Source of the DNA: Candidatus Latescibacterota bacterium | GTDB lineage: Bacteria; Krumholzibacteriota; Krumholzibacteriia; WVZY01 | NCBI GenBank assembly: GCA_011772205.1 | Contig: WVZY01000031.1 | Coordinates: 1-64,000 of the forward strand | Direction of reading: 5' to 3' | DNA length: 64,000 nucleotides | In this document: positions 1 to 64,000 of the stretch, in pieces | Position numbering within the stretch: position 1 is the stretch's first letter | Layout: each line of letters starts with the position of its first letter | Notes under the pieces: generated by a model | Seen by the model: the letters and a program-made list of their open reading frames with translations, nothing else | What the model was told of the DNA's origin: nothing | Database searches by the model: none | Made by a program: the position numbers and the translations under genes

Positions 1-805
1 CGCGACGCTTTTGGCGTAACCCGGGGTGTCGACCGATCCCGTGATCACAGGCGAAGCCGGCGGGCTGATGTCGATCACGCAGAGACCTGAAGTCTCATCC
101 GCCACGTAGGCATAATTACCCAAGACCGCCACGCCTAGAGCATGAGGAGGGGTGGCGACCGATCGCGTGATCGATGGAGAGGTCGGCGTGCTGATGTCGA
201 CCACCTGGAGCCCTGAAGATCCATCCGCCACGTAGGCATAATTACCCGCGACCGCGACGCCTCGGGCCACACCCGGGGTGGCGACCGATCCCGTGATCAC
301 AGGCGAAGCCGGCGTGCTGATGTCGACCACCTGGAGCCCTGAAGATCCATCCGCCACGTAGGCATAATTACCCGAGACCGCGACGCCTTCGGCCTCGCCC
401 GGGGTGTCGACCGATCCCGTGATCGATGGAGAGGTCGACGTGCTGATGTCGATCACCTGGAGACCTGAAGATCCATCCGCCACGTAGGCATAATTACCCG
501 AGACCGCTACGCCTTCGGCCACACCCGGGGTGTCGACCGATCCCGTGATCACAGGCGAAGCCGGCGTGCTGATGTCGATCACCTGAAGACCTAAAGATCC
601 ATCCGCCACGCAGGCATAATTACCCGAGACCGCGACGCTTTCGGCGTAACCCGGGGTGTCGACCGATCCCGTGATCACAGGCGAAGCCGGCGTGCTGATG
701 TCGATCACCTGGAGGCCCCAATACCCGTCCGCTACGTAGGCATAATTACCCGAGACCGCCACGCCATGAGCATAACCCGGGGTGTCAACCGATCCCGTAA
801 TATGC
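1..805 (-). repeat. Tandem 126-bp repeat array inside the LVIVD gene
   Basis: About six and a half in-frame copies of a 126-bp unit with perfect spacing. Differences are concentrated in a few codons (after YVAD, and around TPG). Because the period is a multiple of three, copy-number change would keep the frame. The array touches the window edge, so the full copy number cannot be seen. Confidence 0.95.
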
Positions 806-981
806 ATGTAGTCTGCGTAGTCGATGCAATTCCTGTCTCCGCTAGGCGGGGCTACCGGACTCGAATCATCACTGCACGATGCCACGAAGAGAAACAATAC
901 GAACGCCCCCAGAATGCATGGGACCATTCCACCGCATCTCTGAACGACGACTGGGCTACGAGTCGTCAATCTAGTGATCAT
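1..981 (-). CDS. LVIVD-repeat lipoprotein (partial; continues past the left edge)
   Basis: The ATG at 981 is preceded by a GAGGAGG ribosome-binding site 7 nt upstream. The frame stays open for 327 codons to base 1, so the C-terminus is missing. The N-terminus has a signal peptide with a hydrophobic stretch (ILGAFVLFLFVASC) ending in a lipobox-like V-A-S-C, so the protein should be lipid-anchored outside the cytoplasmic membrane. From about residue 60 it is a tandem array of 42-residue units, each of the type GNYAYVAD..GLQVIDI then SPVITGSV.TPG. These match LVIVD repeats, which form beta-propeller blades in surface proteins. The DNA period is exactly 126 bp (six successive copies of the same decamer at 111, 237, 363, 489, 615 and 741), and copies are nearly identical, which points to recent duplication or gene conversion. 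Function is unknown; probably a surface or adhesion propeller. Confidence 0.88.
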   Translation of the reverse strand, partial: MITRLTTRSPVVVQRCGGMVPCILGAFVLFLFVASCSDDSSPVAPPSGDRNCIDYADYMHITGSVDTPGYAHGVAVSGNYAYVADGYWGLQVIDISTPASPVITGSVDTPGYAESVAVSGNYACVADGSLGLQVIDISTPASPVITGSVDTPGVAEGVAVSGNYAYVADGSSGLQVIDISTSTSPSITGSVDTPGEAEGVAVSGNYAYVADGSSGLQVVDISTPASPVITGSVATPGVARGVAVAGNYAYVADGSSGLQVVDISTPTSPSITRSVATPPHALGVAVLGNYAYVADETSGLCVIDISPPASPVITGSVDTPGYAKSVA

Positions 982-1304
982 TGAAGTGCCTCCTCGACAA
1001 AGAAACCATAGTACCAACTCACTGGGCGACGGCCTTCATGGCCATACCTCTATTAATGGAATGGAGGTCTAAAGAAGAAGTCAAGGAAGCGCGGGACGTT
1101 TGTTCCAAGGGCCGGTTTTGGTGTGTTGAAAAGAAGCAAGATGACAAGCCGACCCTTGAGTTTCGATGCGCAGGTTATAAATATAATCCAGAGCACGCGT
1201 TCACCCGCGCAACCTCGGCGGCTTGTTCACCTAATATTATGGTCTTAATTTTAGAGCATGTATGCAGAAACATCAAAGGGAATCCGGCAGGTTATCAAAA
1301 CTAA
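982..1304. other. Non-coding gap between LVIVD gene and tRNA-Arg
   Basis: This 323-bp gap holds the ribosome-binding site of the LVIVD gene and presumably its promoter. AT-rich patches occur (for example around 1178-1190 and 1237-1255), but I could not pair a convincing -35 with a -10 box. A 107-codon plus-strand frame here starts with TTG, has no ribosome-binding site and looks like no family I know, so I do not call it. Confidence 0.5.
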
Positions 1305-1382
1305 TGGTGCCCCCGAGACGACTCGAACGTCCGACTCGCGGTTTAGGAAACCGCTGCTCTATCCTGACTGAGCTACGGGGGC
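1305..1382 (-). tRNA. tRNA-Arg (anticodon CCT)
   Basis: The reverse complement folds as a cloverleaf: acceptor GCCCCCG pairs with CGGGGGC, the anticodon stem GCGGT/ACCGC encloses the loop TTCCTAA (anticodon CCT, reading AGG), and a T-arm with GTTCGAGTC follows. Discriminator A and CCA are encoded. It lies downstream of apt and has its own promoter. Confidence 0.95.
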
Positions 1383-1392
1383 ACGCGATCCA

Positions 1393-1420
1393 ATTATACT
1401 GTATACCGAGCAGATCGCAA
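1393..1420 (-). promoter_or_regulatory. Promoter of tRNA-Arg
   Basis: On the minus strand TTGCGA (1420-1415), a 16-bp spacer and a perfect TATAAT (1398-1393). The -10 box ends about 10 bp before the mature 5' end at 1382, as expected for a sigma-70 tRNA promoter. Confidence 0.75.
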
Positions 1421-1805
1421 GCCCATAACAGAAGGCGCGACAACAGCGGTAACACCAAAAACAACCCGCAAGAGCAAGCAATGAAGCTTAATATGCGAAT
1501 GAAAAAGTCGATGCGTTACATTGATGACAGACTATTTCCCTGAGCAAAGAGGAAGGCTCCGTAGGGGTGACGAACCATTGCGCGGAGCGAGCGAGAATCC
1601 TCCGCCGGAGGCGGGAAGCCGAGCGAAGTTCGCGGAGCTAAAGAACTCTGACGCAGCATTCTGCAACACGGATCGCCCGCCTAAGGCGGATGGGCATCCA
1701 GGAATCCCCATTACACAGCTTCAACAAGGAGCTGGAATCAACTCAACTCTTCTCCATCAACCAGCGCTCAACGATGCCCGAACCATCACCACCTATGAAC
1801 GCCCA
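1421..1805. other. Gap downstream of apt with hairpin-forming sequence
   Basis: No credible gene is seen. At 1599-1611 lies an inverted repeat with arms CCTCC/GGAGG. At 1670-1699 lies a longer one: GGAT, GCCC and GCC pair with GGC, GGGC and ATCC around the loop TAA. The 1550-1700 stretch is richer in G+C than its flanks. It may be the apt terminator region, a dispersed palindromic element or a small RNA; there is no U-tract that would make a simple terminator. Confidence 0.45.
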
Positions 1806-2324
1806 TCAATCGTACGAGACCACCGAATACACCGGGACATCCGGAAGCTTTTCCCGGCCCCCAAGAGAAGCCAGCTCGATCACAAATCCCGCTTCCACCA
1901 CCTCCCCACCCAGCTTTCTTGCCAGCTCCACAGCTGCCGCCGCTGTCCCCCCCGTGGCCAGCAGATCATCCAGTACCAGCACCCGTTCCCCCTTTTCGAT
2001 CGCATCTCTGTGCACTTCGATCCTTTCTTCACCATATTCCAGCGCATAAGAGACACTCATCGTTTCGTACGGAAGCTTTCCCGGCTTTCTCAGTGGAATT
2101 AACCCCGCGCCAATCTCGCGGGCCAGCGGCGCAGCGAAAATAAATCCTCGGGACTCAACAGCAAAAATTTTATCGATCTTCATCCCCGCATACCGGTCAC
2201 GCAGAGCGCCGATCACCTCGTCGAACACCTTCGGGTCTTTCAGTATCGGAGTGATGTCACGGAAGAGAATTCCCTTTTTCGGGAAGTCCGGTATGTCGCG
2301 GATATGACTTTTCAAATGATCCAT
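1806..2324 (-). CDS. apt: Adenine phosphoribosyltransferase
   Basis: Salvages adenine: adenine plus PRPP gives AMP and pyrophosphate, in the cytoplasm. The 172 residues match the usual Apt length. The N-terminus has the family motif IPDFPKKGILFRDITPIL, the middle VESRGFIFAAPLA, and the PRPP-binding loop VLVLDDLLATGGT lies at about residues 115-127. The ATG at 2324 has GAGG 6 nt upstream, and the gene starts 7 bp after the sigma-factor stop codon, so the two are probably co-transcribed. Confidence 0.97.
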   Translation of the reverse strand: MDHLKSHIRDIPDFPKKGILFRDITPILKDPKVFDEVIGALRDRYAGMKIDKIFAVESRGFIFAAPLAREIGAGLIPLRKPGKLPYETMSVSYALEYGEERIEVHRDAIEKGERVLVLDDLLATGGTAAAAVELARKLGGEVVEAGFVIELASLGGREKLPDVPVYSVVSYD

Positions 2325-2331
2325 CGTGTCC

Positions 2332-3195
2332 TCACTTTTCCTTCGGACTCGCCAGCATCAGCTTCAGCTTCTGCAGTGCCCTCTTCTCGATTTGCCGGAT
2401 TCTTTCCCTCGAAACGCCGATGATCTTGCCCGTCTCTGCAAGCGTCTTATGTTTTCCGTCTTCCAGCCCATAGCGGATCTTGAGGATCTCCTGTTCCCTC
2501 TTGCTCAAATGCTTTTCGATCAGGCTGGCAATGCGCTCGTTCTCGATTTGAAGCGCAATCACCTCTTCTGGATTCGCCGACACCAGCTTGCCGTACTCCA
2601 CCGATAACTTTTGGAGCGCCTCGGCGCTCCCGATCGGGTCCTCCGAGCGAATCCCCTGAATCAGGTTGCGAAGCATCCGCGTTTTTTCGACGGTAATGTC
2701 CAGGGCTTGGGCGAGGGCTTCCTCGTCGTGTTCGGCGTTGAGCAGATGCTCCTCCGCTTTGATGTAGCGGTTGATGAGCTGGTAGATGTGAACGGGGATG
2801 CGAATCGTTTTAGCCTGGTTTGCGATCGCCCTCGTCATCGACTGTTTGATCCACCACGATGCATACGTGCTGAACCGGAATCCCTTCCGGTAATCGAATT
2901 TCGATACCGCCCGTATCAGCCCGAGATTGCCCTCTTCGATGAGATCGAGAAATCCCAGGCCCTGCCCGAGGTATCGCTTGGCAATGGTGACTACGAGCCG
3001 CAGATTGGACAGGATCAAACGGCGTCTTGCTTCTTCATCGCCTTCGGCGACTCTTCTTGCGAAGTCGTGTTCTTCTTTTTTTGTGAGGAGCGGATACCGG
3101 TTGATTTCCGACAGGTACTGATCCTGGATGTCATAATCGGATGGAACAGGGGCGCCTTTGTCGTTCCCGGAAGGGCTGTCGGGTGGTTTGGTCAT
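2332..3195 (-). CDS. Sigma-70 family RNA polymerase sigma factor (RpoD/RpoS type)
   Basis: A 287-residue sigma factor that directs RNA polymerase to -35/-10 promoters. Region 1.2 (about residues 22-50), region 2 with NLRLVVTIAKRY, DLIEEGNLGLIRAV and RFSTYASWWIKQS (about 63-128), region 3, and region 4 with the helix-turn-helix TGKIIGVSRERIRQIEKRAL near the end are all present. It lacks the acidic region 1.1. This short form is the primary sigma factor in some FCB-group bacteria but an RpoS-like stress factor in others, so I cannot tell which role it has here. AAGGAGAG precedes the ATG. The -35/-10 elements seen across this window suit such a factor. Confidence 0.93.
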   Translation of the reverse strand: MTKPPDSPSGNDKGAPVPSDYDIQDQYLSEINRYPLLTKKEEHDFARRVAEGDEEARRRLILSNLRLVVTIAKRYLGQGLGFLDLIEEGNLGLIRAVSKFDYRKGFRFSTYASWWIKQSMTRAIANQAKTIRIPVHIYQLINRYIKAEEHLLNAEHDEEALAQALDITVEKTRMLRNLIQGIRSEDPIGSAEALQKLSVEYGKLVSANPEEVIALQIENERIASLIEKHLSKREQEILKIRYGLEDGKHKTLAETGKIIGVSRERIRQIEKRALQKLKLMLASPKEK

Positions 3196-3291
3196 CGACG
3201 CTCTCCTTTCCCGGTTCTCAACATCCAGGCGGGTTATATAAACGAGGGCTTGGCAGGTCGCCCAAGGACGAAGGCATTTTTAACTTACAAG

Positions 3292-3369
<78 letters not shown>

Positions 3370-3394
3370 ACGCTTGAGTGCTCAATGTTCGCAC

Positions 3395-3447
3395 GGTTTT
3401 GCTCCCCAGGACAGGTTCTCGCGAATCCTGGCTCCGGTCGCAAAACC
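3395..3447 (-). other. 53-nt two-tier hairpin upstream of tRNA-Pro(CGG)
   Basis: Perfect 8-bp arms GGTTTTGC/GCAAAACC enclose a second 6-bp stem CCAGGA/TCCTGG, inside which TTC-GCGA-GAA can form a GNRA-capped stem. An alternative inner pairing (AGG..CCT) competes with the second tier. No U-tract follows on either strand, so it is not a normal terminator. It lies between the tandem repeats at 3472-3613 and the tRNA. It could be an RNA processing element or a binding site; function unknown. Confidence 0.6.
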
Positions 3448-3471
3448 ACCTTAAAAGAATACCAATTCCGG

Positions 3472-3613
3472 AGATGATATCAAGCCGTATCTTTACCCGG
3501 AATGATTCAGCGACAATCCCCTGATGAGATCAAGTCGTGTCCTTACCCGGAACTATTCAGCGACAATCCCCTGATGGGATCAAGTCGTATCCTTACCCGG
3601 AATGACTCTGCGT
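3472..3613 (-). repeat. Three tandem copies of a 50-bp unit at the 3' end of a membrane-protein gene
   Basis: Copies at about 3472-3521, 3522-3571 and 3572-3613 share ATCAAG(T/C)CGT, CCTTACCCGGAA and CAGCGACAATCCCCTGATG segments. The third copy carries the stop codon and last codons of the membrane-protein gene (stop at 3593), so the unit contains that gene's tail. The array looks like successive duplication of the gene terminus into the downstream spacer. Confidence 0.85.
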
Positions 3614-4099
3614 GAGTCCCCAGAAGTGGATAACACCTGTGGTTGCGAGAGTGACGACCACCCCGGCAATACAGATCCCCAGGATGATCGCAGGGATTGC
3701 CAGCGGCTTTCTCAAGCCGAAGAGAAAAGCGGCGAGGGATCCAGTCCAAGCACCGGTCACAGGGAGCGGGATAGCGACAAACAACACCAGACCGACTGCT
3801 TCGAATTTTTCGATGAGCTTCCCTTTCCTTCGCGTGCGGGCGAAGAGCCATGTGAAGAATTTGTCAAATGCATCGATACGCCGAAGCCGATCGGAAACGG
3901 GGCCGATAAAATACAGTATCGGCAATACGGGGAGAAAATTTCCGATGACGGCGATGACATAGGCCTCCTGCCACGGGAGACCACCTATGGTGATGGCATA
4001 AGGGATGGCTCCCCGGAGTTCGGACACTGGAAGTGTGGCGATGACAAACGTGGCAAGCTCGGTTGAAAACCGAGATAAAAAATCAACGATCCTATCCAC
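3593..4099 (-). CDS. Small multidrug-export family membrane protein (COG2426-like)
   Basis: A 168-residue integral membrane protein with several hydrophobic segments (about residues 10-35, 45-70, 98-120, 130-158). The N-terminal motif LPVSELRGAIPYAI is typical of the putative small multidrug export family (PF06695), whose transport role rests on weak evidence. The GTG start at 4099 overlaps the end of pcm by 8 bp, so it is the last gene of a surE-pcm unit. The stop codon is repeated downstream as part of a 50-bp tandem repeat, so the C-terminus may have been altered by the duplication. Confidence 0.82.
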   Translation of the reverse strand: MDRIVDFLSRFSTELATFVIATLPVSELRGAIPYAITIGGLPWQEAYVIAVIGNFLPVLPILYFIGPVSDRLRRIDAFDKFFTWLFARTRRKGKLIEKFEAVGLVLFVAIPLPVTGAWTGSLAAFLFGLRKPLAIPAIILGICIAGVVVTLATTGVIHFWGLTQSHSG

Positions 4100-4784
4100 C
4101 GCGGAAACGCTCCCTGTTGATCGGGATGTCTCGGGCGTCCATCTCGCCTTCTCTCATCATCGGAACGAAAGCGCATTCTTTGAGGCGTTTCAACGTGCAC
4201 GCGCTGCCCTTGCGTATCATCTTTACGATCTCCTGCCCGCCGTCTTCCCTTTGCACCGGCCCGAGAAGAAAACCCCCATCACGGAGCTGCATGAGCAGTT
4301 CGTGTGACACACTGCGCGCCGCCGCCGTGAACAGCACCCGATCGAACAACACGCCTGAATCCCATCCCTGCGCGCCGTCACCGACTTTGATCCGAACGTT
4401 GTGGATGTTCAATGCCTTTATAGTTTCGGCGGCTTTATCAGCCAGCGGGCCGATTCTCTCGATAGTGAACACCTCACCAGCAAGCTTCGATAGAACGGCC
4501 GCCTGGTAACCGGAGCCTGTTCCGATCTCGAGTACGCGCTCGTCGCCCTTCAGCTCGAGACATTCGGATAGATAGGCAACCGTGAACGGCTGCGACATCG
4601 TTTGAGAGTAGCCAATGGGGAACGCATGGTCGCTGTAAGCCTGCGGACCCGCCTCCTGATCGAGAAAGAGATGTCTCGGGATCTCCCGCATCGCTGCGAT
4701 GACGCGCTCGTCCATAATCCCGCGGGCGATCAGCTGCTCCCGGACCATCTTTTCGCGCGCGATTCTGTAATCCGTCCAACTCAC
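4092..4784 (-). CDS. pcm: Protein-L-isoaspartate O-methyltransferase
   Basis: Repairs aged proteins by methylating L-isoaspartyl residues with S-adenosylmethionine. The SAM-binding motif VLEIGTGSGYQAAVL is clear, as are the family motifs MREIPRHLFLD, GYSQTMSQPF near the N-terminus and LLGPVQ near the C-terminus. I place the start at GTG 4784, which overlaps the surE stop as GTGA and has GGAGG 8 nt upstream; a GTG five codons earlier is possible. surE-pcm adjacency is the same as in Escherichia coli, where both enzymes take part in stationary-phase survival. Confidence 0.96.
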   Translation of the reverse strand: MSWTDYRIAREKMVREQLIARGIMDERVIAAMREIPRHLFLDQEAGPQAYSDHAFPIGYSQTMSQPFTVAYLSECLELKGDERVLEIGTGSGYQAAVLSKLAGEVFTIERIGPLADKAAETIKALNIHNVRIKVGDGAQGWDSGVLFDRVLFTAAARSVSHELLMQLRDGGFLLGPVQREDGGQEIVKMIRKGSACTLKRLKECAFVPMMREGEMDARDIPINRERFRGG

Positions 4785-5533
4785 AGCCGGAACCTCCACT
4801 TCTCCATTTCGACGACGGATTTGTGATCGGTGAGGTCGAGGTGCAGCGGGGTTACCGATACGAATCCACTGCGAACGGCGGCAATGTCCGTCCCGGCATC
4901 CTTTTGCCAGATAGGATCGTCCCCTCCGATCGTGTAATACTCCATACTCCCTTTGCCTGCCTCACGCTTCAGCAAATTCTCATAAGCTCTCGAGCCGAGC
5001 TTCGTTATTCTCACGCTCCGGATCGGGGAGATCTTGGGATCCGGTATGTTGACGTTCAACAGGCAGCCTTTTGGGAGGCCTTCTCTCATGACCGTTTCGA
5101 CGACGACCCGCGCCAGCCGCGATATCTCATCGGCATTGTTCAGGCTTCGCTGCAATGAGGAAATGGCAATGGACGGGATGCCCAATATCATCCCCTCGAT
5201 CGCAGCGGATACGGTGCCGCTGTAAGTAATATCTTCACCCATATTGGGGCCATGATTGATTCCGGAAATCAAAAAGTCGGGCTTGCGATCGAGGAATCCT
5301 TGAACCGCCAGCAACACACAATCGGTCGGTGTGCCGAAAACCCTGTAATGCCGATCGTCCAGCTTTTCGGCGGGAATCTGGTTGCCGATCGTGAGCGAAT
5401 GGCTGCTCGCGCTCTGTTCGGTCGCCGGGGCCACTACGACGATATCCCCGAGCCCGGCGAGCGACGTCTCCAGCGCCCTGAGCCCCTTGGCTTCGATGCC
5501 GTCATCGTTGGTTAGCATCAAGAACTTCTTCAT
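4781..5533 (-). CDS. surE: 5'/3'-nucleotidase SurE
   Basis: Metal-dependent nucleotidase/exopolyphosphatase acting on nucleoside monophosphates. The N-terminal LTNDDGIEAKGL carries the paired Asp metal ligands, and SGINHGPNMGEDITYSGTV forms the rest of the active site; S-ASSHSLT is also typical. Length (250 residues from the ATG at 5533) fits the family. An in-frame GTG at 5548 would add five residues (MGTVH) and cannot be excluded. It heads the surE-pcm-exporter set. Confidence 0.96.
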   Translation of the reverse strand: MKKFLMLTNDDGIEAKGLRALETSLAGLGDIVVVAPATEQSASSHSLTIGNQIPAEKLDDRHYRVFGTPTDCVLLAVQGFLDRKPDFLISGINHGPNMGEDITYSGTVSAAIEGMILGIPSIAISSLQRSLNNADEISRLARVVVETVMREGLPKGCLLNVNIPDPKISPIRSVRITKLGSRAYENLLKREAGKGSMEYYTIGGDDPIWQKDAGTDIAAVRSGFVSVTPLHLDLTDHKSVVEMEKWRFRL

Positions 5534-5587
5534 ATGCACCGTTCCCACGGCAAATGCTGTTACCCCTGCTTGCCGAAGTGAGCGATA

Positions 5588-6280
5588 TTACCAGAACAGG
5601 CTTTTGATTACCAACCGAAAAAACCGAATGGTATCGATGAACGGATTTATCGAGCTGACTTCTTCAGCGTAGATGGTTTTGATCGGGACCGCATCGATCC
5701 GGGCGCCGAGCTTGGCCGCTTTGATCAATATTTCCGATTCCGTCTCGTACCGGCTCGTTACTATTCGGAGCTTTTTGAAAAGCGATGTCTTGATCAAACG
5801 GTATCCACTCTGGGAGTCCGGAATCTTTTGGCCTGCTTTCAACGACACGACCCATGAGGTGAATCGATTGGTGAGAATCCGGATGCGAGGCATGTCTTTT
5901 ATATCGGACATGCGGTTTCCAATGATAATATCCGCGTCCGTATTTTCCAGGTGATCAATGAAATGAGGGATCTCTTTTGGATCATGCTGATAGTCCGCGT
6001 CGATCGTAAATGCGTAATCGGCCCCAAGCTCATACGCTTTGTTCAATCCGCTGCAAAGCGCGCTGCCTTTTCCAAGATTTTTGGGATGCTTTACGACGGT
6101 CGTCCCCGCAGCACTTGCGATGTCGTAGGTGTTGTCGGAGGACCCGTCATCCACCACGATGATCCGCTCGGCCGGCAAAAGCTGCGAGGTATCTTGTATG
6201 ACTCGCTCTATGAGAGAGGCTGCGTTGAAAGCAGGTATGACGGCGGCCGTCCGGTCAAGGATCGATATTTGTTGCTTCAT
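5588..6280 (-). CDS. Family 2 glycosyltransferase (dolichyl-phosphate-sugar synthase-like)
   Basis: A GT-A fold transferase that uses a nucleotide sugar. AAVIPAFNAASLIERVI, IIVVDDGSSDNTYDIA and FTIDADYQHDP supply the nucleotide- and metal-binding residues (DDGS and the D-x-D-like DADYQHDP). The sequence resembles DPM1/GtrB-type enzymes that load polyprenyl phosphate. No transmembrane tail is visible. The start at ATG 6280 overlaps the acyltransferase stop as ATGA, showing tight coupling; an upstream in-frame ATG at 6319 would lie deep in that gene. Placement next to an LpxL-like enzyme suggests lipid or glycan envelope assembly. Confidence 0.9.
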   Translation of the reverse strand: MKQQISILDRTAAVIPAFNAASLIERVIQDTSQLLPAERIIVVDDGSSDNTYDIASAAGTTVVKHPKNLGKGSALCSGLNKAYELGADYAFTIDADYQHDPKEIPHFIDHLENTDADIIIGNRMSDIKDMPRIRILTNRFTSWVVSLKAGQKIPDSQSGYRLIKTSLFKKLRIVTSRYETESEILIKAAKLGARIDAVPIKTIYAEEVSSINPFIDTIRFFRLVIKSLFW

Positions 6281-7146
6281 TCGATTCTGCTCGATTCTAA
6301 ATGTGTGAACTGATACCACTGGTCGCTGAACTCTTTGACGAGCGATTCGAGATCTTCGAGACAGCGACTCTGAAGGTGCTTGATGGCGTCCTTTTCACCC
6401 AGCTGCGGATCGGGGTAGTGCACTCCTTTGATCACGAGCTTGAATCCCTCTTTCACATCGAACACGAACGCGCTGGTGACAACCGGAACGCGGCAACGCA
6501 TGGCGAGCAGGAGGTGTCCGATCGGGAGGCTCACGTCCCGTCCGAACCAGCGGCTTTGCCTGCCCGTTCCCCCATAGCTGCGGTCAACGAGAAGGACAAT
6601 GCACTCGCCCCTGTCGAGCGCATGTTTGAGACTCATGAACGAAGATTTCAAGGGAAATACGCGCATCCCGAAAAGTTCCCTTCGCTCGTTGAAAAATACC
6701 GTGACCGGTTCGGACGGGTGGTCGAGCGCAACGGTGTTCACCTTGAATCCATTGGCGGCAAGCCAGACGCCTCCTATTTCCCATGGACCCATATGGGCGG
6801 ATGTCATGATAAATCCACCTTTGCTCGAGAGCCCTCTCGAGAACATCTCCAGGATTTCTGTGTCCGCGGCCGTTTTCAGCTCCTCCACTCCCAATGCCGG
6901 CAGTCTGAGGAACCAATACATCGTTCTTGCGAACGATCGGAATACACTTCGGGCTGTTTTACGGAGCTCCTTTTCACTCAGCGTGTTTCCATGTACGATT
7001 CGCTGGTTTGCGATGACTGACCTTCGAACCTTGAACCTGAGGAAATACTGGAGATCGGCGATAAAACGGACAATTCTCTCGGAGACATTTCTAGGGAGAC
7101 GAATGGCCAGGTAGGCTCCAAGTTTATATAAATACGCACCGAACAT
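6277..7146 (-). CDS. LpxL/HtrB-type lysophospholipid acyltransferase
   Basis: Member of the family that adds secondary acyl chains to lipid A or acylates phosphatidylinositol mannosides (PF03279). The catalytic HX4E motif is in TSAHMGPWEIGG (about residues 117-128), followed by the expected EPVTVFFNERRELFGM and LLVDRSYGG segments, and VPVVTSAFVF near the C-terminus. 289 residues is slightly short but within the family range. Which lipid it modifies cannot be told: no other lpx genes are present. It is followed without a gap by a glycosyltransferase. Confidence 0.9.
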   Translation of the reverse strand: MFGAYLYKLGAYLAIRLPRNVSERIVRFIADLQYFLRFKVRRSVIANQRIVHGNTLSEKELRKTARSVFRSFARTMYWFLRLPALGVEELKTAADTEILEMFSRGLSSKGGFIMTSAHMGPWEIGGVWLAANGFKVNTVALDHPSEPVTVFFNERRELFGMRVFPLKSSFMSLKHALDRGECIVLLVDRSYGGTGRQSRWFGRDVSLPIGHLLLAMRCRVPVVTSAFVFDVKEGFKLVIKGVHYPDPQLGEKDAIKHLQSRCLEDLESLVKEFSDQWYQFTHLESSRIE

Positions 7147-7192
7147 GAAGAGGGGTAATGGGATGGGTCTGGAGGATCGCCCACATTAAAAC

Positions 7193-7269
7193 TGGTCGGG
7201 GCGACTGGATTTGAACCAGCGACCACTAGCCCCCCATGCTAGTGCGCTACCGGACTGCGCCACGCCCCG
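7193..7269 (-). tRNA. tRNA-Pro (anticodon GGG)
   Basis: Cloverleaf on the minus strand: acceptor CGGGGCG/CGCCCCG, anticodon stem CTAGC/GCTAG with loop ATGGGGG (anticodon GGG, reads CCC/CCU), T-arm GCTGGTTCAAATCCAGT, discriminator A and encoded CCA. It lies between the MerR gene and the acyltransferase gene. Confidence 0.95.
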
Positions 7270-7291
7270 ACCTGTTGATGACTCTACCATG

Positions 7292-7319
7292 CTTATAGAG
7301 CACCTGCAAGTCAAAACAA
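7292..7319 (-). promoter_or_regulatory. Possible promoter of tRNA-Pro(GGG)
   Basis: TTGTTT (7319-7314), 16-bp spacer, TATAAG (7297-7292) on the minus strand, about 23 bp before the mature tRNA. It begins immediately after the MerR stop codon. Confidence 0.45.
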
Positions 7320-7328
7320 GTCGCTGCT

Positions 7329-7721
7329 TTACCCTTCCTTCTCATGAGTATCGATGAAGTTCTTCAATTCCTCCAAATCTTTTTTTATCGACACTAATAT
7401 TTGCCTTGCTTGGGGATCAGCAAAGGGAATATTGAGTTGATTCATCAACGCGTCCGGATTGCCGTAGTGTTCCTGCAGTTTCTTGCGGGCGCCGCTGATC
7501 GTGAATTTCTCCTTATATAGAAGATCTCGAATGACGAGGATCGCCTTGATGTCCTTGAGCCGGTAGTTGCGGTTTCCCGCCCGATTCTTTTTCGGCTTCA
7601 GGCTCGGGAATTCGGTCTCCCAGTATCTGAGGACATGAGGCTTGACTCCTGTTAGCTCACTGACTTCACTAATCGAGTAGTACATTTTCGCCGCTTTAGC
7701 AGGTGTCGAAGTATACTTCAT
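7329..7721 (-). CDS. MerR-family transcriptional regulator
   Basis: A 130-residue DNA-binding protein. The MerR winged-helix motif [23 protein letters not shown] starts near residue 13, followed by [13 protein letters not shown] and a helical C-terminal region that would dimerise; no effector-binding cysteines are visible. The ATG at 7721 has AGAGGGGG just upstream; a GTG at 7760 would overlap gpsA. MerR-like genes of this short type commonly accompany housekeeping operons such as plsY-gpsA in diverse phyla; the target is unknown. Confidence 0.88.
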
Positions 7722-7753
7722 TCTATGCCCCCTCTCTCGCTGGCTGAAACGAT

Positions 7754-8770
7754 CTACCACATTTCCTCGCGGGGTGGACGGTTCATCAGCTCGATAATGG
7801 CCTCCTTTGGATCTTTACCGTTGAAAAGAACCTTGTAAATGTTTTTGATGATGGGCAGCTCGACGTCCATCTTCTTTCCCAATTCAACGGCCGCTCGCGT
7901 TGTACGGATCCCTTCGGCAACCATCACCATGCTGTTCAGCACGGCGTCGAGCGGCTCACCCTTCCCTATCCTCTCCCCTACGTAGCGGTTTCGGCTGTGG
8001 CGGCTGAGTGCCGTTACGATCAGATCTCCAACGCCGGAGAGACCGAAAAACGTTTCGCGGCGCGCCCCAAGAGCGCACCCTAGACGAGAAATTTCCACCA
8101 AACCTCGCGACAGCAGGGCGGCCTTGGTGTTATCACCATACCCCAATCCGTCGCAGACGCCGGCGGCAATCGCAATGATATTCTTGAGCGCAACGCCAAT
8201 CTCGGAACCGACGACGTCGTAATTCGTATAGACCCGAAAATACGGTCTGAAGAAAATGCGCTGGATACGATTGATGCGATCCCCTTTCTCCCCGGCAATG
8301 ACGACGGAAGTTGGGATTTTACGGCTCACCTCTTCAGCGTGGCTCGGACCGATGAGCGAGTAAATATTGCCGGGTTCGACGGGCAGCTCGTCTGCAAGGA
8401 CTTCGCTCATTCGTTTCATCGTATGCTCCTCGAGACCTTTCGAGGCATTGACAACGGTGGAATCCGGGCGAAGCCGGTCGGTGGCTGCAACCGCCCGGGC
8501 TGTTTCCCGCATGGTGTGTGTCGGAACGACGAACAAGACGAGCTCCGAGTCCGCCAGCGCGGCGTCGAGATCGGAGCCGATATGGATCGATTTAGGGATC
8601 CCGATGCCCGGAAGGAATTTCGCGTTTTCCCGCGCATCGGCGACTGCTTCTGCTTGCTCCGGAAAATACTCCCACAACCGAACCTCGTGTTCGTTTTCAT
8701 GGAGCAGGATGGCCAGCGTTGTACCCCAGCTTCCCGCTCCAAGCACAGTGATGCGCAGCCGATTACTCAT
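7754..8770 (-). CDS. gpsA: NAD(P)-dependent glycerol-3-phosphate dehydrogenase
   Basis: Reduces dihydroxyacetone phosphate to sn-glycerol 3-phosphate for phospholipid synthesis. The N-terminal dinucleotide-binding motif is ITVLGAGSWGTTLA; the catalytic region has GVALKNIIAIAAGVCDGLGYGDN with the conserved Lys, and LSGVGDLIVT follows. The ATG at 8770 falls 5 bp before (downstream of) the plsY stop and gives the usual length of 338 residues; an ATG at 8806 would overlap plsY. Its product is the substrate of PlsY, encoded just upstream. Confidence 0.97.
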   Translation of the reverse strand: MSNRLRITVLGAGSWGTTLAILLHENEHEVRLWEYFPEQAEAVADARENAKFLPGIGIPKSIHIGSDLDAALADSELVLFVVPTHTMRETARAVAATDRLRPDSTVVNASKGLEEHTMKRMSEVLADELPVEPGNIYSLIGPSHAEEVSRKIPTSVVIAGEKGDRINRIQRIFFRPYFRVYTNYDVVGSEIGVALKNIIAIAAGVCDGLGYGDNTKAALLSRGLVEISRLGCALGARRETFFGLSGVGDLIVTALSRHSRNRYVGERIGKGEPLDAVLNSMVMVAEGIRTTRAAVELGKKMDVELPIIKNIYKVLFNGKDPKEAIIELMNRPPREEMW

Positions 8771-8774
8771 GGAT

Positions 8775-9404
8775 TCACTGCTTCTTTCTCGCGAGGTTGG
8801 GCTCACTCCTTTTCAGCAGGCGCTCGATGTTGCTTTTATGCCGGATGATTACGACGATCGAAACGATGATCGACAAGACGAGAAGGGACCAGTGCGAAGA
8901 CGAAACATCCAATCGTCCCGACGCGTACACGATAAACGGCAATGCAACGGCGGCGGAGAGGCTTGCCAGAGAGACTATACGTTTTATCGCCATCACGATC
9001 CCCCACACGACAACCGCCCCGATGCACGCCCAAGGTGTCAGCGCTAAAAAGGCGCCTGCCGAAGTCGCGATTCCCTTGCCCCCTGTAAATTTGAGATAGA
9101 TCGAAAACATGTGTCCAAGAACAGTGAACAGCGCAGCGGCAAGCATCAGCCAATGCGACGGCAATCCTTGAGCCGCACCCAAATGGGGGGCGAAGTAAAC
9201 GGGCAGGAAACCTTTTACCACATCTCCCAAGAGGACGAGTGATGCGACTCTCGGCCCCAGGATCCGAAATGTGTTCGAAGCACCGAGATTGCCGCTCCCG
9301 TGCTCCCGAAGATCGATGCCTGCCTTGAGCTTTCCGGCGATATAACTAAACGGAATCGATCCGATTAGATAACTGACAAGTATGACTACGAATAGGGATA
9401 TCAA
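8775..9404 (-). CDS. plsY: Glycerol-3-phosphate acyltransferase PlsY
   Basis: Integral membrane enzyme transferring acyl groups from acyl-phosphate to glycerol 3-phosphate, the first step of phospholipid synthesis. The three family motifs are visible: SGNLGASNTFR (about residues 37-47), GHMFSIYLKFTGGKGIAT and the later Glu-containing segment in reduced form (IRHKSNIERLLK). Hydrophobic segments alternate as expected for a five-helix protein. The start is TTG at 9404, overlapping the der stop as TTGA. A PlsX partner is not in the window. Confidence 0.96.
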   Translation of the reverse strand: MISLFVVILVSYLIGSIPFSYIAGKLKAGIDLREHGSGNLGASNTFRILGPRVASLVLLGDVVKGFLPVYFAPHLGAAQGLPSHWLMLAAALFTVLGHMFSIYLKFTGGKGIATSAGAFLALTPWACIGAVVVWGIVMAIKRIVSLASLSAAVALPFIVYASGRLDVSSSHWSLLVLSIIVSIVVIIRHKSNIERLLKRSEPNLARKKQ

Positions 9405-10732
9405 CGTTTGTCGCCCTTTCGCTTTTTTTCGCTCAGATTAATCCTAATAACCGTTCCGTCAAAGGAAAACTGTTCACGGATTTGGTTGTTGAGAAATCTC
9501 AGGTAGGCCCTTCCAAAGTACGCGCGCTTGTTGACGAACAGCGTGAATCGCGGCGGGGCCGTTTCCACCTGAGCGGCATAATAGATCTTTCCCGTTCCCC
9601 CGCCGTGAAACGGGGGAGGGATTTTGGCTGTGACGGCCTCAAGAAAATCGTTCAGCTCGCTTGTCTGAATGCGTTTCCCCCGGCTCTCCGCTACCCGCCA
9701 GGCTGTCGGGAATACCCGGTGCACCCGCTGCCCCGTTAAAGCGGATATGAACAAGATCGGGGCGTAGCTCAAATACGCCATCGCTTCGCGGATCTTGATT
9801 TCACACTCTCGATATGTTTTATCGGTTTTCTTGACGAGATCCCACTTGTTCATGCAAATCAGCACGCCTTTTCCCGCCTTGTGCGCATAGCTGCCCACTT
9901 TGACGTCCTGGTTCGCGATCTCGTTAGAGGCATCGAGCATCAGAACGACCACATCGGCGCGGTCGATCGTTTCGATGCTCTTGAGGGCGCTTAGCACAGT
10001 GACGCCGTCTTTTGACCTCGATTTTCTCTTGATGCCCGCTGTGTCGACTAGAGTAATGTTCCGTCCATGCCACCTGACGCGGATATCGATGCTGTCTCTG
10101 GTGGTACCCGGCCTCTCGTCAACAATGTGGACATTCGACCCGACGAGCGCGTTCACCAGGCTGGACTTGCCCACGTTCGGCCGGCCAACTACTGCGAGTT
10201 TAAGGTCTTCATGCGCTCTCTCCGCCTCCCGTTTCGGCAAAACGGTGACAAGATCGTCGAGCAGTTCCCCGATCCCTTGACCGTGGAGCGCGCTGATTTC
10301 GTAAATGTTCGGAAAGCCGAGCTCGTAGAACTCCGAACCGGCGAAACGGCTTCCCGACTTGTCCGTCTTGTTGACGGCGACGAAAACGGGAGCATCCAGG
10401 TTCCGCATCCTTTCGGCAACCTCCCTATCGGCGGGTGTCAGTCCTGTTTCGGCATCGGTAACCAAGACCAGCGCATCGGCACCCAACGCCTCACCTATCG
10501 CTTTGTTTTCGACCTCTCGAACGATCCCGTCCTCCACCCCGGAGAACAGGCCCCCCGTATCGACCATTTCGAAGTGAAAACCGTTCCATTCGGCGGCTTG
10601 CTTCTGGATGTCCCGTGTGATACCCGGGCGCGAATGAACGAGGGCTTTTCTCCTCCGGACGATCCGGTTGAATAGAGTGGATTTCCCGACGTTCGGTCTT
10701 CCGACGATGGCAACTGTAGGCAGCCCGCGCAT
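9401..10732 (-). CDS. der: Ribosome biogenesis GTPase Der (EngA)
   Basis: Double-GTPase needed for 50S ribosomal subunit maturation. Two complete G domains in tandem: GRPNVGKSTLFN near the N-terminus with DTGGLF, NKTDK, and GRPNVGKSSLVN near residue 185 with DTAGI and NKWD; a KH-like C-terminal domain ends in NLSEKKRKGDKR. The start is ATG 10732, with GGGAGGG 7-8 nt upstream, giving 443 residues; the longer frame to 10777 would run into the DUF512 gene. Confidence 0.97.
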   Translation of the reverse strand: MRGLPTVAIVGRPNVGKSTLFNRIVRRRKALVHSRPGITRDIQKQAAEWNGFHFEMVDTGGLFSGVEDGIVREVENKAIGEALGADALVLVTDAETGLTPADREVAERMRNLDAPVFVAVNKTDKSGSRFAGSEFYELGFPNIYEISALHGQGIGELLDDLVTVLPKREAERAHEDLKLAVVGRPNVGKSSLVNALVGSNVHIVDERPGTTRDSIDIRVRWHGRNITLVDTAGIKRKSRSKDGVTVLSALKSIETIDRADVVVLMLDASNEIANQDVKVGSYAHKAGKGVLICMNKWDLVKKTDKTYRECEIKIREAMAYLSYAPILFISALTGQRVHRVFPTAWRVAESRGKRIQTSELNDFLEAVTAKIPPPFHGGGTGKIYYAAQVETAPPRFTLFVNKRAYFGRAYLRFLNNQIREQFSFDGTVIRINLSEKKRKGDKR

Positions 10733-10736
10733 GCAT

Positions 10737-12059
10737 CTATCCCTCCCGGGCGATCGAATCGTGGAAGGCGTGAACAATGGAGCCTTCGGGAACGATGAAC
10801 CTGAGCGATGTTTCCCTCTTTAGATCCTCCAGCGTCGGCCCATCGAGAAACTTGCCTTCGTAGTTCAGCATATTCGGCGGCAGGAAAATCCGCTTCCGTT
10901 CTGAGTCAACCTGTAGCAGCGCCTCTCTGATATCACCCAGCGTCAGAAGTCCCGAGACGGTTACGGTTTCACCAAAGAATCGATTTGTTACGGCGACGAT
11001 GTGGGGGAGTCCATCCGAACGCTCCGCCAAAAGCGGCAGGATATACGAGCGAAAAACAACGCTGCCGAGTGTGCCTGTTACGATTTGACACTCATCCAAC
11101 CGCTCCGGCACGCCTACGTCCTCGATATCTTCTTTGATCTCATTCAAAAAATGCCGGGTCATGCCCACACCGTTGTCTAGCTGAGGAAGCTCTTCGTACG
11201 TACTGTATTCCGGGAGCCTCCTCCCGGACTCGATATACCACTCATCGGAAAGAAAAACAAACCGGCTTTTCCGCTCCCCTTGAAGGAAACGTTCCTGGTA
11301 GGCCTCGACTTGGTCGATAACAGTTTCCATTCCACGCTTATCGTAAGGCTCGATGTCATGAAGGCCCTCGCGGTGGCGGGTGAGCCCAACGGGAACGACG
11401 GCGAGCGAGCCGACATTCGAATCCAACGCTTCCAGCGCCCGAATGGTCTCGTCGAGATGAGCGGCATCGTTCTTACCAGGACACAAAACCACCTGGGTGT
11501 GCAGAGTAATGCCGCTCTCGGCGAGCTTCCTCAACGTTGCAAGAATGTCGCGTTTCATTGGCCGCCCGAACACCCATTCTCTCAATCCTCTGTCGACCGC
11601 ATGAACGGACACGTACTGAGGACTCAGCTGTTGCTCGATGATTTTATCGACCTCGGTCTCTGTTATGTCGTTCATCGTGGTGAAGTTTCCGTAGAGAAAG
11701 CTCAACCGCGTATCCTCGTCTTTGAAATAAAGGGACCTGCGCATGCCCTTGGGCATCTGATCCACGAAACAAAACGGACATTTACAGCGGCAGCGCCGAA
11801 AATCCATAGGTGAAAAGGCAATATCGAGCTTCTGCAAAAGATCGGCGTCGATCTGTATGTCTCGGACGCTGCCGTTCTTTCTGTGAACCTTCAATCGAAC
11901 GACCTGGTCACGGGATGTATAATAGTGATAATCCAGTTGGTCGTGCGCCGGGCGGCCGGATACTTCCAGCAGCGCATCGCCGACGGCCAGAATGTCTGAC
12001 TCCAATCCGTACAGCGACGGATCATTTATCTTCACGATTTCCAGCGCTTTCTCAGTCAT
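10737..12059 (-). CDS. DUF512 radical-SAM-like iron-sulfur protein
   Basis: A 440-residue protein of the DUF512 family (PF04459). The N-terminus resembles a PDZ-like segment (SDILAVGDALLEV). The cysteine motif FRRCRCKCPFCFVDQMPKG (about residues 90-105) is a CxxxCxxC-like radical-SAM cluster ligand set, followed by SLYFKDEDTRLSFLYGNF, a family signature. Biochemical role is not established. Immediately upstream of der, the same order as in Clostridia (DUF512-der-plsY-gpsA), which hints at a link with ribosome maturation or GTPase function. It starts inside the last codons of the lipoprotein gene (8-bp overlap). Confidence 0.9.
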   Translation of the reverse strand: MTEKALEIVKINDPSLYGLESDILAVGDALLEVSGRPAHDQLDYHYYTSRDQVVRLKVHRKNGSVRDIQIDADLLQKLDIAFSPMDFRRCRCKCPFCFVDQMPKGMRRSLYFKDEDTRLSFLYGNFTTMNDITETEVDKIIEQQLSPQYVSVHAVDRGLREWVFGRPMKRDILATLRKLAESGITLHTQVVLCPGKNDAAHLDETIRALEALDSNVGSLAVVPVGLTRHREGLHDIEPYDKRGMETVIDQVEAYQERFLQGERKSRFVFLSDEWYIESGRRLPEYSTYEELPQLDNGVGMTRHFLNEIKEDIEDVGVPERLDECQIVTGTLGSVVFRSYILPLLAERSDGLPHIVAVTNRFFGETVTVSGLLTLGDIREALLQVDSERKRIFLPPNMLNYEGKFLDGPTLEDLKRETSLRFIVPEGSIVHAFHDSIAREG

Positions 12060-12867
12060 CAGGATCGTTTGTCGGCAGTGACAGCTTATCGAGAACCGTC
12101 ACCGCTTCCCTTCCGGATAAGTACACTTGCTTTGCTTCTTCGCCGTTGGCAGCGAGCTGCTCGTGCAGGATCCGCTCGAGTCCCCCGGGGAATAGATCTT
12201 CCAAGGCGTCCTCATGCGGGGCAAACTTAACCTGCAGTCTCCTTACGATGAAGAAAAACGCGGCGCGGGTTACCTTCTCCTCAGGATGAAACAGCAAATC
12301 GGGAAGCGTCCTCATAATACGGGCGCTAATCATTCTTTCTATCGCCCCTTTTGCCCAGTGCCCATTTACATCGGCTGGCAGATCTTCGGACGATGCGCCC
12401 GGGGCATTACCGGAACCGATCGCTCGGTCGAATCCTCGACGGTCGATCCAACCGTCGATCAGGCAGGCCAGCTGGGCTCTGGTCAAGCTGGGATGTCTGA
12501 GGGCATATTCCGGATCCGCCTCGGACCGGCTCCGAATCTGCTGCATGTGATCGTAAAACGGAATATCTCCACTGACCATCATTCCCGTTGCCAAAGCATC
12601 GCGCGCGGCCGCGTAATCACCCAATGCCTCGAGGGAGCGGGCCAGGTACAAATAAGCGATGCCGCGATCCGAATCCGTCTCGAGCGTTCGTGTTAAGTCG
12701 GTAAGTTCATCCCGAGCCTCTGTATAGCGCCCGGAAATATAAAGTAAGATTGCGTTATCGAGTGCAGAACTGCCGGGCGATGCTGCCCTTTGCGAACATG
12801 ATGCGGCAAGAAAGAGTGCCAGAAGAATCCGGCAGAGCCAACCTGTTTTGTTGGTGATGCGTCGCAA
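12052..12867 (-). CDS. Lipoprotein with TPR-like and SLH-like segments
   Basis: The N-terminal signal (LCRILLALFLAASCSQ) ends in a lipobox A-A-S-C. Residues about 35-110 look like two TPR-type helical pairs (YISGRYTEARDEL, YLYLARSLEALGDYAAARDAL). Residues about 165-210 resemble a single S-layer homology module (DVNGHWAKGAIERMI, then VTRAAFFFIVRRL). SLH modules bind cell-wall polymers, so it may bridge outer membrane and wall; this is inference. The start is probably TTG at 12867; no ribosome-binding site is obvious and it lies only 16 bp from the tRNA-Gly gene. The last bases overlap the DUF512 start. Confidence 0.72.
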   Translation of the reverse strand: MRRITNKTGWLCRILLALFLAASCSQRAASPGSSALDNAILLYISGRYTEARDELTDLTRTLETDSDRGIAYLYLARSLEALGDYAAARDALATGMMVSGDIPFYDHMQQIRSRSEADPEYALRHPSLTRAQLACLIDGWIDRRGFDRAIGSGNAPGASSEDLPADVNGHWAKGAIERMISARIMRTLPDLLFHPEEKVTRAAFFFIVRRLQVKFAPHEDALEDLFPGGLERILHEQLAANGEEAKQVYLSGREAVTVLDKLSLPTNDPDD

Positions 12868-12883
12868 TGGGTTTCAATGGAAA

Positions 12884-12959
12884 TGGAGCGGGCAACGGGA
12901 TTCGAACCCGCGACCCTCAGCTTGGGAAGCTGATACTCTACCAACTGAGTTATGCCCGC
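12884..12959 (-). tRNA. tRNA-Gly (anticodon CCC)
   Basis: Cloverleaf: acceptor GCGGGCA/TGCCCGC, anticodon stem TCAGC/GCTGA with loop TTCCCAA (anticodon CCC, reads GGG), T-arm GCGGGTTCGAATCCCGT, discriminator T and encoded CCA. It lies downstream of miaA. Confidence 0.95.
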
Positions 12960-12975
12960 TCTCCTAACAAGTGTC

Positions 12976-13004
12976 TTACTATCATGTTACCTGATTTATG
13001 TCAA
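12976..13004 (-). promoter_or_regulatory. Promoter of tRNA-Gly (and lipoprotein/DUF512/der unit)
   Basis: A perfect TTGACA (13004-12999), 17-bp spacer and TAGTAA (12981-12976). It starts just after the miaA stop codon and ends 16 bp before the mature tRNA 5' end. Read-through past the tRNA would supply the lipoprotein-DUF512-der-plsY-gpsA genes. Confidence 0.72.
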
Positions 13005-13011
13005 GTACGTT

Positions 13012-13959
13012 TTAAAGCTTCAAGTGATGCTCGACAGCCGTTTCGACCGAGGCATAGCAATCCTTTTTCGAAACGTCGAACCAAAGCGCACCCGTCTCGC
13101 TCCTGAAAAAGGTCTCCTGGCGCTTGGCGTATTGGCGGGTGAGGGTGATCACCTGCTCCAGCGTCGAGAACGGGTCCCTTCCGGCAATGATCGCCTTGGC
13201 GATCTCCAAGTATCCCAAACTGTTCATTCCCGGGCTGTCGATACCATAGCCATCGTCGAGCAGCTTCTTGACCTCGTCTACCCACCCTGCATCGAACATC
13301 TCGCGCGTCCTCTTTGCAATGCGTCGTCTCAAATCGTCCCTGGGTGCAGTCAGAACCAGTTTGAGCCCCTCCCATGACAGCGACCTCTCTTGCTCGGCGA
13401 AATGTTTGCTCATGGGTTTTCCCGTCAATATGATAACTTCGAGGGCACGCGTGATCCGAATCCTGTCGTTCGGGGAAATCATTTCGGCTCGCTCCGGGTC
13501 CCGCTTGCGGAGTTCTTGGTAGAGGTCCGAAGTGTCCCGGGCCTCGAGGGATTTCCTCGTTCGTGCGAGCGCATCCTTCGGGACCTCCAGGTCGATAATG
13601 CCCGTGAAAAGCGCCCGGAAATACAAGCCCGTGCCTCCGGCTAGAATGGGCAAGTTACCTCGGCTGGCGATTTCGCGGCATATTCCGGCCGCTCGGGCGG
13701 CATGCATGCCGGCGCTGTTCGGTTCATCGGGCCTGAGGACGTCGATCAAATGGTGTGGAATCCCCCGGCGCTCCGTTGAGCCCACTTTCGCCGTTCCGAT
13801 ATCCATACCGATGTACACCTGCCTCGAGTCCATCGAGACGATCTCACCGCCGAATCGTTCGGCCAAGTGGATCGCCAGCTTGGATTTCCCCGTTGCTGTG
13901 GCTCCCATGATCGCTATGCTTTTGCTGACTGATGAGGTGTTCACCGGCGTTGAAACCAT
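13012..13959 (-). CDS. miaA: tRNA dimethylallyltransferase
   Basis: Adds dimethylallyl to A37 of tRNAs that read codons starting with U. P-loop GATATGKSKLA, DSRQVYIGMDIGTAK and HHLIDV are the standard motifs; LAGGTGLYFRAL and the R-x-R stretch NDRIRITRALEV follow. The ATG at 13959 has GAGGA about 9 nt upstream and overlaps mutL by 19 bp; a GTG at 13944 that forms a GTGA overlap with the mutL stop is an alternative. mutL-miaA adjacency is widely conserved. Confidence 0.97.
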   Translation of the reverse strand: MVSTPVNTSSVSKSIAIMGATATGKSKLAIHLAERFGGEIVSMDSRQVYIGMDIGTAKVGSTERRGIPHHLIDVLRPDEPNSAGMHAARAAGICREIASRGNLPILAGGTGLYFRALFTGIIDLEVPKDALARTRKSLEARDTSDLYQELRKRDPERAEMISPNDRIRITRALEVIILTGKPMSKHFAEQERSLSWEGLKLVLTAPRDDLRRRIAKRTREMFDAGWVDEVKKLLDDGYGIDSPGMNSLGYLEIAKAIIAGRDPFSTLEQVITLTRQYAKRQETFFRSETGALWFDVSKKDCYASVETAVEHHLKL

Positions 13960-15797
13960 CTCTCGATTTCCTCGAGAGAGATGCGCTGAATGGTCGGGCG
14001 GCCGTGGGGACAAGAATAAGGATTCTCCGACGCGAACAGTTGGTCGGCAAGGAGTCTCATTTCATCCACGGTGAGCTTTTTGCCGGCTTTGACGGCGCTC
14101 CTGCAGGCAAAGCTGGCCAGCACTTTTTCGGTGTGGTCGTTCCCCGGCGCCTTGTCGTGAAGGAGATCGTCGAAGATCTGGAGAAGCAGCTTGCCCTCGT
14201 CCCAGTTTTTCAAACCCTGTGGATAGCCGCGGACGAGAATGCTCTTCCCACCGAACGGTTCGAGGTCGAAACCGATCTTGGCGAAGATGTCCTTCGATGA
14301 CCGGAAAATCTCCAGTTCGCCCAGCGAGAGCTCGAGGTGAATCGGAAAGAGGATCTGCTGCGATACCTGGACTTCGCGTTCGAGATTTCGTTTGCAGGTA
14401 TCGAAGATCACCCGTTCGTGGGCAGCATGTTGATCGATGATCACGACTCCGCCCCGGACCTGTATGAAGATGTAGGCGTTGTTGAACTGCCAGAACAGGC
14501 TTTCCTCACCAAGAAACCGCTCCTTCCAATCATCTGCCTCTCCGGGTTCCTTGCGCGTAACGTCTTCCACCCTCAGAGACAGCTGCGGATTGAAATCCAT
14601 CTGGCCCCTGCGCACCATATAGTCGGTGTAGGCGTCTTTGATCCGCTCTTTGAGTGTAATGACTTTGAGGTCGCCGTAACGCGCGTGCTCGTCCTCTGCA
14701 GTTGGGGGCTGGGGGCGTACACTCCTTTTCGCGCGTTCGGAGGCCGAACGACCGGCGCCCTCCCCGGAGAAATCCTGGCCAGGAAAGCTCACAATCATCT
14801 CGGACTCGGACTTCGCCGACAACGCGGATTTGAGAGCGCTCCGCACAGCTTCGTGCGCGTAACGTTCGTTCTTTATGCGAACCTCGAGCTTTCTCGGGTG
14901 GACGTTGACATCCACCTCTTCGAAAGGTATGTCGACCGCGAGAACGAGAACGGGAAAACGTTTCGCGGGAATCACATTGCGGTAAGCATCCGTTATGGCA
15001 TGTGAGATCGTTTTTTCTCTGACGAAACGGCGATTGACGTAGACGAACTGGTTCGCACGGTTGCTACGGGTGTAGGTAGGAAGACTCGCAAAACCCCCGA
15101 TTCGCAGCGGACCGCTTTTCGATTGTACTGCCACCATGTGCTTCATCGTACTGGCACCAAGAACGGCAGCAACGCGTTCCCGCCAGGAAGCAGCTGGAAG
15201 AAGATCGACGACGTGCTCGCCGTCATCCAGGTAATGGAACTCGATTTCAGGGATAACCAGAACGAATGACAGGAAGGTCTCGAGTATCTTTTTTCTTTCA
15301 CTCAGATCGGATTTTAAGAATTTTTTTCTTGCTGGGGTGTTGTAAAAAAGATTTTGAACTCTTACCGTGGTGCCTTTCTCATGAGGGGCCGGGCTGCTCC
15401 GGACAGTGGACATGCCCTCAACGGCTGCCGCCCATCCCTCGCCGCCGGAACGGCTGCTGGATATGATTTCGATCGTCGAAACAGCGGCAATACTCGCCAG
15501 CGCCTCGCCTCTAAAACCGTATGTCGAGATGCGGAAGAGGTCATCTGCTGTTGTGATTTTACTCGTAGAAAAGTTTTGGTGGGCCATGGCGATGTCCTCC
15601 GGCGACATGCCGCTGCCGTTGTCGATCACTTCAACCAGCTTCGATCCGGCACCCGAGCATCTCAATGTGATTCGTTTCGCTCCAGCGTCAACGGCGTTTT
15701 CGACGAGTTCCTTTACGACGGATGCAGGCCTCTCGACGACCTCGCCTGCGGCGATGCACCGTACGACCTCTTCCGGCAATGCATGAATCTCAGGCAT
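13941..15797 (-). CDS. mutL: DNA mismatch repair protein MutL
   Basis: Couples mismatch recognition by MutS to strand incision. The N-terminal GHKL ATPase domain has IAAGEVVERPASVVKEL, DNGSGM and TYGFRGEALASI. The C-terminal domain has DQHAAHERVIFD, close to the endonuclease motif DQHA(X)2E(X)4E but with Asp in place of the last Glu, plus ACRSAVKAG and CPHGRP, which are metal-site motifs of endonuclease-type MutL. So strand incision by MutL itself is likely. Length 618 is normal. Confidence 0.97.
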   Translation of the reverse strand: MPEIHALPEEVVRCIAAGEVVERPASVVKELVENAVDAGAKRITLRCSGAGSKLVEVIDNGSGMSPEDIAMAHQNFSTSKITTADDLFRISTYGFRGEALASIAAVSTIEIISSSRSGGEGWAAAVEGMSTVRSSPAPHEKGTTVRVQNLFYNTPARKKFLKSDLSERKKILETFLSFVLVIPEIEFHYLDDGEHVVDLLPAASWRERVAAVLGASTMKHMVAVQSKSGPLRIGGFASLPTYTRSNRANQFVYVNRRFVREKTISHAITDAYRNVIPAKRFPVLVLAVDIPFEEVDVNVHPRKLEVRIKNERYAHEAVRSALKSALSAKSESEMIVSFPGQDFSGEGAGRSASERAKRSVRPQPPTAEDEHARYGDLKVITLKERIKDAYTDYMVRRGQMDFNPQLSLRVEDVTRKEPGEADDWKERFLGEESLFWQFNNAYIFIQVRGGVVIIDQHAAHERVIFDTCKRNLEREVQVSQQILFPIHLELSLGELEIFRSSKDIFAKIGFDLEPFGGKSILVRGYPQGLKNWDEGKLLLQIFDDLLHDKAPGNDHTEKVLASFACRSAVKAGKKLTVDEMRLLADQLFASENPYSCPHGRPTIQRISLEEIERWFQRR

Positions 15798-15824
15798 AGA
15801 ACACCTTCCGCCCGTATATGCGCA

Positions 15825-15853
15825 ACGATATCATTTCCCCCACCGTTTCGCAA
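15825..15853 (-). promoter_or_regulatory. Promoter of mutL-miaA
   Basis: TTGCGA (15853-15848), 17-bp spacer, TATCGT (15830-15825) on the minus strand, 28 bp upstream of the mutL ATG, in the gap after the GAF-protein gene. Confidence 0.55.
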
Positions 15854-15901
15854 CTCGAGCGGCTGGAGGAGCGAGCCGAAAGGCAATTTTCCTGTTGAAA
15901 A

Positions 15902-18220
15902 CTATTCCGGGGCGTAAGGCGCGAGACTCTCTTCGGCCTCGCGGTAGAGTTCTTCGGGGCGTTTTGCTTTTCCTGGATAGATCGTCACGCCAACGAGGAT
16001 ATCCGTGCTTTCCACAGGTTTTTCGAGGGCGGTTGAAAGGTCTCTCAGCAGGTAATTTATCAGTCTTGAAATGAGGAAGCGCGCGCGCCGGGATCCTTCC
16101 AGATTTATCATCGCATAGGAGTCCCTGGCGATCCAGGCCCCATAATCCGACTTTCGGGTCCGAGTCTGGATTCCTTGGGAAATTTCATCCACCAGGCGCA
16201 GGGCGCTTTGATAGTTTTCCTCGAAAATATCTCGAAGCGATGGTATCCGAAACAAAATGACGGAAAAAGCGTGGTGATATCTGTCCGACCGCGCCATTTC
16301 GTTCTCGCATATCTTTTTGAGTCTTCCGAAGTTGTCGTCCAAAAGCTCGTCGTATGCCGCCTCTTCCGACGGAGCCTCAACAGGAGCGACCACGGAAAGG
16401 CTTCCAACAACCGGCACAATGAGTGACACAAGCGATTTCATGACGATCCGATCGAGCTCGGTAAAAGTCGCATCGTCCATTGGCTCTTCGGGATTCTTGT
16501 CATAAGCGATAATGCCGCCCAAAAAAGCTTCGCCGCTCGTGATCGGCACGCCGAGCAGGGAGTGGTATGAGGGTGGAGGTTCGACGGAAGTGGGGGCAAA
16601 GTTCAGGAATGCAAGACTGAAAGGCTCGCGCTTTTCTTGAAGCCGCTTATACCTCTCTTCGTCCTCCTTTCTCCAAGTATCCGACCGCTCCCCGGGAGGT
16701 TCATAAAACGAGCTGGCACCTCCTTGCGCTCCACCGGCTCCCAAGACCCGAATCGAGACCCTCTCGCACTCCAGGACGTCGGCCACCAGGCGGGAGGTCA
16801 TCTCGCACAAATCTCTGAGGCTCTTGCAGGATAAAAGAGCGGGAGCGAAGCTCGAAACCTTGCCGAGAGCTTCGAGCTCTCGCTTGAGCCTTCGCTCGCG
16901 CAGAACGGATCCCAGAAAGCGTGACACTTCGAGGGAGATGGAGTCTTTTACGAGCATGAACTCGTCCAGCTTATACCGGGCGGAGAATTCGAGAACGAGA
17001 ACTCCCAGTGATGTTTTGAGTGCCAAGGGAACGAAGACGATCGATGAGACCGAGGAAATGATGTCCGCGGCATCGGGGACGCTTTCGGTCAAAATGATTG
17101 CCCGGTGCTCGATGAGACATCGAGAAAGCGCGCCCTTGTCGAACATGATCCGACCGGGCCCGGGGAGAAGGCCTCGGTTCGATCCGCCGAGTACGAACCA
17201 ATCCCCCTCGTGCGTGCTGATGAAAATCTCAGCAGTCGTTGCCCCGACGAGATCGGCAAGAAGCATGGACAGGAGCGAAAACTTTTCCCGGGAGGAAATC
17301 GTTTTTTCGCTGAGCTCCCCGACCGAGTAGCGGAGGCTCATTTCCCGGTGGCGGACTTGGGCCTCCTGGAACTTCAACGATTCGCTGAGGACTCTCGAAA
17401 TCCTTCTGGAAAGTCGTTTCAACGTTCGAAGATCCGATTCGTCCAGCGGTGGATCGCTTTTGCCGCAGGACACATTCAATACACCCAGAAGCACACCCTC
17501 CCACATGAGCGGAACGGAAATTGCGGATGCAATATCCATCCGCTCCCTTTCTGTAGCGTATGGACTTTTATCGTGACGGAGATGAATGAGCTTGCCCGAC
17601 TTTTCCTGGGCCACGGCGCCAGCGATGCCCTCGCCGAGTTTCTGCCGCGTGGTTCTTATGATGCGCTCGCTCAGCCCGATAGCGTAGGCGATATACAGCT
17701 CCTGCGCTTCTTTGGAGTAGAGCATGATCGAACCGGCAGCGGCATTTGCAGCTTTCACGGCCACGTCGAGAAGGAACTTGAGCGTCTCCTTGCGGTCGAG
17801 CAGCCTTTCGAAAGCGATGAGCGCATCGTCGATGGTATAAAGACCGGTCTCCACCTCTTGCGGAGCTTTGATCTTTTCCTCCTCTTCATCCCCACCGCAA
17901 AGCGATTTCATTGCCTCCGAATGAGTAAGAATGCTCGCGCCCGCGCCCGCCAGCGCCTTTAGCTCCTCTTCGAATCGTTCCCTCGGCTCGGAGACGATCA
18001 CGTAATCGACATGAGTGTCCGGCAGCTTTTGGGGGCGGTGAAAACGGGGAATTTGCAATATCTCCGCGATCTCTAGGCCCACAGCAGAGGGATTTGGATC
18101 GAAGATTAGGGCAATTCGGATCCCTTCTTGCTTGTGGATTTCGCTCAGCACATGGAGGTCTTTCTCTTGCGCCCCTAATATCGCGCAACTTATCTTATTA
18201 TTATGCATATGGTTAGGCAT
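15902..18220 (-). CDS. Rossmann-like / GAF / degenerate-GGDEF signalling protein
   Basis: About 770 residues, soluble. Residues about 8-70 (CAILGAQEKDLHVLSEI, IALIFDPNPSAVGLEIA, DYVIVSEP) resemble the NAD-binding half of a Rossmann fold, as in dehydrogenases. GAF-type sensor modules follow: a clear one at about 130-285 (AVKAANAAAGSIML, VPLMWEGVLLGVLNV), and two weaker ones at about 320-450 and 465-615. The last 130 residues look like a diguanylate-cyclase fold, but the GGDEF position reads DYGAWIARDSYAMI, so no cyclase activity is expected. The longest frame starts with GTG at 18265; the ATG at 18220 is my preferred start, though no strong ribosome-binding site is seen. It lies between mutS and mutL. 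A sensory or scaffold role is likely; partner unknown. Confidence 0.75.
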   Translation of the reverse strand: MPNHMHNNKISCAILGAQEKDLHVLSEIHKQEGIRIALIFDPNPSAVGLEIAEILQIPRFHRPQKLPDTHVDYVIVSEPRERFEEELKALAGAGASILTHSEAMKSLCGGDEEEEKIKAPQEVETGLYTIDDALIAFERLLDRKETLKFLLDVAVKAANAAAGSIMLYSKEAQELYIAYAIGLSERIIRTTRQKLGEGIAGAVAQEKSGKLIHLRHDKSPYATERERMDIASAISVPLMWEGVLLGVLNVSCGKSDPPLDESDLRTLKRLSRRISRVLSESLKFQEAQVRHREMSLRYSVGELSEKTISSREKFSLLSMLLADLVGATTAEIFISTHEGDWFVLGGSNRGLLPGPGRIMFDKGALSRCLIEHRAIILTESVPDAADIISSVSSIVFVPLALKTSLGVLVLEFSARYKLDEFMLVKDSISLEVSRFLGSVLRERRLKRELEALGKVSSFAPALLSCKSLRDLCEMTSRLVADVLECERVSIRVLGAGGAQGGASSFYEPPGERSDTWRKEDEERYKRLQEKREPFSLAFLNFAPTSVEPPPSYHSLLGVPITSGEAFLGGIIAYDKNPEEPMDDATFTELDRIVMKSLVSLIVPVVGSLSVVAPVEAPSEEAAYDELLDDNFGRLKKICENEMARSDRYHHAFSVILFRIPSLRDIFEENYQSALRLVDEISQGIQTRTRKSDYGAWIARDSYAMINLEGSRRARFLISRLINYLLRDLSTALEKPVESTDILVGVTIYPGKAKRPEELYREAEESLAPYAPE

Positions 18221-18443
18221 TTTACTTGATGTACTTCTGGAAGCGTAATTCGCCGCTGAGCGCACGTTTCATTCATAATTTAGCAAATTATAGACCATCG
18301 AGCAGGTTCAAAGCTCAAACGTATCGAATGCTGCTCGATGGATCACCGATAAATAGATGAGATGGGCTTCGGGAGGGCGCTGCCCGCACGATCCATTTAC
18401 GAGTTCCGGGCCGGGTGAAAACCGTTCTCGCACTTGCTGCTCG

Positions 18444-21071
18444 CTATTTATCGAGCCTGTCTTTCAAGCGCTTGATGAATTGCAATGCCTCGAGGGGAGA
18501 CGAACGGTCGATATCGAACTCCTTGAGGTCCCTGAGGGTGTCATGATCGGGTTCCTGGGGAGCTTCTTGCTCTTCTGGCAGTTCTGTTTTCGGACCTCCG
18601 AACAGCTTGTACTGTGTTGTCGACTGATTGCTGAGATCGACTCCCTGGCTCAATAGACTACGCCTCAGTTCTAGTGAGTGGAGGATCTCTTCTGCACGCT
18701 TCAGGACGATCGATGGGAGTCCGGCAATTCTGGCTGCGTGAATCCCGTAGCTTTTATCGCTCGTGCCTGGGACAATCTTCCTCAGAAAGATGATCCCCCC
18801 TTCCCACTCTTTTATGGTGATCTTCAGGTTGAACAGGCGGGAATATGCGGCCTTCAGCTGCGTGAGATCATGAAAATGGGTCGCAAAAAGCGTTCTGGGT
18901 CTGGCCTTGACTCCCTGGAGGAGATACTCCGTAACCGCCCACGCAATGCTCAGCCCATCGTAGGTGCTCGTTCCTCTGCCGATTTCATCCAGGAGGACAA
19001 GACTCCGATCGGTCATGTTGTTCAGGATATTTGCAGTTTCGTTCATTTCGACCAAGAACGTGGACTCGCCTCTGCTCAGGCGGTCGCTGGCACCTACTCG
19101 CGTGAAGATCTTGTCCACCAGACCGATACGTGCGCGTTCCGCGGGAACGAAAGAGCCCATCTGGGCAAGGATCACAATGAGCGCTACCTGCCGTAAAAAC
19201 GTACTTTTTCCCGACATGTTAGGTCCCGTGATCAGCGCAAACTGCTTTCTGTCGGGGTGCAAGAAAAGGTCGTTTGGTACGAATGGCTCTGCGCCGATAC
19301 GTTCGAGCACAGGGTGGCGACCCGATGTGATTTCGATTTCCATGGTGGCATCGACTGCCGGCCTGCGATAACCGTACAGTTTCGCAATTATGGCGAGAGA
19401 TAAAAGAACATCCAGCTGCGCGACTGCATGCGACGTCGTTTGGAGCCGGTGCGTTCTGCTCGCCACCTTCTCGCAAAGCTCCTCGAACACCTTTTGCTCA
19501 CAATCCACACGTTTTTCCTCCGTCTCGAGGATCATCTGCTCCTTTTCTTTGAGCTGCGCCGTAAAGTAGCGTTCAGAGTTTACGAGGGTCTGCTTGGGGA
19601 TGTAATCCGGTGGGACTGATGGGATGTTGGCCTTCGATACTTCGATATAATACCCAAAGACTTTGTTGTACCCGACTTTCAGCGATCCGATTCGCGTTCT
19701 TTCCCGCTCCCGTTTCTCGAGGCTCGCCACCCATCGCTTCGCCGTTTCGTTTGCTTCGATCAATTCATCCAGTTCTGGTGAAAATCCCTTTTTGATCACC
19801 CCGCCCTCGCGAAGGTGGCCTGGAGGATCCGGCACGATGGCCGCATCGAGCATCTTGACCATGTTACCGTGGTCATCCAGGTGATTGGAAATAACACGCA
19901 GCAACGGGACGTCTGCATCTCCCAGTGCTTCGATGAGCGCAGGCAGTTTTTCGAGTGATTCTCTAAGCGCGTGAAACTCCCTGGGGATGGCTTTCCGGGC
20001 TGCGATCCGAGCAGCGATCCGGGGCATATCCGAAATGCCTTTGAGTATTCCCGACAGCGTCTCGAGAAGACGCGTGTTTCGCATGAGCTCTTCCACGGCT
20101 TGCAAGCGGCCATCAATGAGCTCGACCGACAAGAGGGGCTTCTGCAGCCATTTTCGAATTTCTCTTCCCCCCATTGCTGTTTGAGTCCTGTCGATTGTCT
20201 CAATAAGCGTAGCGCTTTTCACGCCTCCCCGAAGCGGTTGGAATAGCTCGAGATTTCCAATCGTCTCGTCGTCCATCCCAAGGAACGAGACTTCGGCTAG
20301 CTTCCTGATCCTCACGACCTGTGGGAGCCTCCCGTTCCGCAAGGAGTGGCAGTGGCGAAGGAGAGCGCCCGAAGCCCTTTGCTCCAGCGGTGCGAGCTCT
20401 CCTGCCATCTCGGAAGCATCCTCTCCGAATTGAGTTCTGAGGGCTTCAAAGACTCGATCCCCGGTGAAATCCTCTTCGGGCGATTCGGTGAGGTATGGAT
20501 TTCCCAGCGCTTCCGCAAGAGGTGTAAGAACACGCTTGTCGAAGTCCGGCGCCGCGAGGATCTCCTTCACTCGCTTGCCTTGGACCAAATGGTGGAGGTC
20601 TTCGAGCGGTGCTTCGCCGGTGAAAAAGTCCCCGGTGCTCACATCGACGGCGGCGATCCCTGCGTGTCCGCCTTCGAGACATATGGACAAACAGAAGTTG
20701 TCTTCCCGTTCCTCCAAGAGCTGGGCGTTCATCGACGTCCCCGGTGTGAGCACCTCCACCACTTCCCGTTTGACCAATCCCTTTGCCTGGGCGGGATCTT
20801 CGACCTGCTCGCAGACCGCTACTTTTTTCCCGGATGCGATCAATCGCGTAACGTAGTTCTCAGCGGCGTGGAAAGGGACGCCCGCAAGCGGGACTGGATT
20901 TTTCTTTTTCTTATCGCGAGTGGTAAGAGCGATATTTAAGATCCGGGAGACCTCAACGGCGTCTTCATAGAACGTTTCATAGAAGTCCCCGACTCTAAAA
21001 AGGAGTATGCAATCGTGGTATTGCCTCTTGATTCGCCTGTACTGCGCCATCAAGGGCGTGATCTCGTTCAT
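18444..21071 (-). CDS. mutS: DNA mismatch repair protein MutS
   Basis: Recognises mismatches and small loops. The N-terminal mismatch-binding motif is DFYETF (Phe and Glu contact the mismatch), in LLFRVGDFYETFYEDAVEV. The C-terminal ATPase has Walker A GPNMSGKSTFLRQVALI, then STFLVEMNETANIL, LLDEIGRGTST and the TYDGLSIAWAV segment. 875 residues is the usual MutS1 size. It begins 3 bp after the SPOR-protein stop codon, so it is the last gene of the lapA-lapB-SPOR unit. The 223 bp downstream show no gene. Confidence 0.98.
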   Translation of the reverse strand: MNEITPLMAQYRRIKRQYHDCILLFRVGDFYETFYEDAVEVSRILNIALTTRDKKKKNPVPLAGVPFHAAENYVTRLIASGKKVAVCEQVEDPAQAKGLVKREVVEVLTPGTSMNAQLLEEREDNFCLSICLEGGHAGIAAVDVSTGDFFTGEAPLEDLHHLVQGKRVKEILAAPDFDKRVLTPLAEALGNPYLTESPEEDFTGDRVFEALRTQFGEDASEMAGELAPLEQRASGALLRHCHSLRNGRLPQVVRIRKLAEVSFLGMDDETIGNLELFQPLRGGVKSATLIETIDRTQTAMGGREIRKWLQKPLLSVELIDGRLQAVEELMRNTRLLETLSGILKGISDMPRIAARIAARKAIPREFHALRESLEKLPALIEALGDADVPLLRVISNHLDDHGNMVKMLDAAIVPDPPGHLREGGVIKKGFSPELDELIEANETAKRWVASLEKRERERTRIGSLKVGYNKVFGYYIEVSKANIPSVPPDYIPKQTLVNSERYFTAQLKEKEQMILETEEKRVDCEQKVFEELCEKVASRTHRLQTTSHAVAQLDVLLSLAIIAKLYGYRRPAVDATMEIEITSGRHPVLERIGAEPFVPNDLFLHPDRKQFALITGPNMSGKSTFLRQVALIVILAQMGSFVPAERARIGLVDKIFTRVGASDRLSRGESTFLVEMNETANILNNMTDRSLVLLDEIGRGTSTYDGLSIAWAVTEYLLQGVKARPRTLFATHFHDLTQLKAAYSRLFNLKITIKEWEGGIIFLRKIVPGTSDKSYGIHAARIAGLPSIVLKRAEEILHSLELRRSLLSQGVDLSNQSTTQYKLFGGPKTELPEEQEAPQEPDHDTLRDLKEFDIDRSSPLEALQFIKRLKDRLDK

Positions 21072-21074
21072 AGA

Positions 21075-22100
21075 TTACGGTAGGTTCATGATGACGCATT
21101 CGTCACCGGTTTCGCGGGATATTGCTTCTGCTTTGAGTTGTGCTTCTTCTCTCGTTCGGAAGTAGCCCAATCTCACGCGATGAACTTCTCTCGATCCCAC
21201 AAGATCGCTGTCAATGCGGACGCCCGGAAAGATCCGCTTCAATTTTGCGGCGAGCTTTATCGCATTGTAGCGGTCATGGAAGGATCCAAACTGTAGTGTG
21301 AAACCCTCTGTATAAGGAGGAGCACCCATTTCCGGTTCAGTCACTGATTCTTCGGGCGCATCGGGAAGCTCCGCCTTTTGCAGGATCTGAAGTTTCTCCG
21401 TGGCCAGAATCGCTTCCGGAGTATTTCTGAAGTTCCTTACCAGCTCAAGGAACTCATCTTTGGCGGATTCCATATCACCGTTTTTCTCCAGGCACTCGGC
21501 GTGCCTGTAAAGCGCCGTCGGGTTGATCATCGTGTTTGCCATGGCACGGTACCTGCGGCAGGCTTCCTCGCGATTGTCCACGGCCATTTCGATTTCTGCC
21601 AATGAGAGATACGCCCATGGGCGCAGCTTGCCTCTTTTGACGCGGTCGAGCGGTTGCCTTGCTTCTTCGTAGCGCTCGAGCATCATGGCGGAAAGACCAT
21701 AGAACAAACATGCCTCGTCCGAAACATCACAGGCGAAGGAGTCTTTGATGATTCTCAGCGCTTCATCATAGTTCCCAACAGCGTACCTTATTTTCGCAAT
21801 CTCGAGCGATGCCTTCTTGGCCCAGGTGCTTCTCGCTCCAACATTGATGATCTCCTGGTAAATCAGCTCCGCTTCGGTGGCTGACTGCTTCAAACTAGCA
21901 AGCAGGAAGAGCGCTTCCTGTCTCTCTTCGCCTTCGGCAAGCCGGGCGACAGCTGTAAGCTTCTCTTCCGCTTCTCTATACCGGAGATCGGCGATGTCCT
22001 TTCGCGCATCACGAAGACCTGCTCCCCCCGCTGCTGACAGTGCGGCGATCAGGATTGCGATCCAGACCATAATCGTAATTGAGAACTGGCTATTTCGCAT
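21075..22100 (-). CDS. TPR and SPOR-domain envelope protein
   Basis: After a hydrophobic N-terminal segment (MVWIAILIAALSAAGGAG), acting as a signal or anchor, come about five TPR-like repeats (residues 30-230). The last 75 residues form a SPOR domain (FTLQFGSFHDRYNAIKLAAK, VRLGYFRTREEAQLKAEAI), which binds denuded peptidoglycan glycans at division sites. So it is probably a periplasmic protein attached to septal or remodelled wall. The start at ATG 22100 overlaps the lapB-like stop by 11 bp; a longer frame reaches 22121. Placed between lapB-like and mutS genes. Confidence 0.85.
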   Translation of the reverse strand: MRNSQFSITIMVWIAILIAALSAAGGAGLRDARKDIADLRYREAEEKLTAVARLAEGEERQEALFLLASLKQSATEAELIYQEIINVGARSTWAKKASLEIAKIRYAVGNYDEALRIIKDSFACDVSDEACLFYGLSAMMLERYEEARQPLDRVKRGKLRPWAYLSLAEIEMAVDNREEACRRYRAMANTMINPTALYRHAECLEKNGDMESAKDEFLELVRNFRNTPEAILATEKLQILQKAELPDAPEESVTEPEMGAPPYTEGFTLQFGSFHDRYNAIKLAAKLKRIFPGVRIDSDLVGSREVHRVRLGYFRTREEAQLKAEAISRETGDECVIMNLP

Positions 22101-23241
22101 TGCTGGCAGAAAAAGAATCAAAGGAATTGCATTTGGGGCAATGCCATCTCATCATTTCGGTTTCATGTCCACAAAAATTGCAGGAATAGCGTTTCCCTTG
22201 GTAGAAATGGCTGACGGATTCATCTAAAAAGGTCTCAAGAATCCCGCCTTCCCTGAGCTTCGAATAGAGCGCTGCGAGCAACAGCGAACATCCGAATGAT
22301 TCCTGATGGGACACATGAAAATCTTCCAGCAACCGGAGCGCATCTTCCTCCCTGCCCTGCTTTGTGTAAAAATCGGCAAGCGATAGAGTGGCTTCTTCAT
22401 CCTCGTTTCGCACAGCAAGAACGTCTTGATAGATTTGTTCGATTTCTCCGAATCTGCCCCGCTGGAACAATATCCTTTCGAGGTTTTTCAGCGCGCTTCC
22501 TGCGAGGTCGGGAGAGACCGCGGCGACGCGCTTCCATAGCCGGATGGCCTCATCGGATTTTCCGGCCGATTCCTCCAGATTACCTAGGGCAAGGAGGGCC
22601 GGTGCGCAATCCGGATCGTACTTTAACGCTTTATGAAGCAGTCTCTTTGTCTCTTTTGGATCCTTATCTCCTGTATGGTGCTCCGAAGCGGTGGTGAGGT
22701 AGAGGGCCAGCTCTCTATCTCCGATGTGCCCGAGTCGTTTTAGTTCTTTGAGGCTTTCGAACGCTCTGTCGCGTTCCCCGAGGATATGGAGTTGTTTGGC
22801 AAGGAATGCGCGAATCTGCGGATCCTTGATGTTGAAATTATTTGAGGCAGTTTCGAGCACGCTAACCGCCCGCCCGGGCCTTCCCAAACAGGCGTAATCT
22901 TCCGCCATGTTCAAATATAGTTCCGCTGTCTCCCGCTTGCTCAGGTTGGTCTTAACGGTTAGACTCTGGTGGATCTGAAGCGCCTTCCCAGCTTCACCGC
23001 GTTCCCTGAGAAGCTCTCCTAGTTTGACATAAGCATGCGTCGGAGCCGCGCCCCGCTTTACAGCTTGTTCCAACAGCTTGAAGGCTGCTGACGAATCTCC
23101 GTCGACTAGTTTCTTGAGTGCCTCGACGTATGGATCCTGCTCGGAGGGTGCTTTCCGTCTTCTCCCGATGAGAAACAGCAAAAGCGCACCAAGCACGACT
23201 ACGGCGCTTGCCACAATAATGTAATAAGTCAACGCGTCCAT
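22090..23241 (-). CDS. lapB: LapB/YciM-like TPR protein with C-terminal rubredoxin-type zinc ribbon
   Basis: In Escherichia coli LapB is an inner-membrane scaffold that controls LPS synthesis through FtsH and LpxC. Here one N-terminal membrane helix (YYIIVASAVVVLGALLLFLIG) precedes about nine TPR-type repeats, and the C-terminus holds YSCNFCGHETEMMRWHCPKC, a CxxC...CxxC metal site exactly as in LapB. Length 383 matches the 389-residue E. coli protein. The lapA-like gene is directly upstream, as in E. coli. Whether it controls LpxC here is inference. Confidence 0.88.
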   Translation of the reverse strand: MDALTYYIIVASAVVVLGALLLFLIGRRRKAPSEQDPYVEALKKLVDGDSSAAFKLLEQAVKRGAAPTHAYVKLGELLRERGEAGKALQIHQSLTVKTNLSKRETAELYLNMAEDYACLGRPGRAVSVLETASNNFNIKDPQIRAFLAKQLHILGERDRAFESLKELKRLGHIGDRELALYLTTASEHHTGDKDPKETKRLLHKALKYDPDCAPALLALGNLEESAGKSDEAIRLWKRVAAVSPDLAGSALKNLERILFQRGRFGEIEQIYQDVLAVRNEDEEATLSLADFYTKQGREEDALRLLEDFHVSHQESFGCSLLLAALYSKLREGGILETFLDESVSHFYQGKRYSCNFCGHETEMMRWHCPKCNSFDSFSASNAK

Positions 23242-23264
23242 GAGAAAACCGCTGCAAGCTGGTT

Positions 23265-23591
23265 TTATAGTCCGATCTCGGATTCGCTCTGTGCCGACTC
23301 ACCTTCCTCCAGGGGCAGGTTTCGGAGTGCGGCAAGTTCTTCCTCCAGGCGCCGTATCCCCCTGCGCTGGCTGCTGATCGTGTTCCGCAGTTGGAATTCA
23401 TTGATGGCGGCAATCAAAAACGAGAAAACCATACCCGCTGCGAATACGATCAGCATGAGAAGATTCAAAGAGAGCGATTCATAAGTTTTGGTGAAAAATG
23501 AAAAATCAACGGTTTGATCTGCGTTTTTCATCCCGATCCAAAGAAAAGCAACCACGCCTACGAGGATGATAACGCTTCGAATGAGCCACAC
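23265..23591 (-). CDS. lapA: LapA-domain membrane protein
   Basis: A 108-residue protein with two membrane helices (IRSVIILVGVVAFLWIGM and NLLMLIVFAAGMVFSFLIAAI) and a charged cytoplasmic coiled-coil tail (RRGIRRLEEELAALR), the pattern of LapA/YciS (DUF1049). GTG start at 23591 with AAGGAGGG seven nt upstream. First gene of the lapA-lapB-SPOR-mutS unit, with its own extended -10 promoter. Confidence 0.86.
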   Translation of the reverse strand: MWLIRSVIILVGVVAFLWIGMKNADQTVDFSFFTKTYESLSLNLLMLIVFAAGMVFSFLIAAINEFQLRNTISSQRRGIRRLEEELAALRNLPLEEGESAQSESEIGL

Positions 23592-23622
23592 GTTGCAGCC
23601 CTCCTTTTTTTAGTTAAGTGAT

Positions 23623-23631
23623 TTATAGCAT
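23623..23631 (-). promoter_or_regulatory. Extended -10 promoter of lapA
   Basis: TGCTATAAA on the minus strand (TGn plus TATAAA), 32 bp upstream of the lapA GTG and downstream of the rpsA terminator. A TTGACG lies 22 bp further upstream, too far for a normal -35, so the extended -10 is the main signal. Confidence 0.5.
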
Positions 23632-23705
23632 GAACGCTTTCAGTCGCTCCGTCAAGCAGCAAATAAGACGCATTGTTTTAGGAGTAGCGAACTCCATGCC
23701 CGGCG

Positions 23706-23733
23706 CAAGAAAAAAGGAGCGGTTGTCCGCTCC
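23706..23733 (-). terminator. rho-independent terminator of rpsA
   Basis: GGAGCGG/CCGCTCC stem with a 4-nt loop (23716-23733), followed on the minus strand by TTTTTTCTT. It lies 50 bp after the rpsA stop codon. An A-tract-like flank on the other side gives a weaker terminator for the plus strand. Confidence 0.9.
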
Positions 23734-23782
23734 TTTCTCTTTTCGGTCCTTGTGCCTCCGGCTGTTCAAGCAGTTCTCACGT

Positions 23783-25810
23783 TTACTCGTCGGCTTTCTT
23801 TTCGGCCTCGTCCTCGTCGGACGGAGGCCCGGCTGGAGGCGGCGTCTCTTCGGAGACCAGCTCGGCTTTCTCAGGCGGACTGGGATCTTGTACCGTTGGC
23901 CCCGCTTCTGCCGTCTTCTCCTCAGGAGGCTCGGCCTGATCCATCCCCTCATCTTCTCGGGTGGATTCGGGTTCGGCATCAGCTTCGGGTTTGGGTTGGA
24001 TCCTCTCTTTCAAGTGGAATCTCTCGTGAAATCCCTTGACGGTTTCTTCATCCTGGTTTTTCAAATACGCGCTGATACTCAAAACAATCCTCTTGTTTTT
24101 AGGATCTATTTTGATTACGCGCAGAGAAAGATTGTCTCCAACTGCGAAATACTCCTCGGGATGCTTGACGTCGTTCTTTGCCATCTGTCCGATGGGGACA
24201 AAACCTTCAACGTCTTCCCGCAGTTCCACAACCGCACCGCGGTCGAGCAGGCGCGTTATCTTACCTTGCGTATCGGTGTCGATTGAATATTCCTCCGCCA
24301 GCTGGTCCCAAGGATTCTCAGTGAGCTGCTTCATTCCGAGGCTGATGCGTTTCTTCTCCTCGCTGATGTCCAGGACAGCCACCTCGATCCTGTCGTTCTT
24401 TTTGACAATCTCACTTGGATGGCGAACACGCTTCGCCCACGACATATCGGAAATATGAAGCAGGCCGTCGATACCATCCTCGATTTCGACGAAAGCACCG
24501 AAGTTGGTCAAGTTTCTCACACGTCCAGTGAGCCGCGTGCCGATGGGATATCGCTCCTCGATGTTTGCCCAGGGATCCGGTTCAACCTGCTTGAGGCCCA
24601 GCGAAATCTTCTGGTTCTCCTTGTCCACCTTGAGGACCATCGCCTCGACCGTCTCACCAATGGCGAGGATCTTGGAAGGATGCTTGACATGGCGTGTCCA
24701 GGACATTTCCGAAATATGGATCAAGCCTTCAACACCCTTCTCCAGTTCCACAAAGGCGCCGTAGTCGGTAATGCTAACGACCTTACCCCTTACCTTTTCA
24801 CCGATTGGGTAGCGCTCCTCGACGCCATCCCATGGGTAGGGCGTCAGCTGCTTGAGCCCGAGGGAGATCTTCTCCTTTTCCCTGTCGAAATCGAGTACTT
24901 TCACTTTCAAATTGTCCCCGATTGCTACAACTTCAGAGGGGTGGCTGATCCGCCCCCACGTCATATCCGTTAAATGAAGGAGTCCATCGACGCCTCCGAG
25001 ATCGACGAATGCACCGAAATCGGTGATGTTTTTGACCACACCTTCGCGGACCTCCCCGACCTCCAGCTCCGTCAAGAGCTTCCGCTTTTGTTCACGCCGC
25101 TCTTCCTCGAGCACGATCCGGCGGGAGACGACGATGTTTCGTCTTCGCTTGTTGATTTTGATAATCTTGAAATTGAGAGCCTGACCGATGAGCTCATCGA
25201 GGTTGGGAACCTGTCGAAGGGCAATCTGGCTGCCGGGCAAAAATGCATCGACGCCGAGAAGATTGACGACGAGCCCTCCTTTGATTCGGCGGGTTACTTT
25301 CCCTTCCATAATGGAACTGGTATCGTAGGCGTTCTTGATCTCTCCCCAGACTTTGTAGAAGTCCGCCTTTTCCTTCGACAGGACAACGAGCCCATCCTGG
25401 TTTTCGAGCTTCTCCAGGAAAACGTCTACCCTGTCTCCAAGCTCGACTTTTGCCTCCCCCCGGAATTCCTGAGCCGAAATGGAGCCTTCGCTCTTGAAAC
25501 CGACATCGACGATGATCTCATTCTCTCTGATTTCGGACACGACTCCCTGAACGATTTGTCCCTCTTCGAAGGTGCTGATTGCTTGATCGTACGTCTCTGT
25601 CAGCTCGGCTCTGTAGCTTTCATCCACTGTTTGTTCTTCCACTTCGGTTTCCGGATCATCCAGGATCTCGAAAGATGCGTATGCCGGCGACCTCAGAGTT
25701 TTGGACGGCGGGGCGGTCGTGCCCACGCCAGTGTGGGATTCATCACCTCCTCTCAACGGAATTTTGCTTTGTTCGGGTGCATTCTGAGCCCCGAGGTTAT
25801 CTTCTGCCAT
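23783..25810 (-). CDS. rpsA: 30S ribosomal protein S1
   Basis: Binds mRNA leaders and brings them to the 30S subunit. Six S1 OB-fold domains follow one another from about residue 80 to 560; the third to fifth show the canonical pattern (ITDFGAFVDLGGVDGLLHLTD, ITDYGAFVELEKGVEGLIHIS, LTNFGAFVEIEDGIDGLLHIS), each followed by GDNLKVKVLDFDREKEKISL-type strands. Two features stand out: an N-terminal extension of about 80 residues, and an acidic, Pro/Glu-rich tail of about 95 residues. At 675 residues it is longer than the E. coli protein (557). AAGGAGGAG precedes the ATG. Downstream of cmk, an ancient neighbourhood. Confidence 0.97.
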   Translation of the reverse strand: MAEDNLGAQNAPEQSKIPLRGGDESHTGVGTTAPPSKTLRSPAYASFEILDDPETEVEEQTVDESYRAELTETYDQAISTFEEGQIVQGVVSEIRENEIIVDVGFKSEGSISAQEFRGEAKVELGDRVDVFLEKLENQDGLVVLSKEKADFYKVWGEIKNAYDTSSIMEGKVTRRIKGGLVVNLLGVDAFLPGSQIALRQVPNLDELIGQALNFKIIKINKRRRNIVVSRRIVLEEERREQKRKLLTELEVGEVREGVVKNITDFGAFVDLGGVDGLLHLTDMTWGRISHPSEVVAIGDNLKVKVLDFDREKEKISLGLKQLTPYPWDGVEERYPIGEKVRGKVVSITDYGAFVELEKGVEGLIHISEMSWTRHVKHPSKILAIGETVEAMVLKVDKENQKISLGLKQVEPDPWANIEERYPIGTRLTGRVRNLTNFGAFVEIEDGIDGLLHISDMSWAKRVRHPSEIVKKNDRIEVAVLDISEEKKRISLGMKQLTENPWDQLAEEYSIDTDTQGKITRLLDRGAVVELREDVEGFVPIGQMAKNDVKHPEEYFAVGDNLSLRVIKIDPKNKRIVLSISAYLKNQDEETVKGFHERFHLKERIQPKPEADAEPESTREDEGMDQAEPPEEKTAEAGPTVQDPSPPEKAELVSEETPPPAGPPSDEDEAEKKADE

Positions 25811-25857
25811 GAACTCACTCCTCCTTCTTCTACGAAATTGTTTAAATGAATGGATAA

Positions 25858-25886
25858 ATCATATATAGAAATGCCAACCCTAGCAA
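25858..25886 (-). promoter_or_regulatory. Promoter of rpsA
   Basis: TTGCTA (25886-25881), 17-bp spacer, TATGAT (25863-25858), giving a leader of about 40 nt with the AAGGAGGAG site before the ATG at 25810. Confidence 0.7.
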
Positions 25887-25937
25887 GCGGAAAATAGGTA
25901 CCGGGAGCCCGGAACTGGCCGTTTCAGCCTCGATTTG

Positions 25938-27344
25938 CTAAGAATGAATACCTTGGGTGCCTTGCTCGCGCCGCTTTTCGCCGACCTCGTCCTGCAGGGC
26001 CCTGATTGCTTCCATGATCATCTCGCTGTATGAGCGGTATTCCTCTGCCTGAACGGGAGAATCAAAGCGTTTCGATGTCAACCGGATCGGCTTGCCGTGG
26101 ACCACGATCAAGCGCAATTTTCTCCGTAGGCAGTCGAGCAATCGATTACTGTTTTGGATGAAAAGTGGGATTACGGGAACCCCGGAATGAAGGGCCAAAT
26201 ACCCAATCCCGCTCATGGGTTTCCCCAGCTTACCGCCCCGCACCCTGGTTCCTTCGGGAAAAATGAGGATCGATTTGCCGCTTTTGAGAAGGTTGAGTGC
26301 CGTCCCCATTGCCTCCCTGTCGAATCCCAGCCTCTTCAACGGAATCGCGTTGTAAGTGCGGATCAACCAGCCAAAGACACGATTCCGGAAAAGGGCATCC
26401 TTAGCGAGAAAATGTACCTCTCTATCGAGAGTCGAGCCAACAAACGGGGGGTCCGAGAAGGAAAGGTGATTGCAGGCAAAGATGTAGTTCTCGTTATATC
26501 GGTTGCGGTCTTTCTTAACGATTCGAATACCCCACAGGCATTTGAGGAGCGCCTTTAAAATGAGCTGGCCAATACGATAATGGGGCCGAATTCTCTCGAC
26601 ATCTGCTCTTTGCTTTTGGTGGATTGCCAGAGCGGCAAGCTCAACGGCCTTCTCCTTTGCCAGCGTAACGACTTTTTGGACCTGCTCATCAATGGTCAAT
26701 TTCGTAGTATCGACGACCTGCGCGCCCACCGGGCATTTTAGAGGGCTTGCCTCACGGCTTGAATCGTAATGATCTCTCTTTTCGATCTCCTGCCGAACCG
26801 TTGCTGGTGTTGATTTGATGCCTTTCTCTTTCAATTCGGCGAGCCTGCGTTCGGCCCTTGTTTCCAGAGAAGCTACGATGAACACTTTTACATCAGCATG
26901 TGGGAGGACAACACTCCCGATATCTCTACCGTCCAGGACGACTCCCCCCTCTCCGGCCCTTCCCCGCTGCTCTCGTACCAGTGCTTTTCTTACAGCTGCG
27001 TGCGCGCTCACCGGAGAGACTCCTCTGGTGACTTCCGGGGTGCGAATTTCAACCGTGACATCCCTTCCATCGAGCAGAATCTTCATCTCGCCCTTTGGAT
27101 CTCTCTCGAACGAGATCGATGAATCTCCAGCCAGCTTGCCAAGACGATCGCCGTTATCCAGGTCGATGCGGCGCTCGATCGCTTTCAGCGTTACCGCGCG
27201 GTACATGGCACCGGTATCGACATGTCGGAGATTCAGCTTCTCGGCAACGAGACGAGCGGTTGTGGACTTGCCGGATCCAGCTGGACCGTCAACTGCAATG
27301 ACCAGGGACTGCAAGAACTCTTGCGATGATTTGGGTTTGTCCAT
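25938..27344 (-). CDS. cmk: Fused cytidylate kinase and 1-acylglycerol-3-phosphate acyltransferase (Cmk-PlsC)
   Basis: Two enzymes in one 468-residue chain. Residues about 10-230 are cytidylate kinase (CMP/dCMP phosphorylation): P-loop VDGPAGSGKSTTA, DTGAMYRA, DGRDIGSVVLP and EKRDHYDSSR. Residues about 265-450 are PlsC: the HX4D motif NHLSFSD, then FPEGTRVRGG and SGVPVIPLFI, which bind substrate; this enzyme makes phosphatidic acid. In Clostridia these are separate neighbours (cmk, plsC, rpsA), so the fusion looks like a collapse of that order. ATG 27344 (MDKPKSS) is the chosen start, because the longer frame overlaps hisC. The stop lies 50 bp upstream of the rpsA promoter. Confidence 0.94.
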   Translation of the reverse strand: MDKPKSSQEFLQSLVIAVDGPAGSGKSTTARLVAEKLNLRHVDTGAMYRAVTLKAIERRIDLDNGDRLGKLAGDSSISFERDPKGEMKILLDGRDVTVEIRTPEVTRGVSPVSAHAAVRKALVREQRGRAGEGGVVLDGRDIGSVVLPHADVKVFIVASLETRAERRLAELKEKGIKSTPATVRQEIEKRDHYDSSREASPLKCPVGAQVVDTTKLTIDEQVQKVVTLAKEKAVELAALAIHQKQRADVERIRPHYRIGQLILKALLKCLWGIRIVKKDRNRYNENYIFACNHLSFSDPPFVGSTLDREVHFLAKDALFRNRVFGWLIRTYNAIPLKRLGFDREAMGTALNLLKSGKSILIFPEGTRVRGGKLGKPMSGIGYLALHSGVPVIPLFIQNSNRLLDCLRRKLRLIVVHGKPIRLTSKRFDSPVQAEEYRSYSEMIMEAIRALQDEVGEKRREQGTQGIHS

Positions 27345-27399
27345 AGGATTTCTACCAGGCCATTTAGGAAGTGATGAAGCCGGGCGCAAGACGTTGGTC

Positions 27400-28509
27400 T
27401 CAGGAGCGGGCGGCCAAGACCGCGTCAAGCGCTTCGAGGAATTTCCTATTTTCTTCCGGCGTTCCGACCGTCAGGCGGAAGCTGTCTGCCTCACCACCAA
27501 ACTGCGCCATGTTCCGGGCTATGATACCTTTCTCTAGCAGCGGTTCGCATACATCCCCCGAAAATCCCTTCGGAATGATGTACAAAAAGTTCGTCTGCGA
27601 AGGTGGGCATTCCCAACCGATCTTGAGAATAGCTTTTCTCAAGCTTTCCCGTTCCTTGATCGTTTGATCTACTATCGGTTGGATTTCTTTCTGGCACTTG
27701 AGCGCTGCCAAAGCTGCCGCTTGGGCGAGCCGGTTGACGTTGAACGGCTGGCGGACTTTGTGAAGGATTTCGACCACTTGAGGATCAGCAACTGCATAGC
27801 CAATACGGATACCCGCCAGGGAGTGCACTTTTGAAAACGTTCGCAAGGTGACGAGAGAGCTTCTGTTTTTTCGCATCTCAAGCGTTTGAGGATAATCCTC
27901 GGCGGTTACATACTCGTAATACGCTTCATCCATCACGACGAGAATCTCTTCCGGTAGCGATTCGAGAAAGTCGGAAAACTCTTGTCTGGTGACATAAGTC
28001 GAAGTCGGATTGTTCGGGTTGCAAATAAATACCAACTTTGTCTTATCGTTCACAGCCCAACGAATGCCGTCGAGGTCGACTTTGTTGTCCATACAGGGCA
28101 CTTCGGTGCTCTCGAGCCCACAAATGGTGCTCACCAGTCGGTAAACCACAAAGCTCGGCCATGGGTAAACCAGATTTTCATCAGGGAAGGCAAAGGCTCG
28201 AACGAGCAGGTCGATGATCTCGTTCGACCCATTCCCTACGAATACTTCTTCTGGAGACACGCTGTGTTTTTTTGCGAGTTCCATCACGAGTTCGAAGCTT
28301 CCCGACTCCGGGTACCGGTTCACCTGGGAGAGCATATCGATTACGGCTTTCTGGATGTCTTCTTGTGGAGGGTATGGATTCTCATTCGAGGCGAGCTTGA
28401 TAAATCCCTCTTTCGTCCGTCGCTCCCTCTGTGCTGCTTCAATGGGCTTGCCGGCTTTGTAGGGCTGAACATTTTTGAGAAACGGTCGCGCCAGTTTTTC
28501 GAAGTCCAT
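27400..28509 (-). CDS. hisC: Histidinol-phosphate aminotransferase (or aromatic aminotransferase)
   Basis: Fold-type I PLP enzyme of 369 residues. SNENPYPP near the N-terminus, NPNNPTSTYVT (PLP ring contact), DEAYYEY and the lysine-bearing TFSKVHSLAGIRIGYA are all typical of HisC. It converts imidazole-acetol phosphate to histidinol phosphate, but HisC paralogues in cmk-rpsA neighbourhoods (the hisC2-tyrA-aroA-cmk-rpsA order of pseudomonads) act on phenylalanine and tyrosine precursors, so an aromatic role is plausible. No his genes accompany it. Confidence 0.93.
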   Translation of the reverse strand: MDFEKLARPFLKNVQPYKAGKPIEAAQRERRTKEGFIKLASNENPYPPQEDIQKAVIDMLSQVNRYPESGSFELVMELAKKHSVSPEEVFVGNGSNEIIDLLVRAFAFPDENLVYPWPSFVVYRLVSTICGLESTEVPCMDNKVDLDGIRWAVNDKTKLVFICNPNNPTSTYVTRQEFSDFLESLPEEILVVMDEAYYEYVTAEDYPQTLEMRKNRSSLVTLRTFSKVHSLAGIRIGYAVADPQVVEILHKVRQPFNVNRLAQAAALAALKCQKEIQPIVDQTIKERESLRKAILKIGWECPPSQTNFLYIIPKGFSGDVCEPLLEKGIIARNMAQFGGEADSFRLTVGTPEENRKFLEALDAVLAARS

Positions 28510-28521
28510 TGGTGCTTCTCC

Positions 28522-29301
28522 TTATTGAATGATTTTCCTCAGACGTATGATTTCCTTCTGCTGCAGGGGCCTCACGGCCCCGAGAGGAAGCTTTCGAATC
28601 GTCACCGGGCCGAATTGGACCCTTTTTAGTTTTACCACCCTCAATCCCACCGCCTCACATAGTCTCCTGACCTGCCTGTTTTTCCCTTCGTAAAGAGTGA
28701 CCCGCAGGATGGATTCGCGATCGAGTGCTTTGATCAGCTCAGCGCGAGGGCGCCCCTGCTTGTATGCGTCCCCTTTCCTGCTGGAGCCTACGAGCTTATT
28801 GAGTTTGGCGAGTTTTTTTTCGGTAACTGCGCCCCTTACCCTGGCCAAGTAAGTGCGGGGAACCTGAAAGCGAGGATGTGTTAGACGATAACACAACAAT
28901 CCGTCGTTGGTCAAAAGAATTGCGCCGGTAGTGTTGACATCCAATCGTCCGATCGGGTAAAGACGCCTGTTCTTCGCGTATTTCTTGGAAAGATCTAGAA
29001 CAGTAGGCCTTCCAAGAGGATCGGAGACAGTGGAGACTACGCCAGGAGGTTTGTTGAGTATTAGGATGGTCGGTGCTTGTGGATTTTCAACCGGAATGCC
29101 ATCGATCGAAACGGTGTTTTCGCCAGGTATCACCTTGACGCCGGGATTGTCTATTTTCTTTCCATCGATGGAAACTCTTCCAGAAGTGATGATGTCATCA
29201 CAAAACCTTCTCGATCCAACACCCACGAGCGCTAGGTAACGGTTCAATCGAACCGCTGCTTTTTCAGGGGTCGAATTCATCCGTTTCGCTTCAAATGTCA
29301 T
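28522..29301 (-). CDS. rluB: Pseudouridine synthase RluB/RsuA family
   Basis: Makes pseudouridine in rRNA (23S U2605 for RluB). The N-terminal S4 RNA-binding domain (RLNRYLALVGVGSRRFCDDII) is followed by the catalytic core: LNKPPGVVSTVSDPLGRPTV and the catalytic-Asp motif PIGRLDVNTTGAILLTNDG, then YEGKNRQVRRLCEAVGL. ATG 29301 overlaps the scpB stop by 11 bp; ATG 29280 is an alternative. Adjacency to scpB and hisC/cmk is conserved in several phyla. Confidence 0.95.
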   Translation of the reverse strand: MTFEAKRMNSTPEKAAVRLNRYLALVGVGSRRFCDDIITSGRVSIDGKKIDNPGVKVIPGENTVSIDGIPVENPQAPTILILNKPPGVVSTVSDPLGRPTVLDLSKKYAKNRRLYPIGRLDVNTTGAILLTNDGLLCYRLTHPRFQVPRTYLARVRGAVTEKKLAKLNKLVGSSRKGDAYKQGRPRAELIKALDRESILRVTLYEGKNRQVRRLCEAVGLRVVKLKRVQFGPVTIRKLPLGAVRPLQQKEIIRLRKIIQ

Positions 29302-30013
29302 CGGTGGTGTCGAGCGCTTCTCCCCCTTCACCTGCCATGGCTTCGCCCGGCCTCTTGAGTTCATCTTCGAGCTCTTCAGGCGATGCATGTTCGTGGGAGG
29401 ATTCAATAGCCCCCTCCGCCTGCCGCGTCGGCTCTGCAGACTCAAGTTGATCCGGTTCCGCTCCCTCCTCTTTGTACTCCTCTTGTTCGAGAAGCGCTTC
29501 GAGCTCTTCGAGTGTGGGAAGATCCTTCAGACTGTTCAATCCGAGATACTCCAGAAACTCCTGGGTTGTTCCGTAGAGAAAGGGAGCGCCGAGGACCTTT
29601 GCTTTGCCAACGATCCTTATCAGCGACCGCTCCATGAGAGTAGTGATTACCCCGCCGCAACTGACTCCTCTGATATTTTCGATCTCGGCACGGGTAATCG
29701 GTTGTTTGTATGCGATGATGGCAAGGGTTTCCAGCCCGGCCTTGGACAGCCGCTGTTTTCGTTTACCGGAATATAGTCTTGCGATGAACTTGGAGAACTC
29801 GGGGCGAGTGGACAGTTGATAACCGAGAGCGACCTTCTCGAGCATGATGCTGAACTCTTCTGTATTCAGCCTTTCCGCCAATCGGTCGATAGAATCTTTC
29901 ACGGCTGGTCGTGGTGTTTCGATGAGTTGTGCAATCCGTTTGATCTCGAGAGGCTCGTCCGATGCGAAGAGCAGCGCAAGAACGACCCGGTCCAGTTCCG
30001 CATGGTCAAACAT
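29291..30013 (-). CDS. scpB: Segregation and condensation protein B
   Basis: Partner of ScpA in the SMC condensin complex that compacts and separates chromosomes. Winged-helix motifs LETLAIIAYKQPITRAEIENIRGV and PFLYGTT are hallmarks. The first 180 residues cover the whole domain; the last 60 are acidic and rich in Glu, Ala and Pro. SMC itself is not in the window. It overlaps scpA by 8 bp and rluB by 11 bp. Confidence 0.96.
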   Translation of the reverse strand: MFDHAELDRVVLALLFASDEPLEIKRIAQLIETPRPAVKDSIDRLAERLNTEEFSIMLEKVALGYQLSTRPEFSKFIARLYSGKRKQRLSKAGLETLAIIAYKQPITRAEIENIRGVSCGGVITTLMERSLIRIVGKAKVLGAPFLYGTTQEFLEYLGLNSLKDLPTLEELEALLEQEEYKEEGAEPDQLESAEPTRQAEGAIESSHEHASPEELEDELKRPGEAMAGEGGEALDTTDDI

Positions 30014-30803
30014 CAGGGGCCTCCTCAGCGCTATCTGTATCCGATCCAGCTCCCTCTTCGTTCACATCCGGACTGCTTGCATCGTTTTCGAAACCCGCAG
30101 CCCTGTAAATCCAAATCGATCCGAACGCACCCTCCTGCCGTGCTTTCACCTTGGCGAGTTTGATCAGTTCGAGAAGTGCCATAAACGTGACGATCAACTC
30201 CAACCGACTCGAAGATCCCGAGAATAGTTCATGGAAGGCGACCTGGGATCGAAGGGAAAGGGCCGACAGGATCGCATCGATCCGTTCTTCCATCGTAATG
30301 ATTTCCGGTTCGATTTCGGAGATTTCTCTTTCCTCGAACGCCGAAATGATTTTTTGGAAGGCTCGCATTAGCTGGTAGAGGTTGAGTTCCAACGTAGATT
30401 CTTCGATAAATTCCTTTTCCCGGTCGGGAATGGGCCGCTTGAACACTTTGAGCCGCTCTTCCTCCATCTCCCTCAGTGATTTCGCCGCTTCGACCATCTT
30501 CTTGTATTCGAGCAGGCTGCGGACCAGTCCTTCGCGGGGATCTTCTTCCATGTCATCTTTACGGAGCAGCATTTGCACCTTGATTCTCATTAGTGTGGCG
30601 GCCATCACAAAGAACTCGCCCGCGAGTTCGATGTGTAGTTCCTCCATCAAGTCGAGGTAATCCAGATACTCTTTGGTGATTCTCGCAATGGGGATATCGT
30701 AAATGTCGAGGTTATCCCGCCTGATGAGGTATAACAACACGCCCAGCGGCGCTCTAACGCCCTCTAGCTCGGTGCGGTAAACATGTGCGGGTTCTTCAGC
30801 CAA
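30006..30803 (-). CDS. scpA: Segregation and condensation protein A
   Basis: Kleisin subunit of the SMC-ScpAB condensin. N-terminal GPLDLLL-like start is here ELEGVRAPLGVLLYLIRRDNLDIYDIPIA, followed by YLDYLDLMEELHIELAGEFFVMAATLMRIK, which is the best-conserved ScpA region. The C-terminal winged helix (VAFHELF, IVTFMALLELIKLAKVKARQEGAFGSI) binds the SMC head. An acidic tail follows. It overlaps trpS by 8 bp. Confidence 0.95.
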   Translation of the reverse strand: MAEEPAHVYRTELEGVRAPLGVLLYLIRRDNLDIYDIPIARITKEYLDYLDLMEELHIELAGEFFVMAATLMRIKVQMLLRKDDMEEDPREGLVRSLLEYKKMVEAAKSLREMEEERLKVFKRPIPDREKEFIEESTLELNLYQLMRAFQKIISAFEEREISEIEPEIITMEERIDAILSALSLRSQVAFHELFSGSSSRLELIVTFMALLELIKLAKVKARQEGAFGSIWIYRAAGFENDASSPDVNEEGAGSDTDSAEEAPDV

Positions 30804-31785
30804 GTTTCATTTTCTCCCTGACCATTTTCATGGTCTCTTGGGCCCGCTCGCGCGCTCTCCTGTTACCCTCATCGATGATCTCATCTACAGCGCCCGGTGT
30901 ATCTTCGAGCGCTCTGCGCTTATCACGAAGCGGCTCGAAAAACTTCGCTATGGCGGCAGCAACCTGTTGCTTGCATTCCACGCAGCCGATCTTAGCGCCG
31001 GTGCAGGCTGAGTGTATCTCTTTGGTGCGATCCGCCCCAAATTTCTGCCAATATGTGTAAATCAAACAGATCTCTGGATGACCCGGATCCGATCTTCGCT
31101 TGCGGGCGGGATCGGTGAAGGCCGTCATGACTTTCTTCTTTATCTCCTCGTGGCCGTCCGAGATTTCGATCGTATTGCCGAGCGATTTGCTCATTCGGTT
31201 CCCATCGAGACCGGGAAAGCGGGCAAACTGGGTAAGTTTTCCATCGGGGATCGGGAAGACGGTTCCAAAGACTTGATTGAATTTTCTTGCGATTTCCCGG
31301 GTGATCTCGACGTGTGGCATCTGATCCTCCCCAACCGGAACAAGATCGGCACGGTACATGAGAATGTCCGCCGCCTGGAGAACCGGGTATCCGAGATGCC
31401 CGTAACTGACGTTTTGATCCAGCTGGAGGTCTCGAACCTGTTCCTTGAGTGTGGGATTGCGTTCGAGACGCGGTTTTGTGATGAGCATCGACAGGAGGAG
31501 AAACAGTTCAGCGTGCTCCTTGATCTGTGACTGAATGAAAAGGGTGGAGATCTCCGGATCGAGGCCGGCCCCGATCCAATCGAGGAACATTTCCCGAGTG
31601 TATCTGCGGATCTCATCCGTGTGCTCGTGATCCGTCGTGAGGACGTGCCAATCCGCAACCATGAAGTAACATTTGTACTCCTTCTGGAGCGCCACCCAAT
31701 TCTCCAGCGCGCCGGTATAGTTACCGAGATGAAGCTTTCCCGTCGGCCGATTTCCGCTCAGTATGATCTTCTTATTCTTCGACAT
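30796..31785 (-). CDS. trpS: Tryptophanyl-tRNA synthetase
   Basis: Class I synthetase charging tRNA-Trp. GNRPTGKLHLGNYTGAL carries the HIGH-type signature, and GNRMSKSLGN is the KMSKS loop. The length (329 residues) is standard. AAGGAGGGG stands directly ahead of the ATG at 31785, and a strong promoter lies upstream. It leads a six-gene unit: trpS-scpA-scpB-rluB-hisC-cmk/plsC. I find no T-box signature in the leader. Confidence 0.97.
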   Translation of the reverse strand: MSKNKKIILSGNRPTGKLHLGNYTGALENWVALQKEYKCYFMVADWHVLTTDHEHTDEIRRYTREMFLDWIGAGLDPEISTLFIQSQIKEHAELFLLLSMLITKPRLERNPTLKEQVRDLQLDQNVSYGHLGYPVLQAADILMYRADLVPVGEDQMPHVEITREIARKFNQVFGTVFPIPDGKLTQFARFPGLDGNRMSKSLGNTIEISDGHEEIKKKVMTAFTDPARKRRSDPGHPEICLIYTYWQKFGADRTKEIHSACTGAKIGCVECKQQVAAAIAKFFEPLRDKRRALEDTPGAVDEIIDEGNRRARERAQETMKMVREKMKLG

Positions 31786-31823
31786 GCCCCTCCTTACGGC
31801 AAAAAGGCTTGAGATCAGGCCCG

Positions 31824-31853
31824 ATCTTACGCATCAAATCTTGAAAGTGTCAA
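31824..31853 (-). promoter_or_regulatory. Promoter of the trpS-scpAB-rluB-hisC-cmk unit
   Basis: A perfect TTGACA (31853-31848), an 18-bp spacer and TAAGAT (31829-31824). The 5' leader is about 30 nt and includes a small hairpin (AGATC/GATCT) and a GCCTTTTTG run. Confidence 0.72.
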
Positions 31854-31947
31854 GAAAAGACGGCCCCTTCGACAGCACGGTACAGTCAGGAATTACCGGT
31901 ATTGCAGCGTGCTGATCGTCCTTTAAAGGTATCGCCGTGGCTTCCAA

Positions 31948-32847
31948 TTACCCGCGCGGGTGAAACGCTTTATGCACCTCGATGAGATGCCTCGTGTCCA
32001 CGCTGGTATACACCTGAGTCGTCGATATGTCGGCATGGCCGAGCAGTTCCTGCACATACCTCAAATCGGCGCCTCCCTCGAGGAGGTGTGTTGCAAAAGA
32101 GTGTCTCAGCACATGGGGGCTTACCTCCAATTCGATTCCTGCGGCGGCAGCGTGGCGTTTGAGGTTTTTGAAGAACCCCACCCGGGAAATCCCAACCCCT
32201 TTTCGATTCAGGAACAAATAAGGGGAAATGCGGCTTTTTGCGAGCACAGGCCGGCCGCGTGCAAGATACCTCCGGAGCGCCCGATCGGCATGTTTCCCAT
32301 ACGGGACGAGCCGCTCCTTGCGACCCTTGCCTCTGACCAGGAGTAGCTGTTCATCTTCCATGAGATCATCCAACTCGAGACCGCACAGCTCGGACACGCG
32401 AAGACCTGCACCGTATCCGACCTCGAGCATTGCACGATCGCGGATGCCAATCGGGGTTCTGGAATCGGGCGCGGCAAGAAGACGCTCTATTTGATCGATG
32501 GTCAGCACTTTCGGAATCCGTTTGGCGCGCTTCGGTGTGGCAAGCTTCCTTCCTGGAGTTTCCGGAGCCATCCCCTCGCGTGCGAGAAATTGCTGGAACT
32601 GTCGAACCGCCGACAGCGCCCTGGCGCGGGAGCTCGCCCGGAGGTTGCGGCGGGTCAGTTTGACCAGATGGAGCTCGGGTGCCTCCAGGGGGATGGCGTC
32701 CGTATGTCGAACACCAAGGTCCTCGAGGGTATCAATGTATGCCCTCAAATCCCTCCCATAGGATTCGATAGTATTAGGCAAAAGGCCTTTCTCGACTGCG
32801 ATGTAGTCGAGAAAGCAGTCCAAAGCGGCATCGAGCAAATATTTCAT
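31948..32847 (-). CDS. xerD: Tyrosine recombinase XerD
   Basis: Site-specific recombinase for chromosome-dimer resolution. 299 residues from ATG 32847. The catalytic set is visible: Arg in GAGLRVSELC, Lys in GKGRKERLVPYG, HVLRHSFATHLLEGGADL (His and Arg), GHADISTTQVYT (His and nucleophile Tyr). The N-terminal SAM-like domain (FLDYIAVEKGLLPNTIESYGRDL) is typical. The longer frame to 33060 runs through rpsT on the other strand and is not used. It diverges from rpsT. Confidence 0.95.
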   Translation of the reverse strand: MKYLLDAALDCFLDYIAVEKGLLPNTIESYGRDLRAYIDTLEDLGVRHTDAIPLEAPELHLVKLTRRNLRASSRARALSAVRQFQQFLAREGMAPETPGRKLATPKRAKRIPKVLTIDQIERLLAAPDSRTPIGIRDRAMLEVGYGAGLRVSELCGLELDDLMEDEQLLLVRGKGRKERLVPYGKHADRALRRYLARGRPVLAKSRISPYLFLNRKGVGISRVGFFKNLKRHAAAAGIELEVSPHVLRHSFATHLLEGGADLRYVQELLGHADISTTQVYTSVDTRHLIEVHKAFHPRG

Positions 32848-32856
32848 AGCGAGCTC

Positions 32857-32885
32857 TTGACGAATGACGATTGAGGCGTTATCGT
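32857..32885 (+). promoter_or_regulatory. Promoter of rpsT
   Basis: TTGACG (32857-32862), 17-bp spacer, TATCGT (32880-32885) on the plus strand, about 28 bp before the rpsT ATG. The region is shared with the divergent xerD start. Confidence 0.6.
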
Positions 32886-32912
32886 TTGGGTTATTATTAA
32901 GGAGGATTTCGC

Positions 32913-33146
32913 ATGCCACAACATAAATCAGCAAAAAAACGAATGGTGACAAACCTAAAGCGCCAGGAGCGCAACCGAGCGGCGAAAAGCGCTCTGAGAA
33001 CTGCTCTGAGGAAGTACAGAGAAATGAGCGATGAGGATAAAAAGGGCGCCATTGCGGCACTGCAGTCCACCCTCGACAGCGCAGTGAGGAAAGGCATCAT
33101 TCACAGGAATAAAGCGGATCGACTGAAATCACGCCTGGCACCGTAG
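32913..33146 (+). CDS. rpsT: 30S ribosomal protein S20
   Basis: The only plus-strand gene in the window. 77 residues, basic, with the S20 pattern MPQHKSAKKR then NLKRQERNRAAKSALRTALR and a C-terminal NKADRLKSRL. AAGGAGG stands 8 nt ahead of the ATG, and a terminator follows 33 bp after the stop, so it forms a single-gene transcription unit. Confidence 0.97.
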   Translation: MPQHKSAKKRMVTNLKRQERNRAAKSALRTALRKYREMSDEDKKGAIAALQSTLDSAVRKGIIHRNKADRLKSRLAP

Positions 33147-33179
33147 TCGGTGGCCGGAGAAAAAGATATCAATGATCGA

Positions 33180-33204
33180 GCGCCCTGATAGGGCGCCCTT
33201 TTTT
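33180..33204 (+). terminator. rho-independent terminator of rpsT
   Basis: GCGCCCT/AGGGCGC stem with a 3-nt loop (33180-33196), then CCTTTTTT on the plus strand. Confidence 0.92.
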
Positions 33205-33274
33205 GAATCGACGATTTATTCTGTGTGCCTGGACCAAGTGCGCGCCGGCATCCGGTTGCGCCGGTCGGAGATCC

Positions 33275-34990
33275 TTACTGGTCCGGCTCGTAAAACCGCT
33301 GAATGGTGTGAATCACATCTTTCTTCCGAACGAGCTCCGATCGATCTTCCCTCCGGTAATAGATCTCTATCATGCCCTTCTTGAGATTTCGTTCTCCAAG
33401 CGTGATCCGGAGCGGAATACCGATGAGATCCGCATCTTTGAACTTGTATCCCGGTCTCAGGTCCCTATCGTCCAGAAGCACATCGAATCCGGCACCTCGG
33501 AGATCCTCGTACAGCATTTCGGCAGTGTTCCGGGTTTGTGCATCCGCGATGTTCACCGGTAGGACGAGCACGTGCATCGGTGTGATGGACGACGGCCAGA
33601 TGATACCTTTCTCATCGTGGTGCTGTTCGATTGCCGCAGCGACGGTCCGCGATACGCCGAATCCATAGCACCCCATGATGAACGGCCGCTCCTTGCCGTC
33701 ATCGTCGAGATAGGTTGCGCCCATGCTCTCGCTGTATTTCGTTCCCAGCTTGAAAATATGCCCGAGCTCAACTCCCCGCTGCACGGAGAGAGTTCCTTTT
33801 TCGCACCGCGGGCACCGGTCGCCGGCTCGAGCCCGGCTGATGTTTGCGCTTGCATTGGGAGTGAAATCGCGGCCCATCTTTACGCCCCTGAGGTGGGCGT
33901 CCGTTTCGTTTGCACCGACAATCATGCCTTGGAATTCCTCCAACAGCGTATCGGCTATGATCATCGTGTCTTTGGGGAGACCGACCGGCCCCGAGTAGCC
34001 GACCTCCGCACCGGTGAGCTCGAAGATTTCTTCATCGGACAGCGGCTCGATCATGGGATCGCCTACGATCTTCGAGAACTTCGTCTCGGAAAGAGTGCGG
34101 TCCCCACCGATAAGGGCGGCTACCGTTTTATTGCTGGTTTTATATAGGAGCGTTTTCACCAGCTGCGAGGGTTTGGCACCCAGGAATGCCGTGACTTCCT
34201 CGACCGTCTTTTGACCCGGAGTTTTGATCTTCTGAGGCGTATCCAGCACCGGTTCCTTTACCTCGGCGGGTCTGCCGAGACTCTCCGCGCGTTCATCGTT
34301 CGCCGCATACCCGCAGGAACAGCTAAAGATCTCACTTTCTCCTTCCTGCGCCAGCACCACGAATTCATGGTTGATATCACCACCGATTTTTCCCGCGTCC
34401 GCTTCCACCATTACATTGCTCAATCCGCATCGGTCCAAGATGCGTCGGTAAGCGCCTGCCATTTTTTCGTATATCTCGTCCAGGGATTCCTCGCTCGTAT
34501 GAAAACTGTAAGCATCTTTCATGATGAACTCCCGCGCGCGCATGACTCCGAAGCGCGGGCGGATCTCATCCCTGAACTTCGTGAGAATCTGATAGTGACA
34601 CTGCGGGAGCTGGCGGTAGCTCTTGAGTTCGCTTCTCGCCATATCCGTGATCACCTCTTCATGGGTAGGACCGAGGGCGAAAAGACGGTTTCTGCGGTCG
34701 TGGAGCTTGAACAGCTCGGGGCCAAAATGCTGGAACCTACCACTCTCCTTATAGAGCTCGCTGGGATGCAGAATCGGCATGAGGACTTCCTGACAGCCGA
34801 TCCGATCCATCTCCTCGCGGACGATAGTTTCGATTTTTTTCAGAACGCGAAATCCGAGCGGCAAAAACGTATAGACGCCAGCCGTGAGTTTCCTGATCAG
34901 CCCCGCCCGGAGCATCAGTTTATGGCTGGGAATCTCCGCATCGCTGGGTGTTTCCTTGAATGTCGGGAGATAGTATTTGGTCCACCTCAT
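33275..34990 (-). CDS. proS: Prolyl-tRNA synthetase
   Basis: Class II synthetase for proline, bacterial type with an inserted editing domain. Motif 2 (TKFRDEIRPRFGVMRAREFIMKDAYSF), motif 3 (GCYGFGVSRTVAAAIEQ) and the INS editing domain between (residues about 225-400, with KTLLYKTSNKTVAALIGGDR) are present. ATG 34990 (MRWTKYY) has AAAGGA 6 nt upstream; the ATG at 35005 would leave almost no leader behind the promoter. A Zn-like CSCGYAANDE precedes the editing domain. Confidence 0.97.
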   Translation of the reverse strand: MRWTKYYLPTFKETPSDAEIPSHKLMLRAGLIRKLTAGVYTFLPLGFRVLKKIETIVREEMDRIGCQEVLMPILHPSELYKESGRFQHFGPELFKLHDRRNRLFALGPTHEEVITDMARSELKSYRQLPQCHYQILTKFRDEIRPRFGVMRAREFIMKDAYSFHTSEESLDEIYEKMAGAYRRILDRCGLSNVMVEADAGKIGGDINHEFVVLAQEGESEIFSCSCGYAANDERAESLGRPAEVKEPVLDTPQKIKTPGQKTVEEVTAFLGAKPSQLVKTLLYKTSNKTVAALIGGDRTLSETKFSKIVGDPMIEPLSDEEIFELTGAEVGYSGPVGLPKDTMIIADTLLEEFQGMIVGANETDAHLRGVKMGRDFTPNASANISRARAGDRCPRCEKGTLSVQRGVELGHIFKLGTKYSESMGATYLDDDGKERPFIMGCYGFGVSRTVAAAIEQHHDEKGIIWPSSITPMHVLVLPVNIADAQTRNTAEMLYEDLRGAGFDVLLDDRDLRPGYKFKDADLIGIPLRITLGERNLKKGMIEIYYRREDRSELVRKKDVIHTIQRFYEPDQ

Positions 34991-35017
34991 TCTCGTCCTT
35001 TCCATTCAGTTCCTGAG

Positions 35018-35046
35018 ATTCTATGGAATTAACTTTACTGAGTCAA
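35018..35046 (-). promoter_or_regulatory. Promoter of proS
   Basis: TTGACT (35046-35041), 17-bp spacer, TAGAAT (35023-35018), predicting a short leader of about 20 nt before the ATG at 34990. A GCGCG/CGCGC hairpin lies upstream at about 35075-35092 and may end the previous operon. Confidence 0.72.
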
Positions 35047-35146
35047 AAGTGAAATCCGAGCGCGCCTTGGTCGCGCCGGGGGTCATGATCCATGCGCGCT
35101 GAGGGCGATTAGGGTATGCTCCCTATTCATTCCTGATGCGTTAAAA

Positions 35147-37939
35147 TTAATAGTTGAGGCCGATGAAGAACTCGACATCGGTGTCTTTGGATATCGTACT
35201 GAAATCGGTGGTTCGTGTAAAGTTCAAGCGGATAACGGGCGCGAAGCCCAAGTTCAACTCCACACCGGCTCCGAAAGATCCCAACCAGTCCGTGTCCAGA
35301 ACGTATCTGCTCACCTTGCCCACGTCGAAAAATATCGATCCGCGTATCATCGGAGTCTCGATCAATCCGAAAGGAAGCCTGAGGCTCAGCCTGTCTACGA
35401 GGGGAAACCGCAACTCGCTGTTAAAGAGGTACGTGCTCCTGCCGACGAACCTCCTGAAGTCGTATCCCCTGAAATCCCAGGGGCCGCCGAGATAGAAAAG
35501 TTGGAGGTCGCTTCCCCAGCTATTGCGGTTGACGAATCGCTCGGCGAGCACGATTCGCCTTGTGATTTTGAAATACTTCCTCACGTCCCAAAGAAACGTC
35601 GTGCTGGCGAAACCTTTCCCCTCGAAATCGATTGTGTGGCCTACTGTAGCGTAATAACGCGTGCCGGTGAGCGGCCCGCCAATTGTCCACAGAGTGTTGT
35701 CGGTTGCGTACGTGAAGAATGTGGTAGCGAGAGTGCTCCGCTTCGTTCCGAATTCGAACGTGCCAAAATCACTTTCTCTTTCCACCCTGCGCAAGACGAG
35801 GGATCCGTCGACGCGCGAAAACTTGCTGAACGGGTAGCTCGCTCCAAGAGCAACCCCATACCGTCTCTCGGAACGAAAGAGCGTGAAAAAGTCTCCGAAG
35901 AACGATGTCAGGTGGAACACCCCTATCGAATAGTTCAACCGGTGACTCAGATTGACATAGCTGATCCCACCGTTGAGGCGCTTCCAAAACTCATCCAACC
36001 CCTCGGATGTGTTGCCGAAAAATATATAAAACTGGTGGTTGCCAAGCATGTCGGTCAATACAAGCTGTCCTCCATTGCCCAATTCTCCGAATTCAGGATC
36101 GAGCGCAATACCCGTGCCGACGAAATCCAGCCCCAGTTTTAGCTTGTAATCCTTCGTCGTGAATGGGAAATCGTTGGCAAGCTCCCAGCTGGCTGTGGTT
36201 GAATCCGCGGAAGCGACGACGGTCTCCGGCCTGGCAAATCCTTCCTTCAGCGGGAGCTCGAACAAGTGAAACTCGCCGTTGTAATACGCGCCAGCAACGT
36301 AACGGTCCCCGCCGGGCGAGAACGACGGCGCGCTAAGACCTCCGAGGACGTTCGTTTGCTTCGAGACGACACCGTCGCGATAGAGGTAGATGTTGGATGT
36401 TCCATCTCGATCCGACGTGAATAGAAATGATTTCCCATCCGGTGCCCACTCGGGTTCGATGTCCTTCTGCTCTCCGCTTGTCAGGGGACGGATTGCTCCG
36501 CTTGCAAGGTCTAGTGCATAGATTCGCCGCAAGTTGCTTCCTTGGGAAGCAAACCGGTCGGAGGCAAAAAGAACAACTTCTCTCAATGGATTGAAGTCAG
36601 GGTCCTCTTCGACATAGAAGTCAGAAGTCAACCGCTCGAGGGATCCGTCGGGGAGATGGCACAGGTATAGGTCTTTCATGCCCGTTGTGTCGATCGCGTT
36701 GAACACTACGCGCTCCCGCTCGGGGGAAATGGTTGGCGACGAGATCATGCTCAAATGATCGAACGATAGGGACAATATCTTTGTGTTGCGATCGAGGTCC
36801 CATAAAAACAGCGCGTCCCGTCCGCGGCTCTTTGCGGCGAAAACCAGGGTATCCCCGGCAATTTCAATTTTGCTTCTGAACGCAGGTATCGATTCGATCG
36901 AAGAGGATCGACCTCCCTTGATCACCGATTTGTGCTTCAGCTTGCCATCCTTGTCCCGGCTGATGGAACAGATATCAATGACACCGTCGGAGGCGCACAG
37001 GGCATAGACAGGATGACTTTCCTCCTTTGCCGGTCCAACGGCGGGGCGAAAATGGAATGTTTGAGGTTCGGTGAGCTGGCGTCCAATGTCTGGAACAAAG
37101 GACGCCTCGAGGATCGCCGGATAATGTCTTCTCTTAACGCTCCTCATAAAGGCGTCGTCCAGCTCATCGATGTCCATGTTGATCGTTTTCTTGAGTACGA
37201 TGGAGAATTTGTTGGCCATCCACCAATTTTCAAAAACCTGGATGACCGCCTCTTTTCCAAAATTCGTAGCTATGTAGCGAACGACCGCCTCTCCATGTTT
37301 GTACATCATAAAAGTGCCTTCGATGCGCCAGATATTTCTCAAGCTCAGCAGCTTTCCGTGCATCAAAGCATCCCTTATGTACATGTGGCTTTGTGCATTG
37401 GCTTCCGGGGATGCTATGTACTCCGCAACGCCTTCAATGAACCAGAGGGGCGGGTGATTTAGGGAAAACTTGTTGTGCTCGGCCATTACTAGGCGGATTT
37501 TTTCGAGCATGAATGCATGCACCATTTCATGGCGAAGAACGTGGAGGAGATCCGAGTAAGCTCCAGTAAAGGGAATGGCGATCCGCCCCTTCATCAAATC
37601 GGTGAAACCGCCTGTATACTCCGAAATGAGTTGTGGAATGATATTGGTTTGCTGAAAATCGTAATGTGAGCTGAAAAGAACGACTGGGACGCGCTCTTCG
37701 AACTCGAGTCCAAATAACTCGCTATACTCCTCGTATGTCCGCTCCACTGCCGGCGCCACCGAGAGTACGAGGTTCCGCTCGCTCGGGTAGTGATAGATGT
37801 CCACATGCGGCGTTTGGAGAACCTTCCAATCCTTGTTCGAATAAATGACTTTATTCTTCCCGAACGGGTATTGGGCGTCTGAACCCGTTGGGAACAGGAT
37901 GAGGACCAGCAAGGTGGGAAGCAGCAATAATTTCTTCAT
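35147..37939 (-). CDS. Outer-membrane protein: HExxH peptidase-like domain, TolB-like propeller, Omp85-like barrel
   Basis: 930 residues with a signal peptide (KKLLLLPTLLVLILFPTGSDAQ). Residues about 40-290 resemble a gluzincin peptidase (peptidase MA-like): HEMVH at 137-141, with WFIEGVAEY at 166-174 giving the likely third ligand Glu. Residues about 330-600 contain TolB/PD40-type blades (for example EPEWAPDGKSFLFTSDRDG and NPLREVVLFASDRF). The C-terminal 330 residues look like an Omp85/surface-antigen beta barrel: alternating strands, a GGPWDFRGYDFRRF segment matching the VRGY motif, and a final aromatic residue (GLNY). No POTRA repeats are visible. So it is probably a barrel-anchored enzyme with a propeller on the periplasmic side. 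Last gene of the topA-hslU-argF-dapF unit. Confidence 0.82.
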   Translation of the reverse strand: MKKLLLLPTLLVLILFPTGSDAQYPFGKNKVIYSNKDWKVLQTPHVDIYHYPSERNLVLSVAPAVERTYEEYSELFGLEFEERVPVVLFSSHYDFQQTNIIPQLISEYTGGFTDLMKGRIAIPFTGAYSDLLHVLRHEMVHAFMLEKIRLVMAEHNKFSLNHPPLWFIEGVAEYIASPEANAQSHMYIRDALMHGKLLSLRNIWRIEGTFMMYKHGEAVVRYIATNFGKEAVIQVFENWWMANKFSIVLKKTINMDIDELDDAFMRSVKRRHYPAILEASFVPDIGRQLTEPQTFHFRPAVGPAKEESHPVYALCASDGVIDICSISRDKDGKLKHKSVIKGGRSSSIESIPAFRSKIEIAGDTLVFAAKSRGRDALFLWDLDRNTKILSLSFDHLSMISSPTISPERERVVFNAIDTTGMKDLYLCHLPDGSLERLTSDFYVEEDPDFNPLREVVLFASDRFASQGSNLRRIYALDLASGAIRPLTSGEQKDIEPEWAPDGKSFLFTSDRDGTSNIYLYRDGVVSKQTNVLGGLSAPSFSPGGDRYVAGAYYNGEFHLFELPLKEGFARPETVVASADSTTASWELANDFPFTTKDYKLKLGLDFVGTGIALDPEFGELGNGGQLVLTDMLGNHQFYIFFGNTSEGLDEFWKRLNGGISYVNLSHRLNYSIGVFHLTSFFGDFFTLFRSERRYGVALGASYPFSKFSRVDGSLVLRRVERESDFGTFEFGTKRSTLATTFFTYATDNTLWTIGGPLTGTRYYATVGHTIDFEGKGFASTTFLWDVRKYFKITRRIVLAERFVNRNSWGSDLQLFYLGGPWDFRGYDFRRFVGRSTYLFNSELRFPLVDRLSLRLPFGLIETPMIRGSIFFDVGKVSRYVLDTDWLGSFGAGVELNLGFAPVIRLNFTRTTDFSTISKDTDVEFFIGLNY

Positions 37940-38004
37940 AAGGCTCGATGTCCTGGGAATCCAAGTGAATTTCTCGGAGTCAGCAAGTATGGATGTTGCG
38001 AATC

Positions 38005-38838
38005 TCAGACCTCGATTTCTACGGACCCGTCGAAATTGTCCGCGACCGGACCTTCAAGGATGACACCGCTCGCCCCGAACGGCTGTTTATCAAAAGTTAT
38101 TTTCAATAGATCGCCTCCCCTCTGCATCACTTCAACAGGACTTTGGCACCGTCCTAGATGACCCAATACCACCGCCGAGGAAATGGACCCGGTGCCACAA
38201 CCGTACGTTTCGGCTTCCACGCCTTTCTCGTACGTCCTTATGGCTAATGAGCCATCGGGATTGACCGACGCAAAATTAACATTCGCACCTATCGGGCCAA
38301 ATTCCGATTTGTGCCGGATTTCTCGACCCCAGGCGTCCACCTGCTCGTCCGTGAGGGCGAAGGCGTCTTCGACAGGGGCAACGACGTGTCGCGTAGCTGC
38401 AATGATAAAATGCACAATTTTCTCAACTTGGGCAACCTGCAAGGGTATGTTTAGGCGCATTTCTTTCGTATCCATCATTGAAAGAGCCACCGTATAGCCG
38501 CCGATCCACGCTTCGAGACTGCCGGCAAGGGTGTCGAAACGCACCGAAATGCGCTCTCCCATGCGTTCTCCCAATCCGAGAGATGCCGCAAAATGCGCCG
38601 CACAGCGTCCCCCGTTGCCGCACATTTCGGCTTCTCCTCCATCGCTGTTGTAATAGCGCATCACAAAGTCGCTCGATTTGGATGGATCGATGGTAATGAG
38701 TCCATCCGCACCGATTCCTTTCCTCCTGTCGCACAGGTGCTGGATCAGATCGGAGGGAAGCTCGAGCTTTCCCTCCAGATTGTCGATCATAATGAAATCG
38801 TTACCCAGGCCGTTCATTTTCTTGAAATGGAGACGCAT
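38005..38838 (-). CDS. dapF: Diaminopimelate epimerase
   Basis: Interconverts LL- and meso-diaminopimelate for lysine and peptidoglycan synthesis. The two catalytic cysteines lie in MCGNGGRC (about residue 73) and in YGCGTGSISSA (about 214). KMNGLGNDFIMID opens the protein. Length 277 fits. A meso-DAP wall is implied. It lies 19 bp after the Big_5 lipoprotein gene. Confidence 0.96.
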   Translation of the reverse strand: MRLHFKKMNGLGNDFIMIDNLEGKLELPSDLIQHLCDRRKGIGADGLITIDPSKSSDFVMRYYNSDGGEAEMCGNGGRCAAHFAASLGLGERMGERISVRFDTLAGSLEAWIGGYTVALSMMDTKEMRLNIPLQVAQVEKIVHFIIAATRHVVAPVEDAFALTDEQVDAWGREIRHKSEFGPIGANVNFASVNPDGSLAIRTYEKGVEAETYGCGTGSISSAVVLGHLGRCQSPVEVMQRGGDLLKITFDKQPFGASGVILEGPVADNFDGSVEIEV

Positions 38839-38856
38839 CGTTTTCCGCCTTTTTTC

Positions 38857-39918
38857 TCATTCCAGAATCATCACATCCAGCTTTAGCTCATCCCCGGGGG
38901 AAAGCTTTACGGTGTCGGGATACTCCACGCAAGGTTCAATGCACCCTTCGACGGTGTCCTGGGGGCACGGGTAGCGCCCGCACAGGCTGTCGGCCTTGAG
39001 GTCGATAAATGCCTTCAGAATATACTTCCCGGCACGCACGCTTTTAATTGTATAGTTCCCTGTTGTGTCGCAGCGTGCATAATGAGCCAGCGGTGTGGTA
39101 TCGTTTACCGCATACAAGGCCACCGAAACCAAGAGGGTGTCGATCGTCGTGCGGTTGTCCACCGCGCCCGCGACTTCACCTGGCTCATCGGGATCCACAA
39201 TATATATATCTCTACCCAGCAGCAAGGGGCTATTGACTGTCAGATCGAGCGTATCGGGTAGTATTCCTCCGGGCTCGTTATCGGGCTCGTGCTGGCCGTT
39301 TCCATTTTTATCTTGAAAAGCCCATACAATGAAGCTCGCATCATTAGTTGGAAGAAACCGAAACGCATAACTGCCGTCCTTGCCGGTAGTCACTTCGCGG
39401 TCTGGTTTCGACGCCTCGGGCGCAAAACTGGAATCGCGGGGCAACCTAAAGATGCGAACAGCCCCTTTATCTGTCGGTTTCCTTCTGAAGTAAACCACTC
39501 CGGAGACACTGCCGCTATCGATCGCCTCAGCAGTGGCAAACGCGAACGCGTGACCGACGGCGTCCTGCACACCATGCCTGTCCCTATATCCCGGCTTCAC
39601 CGCTACGATATATGTCGTATCGTCGTGAAGGGGCAATTCCGGAACCAAGATGAGCGTATTCTTTTTCCACTTCACCTTTCCAATCTCGACAGCTGGATAG
39701 AACGTCACCAACCGCTCCAGCTTGGCCCGCTGCATACCTTCGCTGAACGTGATATGTATATCCGAATCGGCGTGTACATTGGCAGCGCTGTCTTTCGGGG
39801 ACGTTTCGGCGATCGTCGGAGGAGTTTTGTCTTCCGGACCGCCGGGAGGCGGTAGTTGAACGGCGCAGGAAACGACAATCAGCGCGGAAAAAAATAGCCA
39901 AACTCGCAGCGTCCTCAC
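38857..39918 (-). CDS. Big_5-type lipoprotein
   Basis: 353 residues with an N-terminal lipoprotein signal (WLFFSALIVVSCAVQLPP; lipobox V-V-S-C). Residues about 28-130 form an Ig-like Big_5 domain: PGGPEDKTPPTIAETSPKDSAANV, ITFSEGM and a terminal FAFATAEAI. The rest is built of two or three carboxypeptidase-regulatory-like beta modules (GVVYFRRKP, TTGKDGSYAFRFLP, FQDKNGNGQHEPDNEPGG with a calcium-loop look, and GNYTIKSVRAGKYILKAF). This architecture is typical of Bacteroidetes/Chlorobi-type lipoproteins. Role not known. It abuts argF (2-bp gap). Confidence 0.82.
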   Translation of the reverse strand: MRTLRVWLFFSALIVVSCAVQLPPPGGPEDKTPPTIAETSPKDSAANVHADSDIHITFSEGMQRAKLERLVTFYPAVEIGKVKWKKNTLILVPELPLHDDTTYIVAVKPGYRDRHGVQDAVGHAFAFATAEAIDSGSVSGVVYFRRKPTDKGAVRIFRLPRDSSFAPEASKPDREVTTGKDGSYAFRFLPTNDASFIVWAFQDKNGNGQHEPDNEPGGILPDTLDLTVNSPLLLGRDIYIVDPDEPGEVAGAVDNRTTIDTLLVSVALYAVNDTTPLAHYARCDTTGNYTIKSVRAGKYILKAFIDLKADSLCGRYPCPQDTVEGCIEPCVEYPDTVKLSPGDELKLDVMILE

Positions 39919-39920
39919 AC

Positions 39921-40853
39921 CTATTCTCTCCCTGGTGGGATTAGGGAAAAGAGCAGGGCTCTTTGAGCATGTAGCCTGTTTTCCGCTTGATCAAATACGA
40001 GGCTCTGTTTGGACTCGATGACCTCGTCCGTGATCTCTTCGCCGCGATGAGCAGGAAGGCAATGCAGCACAACCGCGTCCGAGGGAGCTTTGTTGAGAAG
40101 CGATTCATTGACTTGGAAACCCTCGAAGTCTTTCAGGCGCTTTCGAGCCTCGGCTTCCTGCCCCATCGATGTCCATACATCCGTGTAAATCACATTGGCT
40201 TCTTTCACTGCCTCCACGGGATTGCTCGTTTCCTCATACAGCTCGGTTGCGCTCCCCAGAGCGCGCTCGCAAAACTCACTTGCCACTCCATAACCTTTGG
40301 GGCACGCGAGGATGAACTTGAATGAGAATCGCGAGCAGGCATTAATCCAGCTTCTCGCCACATTGTTGCCATCTCCAATGAACGTCACGGTGAGCTTTTC
40401 CAGGCCGCCTCGGTGCTCCTTGATCGTCATGAGATCGGCAAGCACCTGGCAGGGGTGGAGGAGATCGGTGAGTCCGTTTATTACAGGCACCGTCGACCAC
40501 TCGGCAATCGTCTCCACGAGGTCTTGCTGGAATGTCCGGATCATCACTGCGCTGACATACCGCGCGAGTACCCTCGCGATATCCTGCGGAGCTTCCCGCG
40601 TGCCGATTCCAATTTCCTTCTCGGTAACATATATCGAGTCACCGCCGAGCTGGTGCATGGCTACTTCAAAGCTTACCCTCGTCCTCAAGGACGGCTTGTG
40701 AAAAATGCAAGCGAGGGTCCTGCCCACATGCGTGCGCTCGAGTTTGCCCGAATTGCATAGCGCCTTCTGCCGGATGGCCAGTAAGAGAAGCTCTTCGAGC
40801 TCGGCCTTGGTGAAATCAGCGAGTGATAGAAAATGCTTTCGTAGAAGAGGCAT
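39921..40853 (-). CDS. argF: Ornithine carbamoyltransferase
   Basis: Joins ornithine and carbamoyl phosphate to citrulline in arginine synthesis. Carbamoyl-phosphate motif KPSLRTRVSFEVAM (SLRTR in place of STRTR, which is common in this family), HPCQ, and the ornithine-loop HCLPAHRG are present; 310 residues is normal. GGAGG lies 11 nt before the ATG. It follows hslU closely, an unusual partner, probably through operon extension. Confidence 0.95.
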   Translation of the reverse strand: MPLLRKHFLSLADFTKAELEELLLLAIRQKALCNSGKLERTHVGRTLACIFHKPSLRTRVSFEVAMHQLGGDSIYVTEKEIGIGTREAPQDIARVLARYVSAVMIRTFQQDLVETIAEWSTVPVINGLTDLLHPCQVLADLMTIKEHRGGLEKLTVTFIGDGNNVARSWINACSRFSFKFILACPKGYGVASEFCERALGSATELYEETSNPVEAVKEANVIYTDVWTSMGQEAEARKRLKDFEGFQVNESLLNKAPSDAVVLHCLPAHRGEEITDEVIESKQSLVFDQAENRLHAQRALLFSLIPPGRE

Positions 40854-40880
40854 TGGTTGTATTCCTCCAAAGGTTTCGCG

Positions 40881-42218
40881 TTAAAGGATGTACCGGGTCA
40901 AATCTTCGTCTGCGAGAATCCGATCCAGCTTATCGGAGACGTCTTCCGCCGTGAACGCAATTCTTTTTCTTCTTGATTCAGGAAGCTCGTAGAGAACGTC
41001 TTCGAGGAGCGTTGACATCACCGTGTGAAGCCTTCGAGCGCCGATGTTCTCGGATCGTTGGTTCGCTATACTGGCGACCCGTGCAATCTCGTCGATTGCC
41101 TTGTCGGTGAATTCGAGCGTACAGTTTTCTGAGCCGAGCAGTGCCGTATACTGCTTGATCAGGGAGTTATCCGGTTCTTTCAGAATGCGAATGAAATCCT
41201 CTTGATCCAAAGCTGACAGCTCCACTCGAATAGGAAACCTGCCTTGAAACTCTGGAATGAGATCCGCCGGCTTGGCCACGTTAAAGGCTCCCGCAGCGAT
41301 GAATAGAATGTGATCCGTTCTCACAGGCCCATACCGCGTATTGACGGCCGAGCCTTCGATGATGGGGAGAAGATCCCTCTGCACCCCTTCCCTCGATACG
41401 TCCGGACCTGTCTGGGATCCTCCGCCCGCAATTTTGTCGATCTCATCGACGAACACGATCCCATTCGACTCGGCCAACTGTTTGGCTTCCTCGACGATCA
41501 TCTCCATATCGAGGAGCTTGTCCGTTTCTTCTGCTGCAAGTTGCTCGCGGGCTTCTCCGATCGTCATCTCCTTTTCTTTTGTCTGCTGCGGGGCAAACGG
41601 ATTGAGATCGCCTGGGAAGTTGAATCCAAATTCCTCCACCCCGCTGCGGGAAAAAATCTCGACCAGAGGTGTAGCCGGAGGTTGCTTCTTGATTGTGACC
41701 CTTCTCTCTTCCAGCTCGCCGCTTCTTAGTTTGGCGCGTATCTTATCCCTTGTTCTCTCTCTGCGTTCCTGCGCTTCGAGATCGTCTGTTTTAGGTGGGG
41801 GTGGTATGGGCATGATGAGATCTATCAATCTCTCCTCTACGAGCTGCTCCACGCGGTCCGCCACCTTTTCCCTGTGCCCGGCTTTCGCCATGCCGACGGC
41901 GATCTCGACGAGGTCCCTGATGATGCTCTCCACATCACGCCCGACGTAACCGACCTCCGTATAATTGGATGCTTCGACCTTAATGAATGGTGCGTTCACC
42001 AATTTGGCGAGGCGCCTGGCGATCTCTGTCTTCCCCACACCCGTCGGCCCGATCATAATGATGTTGTTGGGAAGTATCTCATCTCGCATCTCATCCGGAG
42101 CTTGCTGCCTTCGCCATCGGTTGCGCAGTGCAATCGCTACCGCTTTTTTCGCTTCTGTCTGTTTGATGATGTATCTATCCAGCTCCCGAACAATCTGCTG
42201 TGGAGTGAAATGGGACAT
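40881..42218 (-). CDS. hslU: ATP-dependent protease ATPase subunit HslU
   Basis: AAA+ unfoldase that feeds substrates to HslV. Walker A GPTGVGKTEIARRLAKL, Walker B FVDEIDKIA, GRFPIRVELSALDQEDF and the C-terminal hexamer-contact tail (LDRILADEDLTRYIL) ending in Tyr-Ile-Leu, which docks into HslV. The I domain lies between. 445 residues; GGAG 7 nt ahead of the ATG. Next gene after hslV. Confidence 0.97.
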   Translation of the reverse strand: MSHFTPQQIVRELDRYIIKQTEAKKAVAIALRNRWRRQQAPDEMRDEILPNNIIMIGPTGVGKTEIARRLAKLVNAPFIKVEASNYTEVGYVGRDVESIIRDLVEIAVGMAKAGHREKVADRVEQLVEERLIDLIMPIPPPPKTDDLEAQERRERTRDKIRAKLRSGELEERRVTIKKQPPATPLVEIFSRSGVEEFGFNFPGDLNPFAPQQTKEKEMTIGEAREQLAAEETDKLLDMEMIVEEAKQLAESNGIVFVDEIDKIAGGGSQTGPDVSREGVQRDLLPIIEGSAVNTRYGPVRTDHILFIAAGAFNVAKPADLIPEFQGRFPIRVELSALDQEDFIRILKEPDNSLIKQYTALLGSENCTLEFTDKAIDEIARVASIANQRSENIGARRLHTVMSTLLEDVLYELPESRRKRIAFTAEDVSDKLDRILADEDLTRYIL

Positions 42219-42309
42219 GGCATTGCTCCAAGTTATGCCGTTCGAGCCGGCTAGTATCGCTGCCTCTTACGAACGCAGCGCTATCGACAGAAATAGTAAT
42301 CACTTGGAT

Positions 42310-42849
42310 CTATTTATCACCGAGCGACTTTAAAGTGATTTGGGCGTTCGAGTACAGGCAAATGCTCCCGGCGATCTGGATCGATTGCCGGACGATTTCG
42401 ATCGGATCTTCCCATCCTGCCTTGAGAAAGGCTCTGGCAGCGGCCAGTGCATAGGGCCCACCGGAGCCAATGGCGAGCACATCATCTTCGGGCTCCACAA
42501 CATCACCCGTACCCGATACGATCAAAGACGCCTTCTCATCCATGACAGCGAGAAGTGCTTCGAGGCGCCTGAGAATCCGATCGCTCCTCCAGTCTTTGGC
42601 GAGCTCGACGGCCGCACGCTGAAGATTCCCGCTGTATTGCTCGAGCTTCCCTTCAAATTTTTCAAACAGTGTGAGCGCATCGGCTGTGCTTCCGGCAAAA
42701 CCAGCGAGCACCTTTCCTCCGCCAAGCGTTCTGATTTTACTTGAATTCTGCTTGATAATCGTTTCTCCCATCGTCACTTGCCCATCTCCACCCATGGCCG
42801 CACGATCCCCGACCCTGACTCCTAATATCGTTGTCCCGTGAATTTTCAA
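42310..42849 (-). CDS. hslV: ATP-dependent protease peptidase subunit HslV
   Basis: Threonine peptidase forming a proteasome-like double ring. The chain must be cut to expose a Thr: [20 protein letters not shown] shows the two Thr after Gly. I place the start at TTG 42849 because AGGAGG stands just before it (4 nt spacing) and it yields the short propeptide MKIHG; the ATG at 42909 would overlap xerC by 44 bp. Family motif [20 protein letters not shown] is present. Confidence 0.95.
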
Positions 42850-42865
42850 AATGCCTCCTGTTCGC

Positions 42866-43777
42866 TCACGCCCGTGGGTGGGCCTTTTTATAGATCGATT
42901 TGAGTGCACCCATTGTTACCTGAGTGTAAATCTGTGTTGTCGATAGATTTTCGTGACCAAGCATTTCCTGAACAGCTCGAAGGTCGGCGCCGTTGTTCAA
43001 AAGATGCGTTGCGAAGGCGTGACGCAGGGTATGCGGGGATAATCCGGCCATAGAGGATATCCTGGCAAGGTAATTCCCCACGATTCTTTGGATGGTTCGA
43101 GGACTGATCCTGAGGTTCTTCCTCGCGGAAAAGGCCGGGTACGAAGCAAACGGCTTGAGTGTTCTCTCATCGATTCTTCTGAGCGATAACCGTTTCTTTT
43201 GGTAGTGGAGAAAAGCATCCTTGGCTTCACCGCCCCAAGGGACGAGCCTTTCCTTACCGCCTTTGCCCCGCACACGTATCGTTTCCCCAAAAGGCAGGAA
43301 ATGTCCAACGTTCAAAGCAATCATTTCGCTGAGGCGAACACCGGTGCCATAGAGAAATTCGAGCACGGCTCGGTCCCTCGATCCCTGAACGGTCGAGCGA
43401 TCCGGAAGTGCCATCATTTCACGAATGTGCGATTCGCTCACCCGCGAAGGGATTTTTCGCCGGACCCGCTGCTGGGAGAGGTACGCAGTCGGATTCACCG
43501 CGAGCGCGCCGATCGCAGTCAAAAAACCGAAGAACGACTTCAGCGCCGAGGTTTTCCGCATCATCGACCGGCTTCCCAGTCCCCGCTTGATCTCTCCCCT
43601 GAGAAAAGCACGGATGTCATGAAGTGACACCGATTCGAGCCGATGGACGGAACGCTCTCTCAGAAAGACCGAAAACTGATGAATGTCGGTTAGATAAGCC
43701 GATACGGTCCGGGGGGAGAGCCCCTTCTCCGCAATGAGGTGCTCCCGGTAACGATCCACGGCGTTGTCGAACTTCAT
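42866..43777 (-). CDS. xerC: Tyrosine recombinase XerC
   Basis: Second Xer recombinase in the window, with the usual topA-trmFO-xerC-hslV-hslU neighbours. Catalytic residues: Arg in [10 protein letters not shown], Lys in [46 protein letters not shown] 43777 (MKFDNAV) has GAAGAAGGG upstream; the long frame to 43849 adds a signal-like stretch that I reject. It presumably pairs with XerD at 31948. Confidence 0.95.
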
Positions 43778-43904
43778 GAGTGCGCACCCTTCTTCAAGTA
43801 GTTGTGGTCTCGCGACAAATATACCGGAAAAAAAGGATTGGATTAACAAGAATTTCGCCCTGGCGAATTTGTTGGATCACCTCGGGATTCGCAATATAAC
43901 CGCG

Positions 43905-45230
43905 TCAGTCGCTCTTTTCGAACAGCCACATGTTCTGATCGCGATATGCCTTGATTGCTGCAATCGCCCTTTCGGCAATCGCTAGATAGCGCGCCTTTCG
44001 GCCGCCTGCCGGCTTTCCAACGGTGGGCAGGATACCCATGTTGGCGTTCATTGGTTGGAAATCGCGTGTCGGTGTGTGGATGTAGTTCATCAATGCACCG
44101 ATCATAGTGGCGTCCGGAAATGGATGAATCGAAATCCCCTTGTGCGACGCAACGATCGAAAGCGCAGAAACGAGTCCGCTCATGATGCATTCCGAGTACC
44201 CTTCGACACCGCAGATCTGCCCGGCGTAGTAAAGGTCCGGATTTTTGCGATCCCGCTGATAACGCTCGCAAACGCTCGGAACGTCCAAGAACATGTTTCT
44301 GTGGATAGCACCGTAGCGAAGAATGCTCGCACGTTCGAGCCCGGGGATGGAGCGGATGAGGATCTTCTGCTGCGACTGTTTCATGCGCGTTTGGAATCCA
44401 ACGAGACCCATCAGATTCCCTGCTTTGCTCTCGTTTCGGAGTTGAACAACGGCATACGGTTCCTTACCCGTACGGGGATCTTTGAGTCCCCTGGGCTTGA
44501 GGGGGCCGAAGCGAAGCGTATCCTCTCCTCTCTTCACCATCACCTCTATCGGCAGGCAGGCCTCGAAGTACTTCTCCTCCTCGAACGAGTGGCGTTCCGA
44601 ATACTCTGCTTCGCGGATGACTTCGAGAAGCGAGAGGTATTCGTTTCTGCTCAGGGGGATATTGAGGTAGTCCGGATCGCCCTTTCCGTAGCGGCTGGCC
44701 CAAAACGCCTTGCTGCAGTCCACGGAATCCCCGTCTATCGATGGAGCGATGGCATCGTAGAAGTAAAGATGTTTCTCCAACAAGTGGCGCCGGAGTGCAT
44801 CAGAGAGTGTTGCGTCCGTCAGAGGCCCTGTAGCGATGACCGCTGGTGGCCTAAGGTCGAGATCTTCCTGGCAGCGCCTGATGATCTCGATCTTCGGATC
44901 GCTTTCCAGGCGGGCCGTGACCGCTTCCGCAAAGAGATCCCTGTCGACCGCCAAGGCGTGGCCGGCGGGGACGCTCGTATCTCTCGCGATGCGAAGGAGA
45001 TACGTGCCGAACACGTCCATCTCCGCCTTCAGCAAACCGGCTGCCGTTTCCATCAAGGTTGATTTGAACGAGTTGGAGCAGACGATTTCGGCTGCGTATC
45101 CGGATCGATGCGCACCGGTCGTCCGGCCCGGCCGCATCTCGACGAGATCCACCGGGATTCCCCTGCAGGCAAGCTGGAGCGCCGCCTCGGATCCCGCGAG
45201 GCCTGCGCCGACTATTGTCACGCGGTTCAT
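43905..45230 (-). CDS. trmFO: Methylenetetrahydrofolate-tRNA (uracil-54-C5)-methyltransferase
   Basis: Folate- and FAD-dependent enzyme that makes m5U54 in the T-loop of tRNA. VTIVGAGLAGSEAALQLA is the FAD-binding motif; conserved Cys in EIVCSNSFKSTLMET and in YFEACLPIEVM match the catalytic cysteines; GALMNYIHTPTRDFQPMNANMGILP is a family signature. 441 residues. It begins 3 bp after the topA stop codon. Confidence 0.97.
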   Translation of the reverse strand: MNRVTIVGAGLAGSEAALQLACRGIPVDLVEMRPGRTTGAHRSGYAAEIVCSNSFKSTLMETAAGLLKAEMDVFGTYLLRIARDTSVPAGHALAVDRDLFAEAVTARLESDPKIEIIRRCQEDLDLRPPAVIATGPLTDATLSDALRRHLLEKHLYFYDAIAPSIDGDSVDCSKAFWASRYGKGDPDYLNIPLSRNEYLSLLEVIREAEYSERHSFEEEKYFEACLPIEVMVKRGEDTLRFGPLKPRGLKDPRTGKEPYAVVQLRNESKAGNLMGLVGFQTRMKQSQQKILIRSIPGLERASILRYGAIHRNMFLDVPSVCERYQRDRKNPDLYYAGQICGVEGYSECIMSGLVSALSIVASHKGISIHPFPDATMIGALMNYIHTPTRDFQPMNANMGILPTVGKPAGGRKARYLAIAERAIAAIKAYRDQNMWLFEKSD

Positions 45231-45233
45231 GAT

Positions 45234-47441
45234 TCAGTCGAGAGTAACTTCTTTTTTGCATTCAGGGCATTTGTAGTACATGCCCCGCTTTTTGGATGTC
45301 TTTTCAACCAGATAGGGATTCTGGCAATGAGGGCAGACATTCGCGGTGGGTTTATCCCAGCTGGCAAAGGAACATTTCGGGTAATTGCTGCAACCGTAAA
45401 AGCGCTTGCCACGCCGCGTTACTTTCTCCACAACCCTCCCGCCGCATCCGTTCGAGGGGCAATCCATCCCGATCGAATATGACTCCGTGTGCTTGCACTT
45501 CGGGTAACGCTCGCAAGCGGCAAACCGCCCGAACCGCCCCACTTTGAGCACCAGGCTGCCGCCGCATTTCGGGCACGTGCCATCGAGGCGGACCGAAGGA
45601 ACTTCCTCTTCCAGCGGGCGGGAATACTTGCATTCAGGATAAGCGGGACAGGCCAGGAACTGCCCGTTCCTACCCCATTTCTTTATGAGCTTTCTCCCGC
45701 ATTTCTCGCATGAAATGTCCGTTTCTTCCTGGAGGGAGCTCTTGATCCGTTCTTTCCGACCCTCGATCTGGTCCAGCGATTTCTTGAAAGGCCTATAAAA
45801 GTCTTTTACGACATCCTGCCAGCTGTCGATTCCTCCCTCCACTTTATCGAGCTCTTTCTCCATCTCAGCCGTAAAAGACATATCGAATACTTCGGGGAAA
45901 AATCCTTCGAGAGTGAGCCAGACTTGCTTTCCCAGGGTTGTCGGCATCAGCTTGCCATCTTGTTTTAGCACATACTCCCTATCCTGTATGATCGACACGA
46001 TGTTCGCATATGTGCTCGGTCTGCCAATTCCCCTTTCCTCTAGCTCTTTGATCAACGTGGCTTCCGTATACCGCGGAGGAGGCTCGGTGAAATGCTGGTT
46101 TCCGTCGATGGATTTCGGAGTGAGTTCGTCTCCTTCAGAGAGCGGGGGAAGCTCACCTCCGTTTTCCTGAAAGGATTCGTCGTATACGCTGAGAAATCCC
46201 GGAAATGTCAACACGCGCCCGCTGGCTTTGAGTGTGTAGGTGCCGGCGCGTACCGAGACATCGGTGGTATCGTATCGCGCGCTCTCCATCTGCGATGCAA
46301 CAAACCTGCGCCAGATGAGCTCGTACAACGCGTACTGGTCTCTTGACAGGTATTTTTTAACTGAATCGGGATTCCGTTCCACATCCGTGGGCCGGATCGC
46401 TTCGTGGGCGTCTTGCGATTCTTTTCGCTTTCGAAACGTTTTCGGTTTTGCGGGAAGATACTCTTTGCCGAAAGCTCTTTCTATGTACGCTCGAGCACTA
46501 TCTTGAGCATGATTTGAAATACGCACAGAATCCGTCCTCATGTAGGTGATGAGCCCGACCCGCTCCTTGTTACCGAGGTCGATCCCCTCGTAGAGCTGCT
46601 GGGCGAGCATCATGATCTTTTTTGCAGAGAAACGCAGTCGGTAAGCTGCATCTCGCTGCAATGTGCTCGTAATATACGGTGGTTGGGGATTGCGCTTTTT
46701 TTCCTTCTTTGCAACGCTATCGACGATGAAGCGAGAGCCTCGGAGTTCCTCGAGAATCGGCTCCACCTCGCTTTGCTTCTTGAGGCTGATTTTCTCGCCG
46801 TTTTTGAGAGCCAGTTTCATTGCGATCTCGGCTCCATCTTTTGTGAGGAGCACGGTATCGATGGTCCAGTATTCCTCGGGTCGGAAAGCCCGGACCTCTT
46901 CCTCCCGCTCTGCGATGAGTCTCAATCCGACCGTTTGAACCCGCCCGGCGCTCAGACCGTAGTAGAATATCTGCCACAGAATCGGGCTGATGAGATAACC
47001 CACGAGGCGGTCGAGGATCCGTCTGGCTTGCTGGGCATCCACCTTGTTCATATCGACGGTCGTGGGCGAAGCGACGGCCTCTTCAATGGCGGATTTTGTG
47101 ATTTCGTTGAAGATTATCCGTTTGATGTTTTCCTGGACTTTGGTGAGATATTGTTCTAGGTGCCAGGCGATGGCCTCTCCCTCGCGATCCAGATCGAGGG
47201 CGAGCAGCACTTCGGAAGCCGCCTTCGCGTCCCTTTTGATCTGGGAGAGGATCTTATGCTTTCCTTTTGGGATGACGTATTTCGGAGTGAATCCATTCGT
47301 GATATCCACGCCGAGCTCATTCTTCGGAAGGTCCATCACATGGCCCACAGATGCGACAACTTTATAGTTCCTCCCGAGGAACTTTTTTATCGTGTTCGCC
47401 TTGGCCGGGGACTCAACGATGACGAGCGTTGGCTTCTTCAT
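45234..47441 (-). CDS. topA: DNA topoisomerase I
   Basis: Type IA enzyme that removes negative supercoils. Toprim domain KPTLVIVESPAKANTI, LALDLDREGEAIAW; the catalytic Tyr is at about residue 300 in RVGLITYMRTDSVRIS; KPTSTY-like RPSTYANIVSIIQDREYV follows. The C-terminus carries four zinc-finger-like CxxC modules (CEKCGRK..C..C, CPKCGGS..C, CPSNGCGG, CPHCQNP..CPEC). 735 residues. Its start has GAGGG nearby. The preceding gene is the DUF494 protein. Confidence 0.97.
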   Translation of the reverse strand: MKKPTLVIVESPAKANTIKKFLGRNYKVVASVGHVMDLPKNELGVDITNGFTPKYVIPKGKHKILSQIKRDAKAASEVLLALDLDREGEAIAWHLEQYLTKVQENIKRIIFNEITKSAIEEAVASPTTVDMNKVDAQQARRILDRLVGYLISPILWQIFYYGLSAGRVQTVGLRLIAEREEEVRAFRPEEYWTIDTVLLTKDGAEIAMKLALKNGEKISLKKQSEVEPILEELRGSRFIVDSVAKKEKKRNPQPPYITSTLQRDAAYRLRFSAKKIMMLAQQLYEGIDLGNKERVGLITYMRTDSVRISNHAQDSARAYIERAFGKEYLPAKPKTFRKRKESQDAHEAIRPTDVERNPDSVKKYLSRDQYALYELIWRRFVASQMESARYDTTDVSVRAGTYTLKASGRVLTFPGFLSVYDESFQENGGELPPLSEGDELTPKSIDGNQHFTEPPPRYTEATLIKELEERGIGRPSTYANIVSIIQDREYVLKQDGKLMPTTLGKQVWLTLEGFFPEVFDMSFTAEMEKELDKVEGGIDSWQDVVKDFYRPFKKSLDQIEGRKERIKSSLQEETDISCEKCGRKLIKKWGRNGQFLACPAYPECKYSRPLEEEVPSVRLDGTCPKCGGSLVLKVGRFGRFAACERYPKCKHTESYSIGMDCPSNGCGGRVVEKVTRRGKRFYGCSNYPKCSFASWDKPTANVCPHCQNPYLVEKTSKKRGMYYKCPECKKEVTLD

Positions 47442-47525
47442 CTTACCCTCATGTTATCCAACTATAAAAATGCGAAAGACCGCGAATGCGTTCCCGTTAA
47501 ATTCTGCCGACGATTTGGAAAGAGA

Positions 47526-47975
47526 TTAGCTCGAGGGTATTTCGTCGTCGAAATCGTCGAACAGCTCGCTCTCGAGATCCCTCCCGGACGGATCGAACAC
47601 AACCGCGCTGGCGACCGCTTTTACCTCGCTGAGATGAATCTTTTCGGGTCCCAGAGGGATGATCCGCATCATGATCTTCTCGAACTGTTCGATATCAACG
47701 ATTCCCAAGTTCAAAAGCCGGAGCAGGTAGCCGTAGGACTCGCTGCTCAAGCTCATTTGTTCCCACTTGTTGAGTACACGAACGGCATTTCTTCCAGTCA
47801 GAGCGGTAGTGGCAACTGATCCCGCAGCATTCGCCGCCATCCAGAAGCGCGCCTGTTCGATCTCGTCGGCCGAATAGCCCCTGAGGGCTAACTCTTTATT
47901 TATCTCTTTGTATGACTTGTCGCTGTCGCGCGTGAGCTCCGTGACCAGCACGACAAGATCCATCATTCGACTCAT
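47526..47975 (-). CDS. smg: DUF494/Smg-family protein
   Basis: About 149 residues. The helical pattern DLVVLVTELTRD, GYSADEIEQARFWMA, YGYLLRLLNLGIVDIEQFEKIM and HLSEVKAVASAVVF resembles Smg/DUF494, whose function is unknown. In E. coli smg lies beside dprA and a topoisomerase-like Zn-finger gene, so the topA link is shared. I prefer ATG 47975; the frame opens at 48032, but a promoter there makes that start unlikely. Gene symbol is by family resemblance only. Confidence 0.7.
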   Translation of the reverse strand: MSRMMDLVVLVTELTRDSDKSYKEINKELALRGYSADEIEQARFWMAANAAGSVATTALTGRNAVRVLNKWEQMSLSSESYGYLLRLLNLGIVDIEQFEKIMMRIIPLGPEKIHLSEVKAVASAVVFDPSGRDLESELFDDFDDEIPSS

Positions 47976-48035
47976 TCTTTGATTGTCCCCCTGTGTTATG
48001 CCAGCAAGATACGTGCTAAGCCGGTTTGGCAATGT

Positions 48036-48065
48036 AACATAACTTGGGAGGTGCTAAAGATGCAA
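48036..48065 (-). promoter_or_regulatory. Promoter of the DUF494-topA-trmFO-xerC-hslVU unit
   Basis: TTGCAT (48065-48060), an 18-bp spacer and TATGTT (48041-48036), about 60 bp before the ATG at 47975 and downstream of the secA stop codon. Confidence 0.55.
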
Positions 48066-48124
48066 ATAGTATTTTGTGGGTCAGCCGGGGTTTTTAATGG
48101 GATAAATCGCGGTGCTTCTGAGGC

Positions 48125-51100
48125 TTAACTCTTTACGCCACAACACTTTTTGTACTTTTTCCCACTGCCGCAGGGGCAGGGATCGTTGCGGCCCACTTTT
48201 GCCGCCTGCCGGAGGACGGGCCGGGTCGGCGCCGGTTCTTGGAGTGCTGCACTGGTGGCTTCCGTGCTGCCTTTTACCTGCGGCTCGCCCCCGTAAGCGC
48301 CGGCTTCCCGGTGGACAGCCCGGGCTTGGGAGAGGTCGCTCCGCCGCCTTTCGCGGGTGGCGATCCGAGCGTGGAAAAACGCGTACAACGCATCACGGTC
48401 AATGGTCGCATTCAAGTCCCCGAAAAGGGAGAACGCCTCTTTTTTGTATTCGATAAGTGGATCTTTTTGAGCGTATGCGCGGAAATGAATTCCTTCCTTT
48501 AGATAATCCAATTCGTGGAGATGATCCATCCACTTTTCATCGATGGTTTGAAGCATCACGTACTTCTCGAATTCCTTCACTACCTCTTCACTTCCGAGCT
48601 CCTCGATCAAGAAGCCCTCTCTCACTTCGAGCGCCTCATTCGCTCGTTGAACGAGATAGTCTTGAAGGTCTCCGGTTGTAAGCGTCTCGATGTCACCTTC
48701 GGGCATTGGGAAGGCGAACAAAAACATGGACTCCAAATCGGCCAGCATTTCCGTGAGCGGCCAATGCTCCGGCAGCTCGGAGGGATCTATATACTGCTGC
48801 ATGGAGGCATCCATGTGGTCTTCGATCATCGCCTGAAGGATGCTCTTCAAATCGAGCGCTTCGATGATTTCATCGCGACGCTTGTAGATGACTTCCCGCT
48901 GTTTGTTCATGACATCGTCGTACTCGAGCAAGCGCTTGCGAATTCCGAAGTTATAGTTCTCTACTCTCCGTTGTGCGCGTTCGATGGCCCGCGTGACCAT
49001 CTTATGCGTGATCACCTCGCCGTCCTGAATGCCCAACCGGTCCATCACACCGGAAACCCTCTCGGATCCGAACAGCCGCATGAGATCGTCTTCTAGGCAA
49101 AGGAAGAACTGAGAAGCGCCGGGATCGCCTTGCCTCCCGGACCTCCCCCTTAGCTGGCGATCGATGCGCCTCGCTTCATGCCGCTCCGTACCGACAATAT
49201 GGAGCCCGCAAGGCACATCTTTTTCGCATTCCAGCGTATTTACCGTGCCGTTCTTGCTGTTCCACGAGGTTTGGCCGCTACCGATGCCACACGTTTCGCA
49301 CTGGACGACTTCGGGAGCGAGCTTGATGTCCGTGCCCCTTCCCGCCATGTTGGTGGCGATAGTGACGGCACCGGCTTTACCCGCGTGGGCGACGATCTCG
49401 GCCTCTTTCTGGTGATATTTCGCGTTCAGAACGTTGTGCTTGATCCCTTTCCGTTTCAGGAGCCGACTCAGCGTCTCGGAGACTTCAACAGACACTGTCC
49501 CCACCAGGACGGGCAGATTTTTCCCGTGCAACCGTTCTATCTCCTCGACGATCGCGTTGTATTTCTCCCTTTTTGTCCGGTAGATCATGTCCTCGAAGTC
49601 GATTCTTCTAACCATTTCGTTCGTTGGAATGACGGATACATCCAGCTTGTAGATTTTGTAAAATTCCTCTGCTTCGGTTTCCGCGGTACCGGTCATTCCG
49701 GCGAGTTTGTCATACAGCCTGAAATAGTTTTGAAGGGTAATGGTTGCAAGCGTCTGCGTTTCGCCCTCAACCTTCACGCCCTCCTTTGCCTCCAGGGCTT
49801 GGTGGAGTCCGTCAGAGAATCGCCTGCCCGGCATCAGCCGGCCGGTAAATTCGTCGACGATGATCACGCGTCCGTCTTGCACGACATACTCGACGTCTCT
49901 CTCGAAGAGCGTGTAGGCCTTCAATAGCTGGTTGAAATTGTGGATGGCATCCGATTTCTCTGCGTACAACCGGTACGCCCTGTCTTTCTTCTTTATCTTC
50001 TCTTTTGGAGTGAGCGAGGCCTCGCTGTCTATTTGCTGGATTACTTCGCTGAGATCCGGAAGAACGAACTGCTCCCTATCTTCAGGGGCCAGAGCTTCAC
50101 GGCCTTTTTCAGTCAGGTTGATCGTGTTCGCCTTTTCGTCGACGGCGAAATAGAGTTCCTCGTCCAGCTCGTGCAGGATCTTCTCCCTCATCAAATCCGC
50201 TTCCATCCTGAGAATCATTTTCTCCACACCCGGTTTCTTCTTCAGTTTGAGAAACCGATTGGTTTTCGGCGCGCCTCTCTGGACTTTGAGGAGCGTTCTG
50301 GCGACTCCGTCTTGATGTTCAGCGTCATCCAGGTGCTTCTCGGCCTCGGACAACAACTGGTTGATCATCCGGTTCTGAAGCGTGACGACGCGCTCGACTT
50401 TCGGCCTCAGTCGCACGAAAAGTTCGGAAGACTGTCCATGCGTAACCGGTCCTGAAATGATGAGCGGTGTTCTTGCTTCATCGATGAGCACGCTATCCAC
50501 CTCGTCTACGATGGCGTAATGATGGCTGCGTTGAACTTTATCTTCTGCGCGGGTCTTCATATTGTCCCTGAGGTAGTCGAATCCGAATTCGTTGTTCGTC
50601 CCGTATGTGATGTCCGCGTTATAGGCCTTTATTCGATCTTCGTTCGACATATCCGCTTGGATGCAGCCAACGGAGAGACCGAGGAGTTCGTATACCCTCC
50701 CCATCCACTGAGCATCCCTGCGGGCGAGATAGTCGTTGACCGTAATGAGGTGAACGCCCTTACCGGTGAGGGCGTTTAGGTACATAGGCATGGTGGCGGC
50801 AAGGGTTTTTCCCTCCCCGGTGGCCATTTCGGAAATGGCTCCAGAGTGCAGTATGATTGCACCGACGGTTTGAACGTCGTAGGGCACCATGTCCCAAGTA
50901 ACGGGAATGCCGCAGACATCCCATGACTGGTCGAGGAGATGCTTGCATGCAGCTTTGACCAGTCCGAATGCCTCGGGCAAAATGTCGTCGAGTGTTTCTC
51001 CGTCCTGGAGCCTTTTCTTGAATTCCTCGGTTTTCTTGGGGAATTCATCCGTTTGCAGGGACTCAAACTGTTCGGCGAACTGGTTGACCTCTATCAATGT

Positions 51101-51172
51101 CAGGATGTGCTTGTCGTAGTCCCTTTCGGATTTTGGTCGGATCCACTTCTTTAAAATCGGTATGCGCACCAT
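48125..51172 (-). CDS. secA: Preprotein translocase ATPase SecA
   Basis: Motor that drives proteins through SecYEG. NBD1 with the P-loop [40 protein letters not shown]2 with [11 protein letters not shown] and [14 protein letters not shown], and the C-terminal zinc-binding tail [18 protein letters not shown]. 1015 residues from ATG 51172; an in-frame ATG at 51211 lacks a ribosome-binding site. Its 5' leader is long and can fold (see promoter entry). Several envelope proteins in the window would be its cargo. Confidence 0.97.
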
Positions 51173-51270
51173 CTTAAGGCTTCCACGGAATATCGCGCCG
51201 CCGGCGGACATCGCGAAGTCCAGCTGTTCGTCGTTCGCAAGCCCTCCGGCTTCATGCTGTTAACAAAGTG

Positions 51271-51299
51271 AAATTAGCAAAAATACCTCTGAATCGCAA
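51271..51299 (-). promoter_or_regulatory. Promoter of secA, with structured leader
   Basis: TTGCGA (51299-51294), 17-bp spacer, TAATTT (51276-51271). The ~92-nt leader before ATG 51172 holds small inverted repeats (AAGCC/GGCTT, TCGCG/CGCGA, and the palindrome CCGCCGGCGG). Confidence 0.5.
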
Positions 51300-51344
51300 G
51301 CTGTAGGCGGGGCACTCCGACAGAACGGAATTTCGCGGAGGGCT

Positions 51345-51368
51345 GTAAAAGAGCCGCACGAGCGACTC
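51345..51368 (-). terminator. Terminator after the cold-shock gene
   Basis: GAGTCGC/GCGGCTC stem (one G-U pair) with the loop TCGT, followed by TTTTA on the minus strand. The hairpin starts at the csp stop codon. Confidence 0.72.
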
Positions 51369-51567
51369 ACAACTTATGTACATTCACAGCTTCGAGACCC
51401 CTTTTGCTCTCTCTGACATCGAACCGAACAACCTGACCTTCTCTCAGAGTCCTGTACCCCTCGCCTTTGATCTCGGAATGGTGGACAAAGATGCGCTGGT
51501 CCGTATCGCACTCGATGAAGCCGTATCCCCTTCTTTCACTAAAGTATTTGATGACTCCTCGCGGCAT
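51367..51567 (-). CDS. Cold-shock domain protein
   Basis: 66 residues, a single OB-fold RNA/DNA-binding chaperone. RNP1 is GYGFIE and RNP2 is IFVHHSEI; GVIKYFSERRGYGFI opens the domain. AAGGAGG stands 9 nt ahead of the ATG at 51567. A longer frame from 51591 is less likely. The gene has its own promoter and a terminator-like hairpin in its leader, suggesting control at the RNA level. Confidence 0.95.
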   Translation of the reverse strand: MPRGVIKYFSERRGYGFIECDTDQRIFVHHSEIKGEGYRTLREGQVVRFDVRESKRGLEAVNVHKL

Positions 51568-51587
51568 GTCCGACTGCCTCCTTCTCG

Positions 51588-51621
51588 ACAAAGAAAAACC
51601 CGAACAATGGATTGCCCGGGT
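51588..51621 (-). promoter_or_regulatory. Terminator-like hairpin in the cold-shock mRNA leader
   Basis: ACCCG/CGGGT outer stem with an inner CAAT/ATTG stem (51598-51621), followed on the minus strand by TTTTTCTTTG. It begins about 10 nt after the predicted transcription start and ends before the AAGGAGG site. It could be an attenuator or RNA thermosensor, or the terminator of the upstream PQQ gene. Confidence 0.6.
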
Positions 51622-51637
51622 AATTGATCGTTCGCGG

Positions 51638-51665
51638 CGTATAAGAGCGAATTCGTGCTGTGCAA
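51638..51665 (-). promoter_or_regulatory. Promoter of the cold-shock gene
   Basis: TTGCAC (51665-51660), 16-bp spacer, TATACG (51643-51638). It lies just after the stop of the PQQ-propeller gene and predicts a leader of about 65 nt. Confidence 0.6.
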
Positions 51666-51674
51666 GCGAATTTA

Positions 51675-53594
51675 TTATGAAGAGATCTCTTCATCTGTGA
51701 TAACCAGGCAGATAAACTCCCCGGAATTGGTTCCAAAAAACACGTGCTTGCCGAAAGTCGCAGGGGATGAATAGATTTTGCCACCAGCGGTGAAACTGTC
51801 CACGAGTGTCCCTGTTTCAGCTTCCAAACAGTAAAAAACCCTATCGTAAGATCCAAACAAAATCCTATTGCCGTCGATCCTGGGTTTGGCCATTACATAC
51901 CCCCCCGTTTTGAACTTCCACAACAGTGTTCCATTGCCGCTATCCACACAATACAGGTTGCCGTCATGCGATCCAACAAAGACGCGCCCTCCATCCGCCA
52001 CCAGCGATGATTTAACAGCGCCTCCCGTTCTGAATACCCAGAGCAGTTTACCGTTCTCTCGATCGACGGCGTGGATTCTGCCGTCGGGCCCCCCGGTGAC
52101 CACCGCTCTACCCGAAACGGTTGGGCTGCTCATCACCTCTCCCCCAACATTGTACGCCCACTGTACCGCGCCTGTTCCCGGAGAGACGGCGTAAAGATGC
52201 CCATCATAGGAAGAAATGAAGAGCCGCTCCTCTGTGACGGCAGCTGAACCCCAGATTCGACCTTTCGTTGGCGTTTTCCACAGTACCGTTCCGTCCCGAA
52301 GCGACAGACAGCGGGCAAAACCGTCATAGCAACCGATGACGATCCGTTCCCCGGAAATTCTCGGCGAGCTGACGATCCTGCCAGGGAGCTTGCGAAGCCA
52401 CAAGCGTTTCCCTGACTCCGTGTCCAAGGCAAATACCGCTCCCGTATAGTCCGCGCACACCACCCGATCGCCCGACACGGCTGGAGAAGCACCGATCCCT
52501 CCGGCTGCCGTATATCGCCACAGTAGTTTTCCCGTATTCCGATCCACCGCGTAGAGCTTTCCATCCCGGCACCCGTAAAAGACTCGGTCCCCTTCCACGG
52601 CTGGTGAGGACGTCACCGGTTTCTTGAGTGTATTTTTCCATGCGAGCGCCAGGCGGACGTCGAGCACCGGCTGCTGTTCATTAACCGACACGGCTTCACT
52701 CTGGACTGGAGATAGCTGCTGCGGTGATTCCATAGAAGCCGCTCGAGGGATTGTTTGTTCTGCAGATTTGGTAACCTCCGGTGTGCTCTCCTTCAAGTGT
52801 CTTCCAACCCAGATGAAGCCAGCGATAACAATGATGGCGCTAATGGTAAGTAGGGCGGCGCTGTGAACGCGTCCGAATGAGGCGCTCAGATGCATTGCAG
52901 GAGAGCCCTTGGATTCGAAAATCCGGCCGCGCGCGGGCAAATCCTCGAAGCGGAGATAGAGGACCTTTTGCAGGAGGGACTCCAGGGACAGCTCCCGCGT
53001 CGAGCGCGTCCCCTCCGCTCGGGCATCGCTGATGACGTCGGTCACGGCCTCCAAGTGGCTATCGGAGCATCCCATGAGAGTTTCGAATTCCGCGTCTCCC
53101 GCGGCAGTGATCCTCCAAAGTGCGAATGCGTCCTGGAGGCGCTGGGGGAACAATTCCTGCTGGGTGCGTGTGTCGGGTATACCCAGGCGCTCGATACCTT
53201 CGATGTCTATGGATTTCAAACAATGGAACGTGCCCTTATGGCGAACGTGCGCACGGCCCTCCTCGGTTGTCAGGAGGTAAAAGCGATTTTGGTTCTGGAG
53301 GAGCAACCAGAATCCCATTCCGTAAAGATCTTCCAGGATGAGTCCCTCATCCTGGAAAATGGTTTCGAGGCGTTGGAGAGTCGAGCCGAGGAATGTCTCG
53401 GGAACGCTGATGGCAGTTGGGGAAAGATAGCTGCTGACGATTTCCCTGTAGGCTCTGAGGAGGAATCTGTACTGCTCGATCGACTGATCGTGGAAGAGGA
53501 TATGGATACTTCTTGAGCGGCTGGAATGCTCGCTGTAGAGAAGGTCCCGCGGCTGTCTCGTTTTCGGGGTAATCCTTATCTCAGTTATCTTCAT
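51675..53594 (-). CDS. Membrane protein with degenerate PP2C-like domain and PQQ-type beta-propeller
   Basis: 639 residues from ATG 53594. The cytoplasmic N-terminal 220 residues have the order of a PP2C phosphatase in worn form: YGMGFWLLLQNQNRFYLLTTEEGRAHVRHKG (GMGxT and GDSRAY positions) and GDAEFETLMGCSDSHLEAV (CSDG position), without the metal Asp residues. One membrane helix follows (ALLTISAIIVIAGFIWVG, about residue 250). Then about eight PQQ-like repeats of the form SSPAVEGDRVFYGCRDGKLYAVDRNTGKLLW fold into a propeller outside the membrane. The pairing suggests an inactive phosphatase passing a signal across the membrane, or a scaffold. No close family name is known to me. A promoter with an internal palindrome precedes it. 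Confidence 0.75.
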   Translation of the reverse strand: MKITEIRITPKTRQPRDLLYSEHSSRSRSIHILFHDQSIEQYRFLLRAYREIVSSYLSPTAISVPETFLGSTLQRLETIFQDEGLILEDLYGMGFWLLLQNQNRFYLLTTEEGRAHVRHKGTFHCLKSIDIEGIERLGIPDTRTQQELFPQRLQDAFALWRITAAGDAEFETLMGCSDSHLEAVTDVISDARAEGTRSTRELSLESLLQKVLYLRFEDLPARGRIFESKGSPAMHLSASFGRVHSAALLTISAIIVIAGFIWVGRHLKESTPEVTKSAEQTIPRAASMESPQQLSPVQSEAVSVNEQQPVLDVRLALAWKNTLKKPVTSSPAVEGDRVFYGCRDGKLYAVDRNTGKLLWRYTAAGGIGASPAVSGDRVVCADYTGAVFALDTESGKRLWLRKLPGRIVSSPRISGERIVIGCYDGFARCLSLRDGTVLWKTPTKGRIWGSAAVTEERLFISSYDGHLYAVSPGTGAVQWAYNVGGEVMSSPTVSGRAVVTGGPDGRIHAVDRENGKLLWVFRTGGAVKSSLVADGGRVFVGSHDGNLYCVDSGNGTLLWKFKTGGYVMAKPRIDGNRILFGSYDRVFYCLEAETGTLVDSFTAGGKIYSSPATFGKHVFFGTNSGEFICLVITDEEISS

Positions 53595-53615
53595 AGTGTT
53601 GCATGAACCAGGTGG

Positions 53616-53644
53616 AGCATAAGCGCACGTTTCGAACGTGTCAA
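53616..53644 (-). promoter_or_regulatory. Near-consensus promoter with internal palindrome, upstream of the PP2C/PQQ gene
   Basis: A perfect TTGACA (53644-53639), 17-bp spacer and TATGCT (53621-53616), with a leader of about 15 nt before the ATG at 53594. The spacer and the edge of the -35 hold CACGTT-TCG-AACGTG (53626-53640), arms of 6 bp, the size and position of a repressor or activator operator. Confidence 0.75.
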
Positions 53645-53714
53645 TATATCTTTTGAGAAAATGCAATGGCTAACAGCAGATGAGGGGTGGGCTTGGAGGA
53701 GATAGTATTCCAGG

Positions 53715-54461
53715 TCAAGATCTGACCTTCGTTGCCCGCTTGCCCGCCGAGCCTCCGGCCGATCGGGGTAGGGATAGACCTAAGAAGGAGAGAATCGATT
53801 CGAGGATACTCCTGCGCTTTTGCATGGATCCATAGAGATGTTTCAACGCTAGCGCGTTTTCTGCATCCCATTTGAGGGCTTCCTCGAAGCACTCTCTGGC
53901 CGTGCTGGTTAGTCCGGCTTGATGATACACATAGCCGAGGTTTGCGTGATATTCAGCGTTATAAAACTCCATTTCCAATGCTTTTTTGCACGCATCGCGG
54001 GCTTCGTGGAGCTTGGCGTTCAGCGCGGCGAGTGCAAATCCATACCAGCTGAGGTACTCGGGATTATTGGGGTCGTAGTTCGTTGCGCTTTTTAGCAGCA
54101 CCACCGCTTTGTCGTACCTGTTATGCCTCATGGCTGTTTTGGCTTGCTCATAGGCGAGCTGCGCGGAGCGCTTATCTGCCTTTTTCTTCTCGGGTGCGAC
54201 GGACTTGGCTCCTCTTCTCCTCAGCTCTTCATCGAACTGCAGCCGCTTCGACGGATCACTCAGGACGGCGAACGCCTCATTGATGAGCGTAAAATCCACT
54301 GCCCCCCGTTTTGCGGGATCTGGAGTTTTGTCTGCGACGTCGGGATGGTGTAGTTTCGCGAGTTTAAAATAGGCCTTCTTTATTGCGTCGAGTGAAGCCG
54401 TCGGCCAGACTTGCAGGACTTGGTAATAATCGACGAATTGATGTTTCGATTCAATCGGCAT
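53715..54461 (-). CDS. J-domain and TPR protein
   Basis: 248 residues. The J domain (about residues 10-80) has DYYQVLQVWPTASLDAIKKAYFKLAKLHHPDV with the HPD motif that stimulates DnaK, then FTLINEAFAVLSDPSKRLQFDE. No Gly/Phe linker or zinc domain is present, so it is a J-co-chaperone of the DnaJC type. Residues about 100-200 are TPR repeats (YEQAKTAMRHNRYDKAVVLLK, YHANLGYVYHQAGLTSTA). The target may be an envelope protein encoded nearby. One bp after the TPR gene stop. Confidence 0.9.
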   Translation of the reverse strand: MPIESKHQFVDYYQVLQVWPTASLDAIKKAYFKLAKLHHPDVADKTPDPAKRGAVDFTLINEAFAVLSDPSKRLQFDEELRRRGAKSVAPEKKKADKRSAQLAYEQAKTAMRHNRYDKAVVLLKSATNYDPNNPEYLSWYGFALAALNAKLHEARDACKKALEMEFYNAEYHANLGYVYHQAGLTSTARECFEEALKWDAENALALKHLYGSMQKRRSILESILSFLGLSLPRSAGGSAGKRATKVRS

Positions 54462-54462
54462 C

Positions 54463-55401
54463 CTAGCTTCGACCCTTCACTGTCTCGAGTTCAGAAAGCA
54501 GATTGTTCGCCAGCTGATTCTCCGGCTGGACTTCCAGCACAGCTTCGATGTTAGTCTTTGCCTCAGGAAAACGTCCGTTTTCATAGAGGACGAGCGCGAG
54601 ATTCAAGCGCGCCTTGATGTATTTCGGATTGATTTTTAGGGCCACTTCGAATTCCTCAAGCGCATCATCCACCATTCCATTGTTGCCATAGGCAATTCCT
54701 AGATAGTTGTGCAAATCGGGATAGTCCGGCTGGTAGGCGATCGCCTTCTTGAGTTCACGAATGGCTTCGGTATAGCTGCCGTTATGAATTGCCTCGATGG
54801 CTATTTCCCTGCTGATCTGCGAGGAACTCGGTCGCTCCTCGAGAATCTCGTAAAAGCACAGGTTGATGTCGTCATCATCTGTGCTGATTCTCAGTGCCCG
54901 GATAAGATCATCCAACTCCTTCTTATAAAAGTTCGGACAATATGCCCTTGCAGCTTCGAGCTCCCCTGTGGATTCATCTTTCTCTTCGAGAGAGAGCAGT
55001 ACTCGAGCGAGATGGACTCGTGCTTTGAAATATTTTGGATTGATCTCGAGAGCGTTCCGGAAAAGCTCCTTCGCTTTATTCAAATTTCCCAATTTAATAT
55101 AAAACGTTCCAAGCGTGTATCGAAGGTCGGCGAATCGAGGTTTGAGAGCGACCGCTTTCTCCATATCCCTCGCCGCCTCGGCGATATTTCCCTCCGTTGC
55201 ATGCTCCTTGCTCAGGGCAACATGCGCTTCGCAGGCGTAAAGCTCCAGCGTCTGCATATCCATGCCCTCGCTGTCATCGCTCTCTGCAAGTAGTGCTTCG
55301 AACCTTTTGAGGGCTTTCTTATAATGACCGTTGTTGTACATATCGAGAGCACGCGAATACTCGTCCTTGGGAATCAAGTTGAATAGCCGTTTTAAAAACA
55401 T
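54463..55401 (-). CDS. TPR-repeat protein
   Basis: 312 residues, about six TPR units (DLRYTLGTFYIKLGNLNKAKELFRNAL, DLHNYLGIAYGNNGMVDDALEEFEVAL and others), soluble, no signal peptide. A scaffold for protein contacts; partner unknown. It lies between the kinase-like membrane protein (9-bp gap) and the J-domain/TPR gene, and all three would share a transcript. Confidence 0.85.
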   Translation of the reverse strand: MFLKRLFNLIPKDEYSRALDMYNNGHYKKALKRFEALLAESDDSEGMDMQTLELYACEAHVALSKEHATEGNIAEAARDMEKAVALKPRFADLRYTLGTFYIKLGNLNKAKELFRNALEINPKYFKARVHLARVLLSLEEKDESTGELEAARAYCPNFYKKELDDLIRALRISTDDDDINLCFYEILEERPSSSQISREIAIEAIHNGSYTEAIRELKKAIAYQPDYPDLHNYLGIAYGNNGMVDDALEEFEVALKINPKYIKARLNLALVLYENGRFPEAKTNIEAVLEVQPENQLANNLLSELETVKGRS

Positions 55402-55410
55402 ATCCTACCC

Positions 55411-56019
55411 CTAAGTGAGATGCGAGACCAACTGCATGACCAGGCCGCTCGCAACCGGCACGCGCATGTTGTCATCCATTGGAACCGGAAGCGCTTCGAC
55501 GATCGTTGCTGACATCGCTCCGACGAGCATGATCCATGGACCTTCGAGCAAAAGGTAACCGATCAGCAAGCAGCAAATAAAACATGCCATGCTGCCCGCT
55601 GGACTCTTTCCCCAATAGAGTGGCTTGCCAAATCTCTTGCCGATGACCGCTGCGGCGGTGTCTCCCAATACGAGAAACGTCAGCGCCGAAATTGCGATCA
55701 TCTTGTCGAAAACGAGCACACTTATTAGAGCCGCGATCATGAAATGCGTGGCCCCAAGCAGGTGCTCCTCCTCGTGGCTCCGTATCAATGATCGGAAGAG
55801 CCTCAGGAAAAATCCACGAAGCCTGTGATCGCTGAGCCTCAAGAGATCGAGTATAACCGTAACGGTCATAGCAATAATAAGGCCAAGAACGCCCAGGGGA
55901 TGCGGGGCGAAGTAATACCACACTGGAATCGCGATCATCGATAAGTGGATGGATTTGCGCTTCAGCTCGCTACCGATGGAGAGCTGACCGGAATCCGGCA
56001 TTTCGTGTCCGTTTTTCAT
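55411..56019 (-). CDS. Diacylglycerol/polyprenol kinase family membrane protein (Sec59/VTE5-like)
   Basis: 202 residues with about six membrane helices. The order LKRKSIHLSMIAIPVW, HLLGATHFMIAALI, LVLGDTAAAVIGKRFGK, GKSPAGSMACFI and VEALPVPMDDNMRVP matches CTP-dependent dolichol or phytol kinases (Sec59 family); the last part contains the DDN-type motif of the active site. The likely substrate is a polyprenol, giving the phosphate carrier for cell-envelope sugars, though this is inference. Confidence 0.83.
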   Translation of the reverse strand: MKNGHEMPDSGQLSIGSELKRKSIHLSMIAIPVWYYFAPHPLGVLGLIIAMTVTVILDLLRLSDHRLRGFFLRLFRSLIRSHEEEHLLGATHFMIAALISVLVFDKMIAISALTFLVLGDTAAAVIGKRFGKPLYWGKSPAGSMACFICCLLIGYLLLEGPWIMLVGAMSATIVEALPVPMDDNMRVPVASGLVMQLVSHLT

Positions 56020-56043
56020 ACTATTTCATATCTATTGCAGCGC

Positions 56044-57414
56044 TCAATCGACCCTTAATGGGATCCTCTTACTCACCTCAAGATATCGCCTAGACGAGTA
56101 AGTTGCCTTAGCCAATACAGTTACGAAGTACTTGCATTTTGCGATGGGGCATGGGAGCCCCAATCGCTGCACGTGGTAAGTTTTCGCCACGTGGCCCGGC
56201 TCGATGAACAGGTTCTCGTCAAGCGTCCGAACGGGTTTCTCCTCTTCATCTTCAAGAACAAGCGTCACGTGCGACTGTTCAGTCAGTGAAAAACGAATCT
56301 CGATAGTTGTTTCTCCTTCTGCAGTGATTGTTTGGGCAGAAGGATTCATCACGTCCGTGCCCACCCAATAGTAGCTTGCTCCTGCGCGCTCAGCTATGAA
56401 CACCTGCCCAAAGCGCCTGTAAATGGTAATGCCACGCGGCTCGACAAGATCATCTTCCGCGGACAACCCACATCCGAATCGCGTGAGGTAGTTGAGGTGC
56501 TTGTCGAATTTGTAAACGCACCCGCTGAGTGTGTCGGTTGCGTACACATTCGAATAGTAATCTATGGCAACGAAGAAGAATCCACCGCGGTCTCCTGAGA
56601 TCTCTTCAAACCGCCTAATGGCAAGTGGCATACCATTCATCGACAGCTTGCAAAGGCGATGGTTGAGCGAATCCGTGACGATTATGAACCTCGAGCCATA
56701 ATGGTTCCAAGAAGGATCTTCGATGACGGCGACACCGAATGGCGCGATGAGGTTCCACTGTTCCCTTTCCGTCCCTATTGTTTCCAATTGCGCCCCATCG
56801 CGGTTCGTGACAACTACCCTGTCGTTTCCCGAGTCGGTCACGTAGAGCTTCCCGTTCTCGATTGCAATCCCTAGTGGAGCATTGAGTGATTTCCCCGTTT
56901 CTGATAGATCAATCGATCGATCGAAGTGCAGCGAGTTCGACTCGTTCTTCAAAAAGATGATCTGATTCGATCTCCGATCGGAGACGGCTACCCATCCATC
57001 GCGGTCAACGGCGATGCCAAAGGGTTCGGCCAAACGACCGTCTTCCCATTTGCTGAAGAATCCAAGGCTATATCGGGAAGTGTTGTAAATGATTTCGGAG
57101 GTGCCGGAATTCACACCATAAACTGTCAACTCATCATCGTCGCGAGAACCTTCTTCATCATTGAAAGTGTGTTTGATCGCCGCCATCCCCTGAGGTGACG
57201 AGAATTTCTTCTTGTAACCAGAGTAGATATCAAGATGTGTTTGCCCTACCCGATGCAGACCAAGTGTGTGCTTCCAGGGTGGTGCAACGAGTGTTTGCGC
57301 TTTGCTCCCGGCGGCGAGGGTCTCACCGCTAGCGCTCAGCAGCTCGGTAAGCGCCACCAGTATCAAAATAGAGGGAACGATATAAGTGAGCGGACTCCAC
57401 GATTCTTTTGACAT
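56044..57414 (-). CDS. NHL-repeat propeller protein with FlgD-like C-terminus
   Basis: About 456 residues from ATG 57414 (MSKESW). After a signal anchor (YIVPSILILVALTELLSASG), NHL-type blades run to about residue 360 (LAEPFGIAVDRDGWVAVSDRRSN, NAPLGIAIENGKLYVTDSGNDRVVV, VEPRGITIYRRFGQVFIAE). The last 90 residues resemble a FlgD Ig-like domain (IEIRFSLTEQSHVTLVLED), used as a secretion or sorting module in some candidate phyla. The start lies 86 bp inside the lytic transglycosylase gene in another frame; TTG 57366 or GTG 57357 would shorten the overlap but lose the signal. Confidence 0.78.
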   Translation of the reverse strand: MSKESWSPLTYIVPSILILVALTELLSASGETLAAGSKAQTLVAPPWKHTLGLHRVGQTHLDIYSGYKKKFSSPQGMAAIKHTFNDEEGSRDDDELTVYGVNSGTSEIIYNTSRYSLGFFSKWEDGRLAEPFGIAVDRDGWVAVSDRRSNQIIFLKNESNSLHFDRSIDLSETGKSLNAPLGIAIENGKLYVTDSGNDRVVVTNRDGAQLETIGTEREQWNLIAPFGVAVIEDPSWNHYGSRFIIVTDSLNHRLCKLSMNGMPLAIRRFEEISGDRGGFFFVAIDYYSNVYATDTLSGCVYKFDKHLNYLTRFGCGLSAEDDLVEPRGITIYRRFGQVFIAERAGASYYWVGTDVMNPSAQTITAEGETTIEIRFSLTEQSHVTLVLEDEEEKPVRTLDENLFIEPGHVAKTYHVQRLGLPCPIAKCKYFVTVLAKATYSSRRYLEVSKRIPLRVD

Positions 57415-59734
57415 AGTTGCGTGTCTCTCTGAAGGCAATTTCATCAACGATACGTCGAACATCGTGCTTTCTCGTTCGCGCATTGAACCAGCGCCGCGCA
57501 TTGGAAAGACCGGCATTATAGGCGCACAACATCATCAATGGATCGTTCCCGCAGCGGCGGAGCAAGTATGATGAATACCACACGCCGAAGGCGAGATTGA
57601 CTTCAGGCGCGAAGAGATTTTCTCCCACTTCATCCGGCAGATCCAGCCGTCTCGCTACATCCTTGCCCGTACCGGGCATGAGTTGCATCAATCCTTGGGC
57701 ACCCGCTCTGGATACGGCCATCAGATCGAACTTGCTCTCCTCTCGGATCATCGCGTAAACGAGGTGCGGATCGAGGCCCTGTCTCGTGCAGTTCTCGAAT
57801 ACCTGGATGGGATAGAGAAGCGGGTGCAGCAGTCGCGCAAACGCTCCTGAGAGGGTGCGGCGGTTGTCACCGTGGACGGAATCCCAAACTCTTTGATAGA
57901 GCTTTACGCTCCTCCAAGACAGGCCATATCGGTCATAAAAAGCTGCCAGCTCAAACGTGAGGCGTTTGGAAGGTTTCAAAATCGCTTCCACGTAAGTGAA
58001 TTCAGTCTCGGCCCAATCTCTAAAACCCATCTCCAAAAAAGCACGTCCGCGCTCAATGTGAATCCGCGCTTTTTCATAACGCTTCTTTCCCCTTGGTTTG
58101 GGGAGGGCCGCGCGAATTCTCCGCTGTGCAGCGAATTTCTTCTCAGTGGCTTCCTTGAGAAAGGCCAGCAATCCCGAATTTCCCTCCATTTCGATGACGC
58201 CGCTACTCGAAAGCAGGGGCCTAATGGAGATGGATTCGATGGAAGGTTGAAGATAGAAAGATGTTGAATCCAGGGAGAGAAGCGCTCCGAGAGCTTCGTC
58301 GCGTTTCGTTGATTTCCCCATTTTTCCGTAAGCGTCCGCAAGATAGTACAGCGTGGTCTCGTCCTTTCGGCGTGACCATCCGAGAGATCGCTCGAGGATA
58401 GAAACGCTTTTCGCATGTCTGCCTCTATCGAGATGGTGCCAGGAAAGCTTTAGGGTCGATAGCCGTCCAAAATAATGGGAGCGATACGTTTTCGAAAGGC
58501 GTTCCAGAGTTCGAATCGATTTGGTGATATAGTTATTCTTCGCGTAAAGTTCAGCTGCAACGAACAACGCCTCTGGCGCTTTGGCATCGGATGGATAGAC
58601 CGAAGCATAATTCTCATACAGGGACGCCGCGCTCACCTGACGTCCCAGCTGCCGGTAACATCTGGCAAGCATCAGCATAGATCGCTGTTTCAAAGAGGCC
58701 GATACGTATTTGAGCCGGGCGAGTCCCGCCGCCTGAGAGTACTTCTTTTCCCGGTAATACATTTCGGCGAGAAGAATCCTTTGCCTATCCAGATCCGAGC
58801 GCTTCAGCCGGCGCTTTCTCAAGTGGGACAGAAGCTTTCTTCCTTCCGATAACTGATTTTCATCGATCATCAATTCGCTGTATGACAGGAGCTCTTTGGT
58901 GGAAAGCCGCGCCAGCGGCAGACGCTCGATTGCCCAGCGGACAGCCTTCGCTGCCATGGTTTCTCGTGGGCACTTCTCCGCTAGTGACCGCGTTTTTGCC
59001 CTCGCTTCCAACGTGTCACCCAGCTGGTATAGAAGATCAATTTCTTTCGCACCTATTCGAGCGGCATCCTCAGGAGCTAGTAGCCGTTTTGGGAGCCTGG
59101 AGGCAATCTCAGCAGCTTCCCTCAAGCTGTCGCTCGATATGTAGGCGTCGAGGAGTATTTCCCAGAACTCCGTGTCGAGAGGTCCGGTTCTTCCATCCCG
59201 AAGGATTTCCCTGCCAAGCGCGAAGGCTTCTTCGTTCCTGCCCGATCCCAGGAGCGAGGCAAGCGTAATGTAGTCTTGATAAGGACCGAAAACAACTCGC
59301 AGCTCGGGCCCAATCGTCTTATGATGTTCCAGCGCATTATCATCTTTGCCCGCCAGGAGGCTCAGGCGGGCTCTCCATAGCCCGAGAAGTCCCCCCCATC
59401 CGAGCGTTTCCCCGGCGGATAAGCGATTTAGCGCACTGTCCGCCCGCTCGTACAAGCCGAGCTGCGTGAGAAGCCTCGCTTCGAGCACAAGAAGTCGAGA
59501 GCCACCCCCCCCTCCATTCACACCGCGAACGAGCAGATCGTATGCTTTCCCGGTTTCGTTATATTGCGGCAGGAGGTAGGCTGGATTTTCCTGAGCTTCG
59601 ATGCTTGGATCGTTGGGCCACAGCAGCGTCGAAATGGTTCCAGCCTCGTTATCTGGTTGATCGGATGGATTCGTTTTACCGGCAGGAGCCGTTAAAACGA
59701 AACACATAAAGAGGCAGAGAACCAAACGAGACAT
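57329..59734 (-). CDS. slt: Soluble lytic murein transglycosylase
   Basis: 801 residues with a signal peptide (RLVLCLFMCFVLTAPAG). Residues about 80-560 are helical TPR-like repeats, as in Slt70's superhelical ring. The catalytic domain is at the C-terminus: LVYAMIREESKFDLMAVSRAGAQGLMQLMPGT, with catalytic Glu at about 666, and LCAYNAGLSNARRW. It cleaves the glycan strand of peptidoglycan between MurNAc and GlcNAc to form an anhydro end. Its 3' end overlaps the NHL gene. Confidence 0.95.
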   Translation of the reverse strand: MSRLVLCLFMCFVLTAPAGKTNPSDQPDNEAGTISTLLWPNDPSIEAQENPAYLLPQYNETGKAYDLLVRGVNGGGGGSRLLVLEARLLTQLGLYERADSALNRLSAGETLGWGGLLGLWRARLSLLAGKDDNALEHHKTIGPELRVVFGPYQDYITLASLLGSGRNEEAFALGREILRDGRTGPLDTEFWEILLDAYISSDSLREAAEIASRLPKRLLAPEDAARIGAKEIDLLYQLGDTLEARAKTRSLAEKCPRETMAAKAVRWAIERLPLARLSTKELLSYSELMIDENQLSEGRKLLSHLRKRRLKRSDLDRQRILLAEMYYREKKYSQAAGLARLKYVSASLKQRSMLMLARCYRQLGRQVSAASLYENYASVYPSDAKAPEALFVAAELYAKNNYITKSIRTLERLSKTYRSHYFGRLSTLKLSWHHLDRGRHAKSVSILERSLGWSRRKDETTLYYLADAYGKMGKSTKRDEALGALLSLDSTSFYLQPSIESISIRPLLSSSGVIEMEGNSGLLAFLKEATEKKFAAQRRIRAALPKPRGKKRYEKARIHIERGRAFLEMGFRDWAETEFTYVEAILKPSKRLTFELAAFYDRYGLSWRSVKLYQRVWDSVHGDNRRTLSGAFARLLHPLLYPIQVFENCTRQGLDPHLVYAMIREESKFDLMAVSRAGAQGLMQLMPGTGKDVARRLDLPDEVGENLFAPEVNLAFGVWYSSYLLRRCGNDPLMMLCAYNAGLSNARRWFNARTRKHDVRRIVDEIAFRETRNYVKRIVESAHLYRSLYFDTGGAYRAAER

Positions 59735-59751
59735 GATAGATGCGTTCAGGT

Positions 59752-59788
59752 GTTAAAAATAAGATCCTCAGGGCTCGCCTCAGAGGAT
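59752..59788 (-). terminator. rho-independent terminator of guaA
   Basis: ATCCTC/GAGGAT stem with an inner AGG/CCT pair (59764-59788), followed on the minus strand by CTTATTTTTAAC. A second small hairpin (CCGGAT/ATCCGG) lies just upstream, at 59819-59832. Confidence 0.8.
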
Positions 59789-59836
59789 TGTCCGATTGAG
59801 TGGTCTTGGTCGGGCATTTCCGGATAGATCCGGTGT

Positions 59837-61375
59837 TCATTCCCATTCGATGGTGCTGGGCGGTTTCGAGCTGATATCGTACACAACGCGATTGATGCCT
59901 TGGACCGAATTGATGATCCGATTCGATATCTCTTTGAGAAATTCATTATCCAGCATCGCCCAGTCCGCCGTCATCCCATCCGTGCTGGTCACCGCACGAA
60001 GCACGACGGCATAGTTGTATGTCCGAGCATCCCCCATCACCCCGACAGTGCGAACGGGGAGAAGAATAGCGCCCGCTTGCCAGATCTCGTCGTATAAACC
60101 CCAGCTTTTGAGCCCATCGATAAAAACCTTATCCACTCTCCGAAGCAGTGACAGCTTGTCCTCATCCACTTCGCCGACAACCCTTACAGCAAGTCCCGGG
60201 CCAGGGAATGGGTGCCGCATGAGCTGGTCCCTCGGAAGCCCAAGCGCGAGACCGATTTCGCGAACTTCGTCCTTAAAGAAGAGGCCGAGCGGCTCGACGA
60301 GCTCGAACCGGAGTTGATCCGGAAGCCCGCCGACGTTGTGGTGCGTTTTGATGGTCGCCGAAGGGCCTACAGTAGCACTGCTCTCGATTCGGTCCGGGTA
60401 GAGCGTTCCTTGCGCGAGAAAATCAAACGGACCTTTCTCCCGGCTCACTTCTTCGAATATTTCGATGAACAGATGCCCAATCCTTCTGCGTTTCTCTTCG
60501 GGATCCGCGACTCCCTTCAACTGGTCGAGAAATCGCTCTCCAGCTCTTACGATGTGGAGAGGTGCCGAAAAGTGCGATTTGAATAGGGCCTCGACACCTT
60601 CTACCTCTCCCTCACGGAGGAGGCCGTTGTCCACAAAGACGCAAAACAACCTGTCGCCAATGGCCCGGTCAGTGAGAGCTACCGTTACCGAGCTGTCCAC
60701 TCCCCCGCTTACCGCACAGATGACCCGCCCGTTTCCCACCCTATCCTTGATCTCCGCAACCTTCTGTGAAATCACGCTACCGATCTGCCACCCGCGTTCG
60801 CAGCGGCAAATATCGAAGAGAAAATTGCGGAGGATCTTCTCGCCGTGGACGGAGTGATGCACTTCCGGGTGAAATTGTACGCCGTAAAAGTTCTTCTTCG
60901 GTTCACAAAATGCAGCAATCTCGCAGCCCTCCGATGATGCGAGAACCTCCATATCCTCCGTCTTATTCGTGATGCGATCCCGGTGGCTCATCCACACCTG
61001 CTGTTTGCGAGGCGTTCCGTCGAACAAGGAGCTCTCTCCATGTGTTTTGATTACCGTAAACCCGTATTCACCGCTTCCGGACCGGACGACGTTGGCTCCA
61101 AGCTCTCGGGCCGCGAGCTGCATTCCATAACAAATGCCCAGAACAGGCACGCCGAACGACCAGAGTTGGCGCGGAAAATCGGGGGCGTCGGGATCGAAAA
61201 CGCTCGAAGGACCACCGGACAAAATGATCCCCTTGGGACGGAATCGCAGCACTTCCTCCCTCTCGGCCGAGCACGGGAGAATCTCCGAAAATACTTCATG
61301 AGACCGAACGCGTCGGGCAATGAGTTGGGTGTATTGCGACCCGTAGTCGAGTATCACAATGCCGCCCTCAGGCAT
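59837..61375 (-). CDS. guaA: GMP synthase (glutamine-hydrolysing)
   Basis: Aminates XMP to GMP. N-terminal glutaminase: GYGMQLAARELG-type GICYGMQL with the nucleophilic Cys, then FYGVQFHPEV. ATP-pyrophosphatase domain: VICAVSGGVDSSVTVAL (PP-loop). C-terminal dimerisation domain: HHNVGGLPDQLRFELVEPL and DGMTADWA. 512 residues. GGGAG lies 5 nt ahead of the ATG. It is the last purine gene before the terminator. Confidence 0.97.
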   Translation of the reverse strand: MPEGGIVILDYGSQYTQLIARRVRSHEVFSEILPCSAEREEVLRFRPKGIILSGGPSSVFDPDAPDFPRQLWSFGVPVLGICYGMQLAARELGANVVRSGSGEYGFTVIKTHGESSLFDGTPRKQQVWMSHRDRITNKTEDMEVLASSEGCEIAAFCEPKKNFYGVQFHPEVHHSVHGEKILRNFLFDICRCERGWQIGSVISQKVAEIKDRVGNGRVICAVSGGVDSSVTVALTDRAIGDRLFCVFVDNGLLREGEVEGVEALFKSHFSAPLHIVRAGERFLDQLKGVADPEEKRRRIGHLFIEIFEEVSREKGPFDFLAQGTLYPDRIESSATVGPSATIKTHHNVGGLPDQLRFELVEPLGLFFKDEVREIGLALGLPRDQLMRHPFPGPGLAVRVVGEVDEDKLSLLRRVDKVFIDGLKSWGLYDEIWQAGAILLPVRTVGVMGDARTYNYAVVLRAVTSTDGMTADWAMLDNEFLKEISNRIINSVQGINRVVYDISSKPPSTIEWE

Positions 61376-61397
61376 AGAAGCTCCCTTGATTCATGTG

Positions 61398-61453
61398 ATT
61401 ATAATAATGAATACCAGCGGTGCCTGGATTGCCAAGAGGCGATCAAGGCACCG
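61398..61453 (-). promoter_or_regulatory. Possible guaA promoter and inverted repeat
   Basis: TATAAT at 61403-61398 lies 23 bp before the guaA ATG. No good -35 stands at 17 bp. An inverted repeat GGTGCCT/AGGCACC (61420-61453) lies just upstream, with a small inner GCC/GGC stem. It could be an operator, but no purine-box motif is recognised. Confidence 0.35.
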
Positions 61454-61520
61454 GCTATCAGGAATCCCCTTATAATGTACAGCTTTGCTCTGAAATCGCA
61501 GCGCTTTTTTAGCAACTAGG

Positions 61521-63083
61521 TTAGATGTGTCTGAAATGTCTTCTTCCCGTGAAAATCATCGCCACGTCGGCCGCGTCCGCCGCGGCGATCACCTCCTTGT
61601 CGCGAATGGAACCGCCAGGCTGAATGACTGCAACGATTCCCGCCTGCGCGAGCTCCGTCACTCCATCCGGGAAAGGAAAGAATGCGTCCGAAGCAGCCAC
61701 CTTGCCATGCAGAGAAAACTTGGCGTCTCCTGCTTTTTTTACTGCGATTCTCGCCGCGTCTACGCGGCTCATTTGACCGGCACCTATTCCGACGGTACCT
61801 TCCTCGTCGGCGATCACTATCGAGTTGGATTTAACATGCTTTGCCACCTTCCAGGCCATCTTGCATGCATCGAGCTCAGAGGCGGAAGGTTCCCTGTGGC
61901 CCGCTGTTTTCAGCTCATCCAGTTCTGGAAAGCCAGTGTCGCTCTCCTGAAATAGAAGCGCATTTTCAACGCATACGCCGATCCGGGATTGCTTTGCTTC
62001 CTCCCAGAAGCGATCCGATATGGTCACAGCTCTGAGGTTCTTCTTCTTTGACATTTGCTTCATCGCTTCAGCGTCGAATGATCTGGCCAGCACGACTTCG
62101 AGAAACAGCTTGGTCATTTCAGCGGCCAGCTCGATCCCGACGCTGCCGTTCACCGCTACGATGCCGCCGAAAGCGCTCAGAGGATCGCATTCCAGAGCAC
62201 GGCGGTAGGATGCCGCCGGCGATCCACACCATGCAGCACCGCATGGATTTGTGTGCTTGATAATGGCCACGCTCCCTTTCCCGAGGTCGCGGGCAAGAGA
62301 GAAAGCCCCTGCGATGTCGAGATAATTATTGAACGAGAGTTCTTTTCCCTGGTGCTGCTTGAGCGATAATAGCGGTGAATCCTCCTGGGACGCATAGACT
62401 GCGGCCCTTTGATGAGGGTTCTCTCCATAACGAAGCGTAGCCGCCTTTTTGAAACTCAACGGCAACCTGTTCGGCATTTCATCATTCGGCGAAAGCTCGT
62501 GAAAAAACTTGGCAATCGTGGCATCGTATTCGGAACTCAACTCGAACGCCGCACGGGCAAGACGCTTGCGAGTTTCGAGAGCCGTCCCCCCGCTGGCTCT
62601 TATTTCCTCGATAGCAGCGGGATACTGACCCGGATCGGTGAGGATCGTCACATGTGCGTAATTTTTTGCCGCTGCGCGCAAAAGCGCGATGCCTCCGATG
62701 TCGATGAATTCGCAGAACGATTTCTCGGAGAGCTCTCCGGCACGGAACTTCTCCACGAACGGATACAGATTGATTACCACGAGATCGATCAGCGCGATTC
62801 CATGTGCTTCCAATGTATCCAAATGGTCGCTGTTGTCCCTGTCCGCGAGCAAACCTCCATGGATTTTTGGATGCAGGGTTTTCACCCTGCCCCCAAGAAT
62901 TTCCGGGCTTCCTGTGTACTCGCTCACTTCCTCGGCGTGGATTCCCTCCTCTTCGAGATGGGCTTTAGTGCCCGATGATGCGAGGATCTTCACTCCCTTT
63001 TCTTTGAGCAGCGAAGCGAGCTGGACCAGGCCGCTCTTGTCCGTCACGCTGATTAGGGCTGTCTGTATTTGTCTTTCTCTCAT
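61521..63083 (-). CDS. purH: Bifunctional AICAR transformylase / IMP cyclohydrolase
   Basis: Last two steps to IMP. The N-terminal IMP cyclohydrolase domain has TALISVTDKSGLVQLA, LASSGTKAHLEE, GRVKTLHPKIHGGLLADR; the C-terminal transformylase has IIKHTNPCGAAW, DPLSAFGGIVAVN and FFPFPDGV. 520 residues. The start at 63083 overlaps the purC stop as ATGA; a longer frame to 63200 is rejected. Confidence 0.97.
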   Translation of the reverse strand: MRERQIQTALISVTDKSGLVQLASLLKEKGVKILASSGTKAHLEEEGIHAEEVSEYTGSPEILGGRVKTLHPKIHGGLLADRDNSDHLDTLEAHGIALIDLVVINLYPFVEKFRAGELSEKSFCEFIDIGGIALLRAAAKNYAHVTILTDPGQYPAAIEEIRASGGTALETRKRLARAAFELSSEYDATIAKFFHELSPNDEMPNRLPLSFKKAATLRYGENPHQRAAVYASQEDSPLLSLKQHQGKELSFNNYLDIAGAFSLARDLGKGSVAIIKHTNPCGAAWCGSPAASYRRALECDPLSAFGGIVAVNGSVGIELAAEMTKLFLEVVLARSFDAEAMKQMSKKKNLRAVTISDRFWEEAKQSRIGVCVENALLFQESDTGFPELDELKTAGHREPSASELDACKMAWKVAKHVKSNSIVIADEEGTVGIGAGQMSRVDAARIAVKKAGDAKFSLHGKVAASDAFFPFPDGVTELAQAGIVAVIQPGGSIRDKEVIAAADAADVAMIFTGRRHFRHI

Positions 63084-63979
63084 AAGAATTTCTCCAGCTG
63101 CATGTCGGGAAACAATCGACTGCAAGCTTCTCTGTAACGTTTCATCGTATTCTCGATGACACCAGGAGAAAGCTCCGGGGCCGGCGGTTTGCGGTTCCAC
63201 TTTATTTCGTCGAGGTAGTCGCGGACGAATTGCTTGTCGAAACTAACTTGAGGCCGTCCCGGTTCGTATAAATCTTTCGGCCAGAATCTAGATGAATCCG
63301 GGGAAAGAAGCTCATCGATCAGGATGATTTCGCCGGAATGCCGCCCAAATTCGAACTTCGTATCAGCGAGGATGATTCCCCGCTCACCTGCATAATCCCT
63401 GGCTTTCGCGTAAATCCGCAGGCTCATCTTTTTGAGCGTCTCTGCGTCTTCCGCAGACACGATTCGGCACATTTCTTCGAATGAAATGTTCTCGTCGTGC
63501 CCGCTTTCCGCCTTTGTCGCCGGCGTGAAGATAGGTTGGTCGAGCATCGATGACTCCTGCAGCTTGTCCCGAAGTGGGATGCCACATACGGAGCCGGTTT
63601 TCTTGTAGTCCTTCCATCCCGATCCGGCAAGATAGCCCCTCACGACGCATTCAACGTCGAAACGCTCCGCTTTTATAACGAGCATGCTCCTCCCGACAAA
63701 CTCTTCTCTGCCCTTGAATGGAGGCGGAAAGTCGTTCGGATCCGAAGTAATGAAGTGCGTCCTGAGAGAGTCCGAGAAAAGATCGTACCACCCAAGCGTC
63801 ATCTGCGTGAGGATGATCCCTTTACCTGGTATCGGGTCGGGAAGGATTACATCATAGGCACTGATCCTGTCGGTTGCGACGATCAAAAGTCGATCCCCAA
63901 GGTCGAATATGTCGCGAACCTTTCCGGATAGATCCGGCTTGAGCCCGTACGACTCGGTTGTAATGAGCGCTTTTACCAT
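63080..63979 (-). CDS. purC: Phosphoribosylaminoimidazole-succinocarboxamide synthase
   Basis: Adds aspartate to CAIR with ATP in purine synthesis. SGKVRDIFDLGDRLLIVATDRISAYD, VECVVRGYLAGSGWKDY, ADTKFEFG and SPDSSRFWPKDLYEPGRPQ are the family motifs. 299 residues fits the SAICAR synthetase of the longer, yeast/plant-like type. AGGAGG stands 5 nt ahead of the ATG. It starts the purine set; the region upstream is outside the window. Confidence 0.97.
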   Translation of the reverse strand: MVKALITTESYGLKPDLSGKVRDIFDLGDRLLIVATDRISAYDVILPDPIPGKGIILTQMTLGWYDLFSDSLRTHFITSDPNDFPPPFKGREEFVGRSMLVIKAERFDVECVVRGYLAGSGWKDYKKTGSVCGIPLRDKLQESSMLDQPIFTPATKAESGHDENISFEEMCRIVSAEDAETLKKMSLRIYAKARDYAGERGIILADTKFEFGRHSGEIILIDELLSPDSSRFWPKDLYEPGRPQVSFDKQFVRDYLDEIKWNRKPPAPELSPGVIENTMKRYREACSRLFPDMQLEKFL

Positions 63980-64000
63980 GTTCCTCCTGTCGAGCGATTC

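Follow-up and report, generated by a model that had tools for sequence, protein, structure and literature searches.

A protein of Krumholzibacteriota and Marinisomatota that joins a predicted metallopeptidase domain, a TolB-like propeller and an Omp85 barrel

Closest described systems

The main text of the 2014 survey by Heinz and Lithgow (PMC4104836) divides Omp85 proteins into ten subfamilies, among them WD40-Omp85, which it likens to a fusion of BamA with BamB. The protein described here is encoded in a 64,000-nucleotide stretch of a Candidatus Latescibacterota contig (phylum Krumholzibacteriota in GTDB), the whole of which is hereafter called the window. It has in common with WD40-Omp85, as presented in that text, a TolB-like propeller ahead of an Omp85 barrel and the lack of POTRA repeats, and differs by an N-terminal gluzincin peptidase domain that is absent from the survey's main text. 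Pairing of propeller and Omp85 barrel has been known since 2014, and the peptidase domain is an apparent addition for which we claim no priority: no description of such a domain on the WD40-Omp85 architecture was found in the literature searched, with subscription journals mostly outside it and the survey compared by its main text. Searching by domain names for the peptidase-propeller-Omp85 architecture yielded nothing relevant beyond that survey, and a literature search on Marinimicrobia yielded no paper. The 'Metallo' Omp85 group of the survey, as its main text defines it, is a different protein, being built on PF00149, the Pfam family of calcineurin-like phosphoesterases. Section 10 of PMC4104836 labels this group metalloproteases yet cites PF00149.

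Other systems resemble individual parts of the chain. PlpD (patatin-Omp85) likewise places an enzyme domain ahead of an Omp85 barrel, but that domain is a patatin lipase and there is no propeller, whereas the window protein carries a predicted metallopeptidase and has no Pfam match to patatin. A PlpD-type patatin-Omp85 protein is encoded elsewhere in the same genome (contig C71, L007:196-2394, plus strand). BamA and TamA share with the window protein the 16-stranded Omp85 barrel and an RGY-type motif between strands 11 and 12, but not its lack of POTRA repeats. TolB of the Tol-Pal system is similar to the propeller in sequence and fold, although the latter scores far under the equivalog cut-off and is fused to other domains. 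The peptidase domain of M9 collagenases matches in fold, and has HExxH, the glutamate of EG and the catalytic Tyr at the same distances, while the remainder of the window protein is unrelated to collagenase. As a functional analogue we propose BepA, an M48 periplasmic zinc protease which works at BAM, at sites of outer-membrane assembly (PMC13067283); this is analogy rather than membership, and BepA belongs to another peptidase family and is a separate, soluble protein without a barrel.

Three-part architecture and candidate active site

The gene occupies the coordinates of the original prediction, with an ATG at 37939 and a stop codon at 35147-35149 (Table 1). The sequence features listed in that prediction are all present, namely the signal peptide, H137-EMV-H141, WFIEGVAEY beginning at W166, SDRDG propeller blades, FRGY beginning at F823 and a terminal Tyr, and its central claim, that peptidase-like, TolB-like and Omp85-like domains are joined in one protein, agrees with profiles, homologues, AlphaFold2 and Foldseek. 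On sequence, profiles and model together, the established order is signal peptide, gluzincin-type metallopeptidase domain, TolB-like propeller and 16-stranded Omp85 barrel. The AlphaFold2 model of the whole protein (pLDDT 83.9, pTM 0.83) was built on an alignment of 23 members, which are 27-59% identical to the window protein; at E<=0.01, 22 of these match Peptidase_MA_2, 22 match PD40 and 12 match Omp85 (PF01103), and none matches a POTRA profile, as had been predicted. A paralogue of ~1,085 aa in the same genome (contig C34) aligns with the window protein across all three parts and exceeds the curated cut-offs for Peptidase_MA_2 (43 bits), PD40 and Omp85. Homologues and domain profiles rule out a chance or low-complexity origin.

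Table 1. Coordinates in the window of the gene, the parts and motifs of its product, and its neighbours
Feature	Position	Strand	Evidence or remark
Whole gene, class A copy, 930 aa	35147..37939	-	ORF list; homologues
Signal peptide, ~residues 1-23	37871..37939	-	Sequence MKKLLLLPTLLVLILFPTGSDAQ; cleavage site judged by eye
Gluzincin-type peptidase domain, residues 24-290	37070..37870	-	Peptidase_MA_2; fold match to M1/M9/M61
HEMVH, residues 137-141, two predicted zinc ligands and catalytic Glu	37517..37531	-	H137, E138, H141 invariant in 93/93
WFIEG, residues 166-170, candidate third zinc ligand E169	37430..37444	-	W166, E169, G170 invariant in 93/93; aligned to EG of M9 collagenase
Y213, predicted counterpart of catalytic Tyr564 of Ghcol	37301..37303	-	Invariant in 93/93; profile alignment
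TolB-like propeller, residues 291-565, ~six blades	36245..37069	-	TIGR02800; PD40; Foldseek of whole-protein model against PDB, TolB 5e-13; blades counted on model
Omp85 barrel, residues 593-930, 16 strands	35150..36163	-	NF047779; model; BamA/TamA matches
FRGY motif, residues 823-826, loop linking strands 11 and 12	35462..35473	-	Model; R824 and G825 kept in 92/93
dapF, upstream neighbour	38005..38838	-	Upstream in 12/20 fetched class A loci
Big_5 lipoprotein gene, upstream neighbour	38857..39918	-	Upstream in 16/20 fetched class A loci
proS, downstream neighbour	33275..35005	-	Downstream in 13/20 fetched class A loci

Profile searches were run for each segment. The central region matches TIGR02800 (TolB, NCBIfam) at 1.1e-22 and Pfam PD40 at 6.1e-9, the latter above its cut-off, and in a phmmer search of the PDB the protein hits TolB at 4e-13. 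With 80.6 bits against an equivalog cut-off of 343.15, a true TolB of Tol-Pal is ruled out. Towards the C-terminus, NF047779 (Omp85_fam, NCBIfam) matches residues 805-930 at 1.6e-8; the cut-off of PF01103 is missed by the window protein and passed by the paralogue. Strand number had been set beforehand as the test of the predicted barrel, and the model contains 16 long strands within residues 603-928, which Foldseek matches to BamA and TamA at 4e-11 and weaker (target TM-score of 0.71 for the TamA barrel 8us4). The loop that holds the FRGY motif corresponds to loop 6 of BamA. The lack of POTRA in all 23 aligned members excludes a POTRA-bearing BamA or TamA.

The peptidase domain is picked up more weakly by profiles, with Peptidase_MA_2 reaching 1.4e-4 and 22.2 bits against a cut-off of 32.4. 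Among the best 50 PDB matches listed by Foldseek for a separate model of this domain (38 sequences, pLDDT 86.1, pTM 0.85), all are of gluzincin-type M1, M9 or M61 kinds, comprising M1 aminopeptidases, M9 collagenases and one M61 enzyme, at modest E-values of 6e-4 and weaker. In the model the HEMVH and W-EG motifs sit on two helices (residues 128-154 and 165-176) within one gluzincin-type domain. In a profile search the domain aligns with Ghcol, a collagenase of Grimontia (E = 0.003). Zinc is bound in Ghcol by His492, His496 and Glu520, and Tyr564 has an effect on catalysis (PMC9304777). In the profile alignment H137, H141 and E169 fall on the M9 zinc ligands, and Y213 falls on Tyr564 when counting along the Ghcol alignment from HEYVH. 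The 44 residues from E169 to Y213 equal the distance from Glu520 to Tyr564 in Ghcol, and the 32 residues from H137 to E169 equal that from His523 to Glu555 in ColG. Beyond the positions in Table 1, T98 and R119 are also invariant across the 93 full-length homologues. The original prediction had named Glu169 and Glu173 jointly; of the two, the candidate zinc ligand is E169, with E173 a conserved residue close by (92/93). Given the invariant residues, and the alignment and spacing of ligands and Tyr relative to collagenase, the protein is likely to be a working zinc metallopeptidase. An M9 collagenase proper is ruled out by a Pfam Peptidase_M9 score of 19.1 bits, below the cut-off of 26. Some gluzincin-fold proteins are inactive, and the sub-threshold Peptidase_MA_2 score might suggest the same here, leaving the protein only a scaffold; this is highly improbable, because the zinc-ligand and catalytic positions are retained without exception, with Y213, in two phyla and two paralogues.

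Paralogue classes and gene neighbourhoods

Every one of the 80 genomes surveyed from the window's phylum contains a match at E<=1e-15, a count which overstates the full-length family since many matches, in family f6, are propeller-only. Among Marinisomatota, 118/120 genomes match at E<=1e-60, mostly at full length. A pattern scan of genome contigs gave seven loci, in close relatives only, and is uninformative on other phyla. The original prediction had proposed a count of homologues and their taxonomic range; 93 full-length sequences from these two phyla were compared, and a quick, midpoint-rooted tree splits them with SH-aLRT 100 into class A, which includes the window's copy (18 sequences from its own phylum and 13 from Marinisomatota), and class B (41 from the former phylum and 21 from the latter). 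As both classes are present in both phyla, the paralogues, judged from this tree, probably predate the separation of the phyla, unless gene transfer accounts for the distribution. In a single-contig relative (G005), a break around residue 152, past HExxH but ahead of the EG motif, divides the class A gene into two pieces ~0.5 Mb apart (C1:1808807-1809283 and C1:2327294-2329651), by rearrangement or misassembly.

Class A follows the order hslVU-argF-Big_5 lipoprotein-dapF-A, then proS; the neighbour counts in Table 1 come from 20 fetched loci, of which several lie on contigs that stop early. The original prediction placed the window's copy at the end of a housekeeping operon, beside dapF and a Big_5 lipoprotein gene; both of these neighbours are indeed upstream, but the same-strand run does not end there, as proS follows ~140 bp downstream. 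Promoter-like sites are no more frequent than in shuffled sequence and terminator-like sites are above it (21 vs 11.9), and transcription units were assigned from neither.

Class B in the window's phylum follows the order dxr-rseP-POTRA/Omp85-tamB-B-uvrD, with tamB directly upstream in 37/37 of the main class B clade (36 fetched loci and the window genome's own); four class B sequences of the phylum, outside that clade, are without a tamB neighbour. Such constancy could mean that the protein is a component of the TAM, an Omp85 partner of the adjoining TamB that serves as a TamA- or TamL-like outer-membrane anchor with the protease as an accessory, and TamA is indeed replaced by TamL in Bacteroidota (PMC12045153). 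We regard this as unlikely. A POTRA-Omp85 protein, with three POTRA matches in the window's genome, already precedes tamB in that operon, and contig C47 carries a second tamA-tamB pair, which together rule out class B as the genome's sole TamA. Moreover, the POTRA domains of TamA are reported to be both necessary and sufficient to bind TamB (PMC11014939), but the present family has none, and the class A copy in the window has no tamB nearby. The two POTRA-Omp85/TamB-type pairs of this genome are at L024:10004-16035 (C34) and L189:3053-9476 (C47), and its five-POTRA BamA is on contig C8, beside genes that by eye are lpxC-, lpxA- and lpxB-like.

In Marinisomatota, class B lies near argF and a Big_5 lipoprotein gene in several loci, and at one locus (L163) near lptC and genes that are kdsA-like and lptB-like, the latter of ABC type. 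Several loci of this phylum have, upstream of class B, a divergent gene for a calcineurin-like phosphoesterase, LpxH-like by eye (L163:5656-6384, L159:6237-6965, L166:10263-10991). In one Marinisomatota genome an M48 peptidase is encoded two genes downstream of class B, past a tgt-like gene (L169:4356-5546, minus strand).

Ten small Marinisomatota genomes were examined, with Omp85 proteins detected by PF01103 or the family profile. In eight of these, of 0.8-1.0 Mb (G178, G108, G195, G166, G144, G086, G116, G182), the detectable Omp85 proteins are BamA and class B only. TamB was not found in six of the eight, and its matches in the other two are short and weak (E 3e-6 and 5e-4). No M48 peptidase was found in the four of these genomes that were checked for one, and in each of the same four a single POTRA-bearing protein, with five POTRA matches, is BamA. 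Completeness is not reported for these genomes, and such absences are suggestive only; retention of class B where TamB was not found nonetheless argues against a purely TAM role. Alternatively, the protein could be a peptidase of the envelope that serves nutrition or the general turnover of peptides, with the Omp85 barrel as a mere anchor. The housekeeping neighbours of class A would suit this, and the related M9, M1 and M61 peptidases digest peptides or proteins, but we consider it about as unlikely as a TAM component, the other main alternative to the role proposed below, given that an Omp85 barrel would be unusual as an anchor, and that near-universal retention in small genomes and the TAM-like operon better fit a core envelope role.

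A possible role in assembly or quality control of the outer membrane

Even-stranded barrels have both termini in the periplasm, and TolB-like propellers are periplasmic. Periplasmic placement of the window protein is suggested by its even strand number and by the precedent of PlpD, whose enzyme domain remains in the periplasm and was found only there (PMC11116518). Of the two topologies that the original prediction left side by side, periplasm-facing is favoured on these grounds, and surface-exposed disfavoured. Omp85/TpsB relatives such as FhaC carry proteins across the outer membrane (main text of PMC4104836), so that the barrel might export the protease or display it on the cell surface, as was first proposed for PlpD; the same strand number, propeller and PlpD localization make this very unlikely.

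We give an even chance to the periplasm-facing protein being a protease that is anchored in the outer membrane and serves the assembly or quality control of that membrane. The C-terminal barrel would be inserted into the outer membrane at or near assembly sites, with the propeller and the zinc metallopeptidase held on the periplasmic side, where the former may dock substrates or partners and the latter may cleave stalled or misfolded outer-membrane proteins. Functions that are roughly BamB-like and BepA-like would in this way be joined to an Omp85 barrel, with class B as the core copy and class A, the window's, as a second, diverged copy. Every Omp85 protein studied prior to PlpD has a part in the assembly or translocation of proteins (PMC11116518). 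Consistent with such a role are invariant H137, E138, H141, E169 and Y213, the alignment of ligands and Tyr with collagenase, the gluzincin fold, the BamA/TamA barrel and the TolB propeller, together with the position of class B after tamB, its kdsA-like/lptC/lptB-like context at L163, the prevalence of the family as a whole in Marinisomatota, and the standing of class B with BamA as the sole Omp85 proteins found in eight small genomes. The argument is drawn mainly from class B, because class A sits among housekeeping rather than assembly genes, and for the same reason the function of class A is the least certain. Against the role stand the four class B loci without a tamB neighbour, and four M48 matches in the window's own genome, such that other proteases could do the work; further, adjacent genes need not act together.

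More broadly, and with a good deal less confidence, we speculate that the outer membrane of Marinisomatota and Krumholzibacteriota might be maintained by BamA and a second core Omp85 machine that has a propeller and a protease of its own within a single polypeptide, covering the work of BamB, BepA and part of the TAM, which are separate in Proteobacteria; in streamlined genomes, BamA would be its only Omp85 companion. The proteases that police assembly, BepA and DegP, act as separate proteins, and a near-universal protein that ties protease and propeller to an Omp85 barrel would, if true, represent a different coupling of assembly and proteolysis. Marinisomatota, a marine phylum, would also gain an outer-membrane component with no described function in the literature searched, and the conserved pairing of tamB with class B would offer a direct handle on TamB function outside Proteobacteria.

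A third kind of protein, with no Omp85 match, combines HEFTH or HEFSH and a W-EG motif with a PD40 propeller, and is encoded both in the window's genome (contig C20, L174:2059-5262, plus strand) and in Marinisomatota (L175:1802-4789, minus strand). In the copy of the window's genome the last residue is aromatic, and this copy may carry a barrel of another kind.
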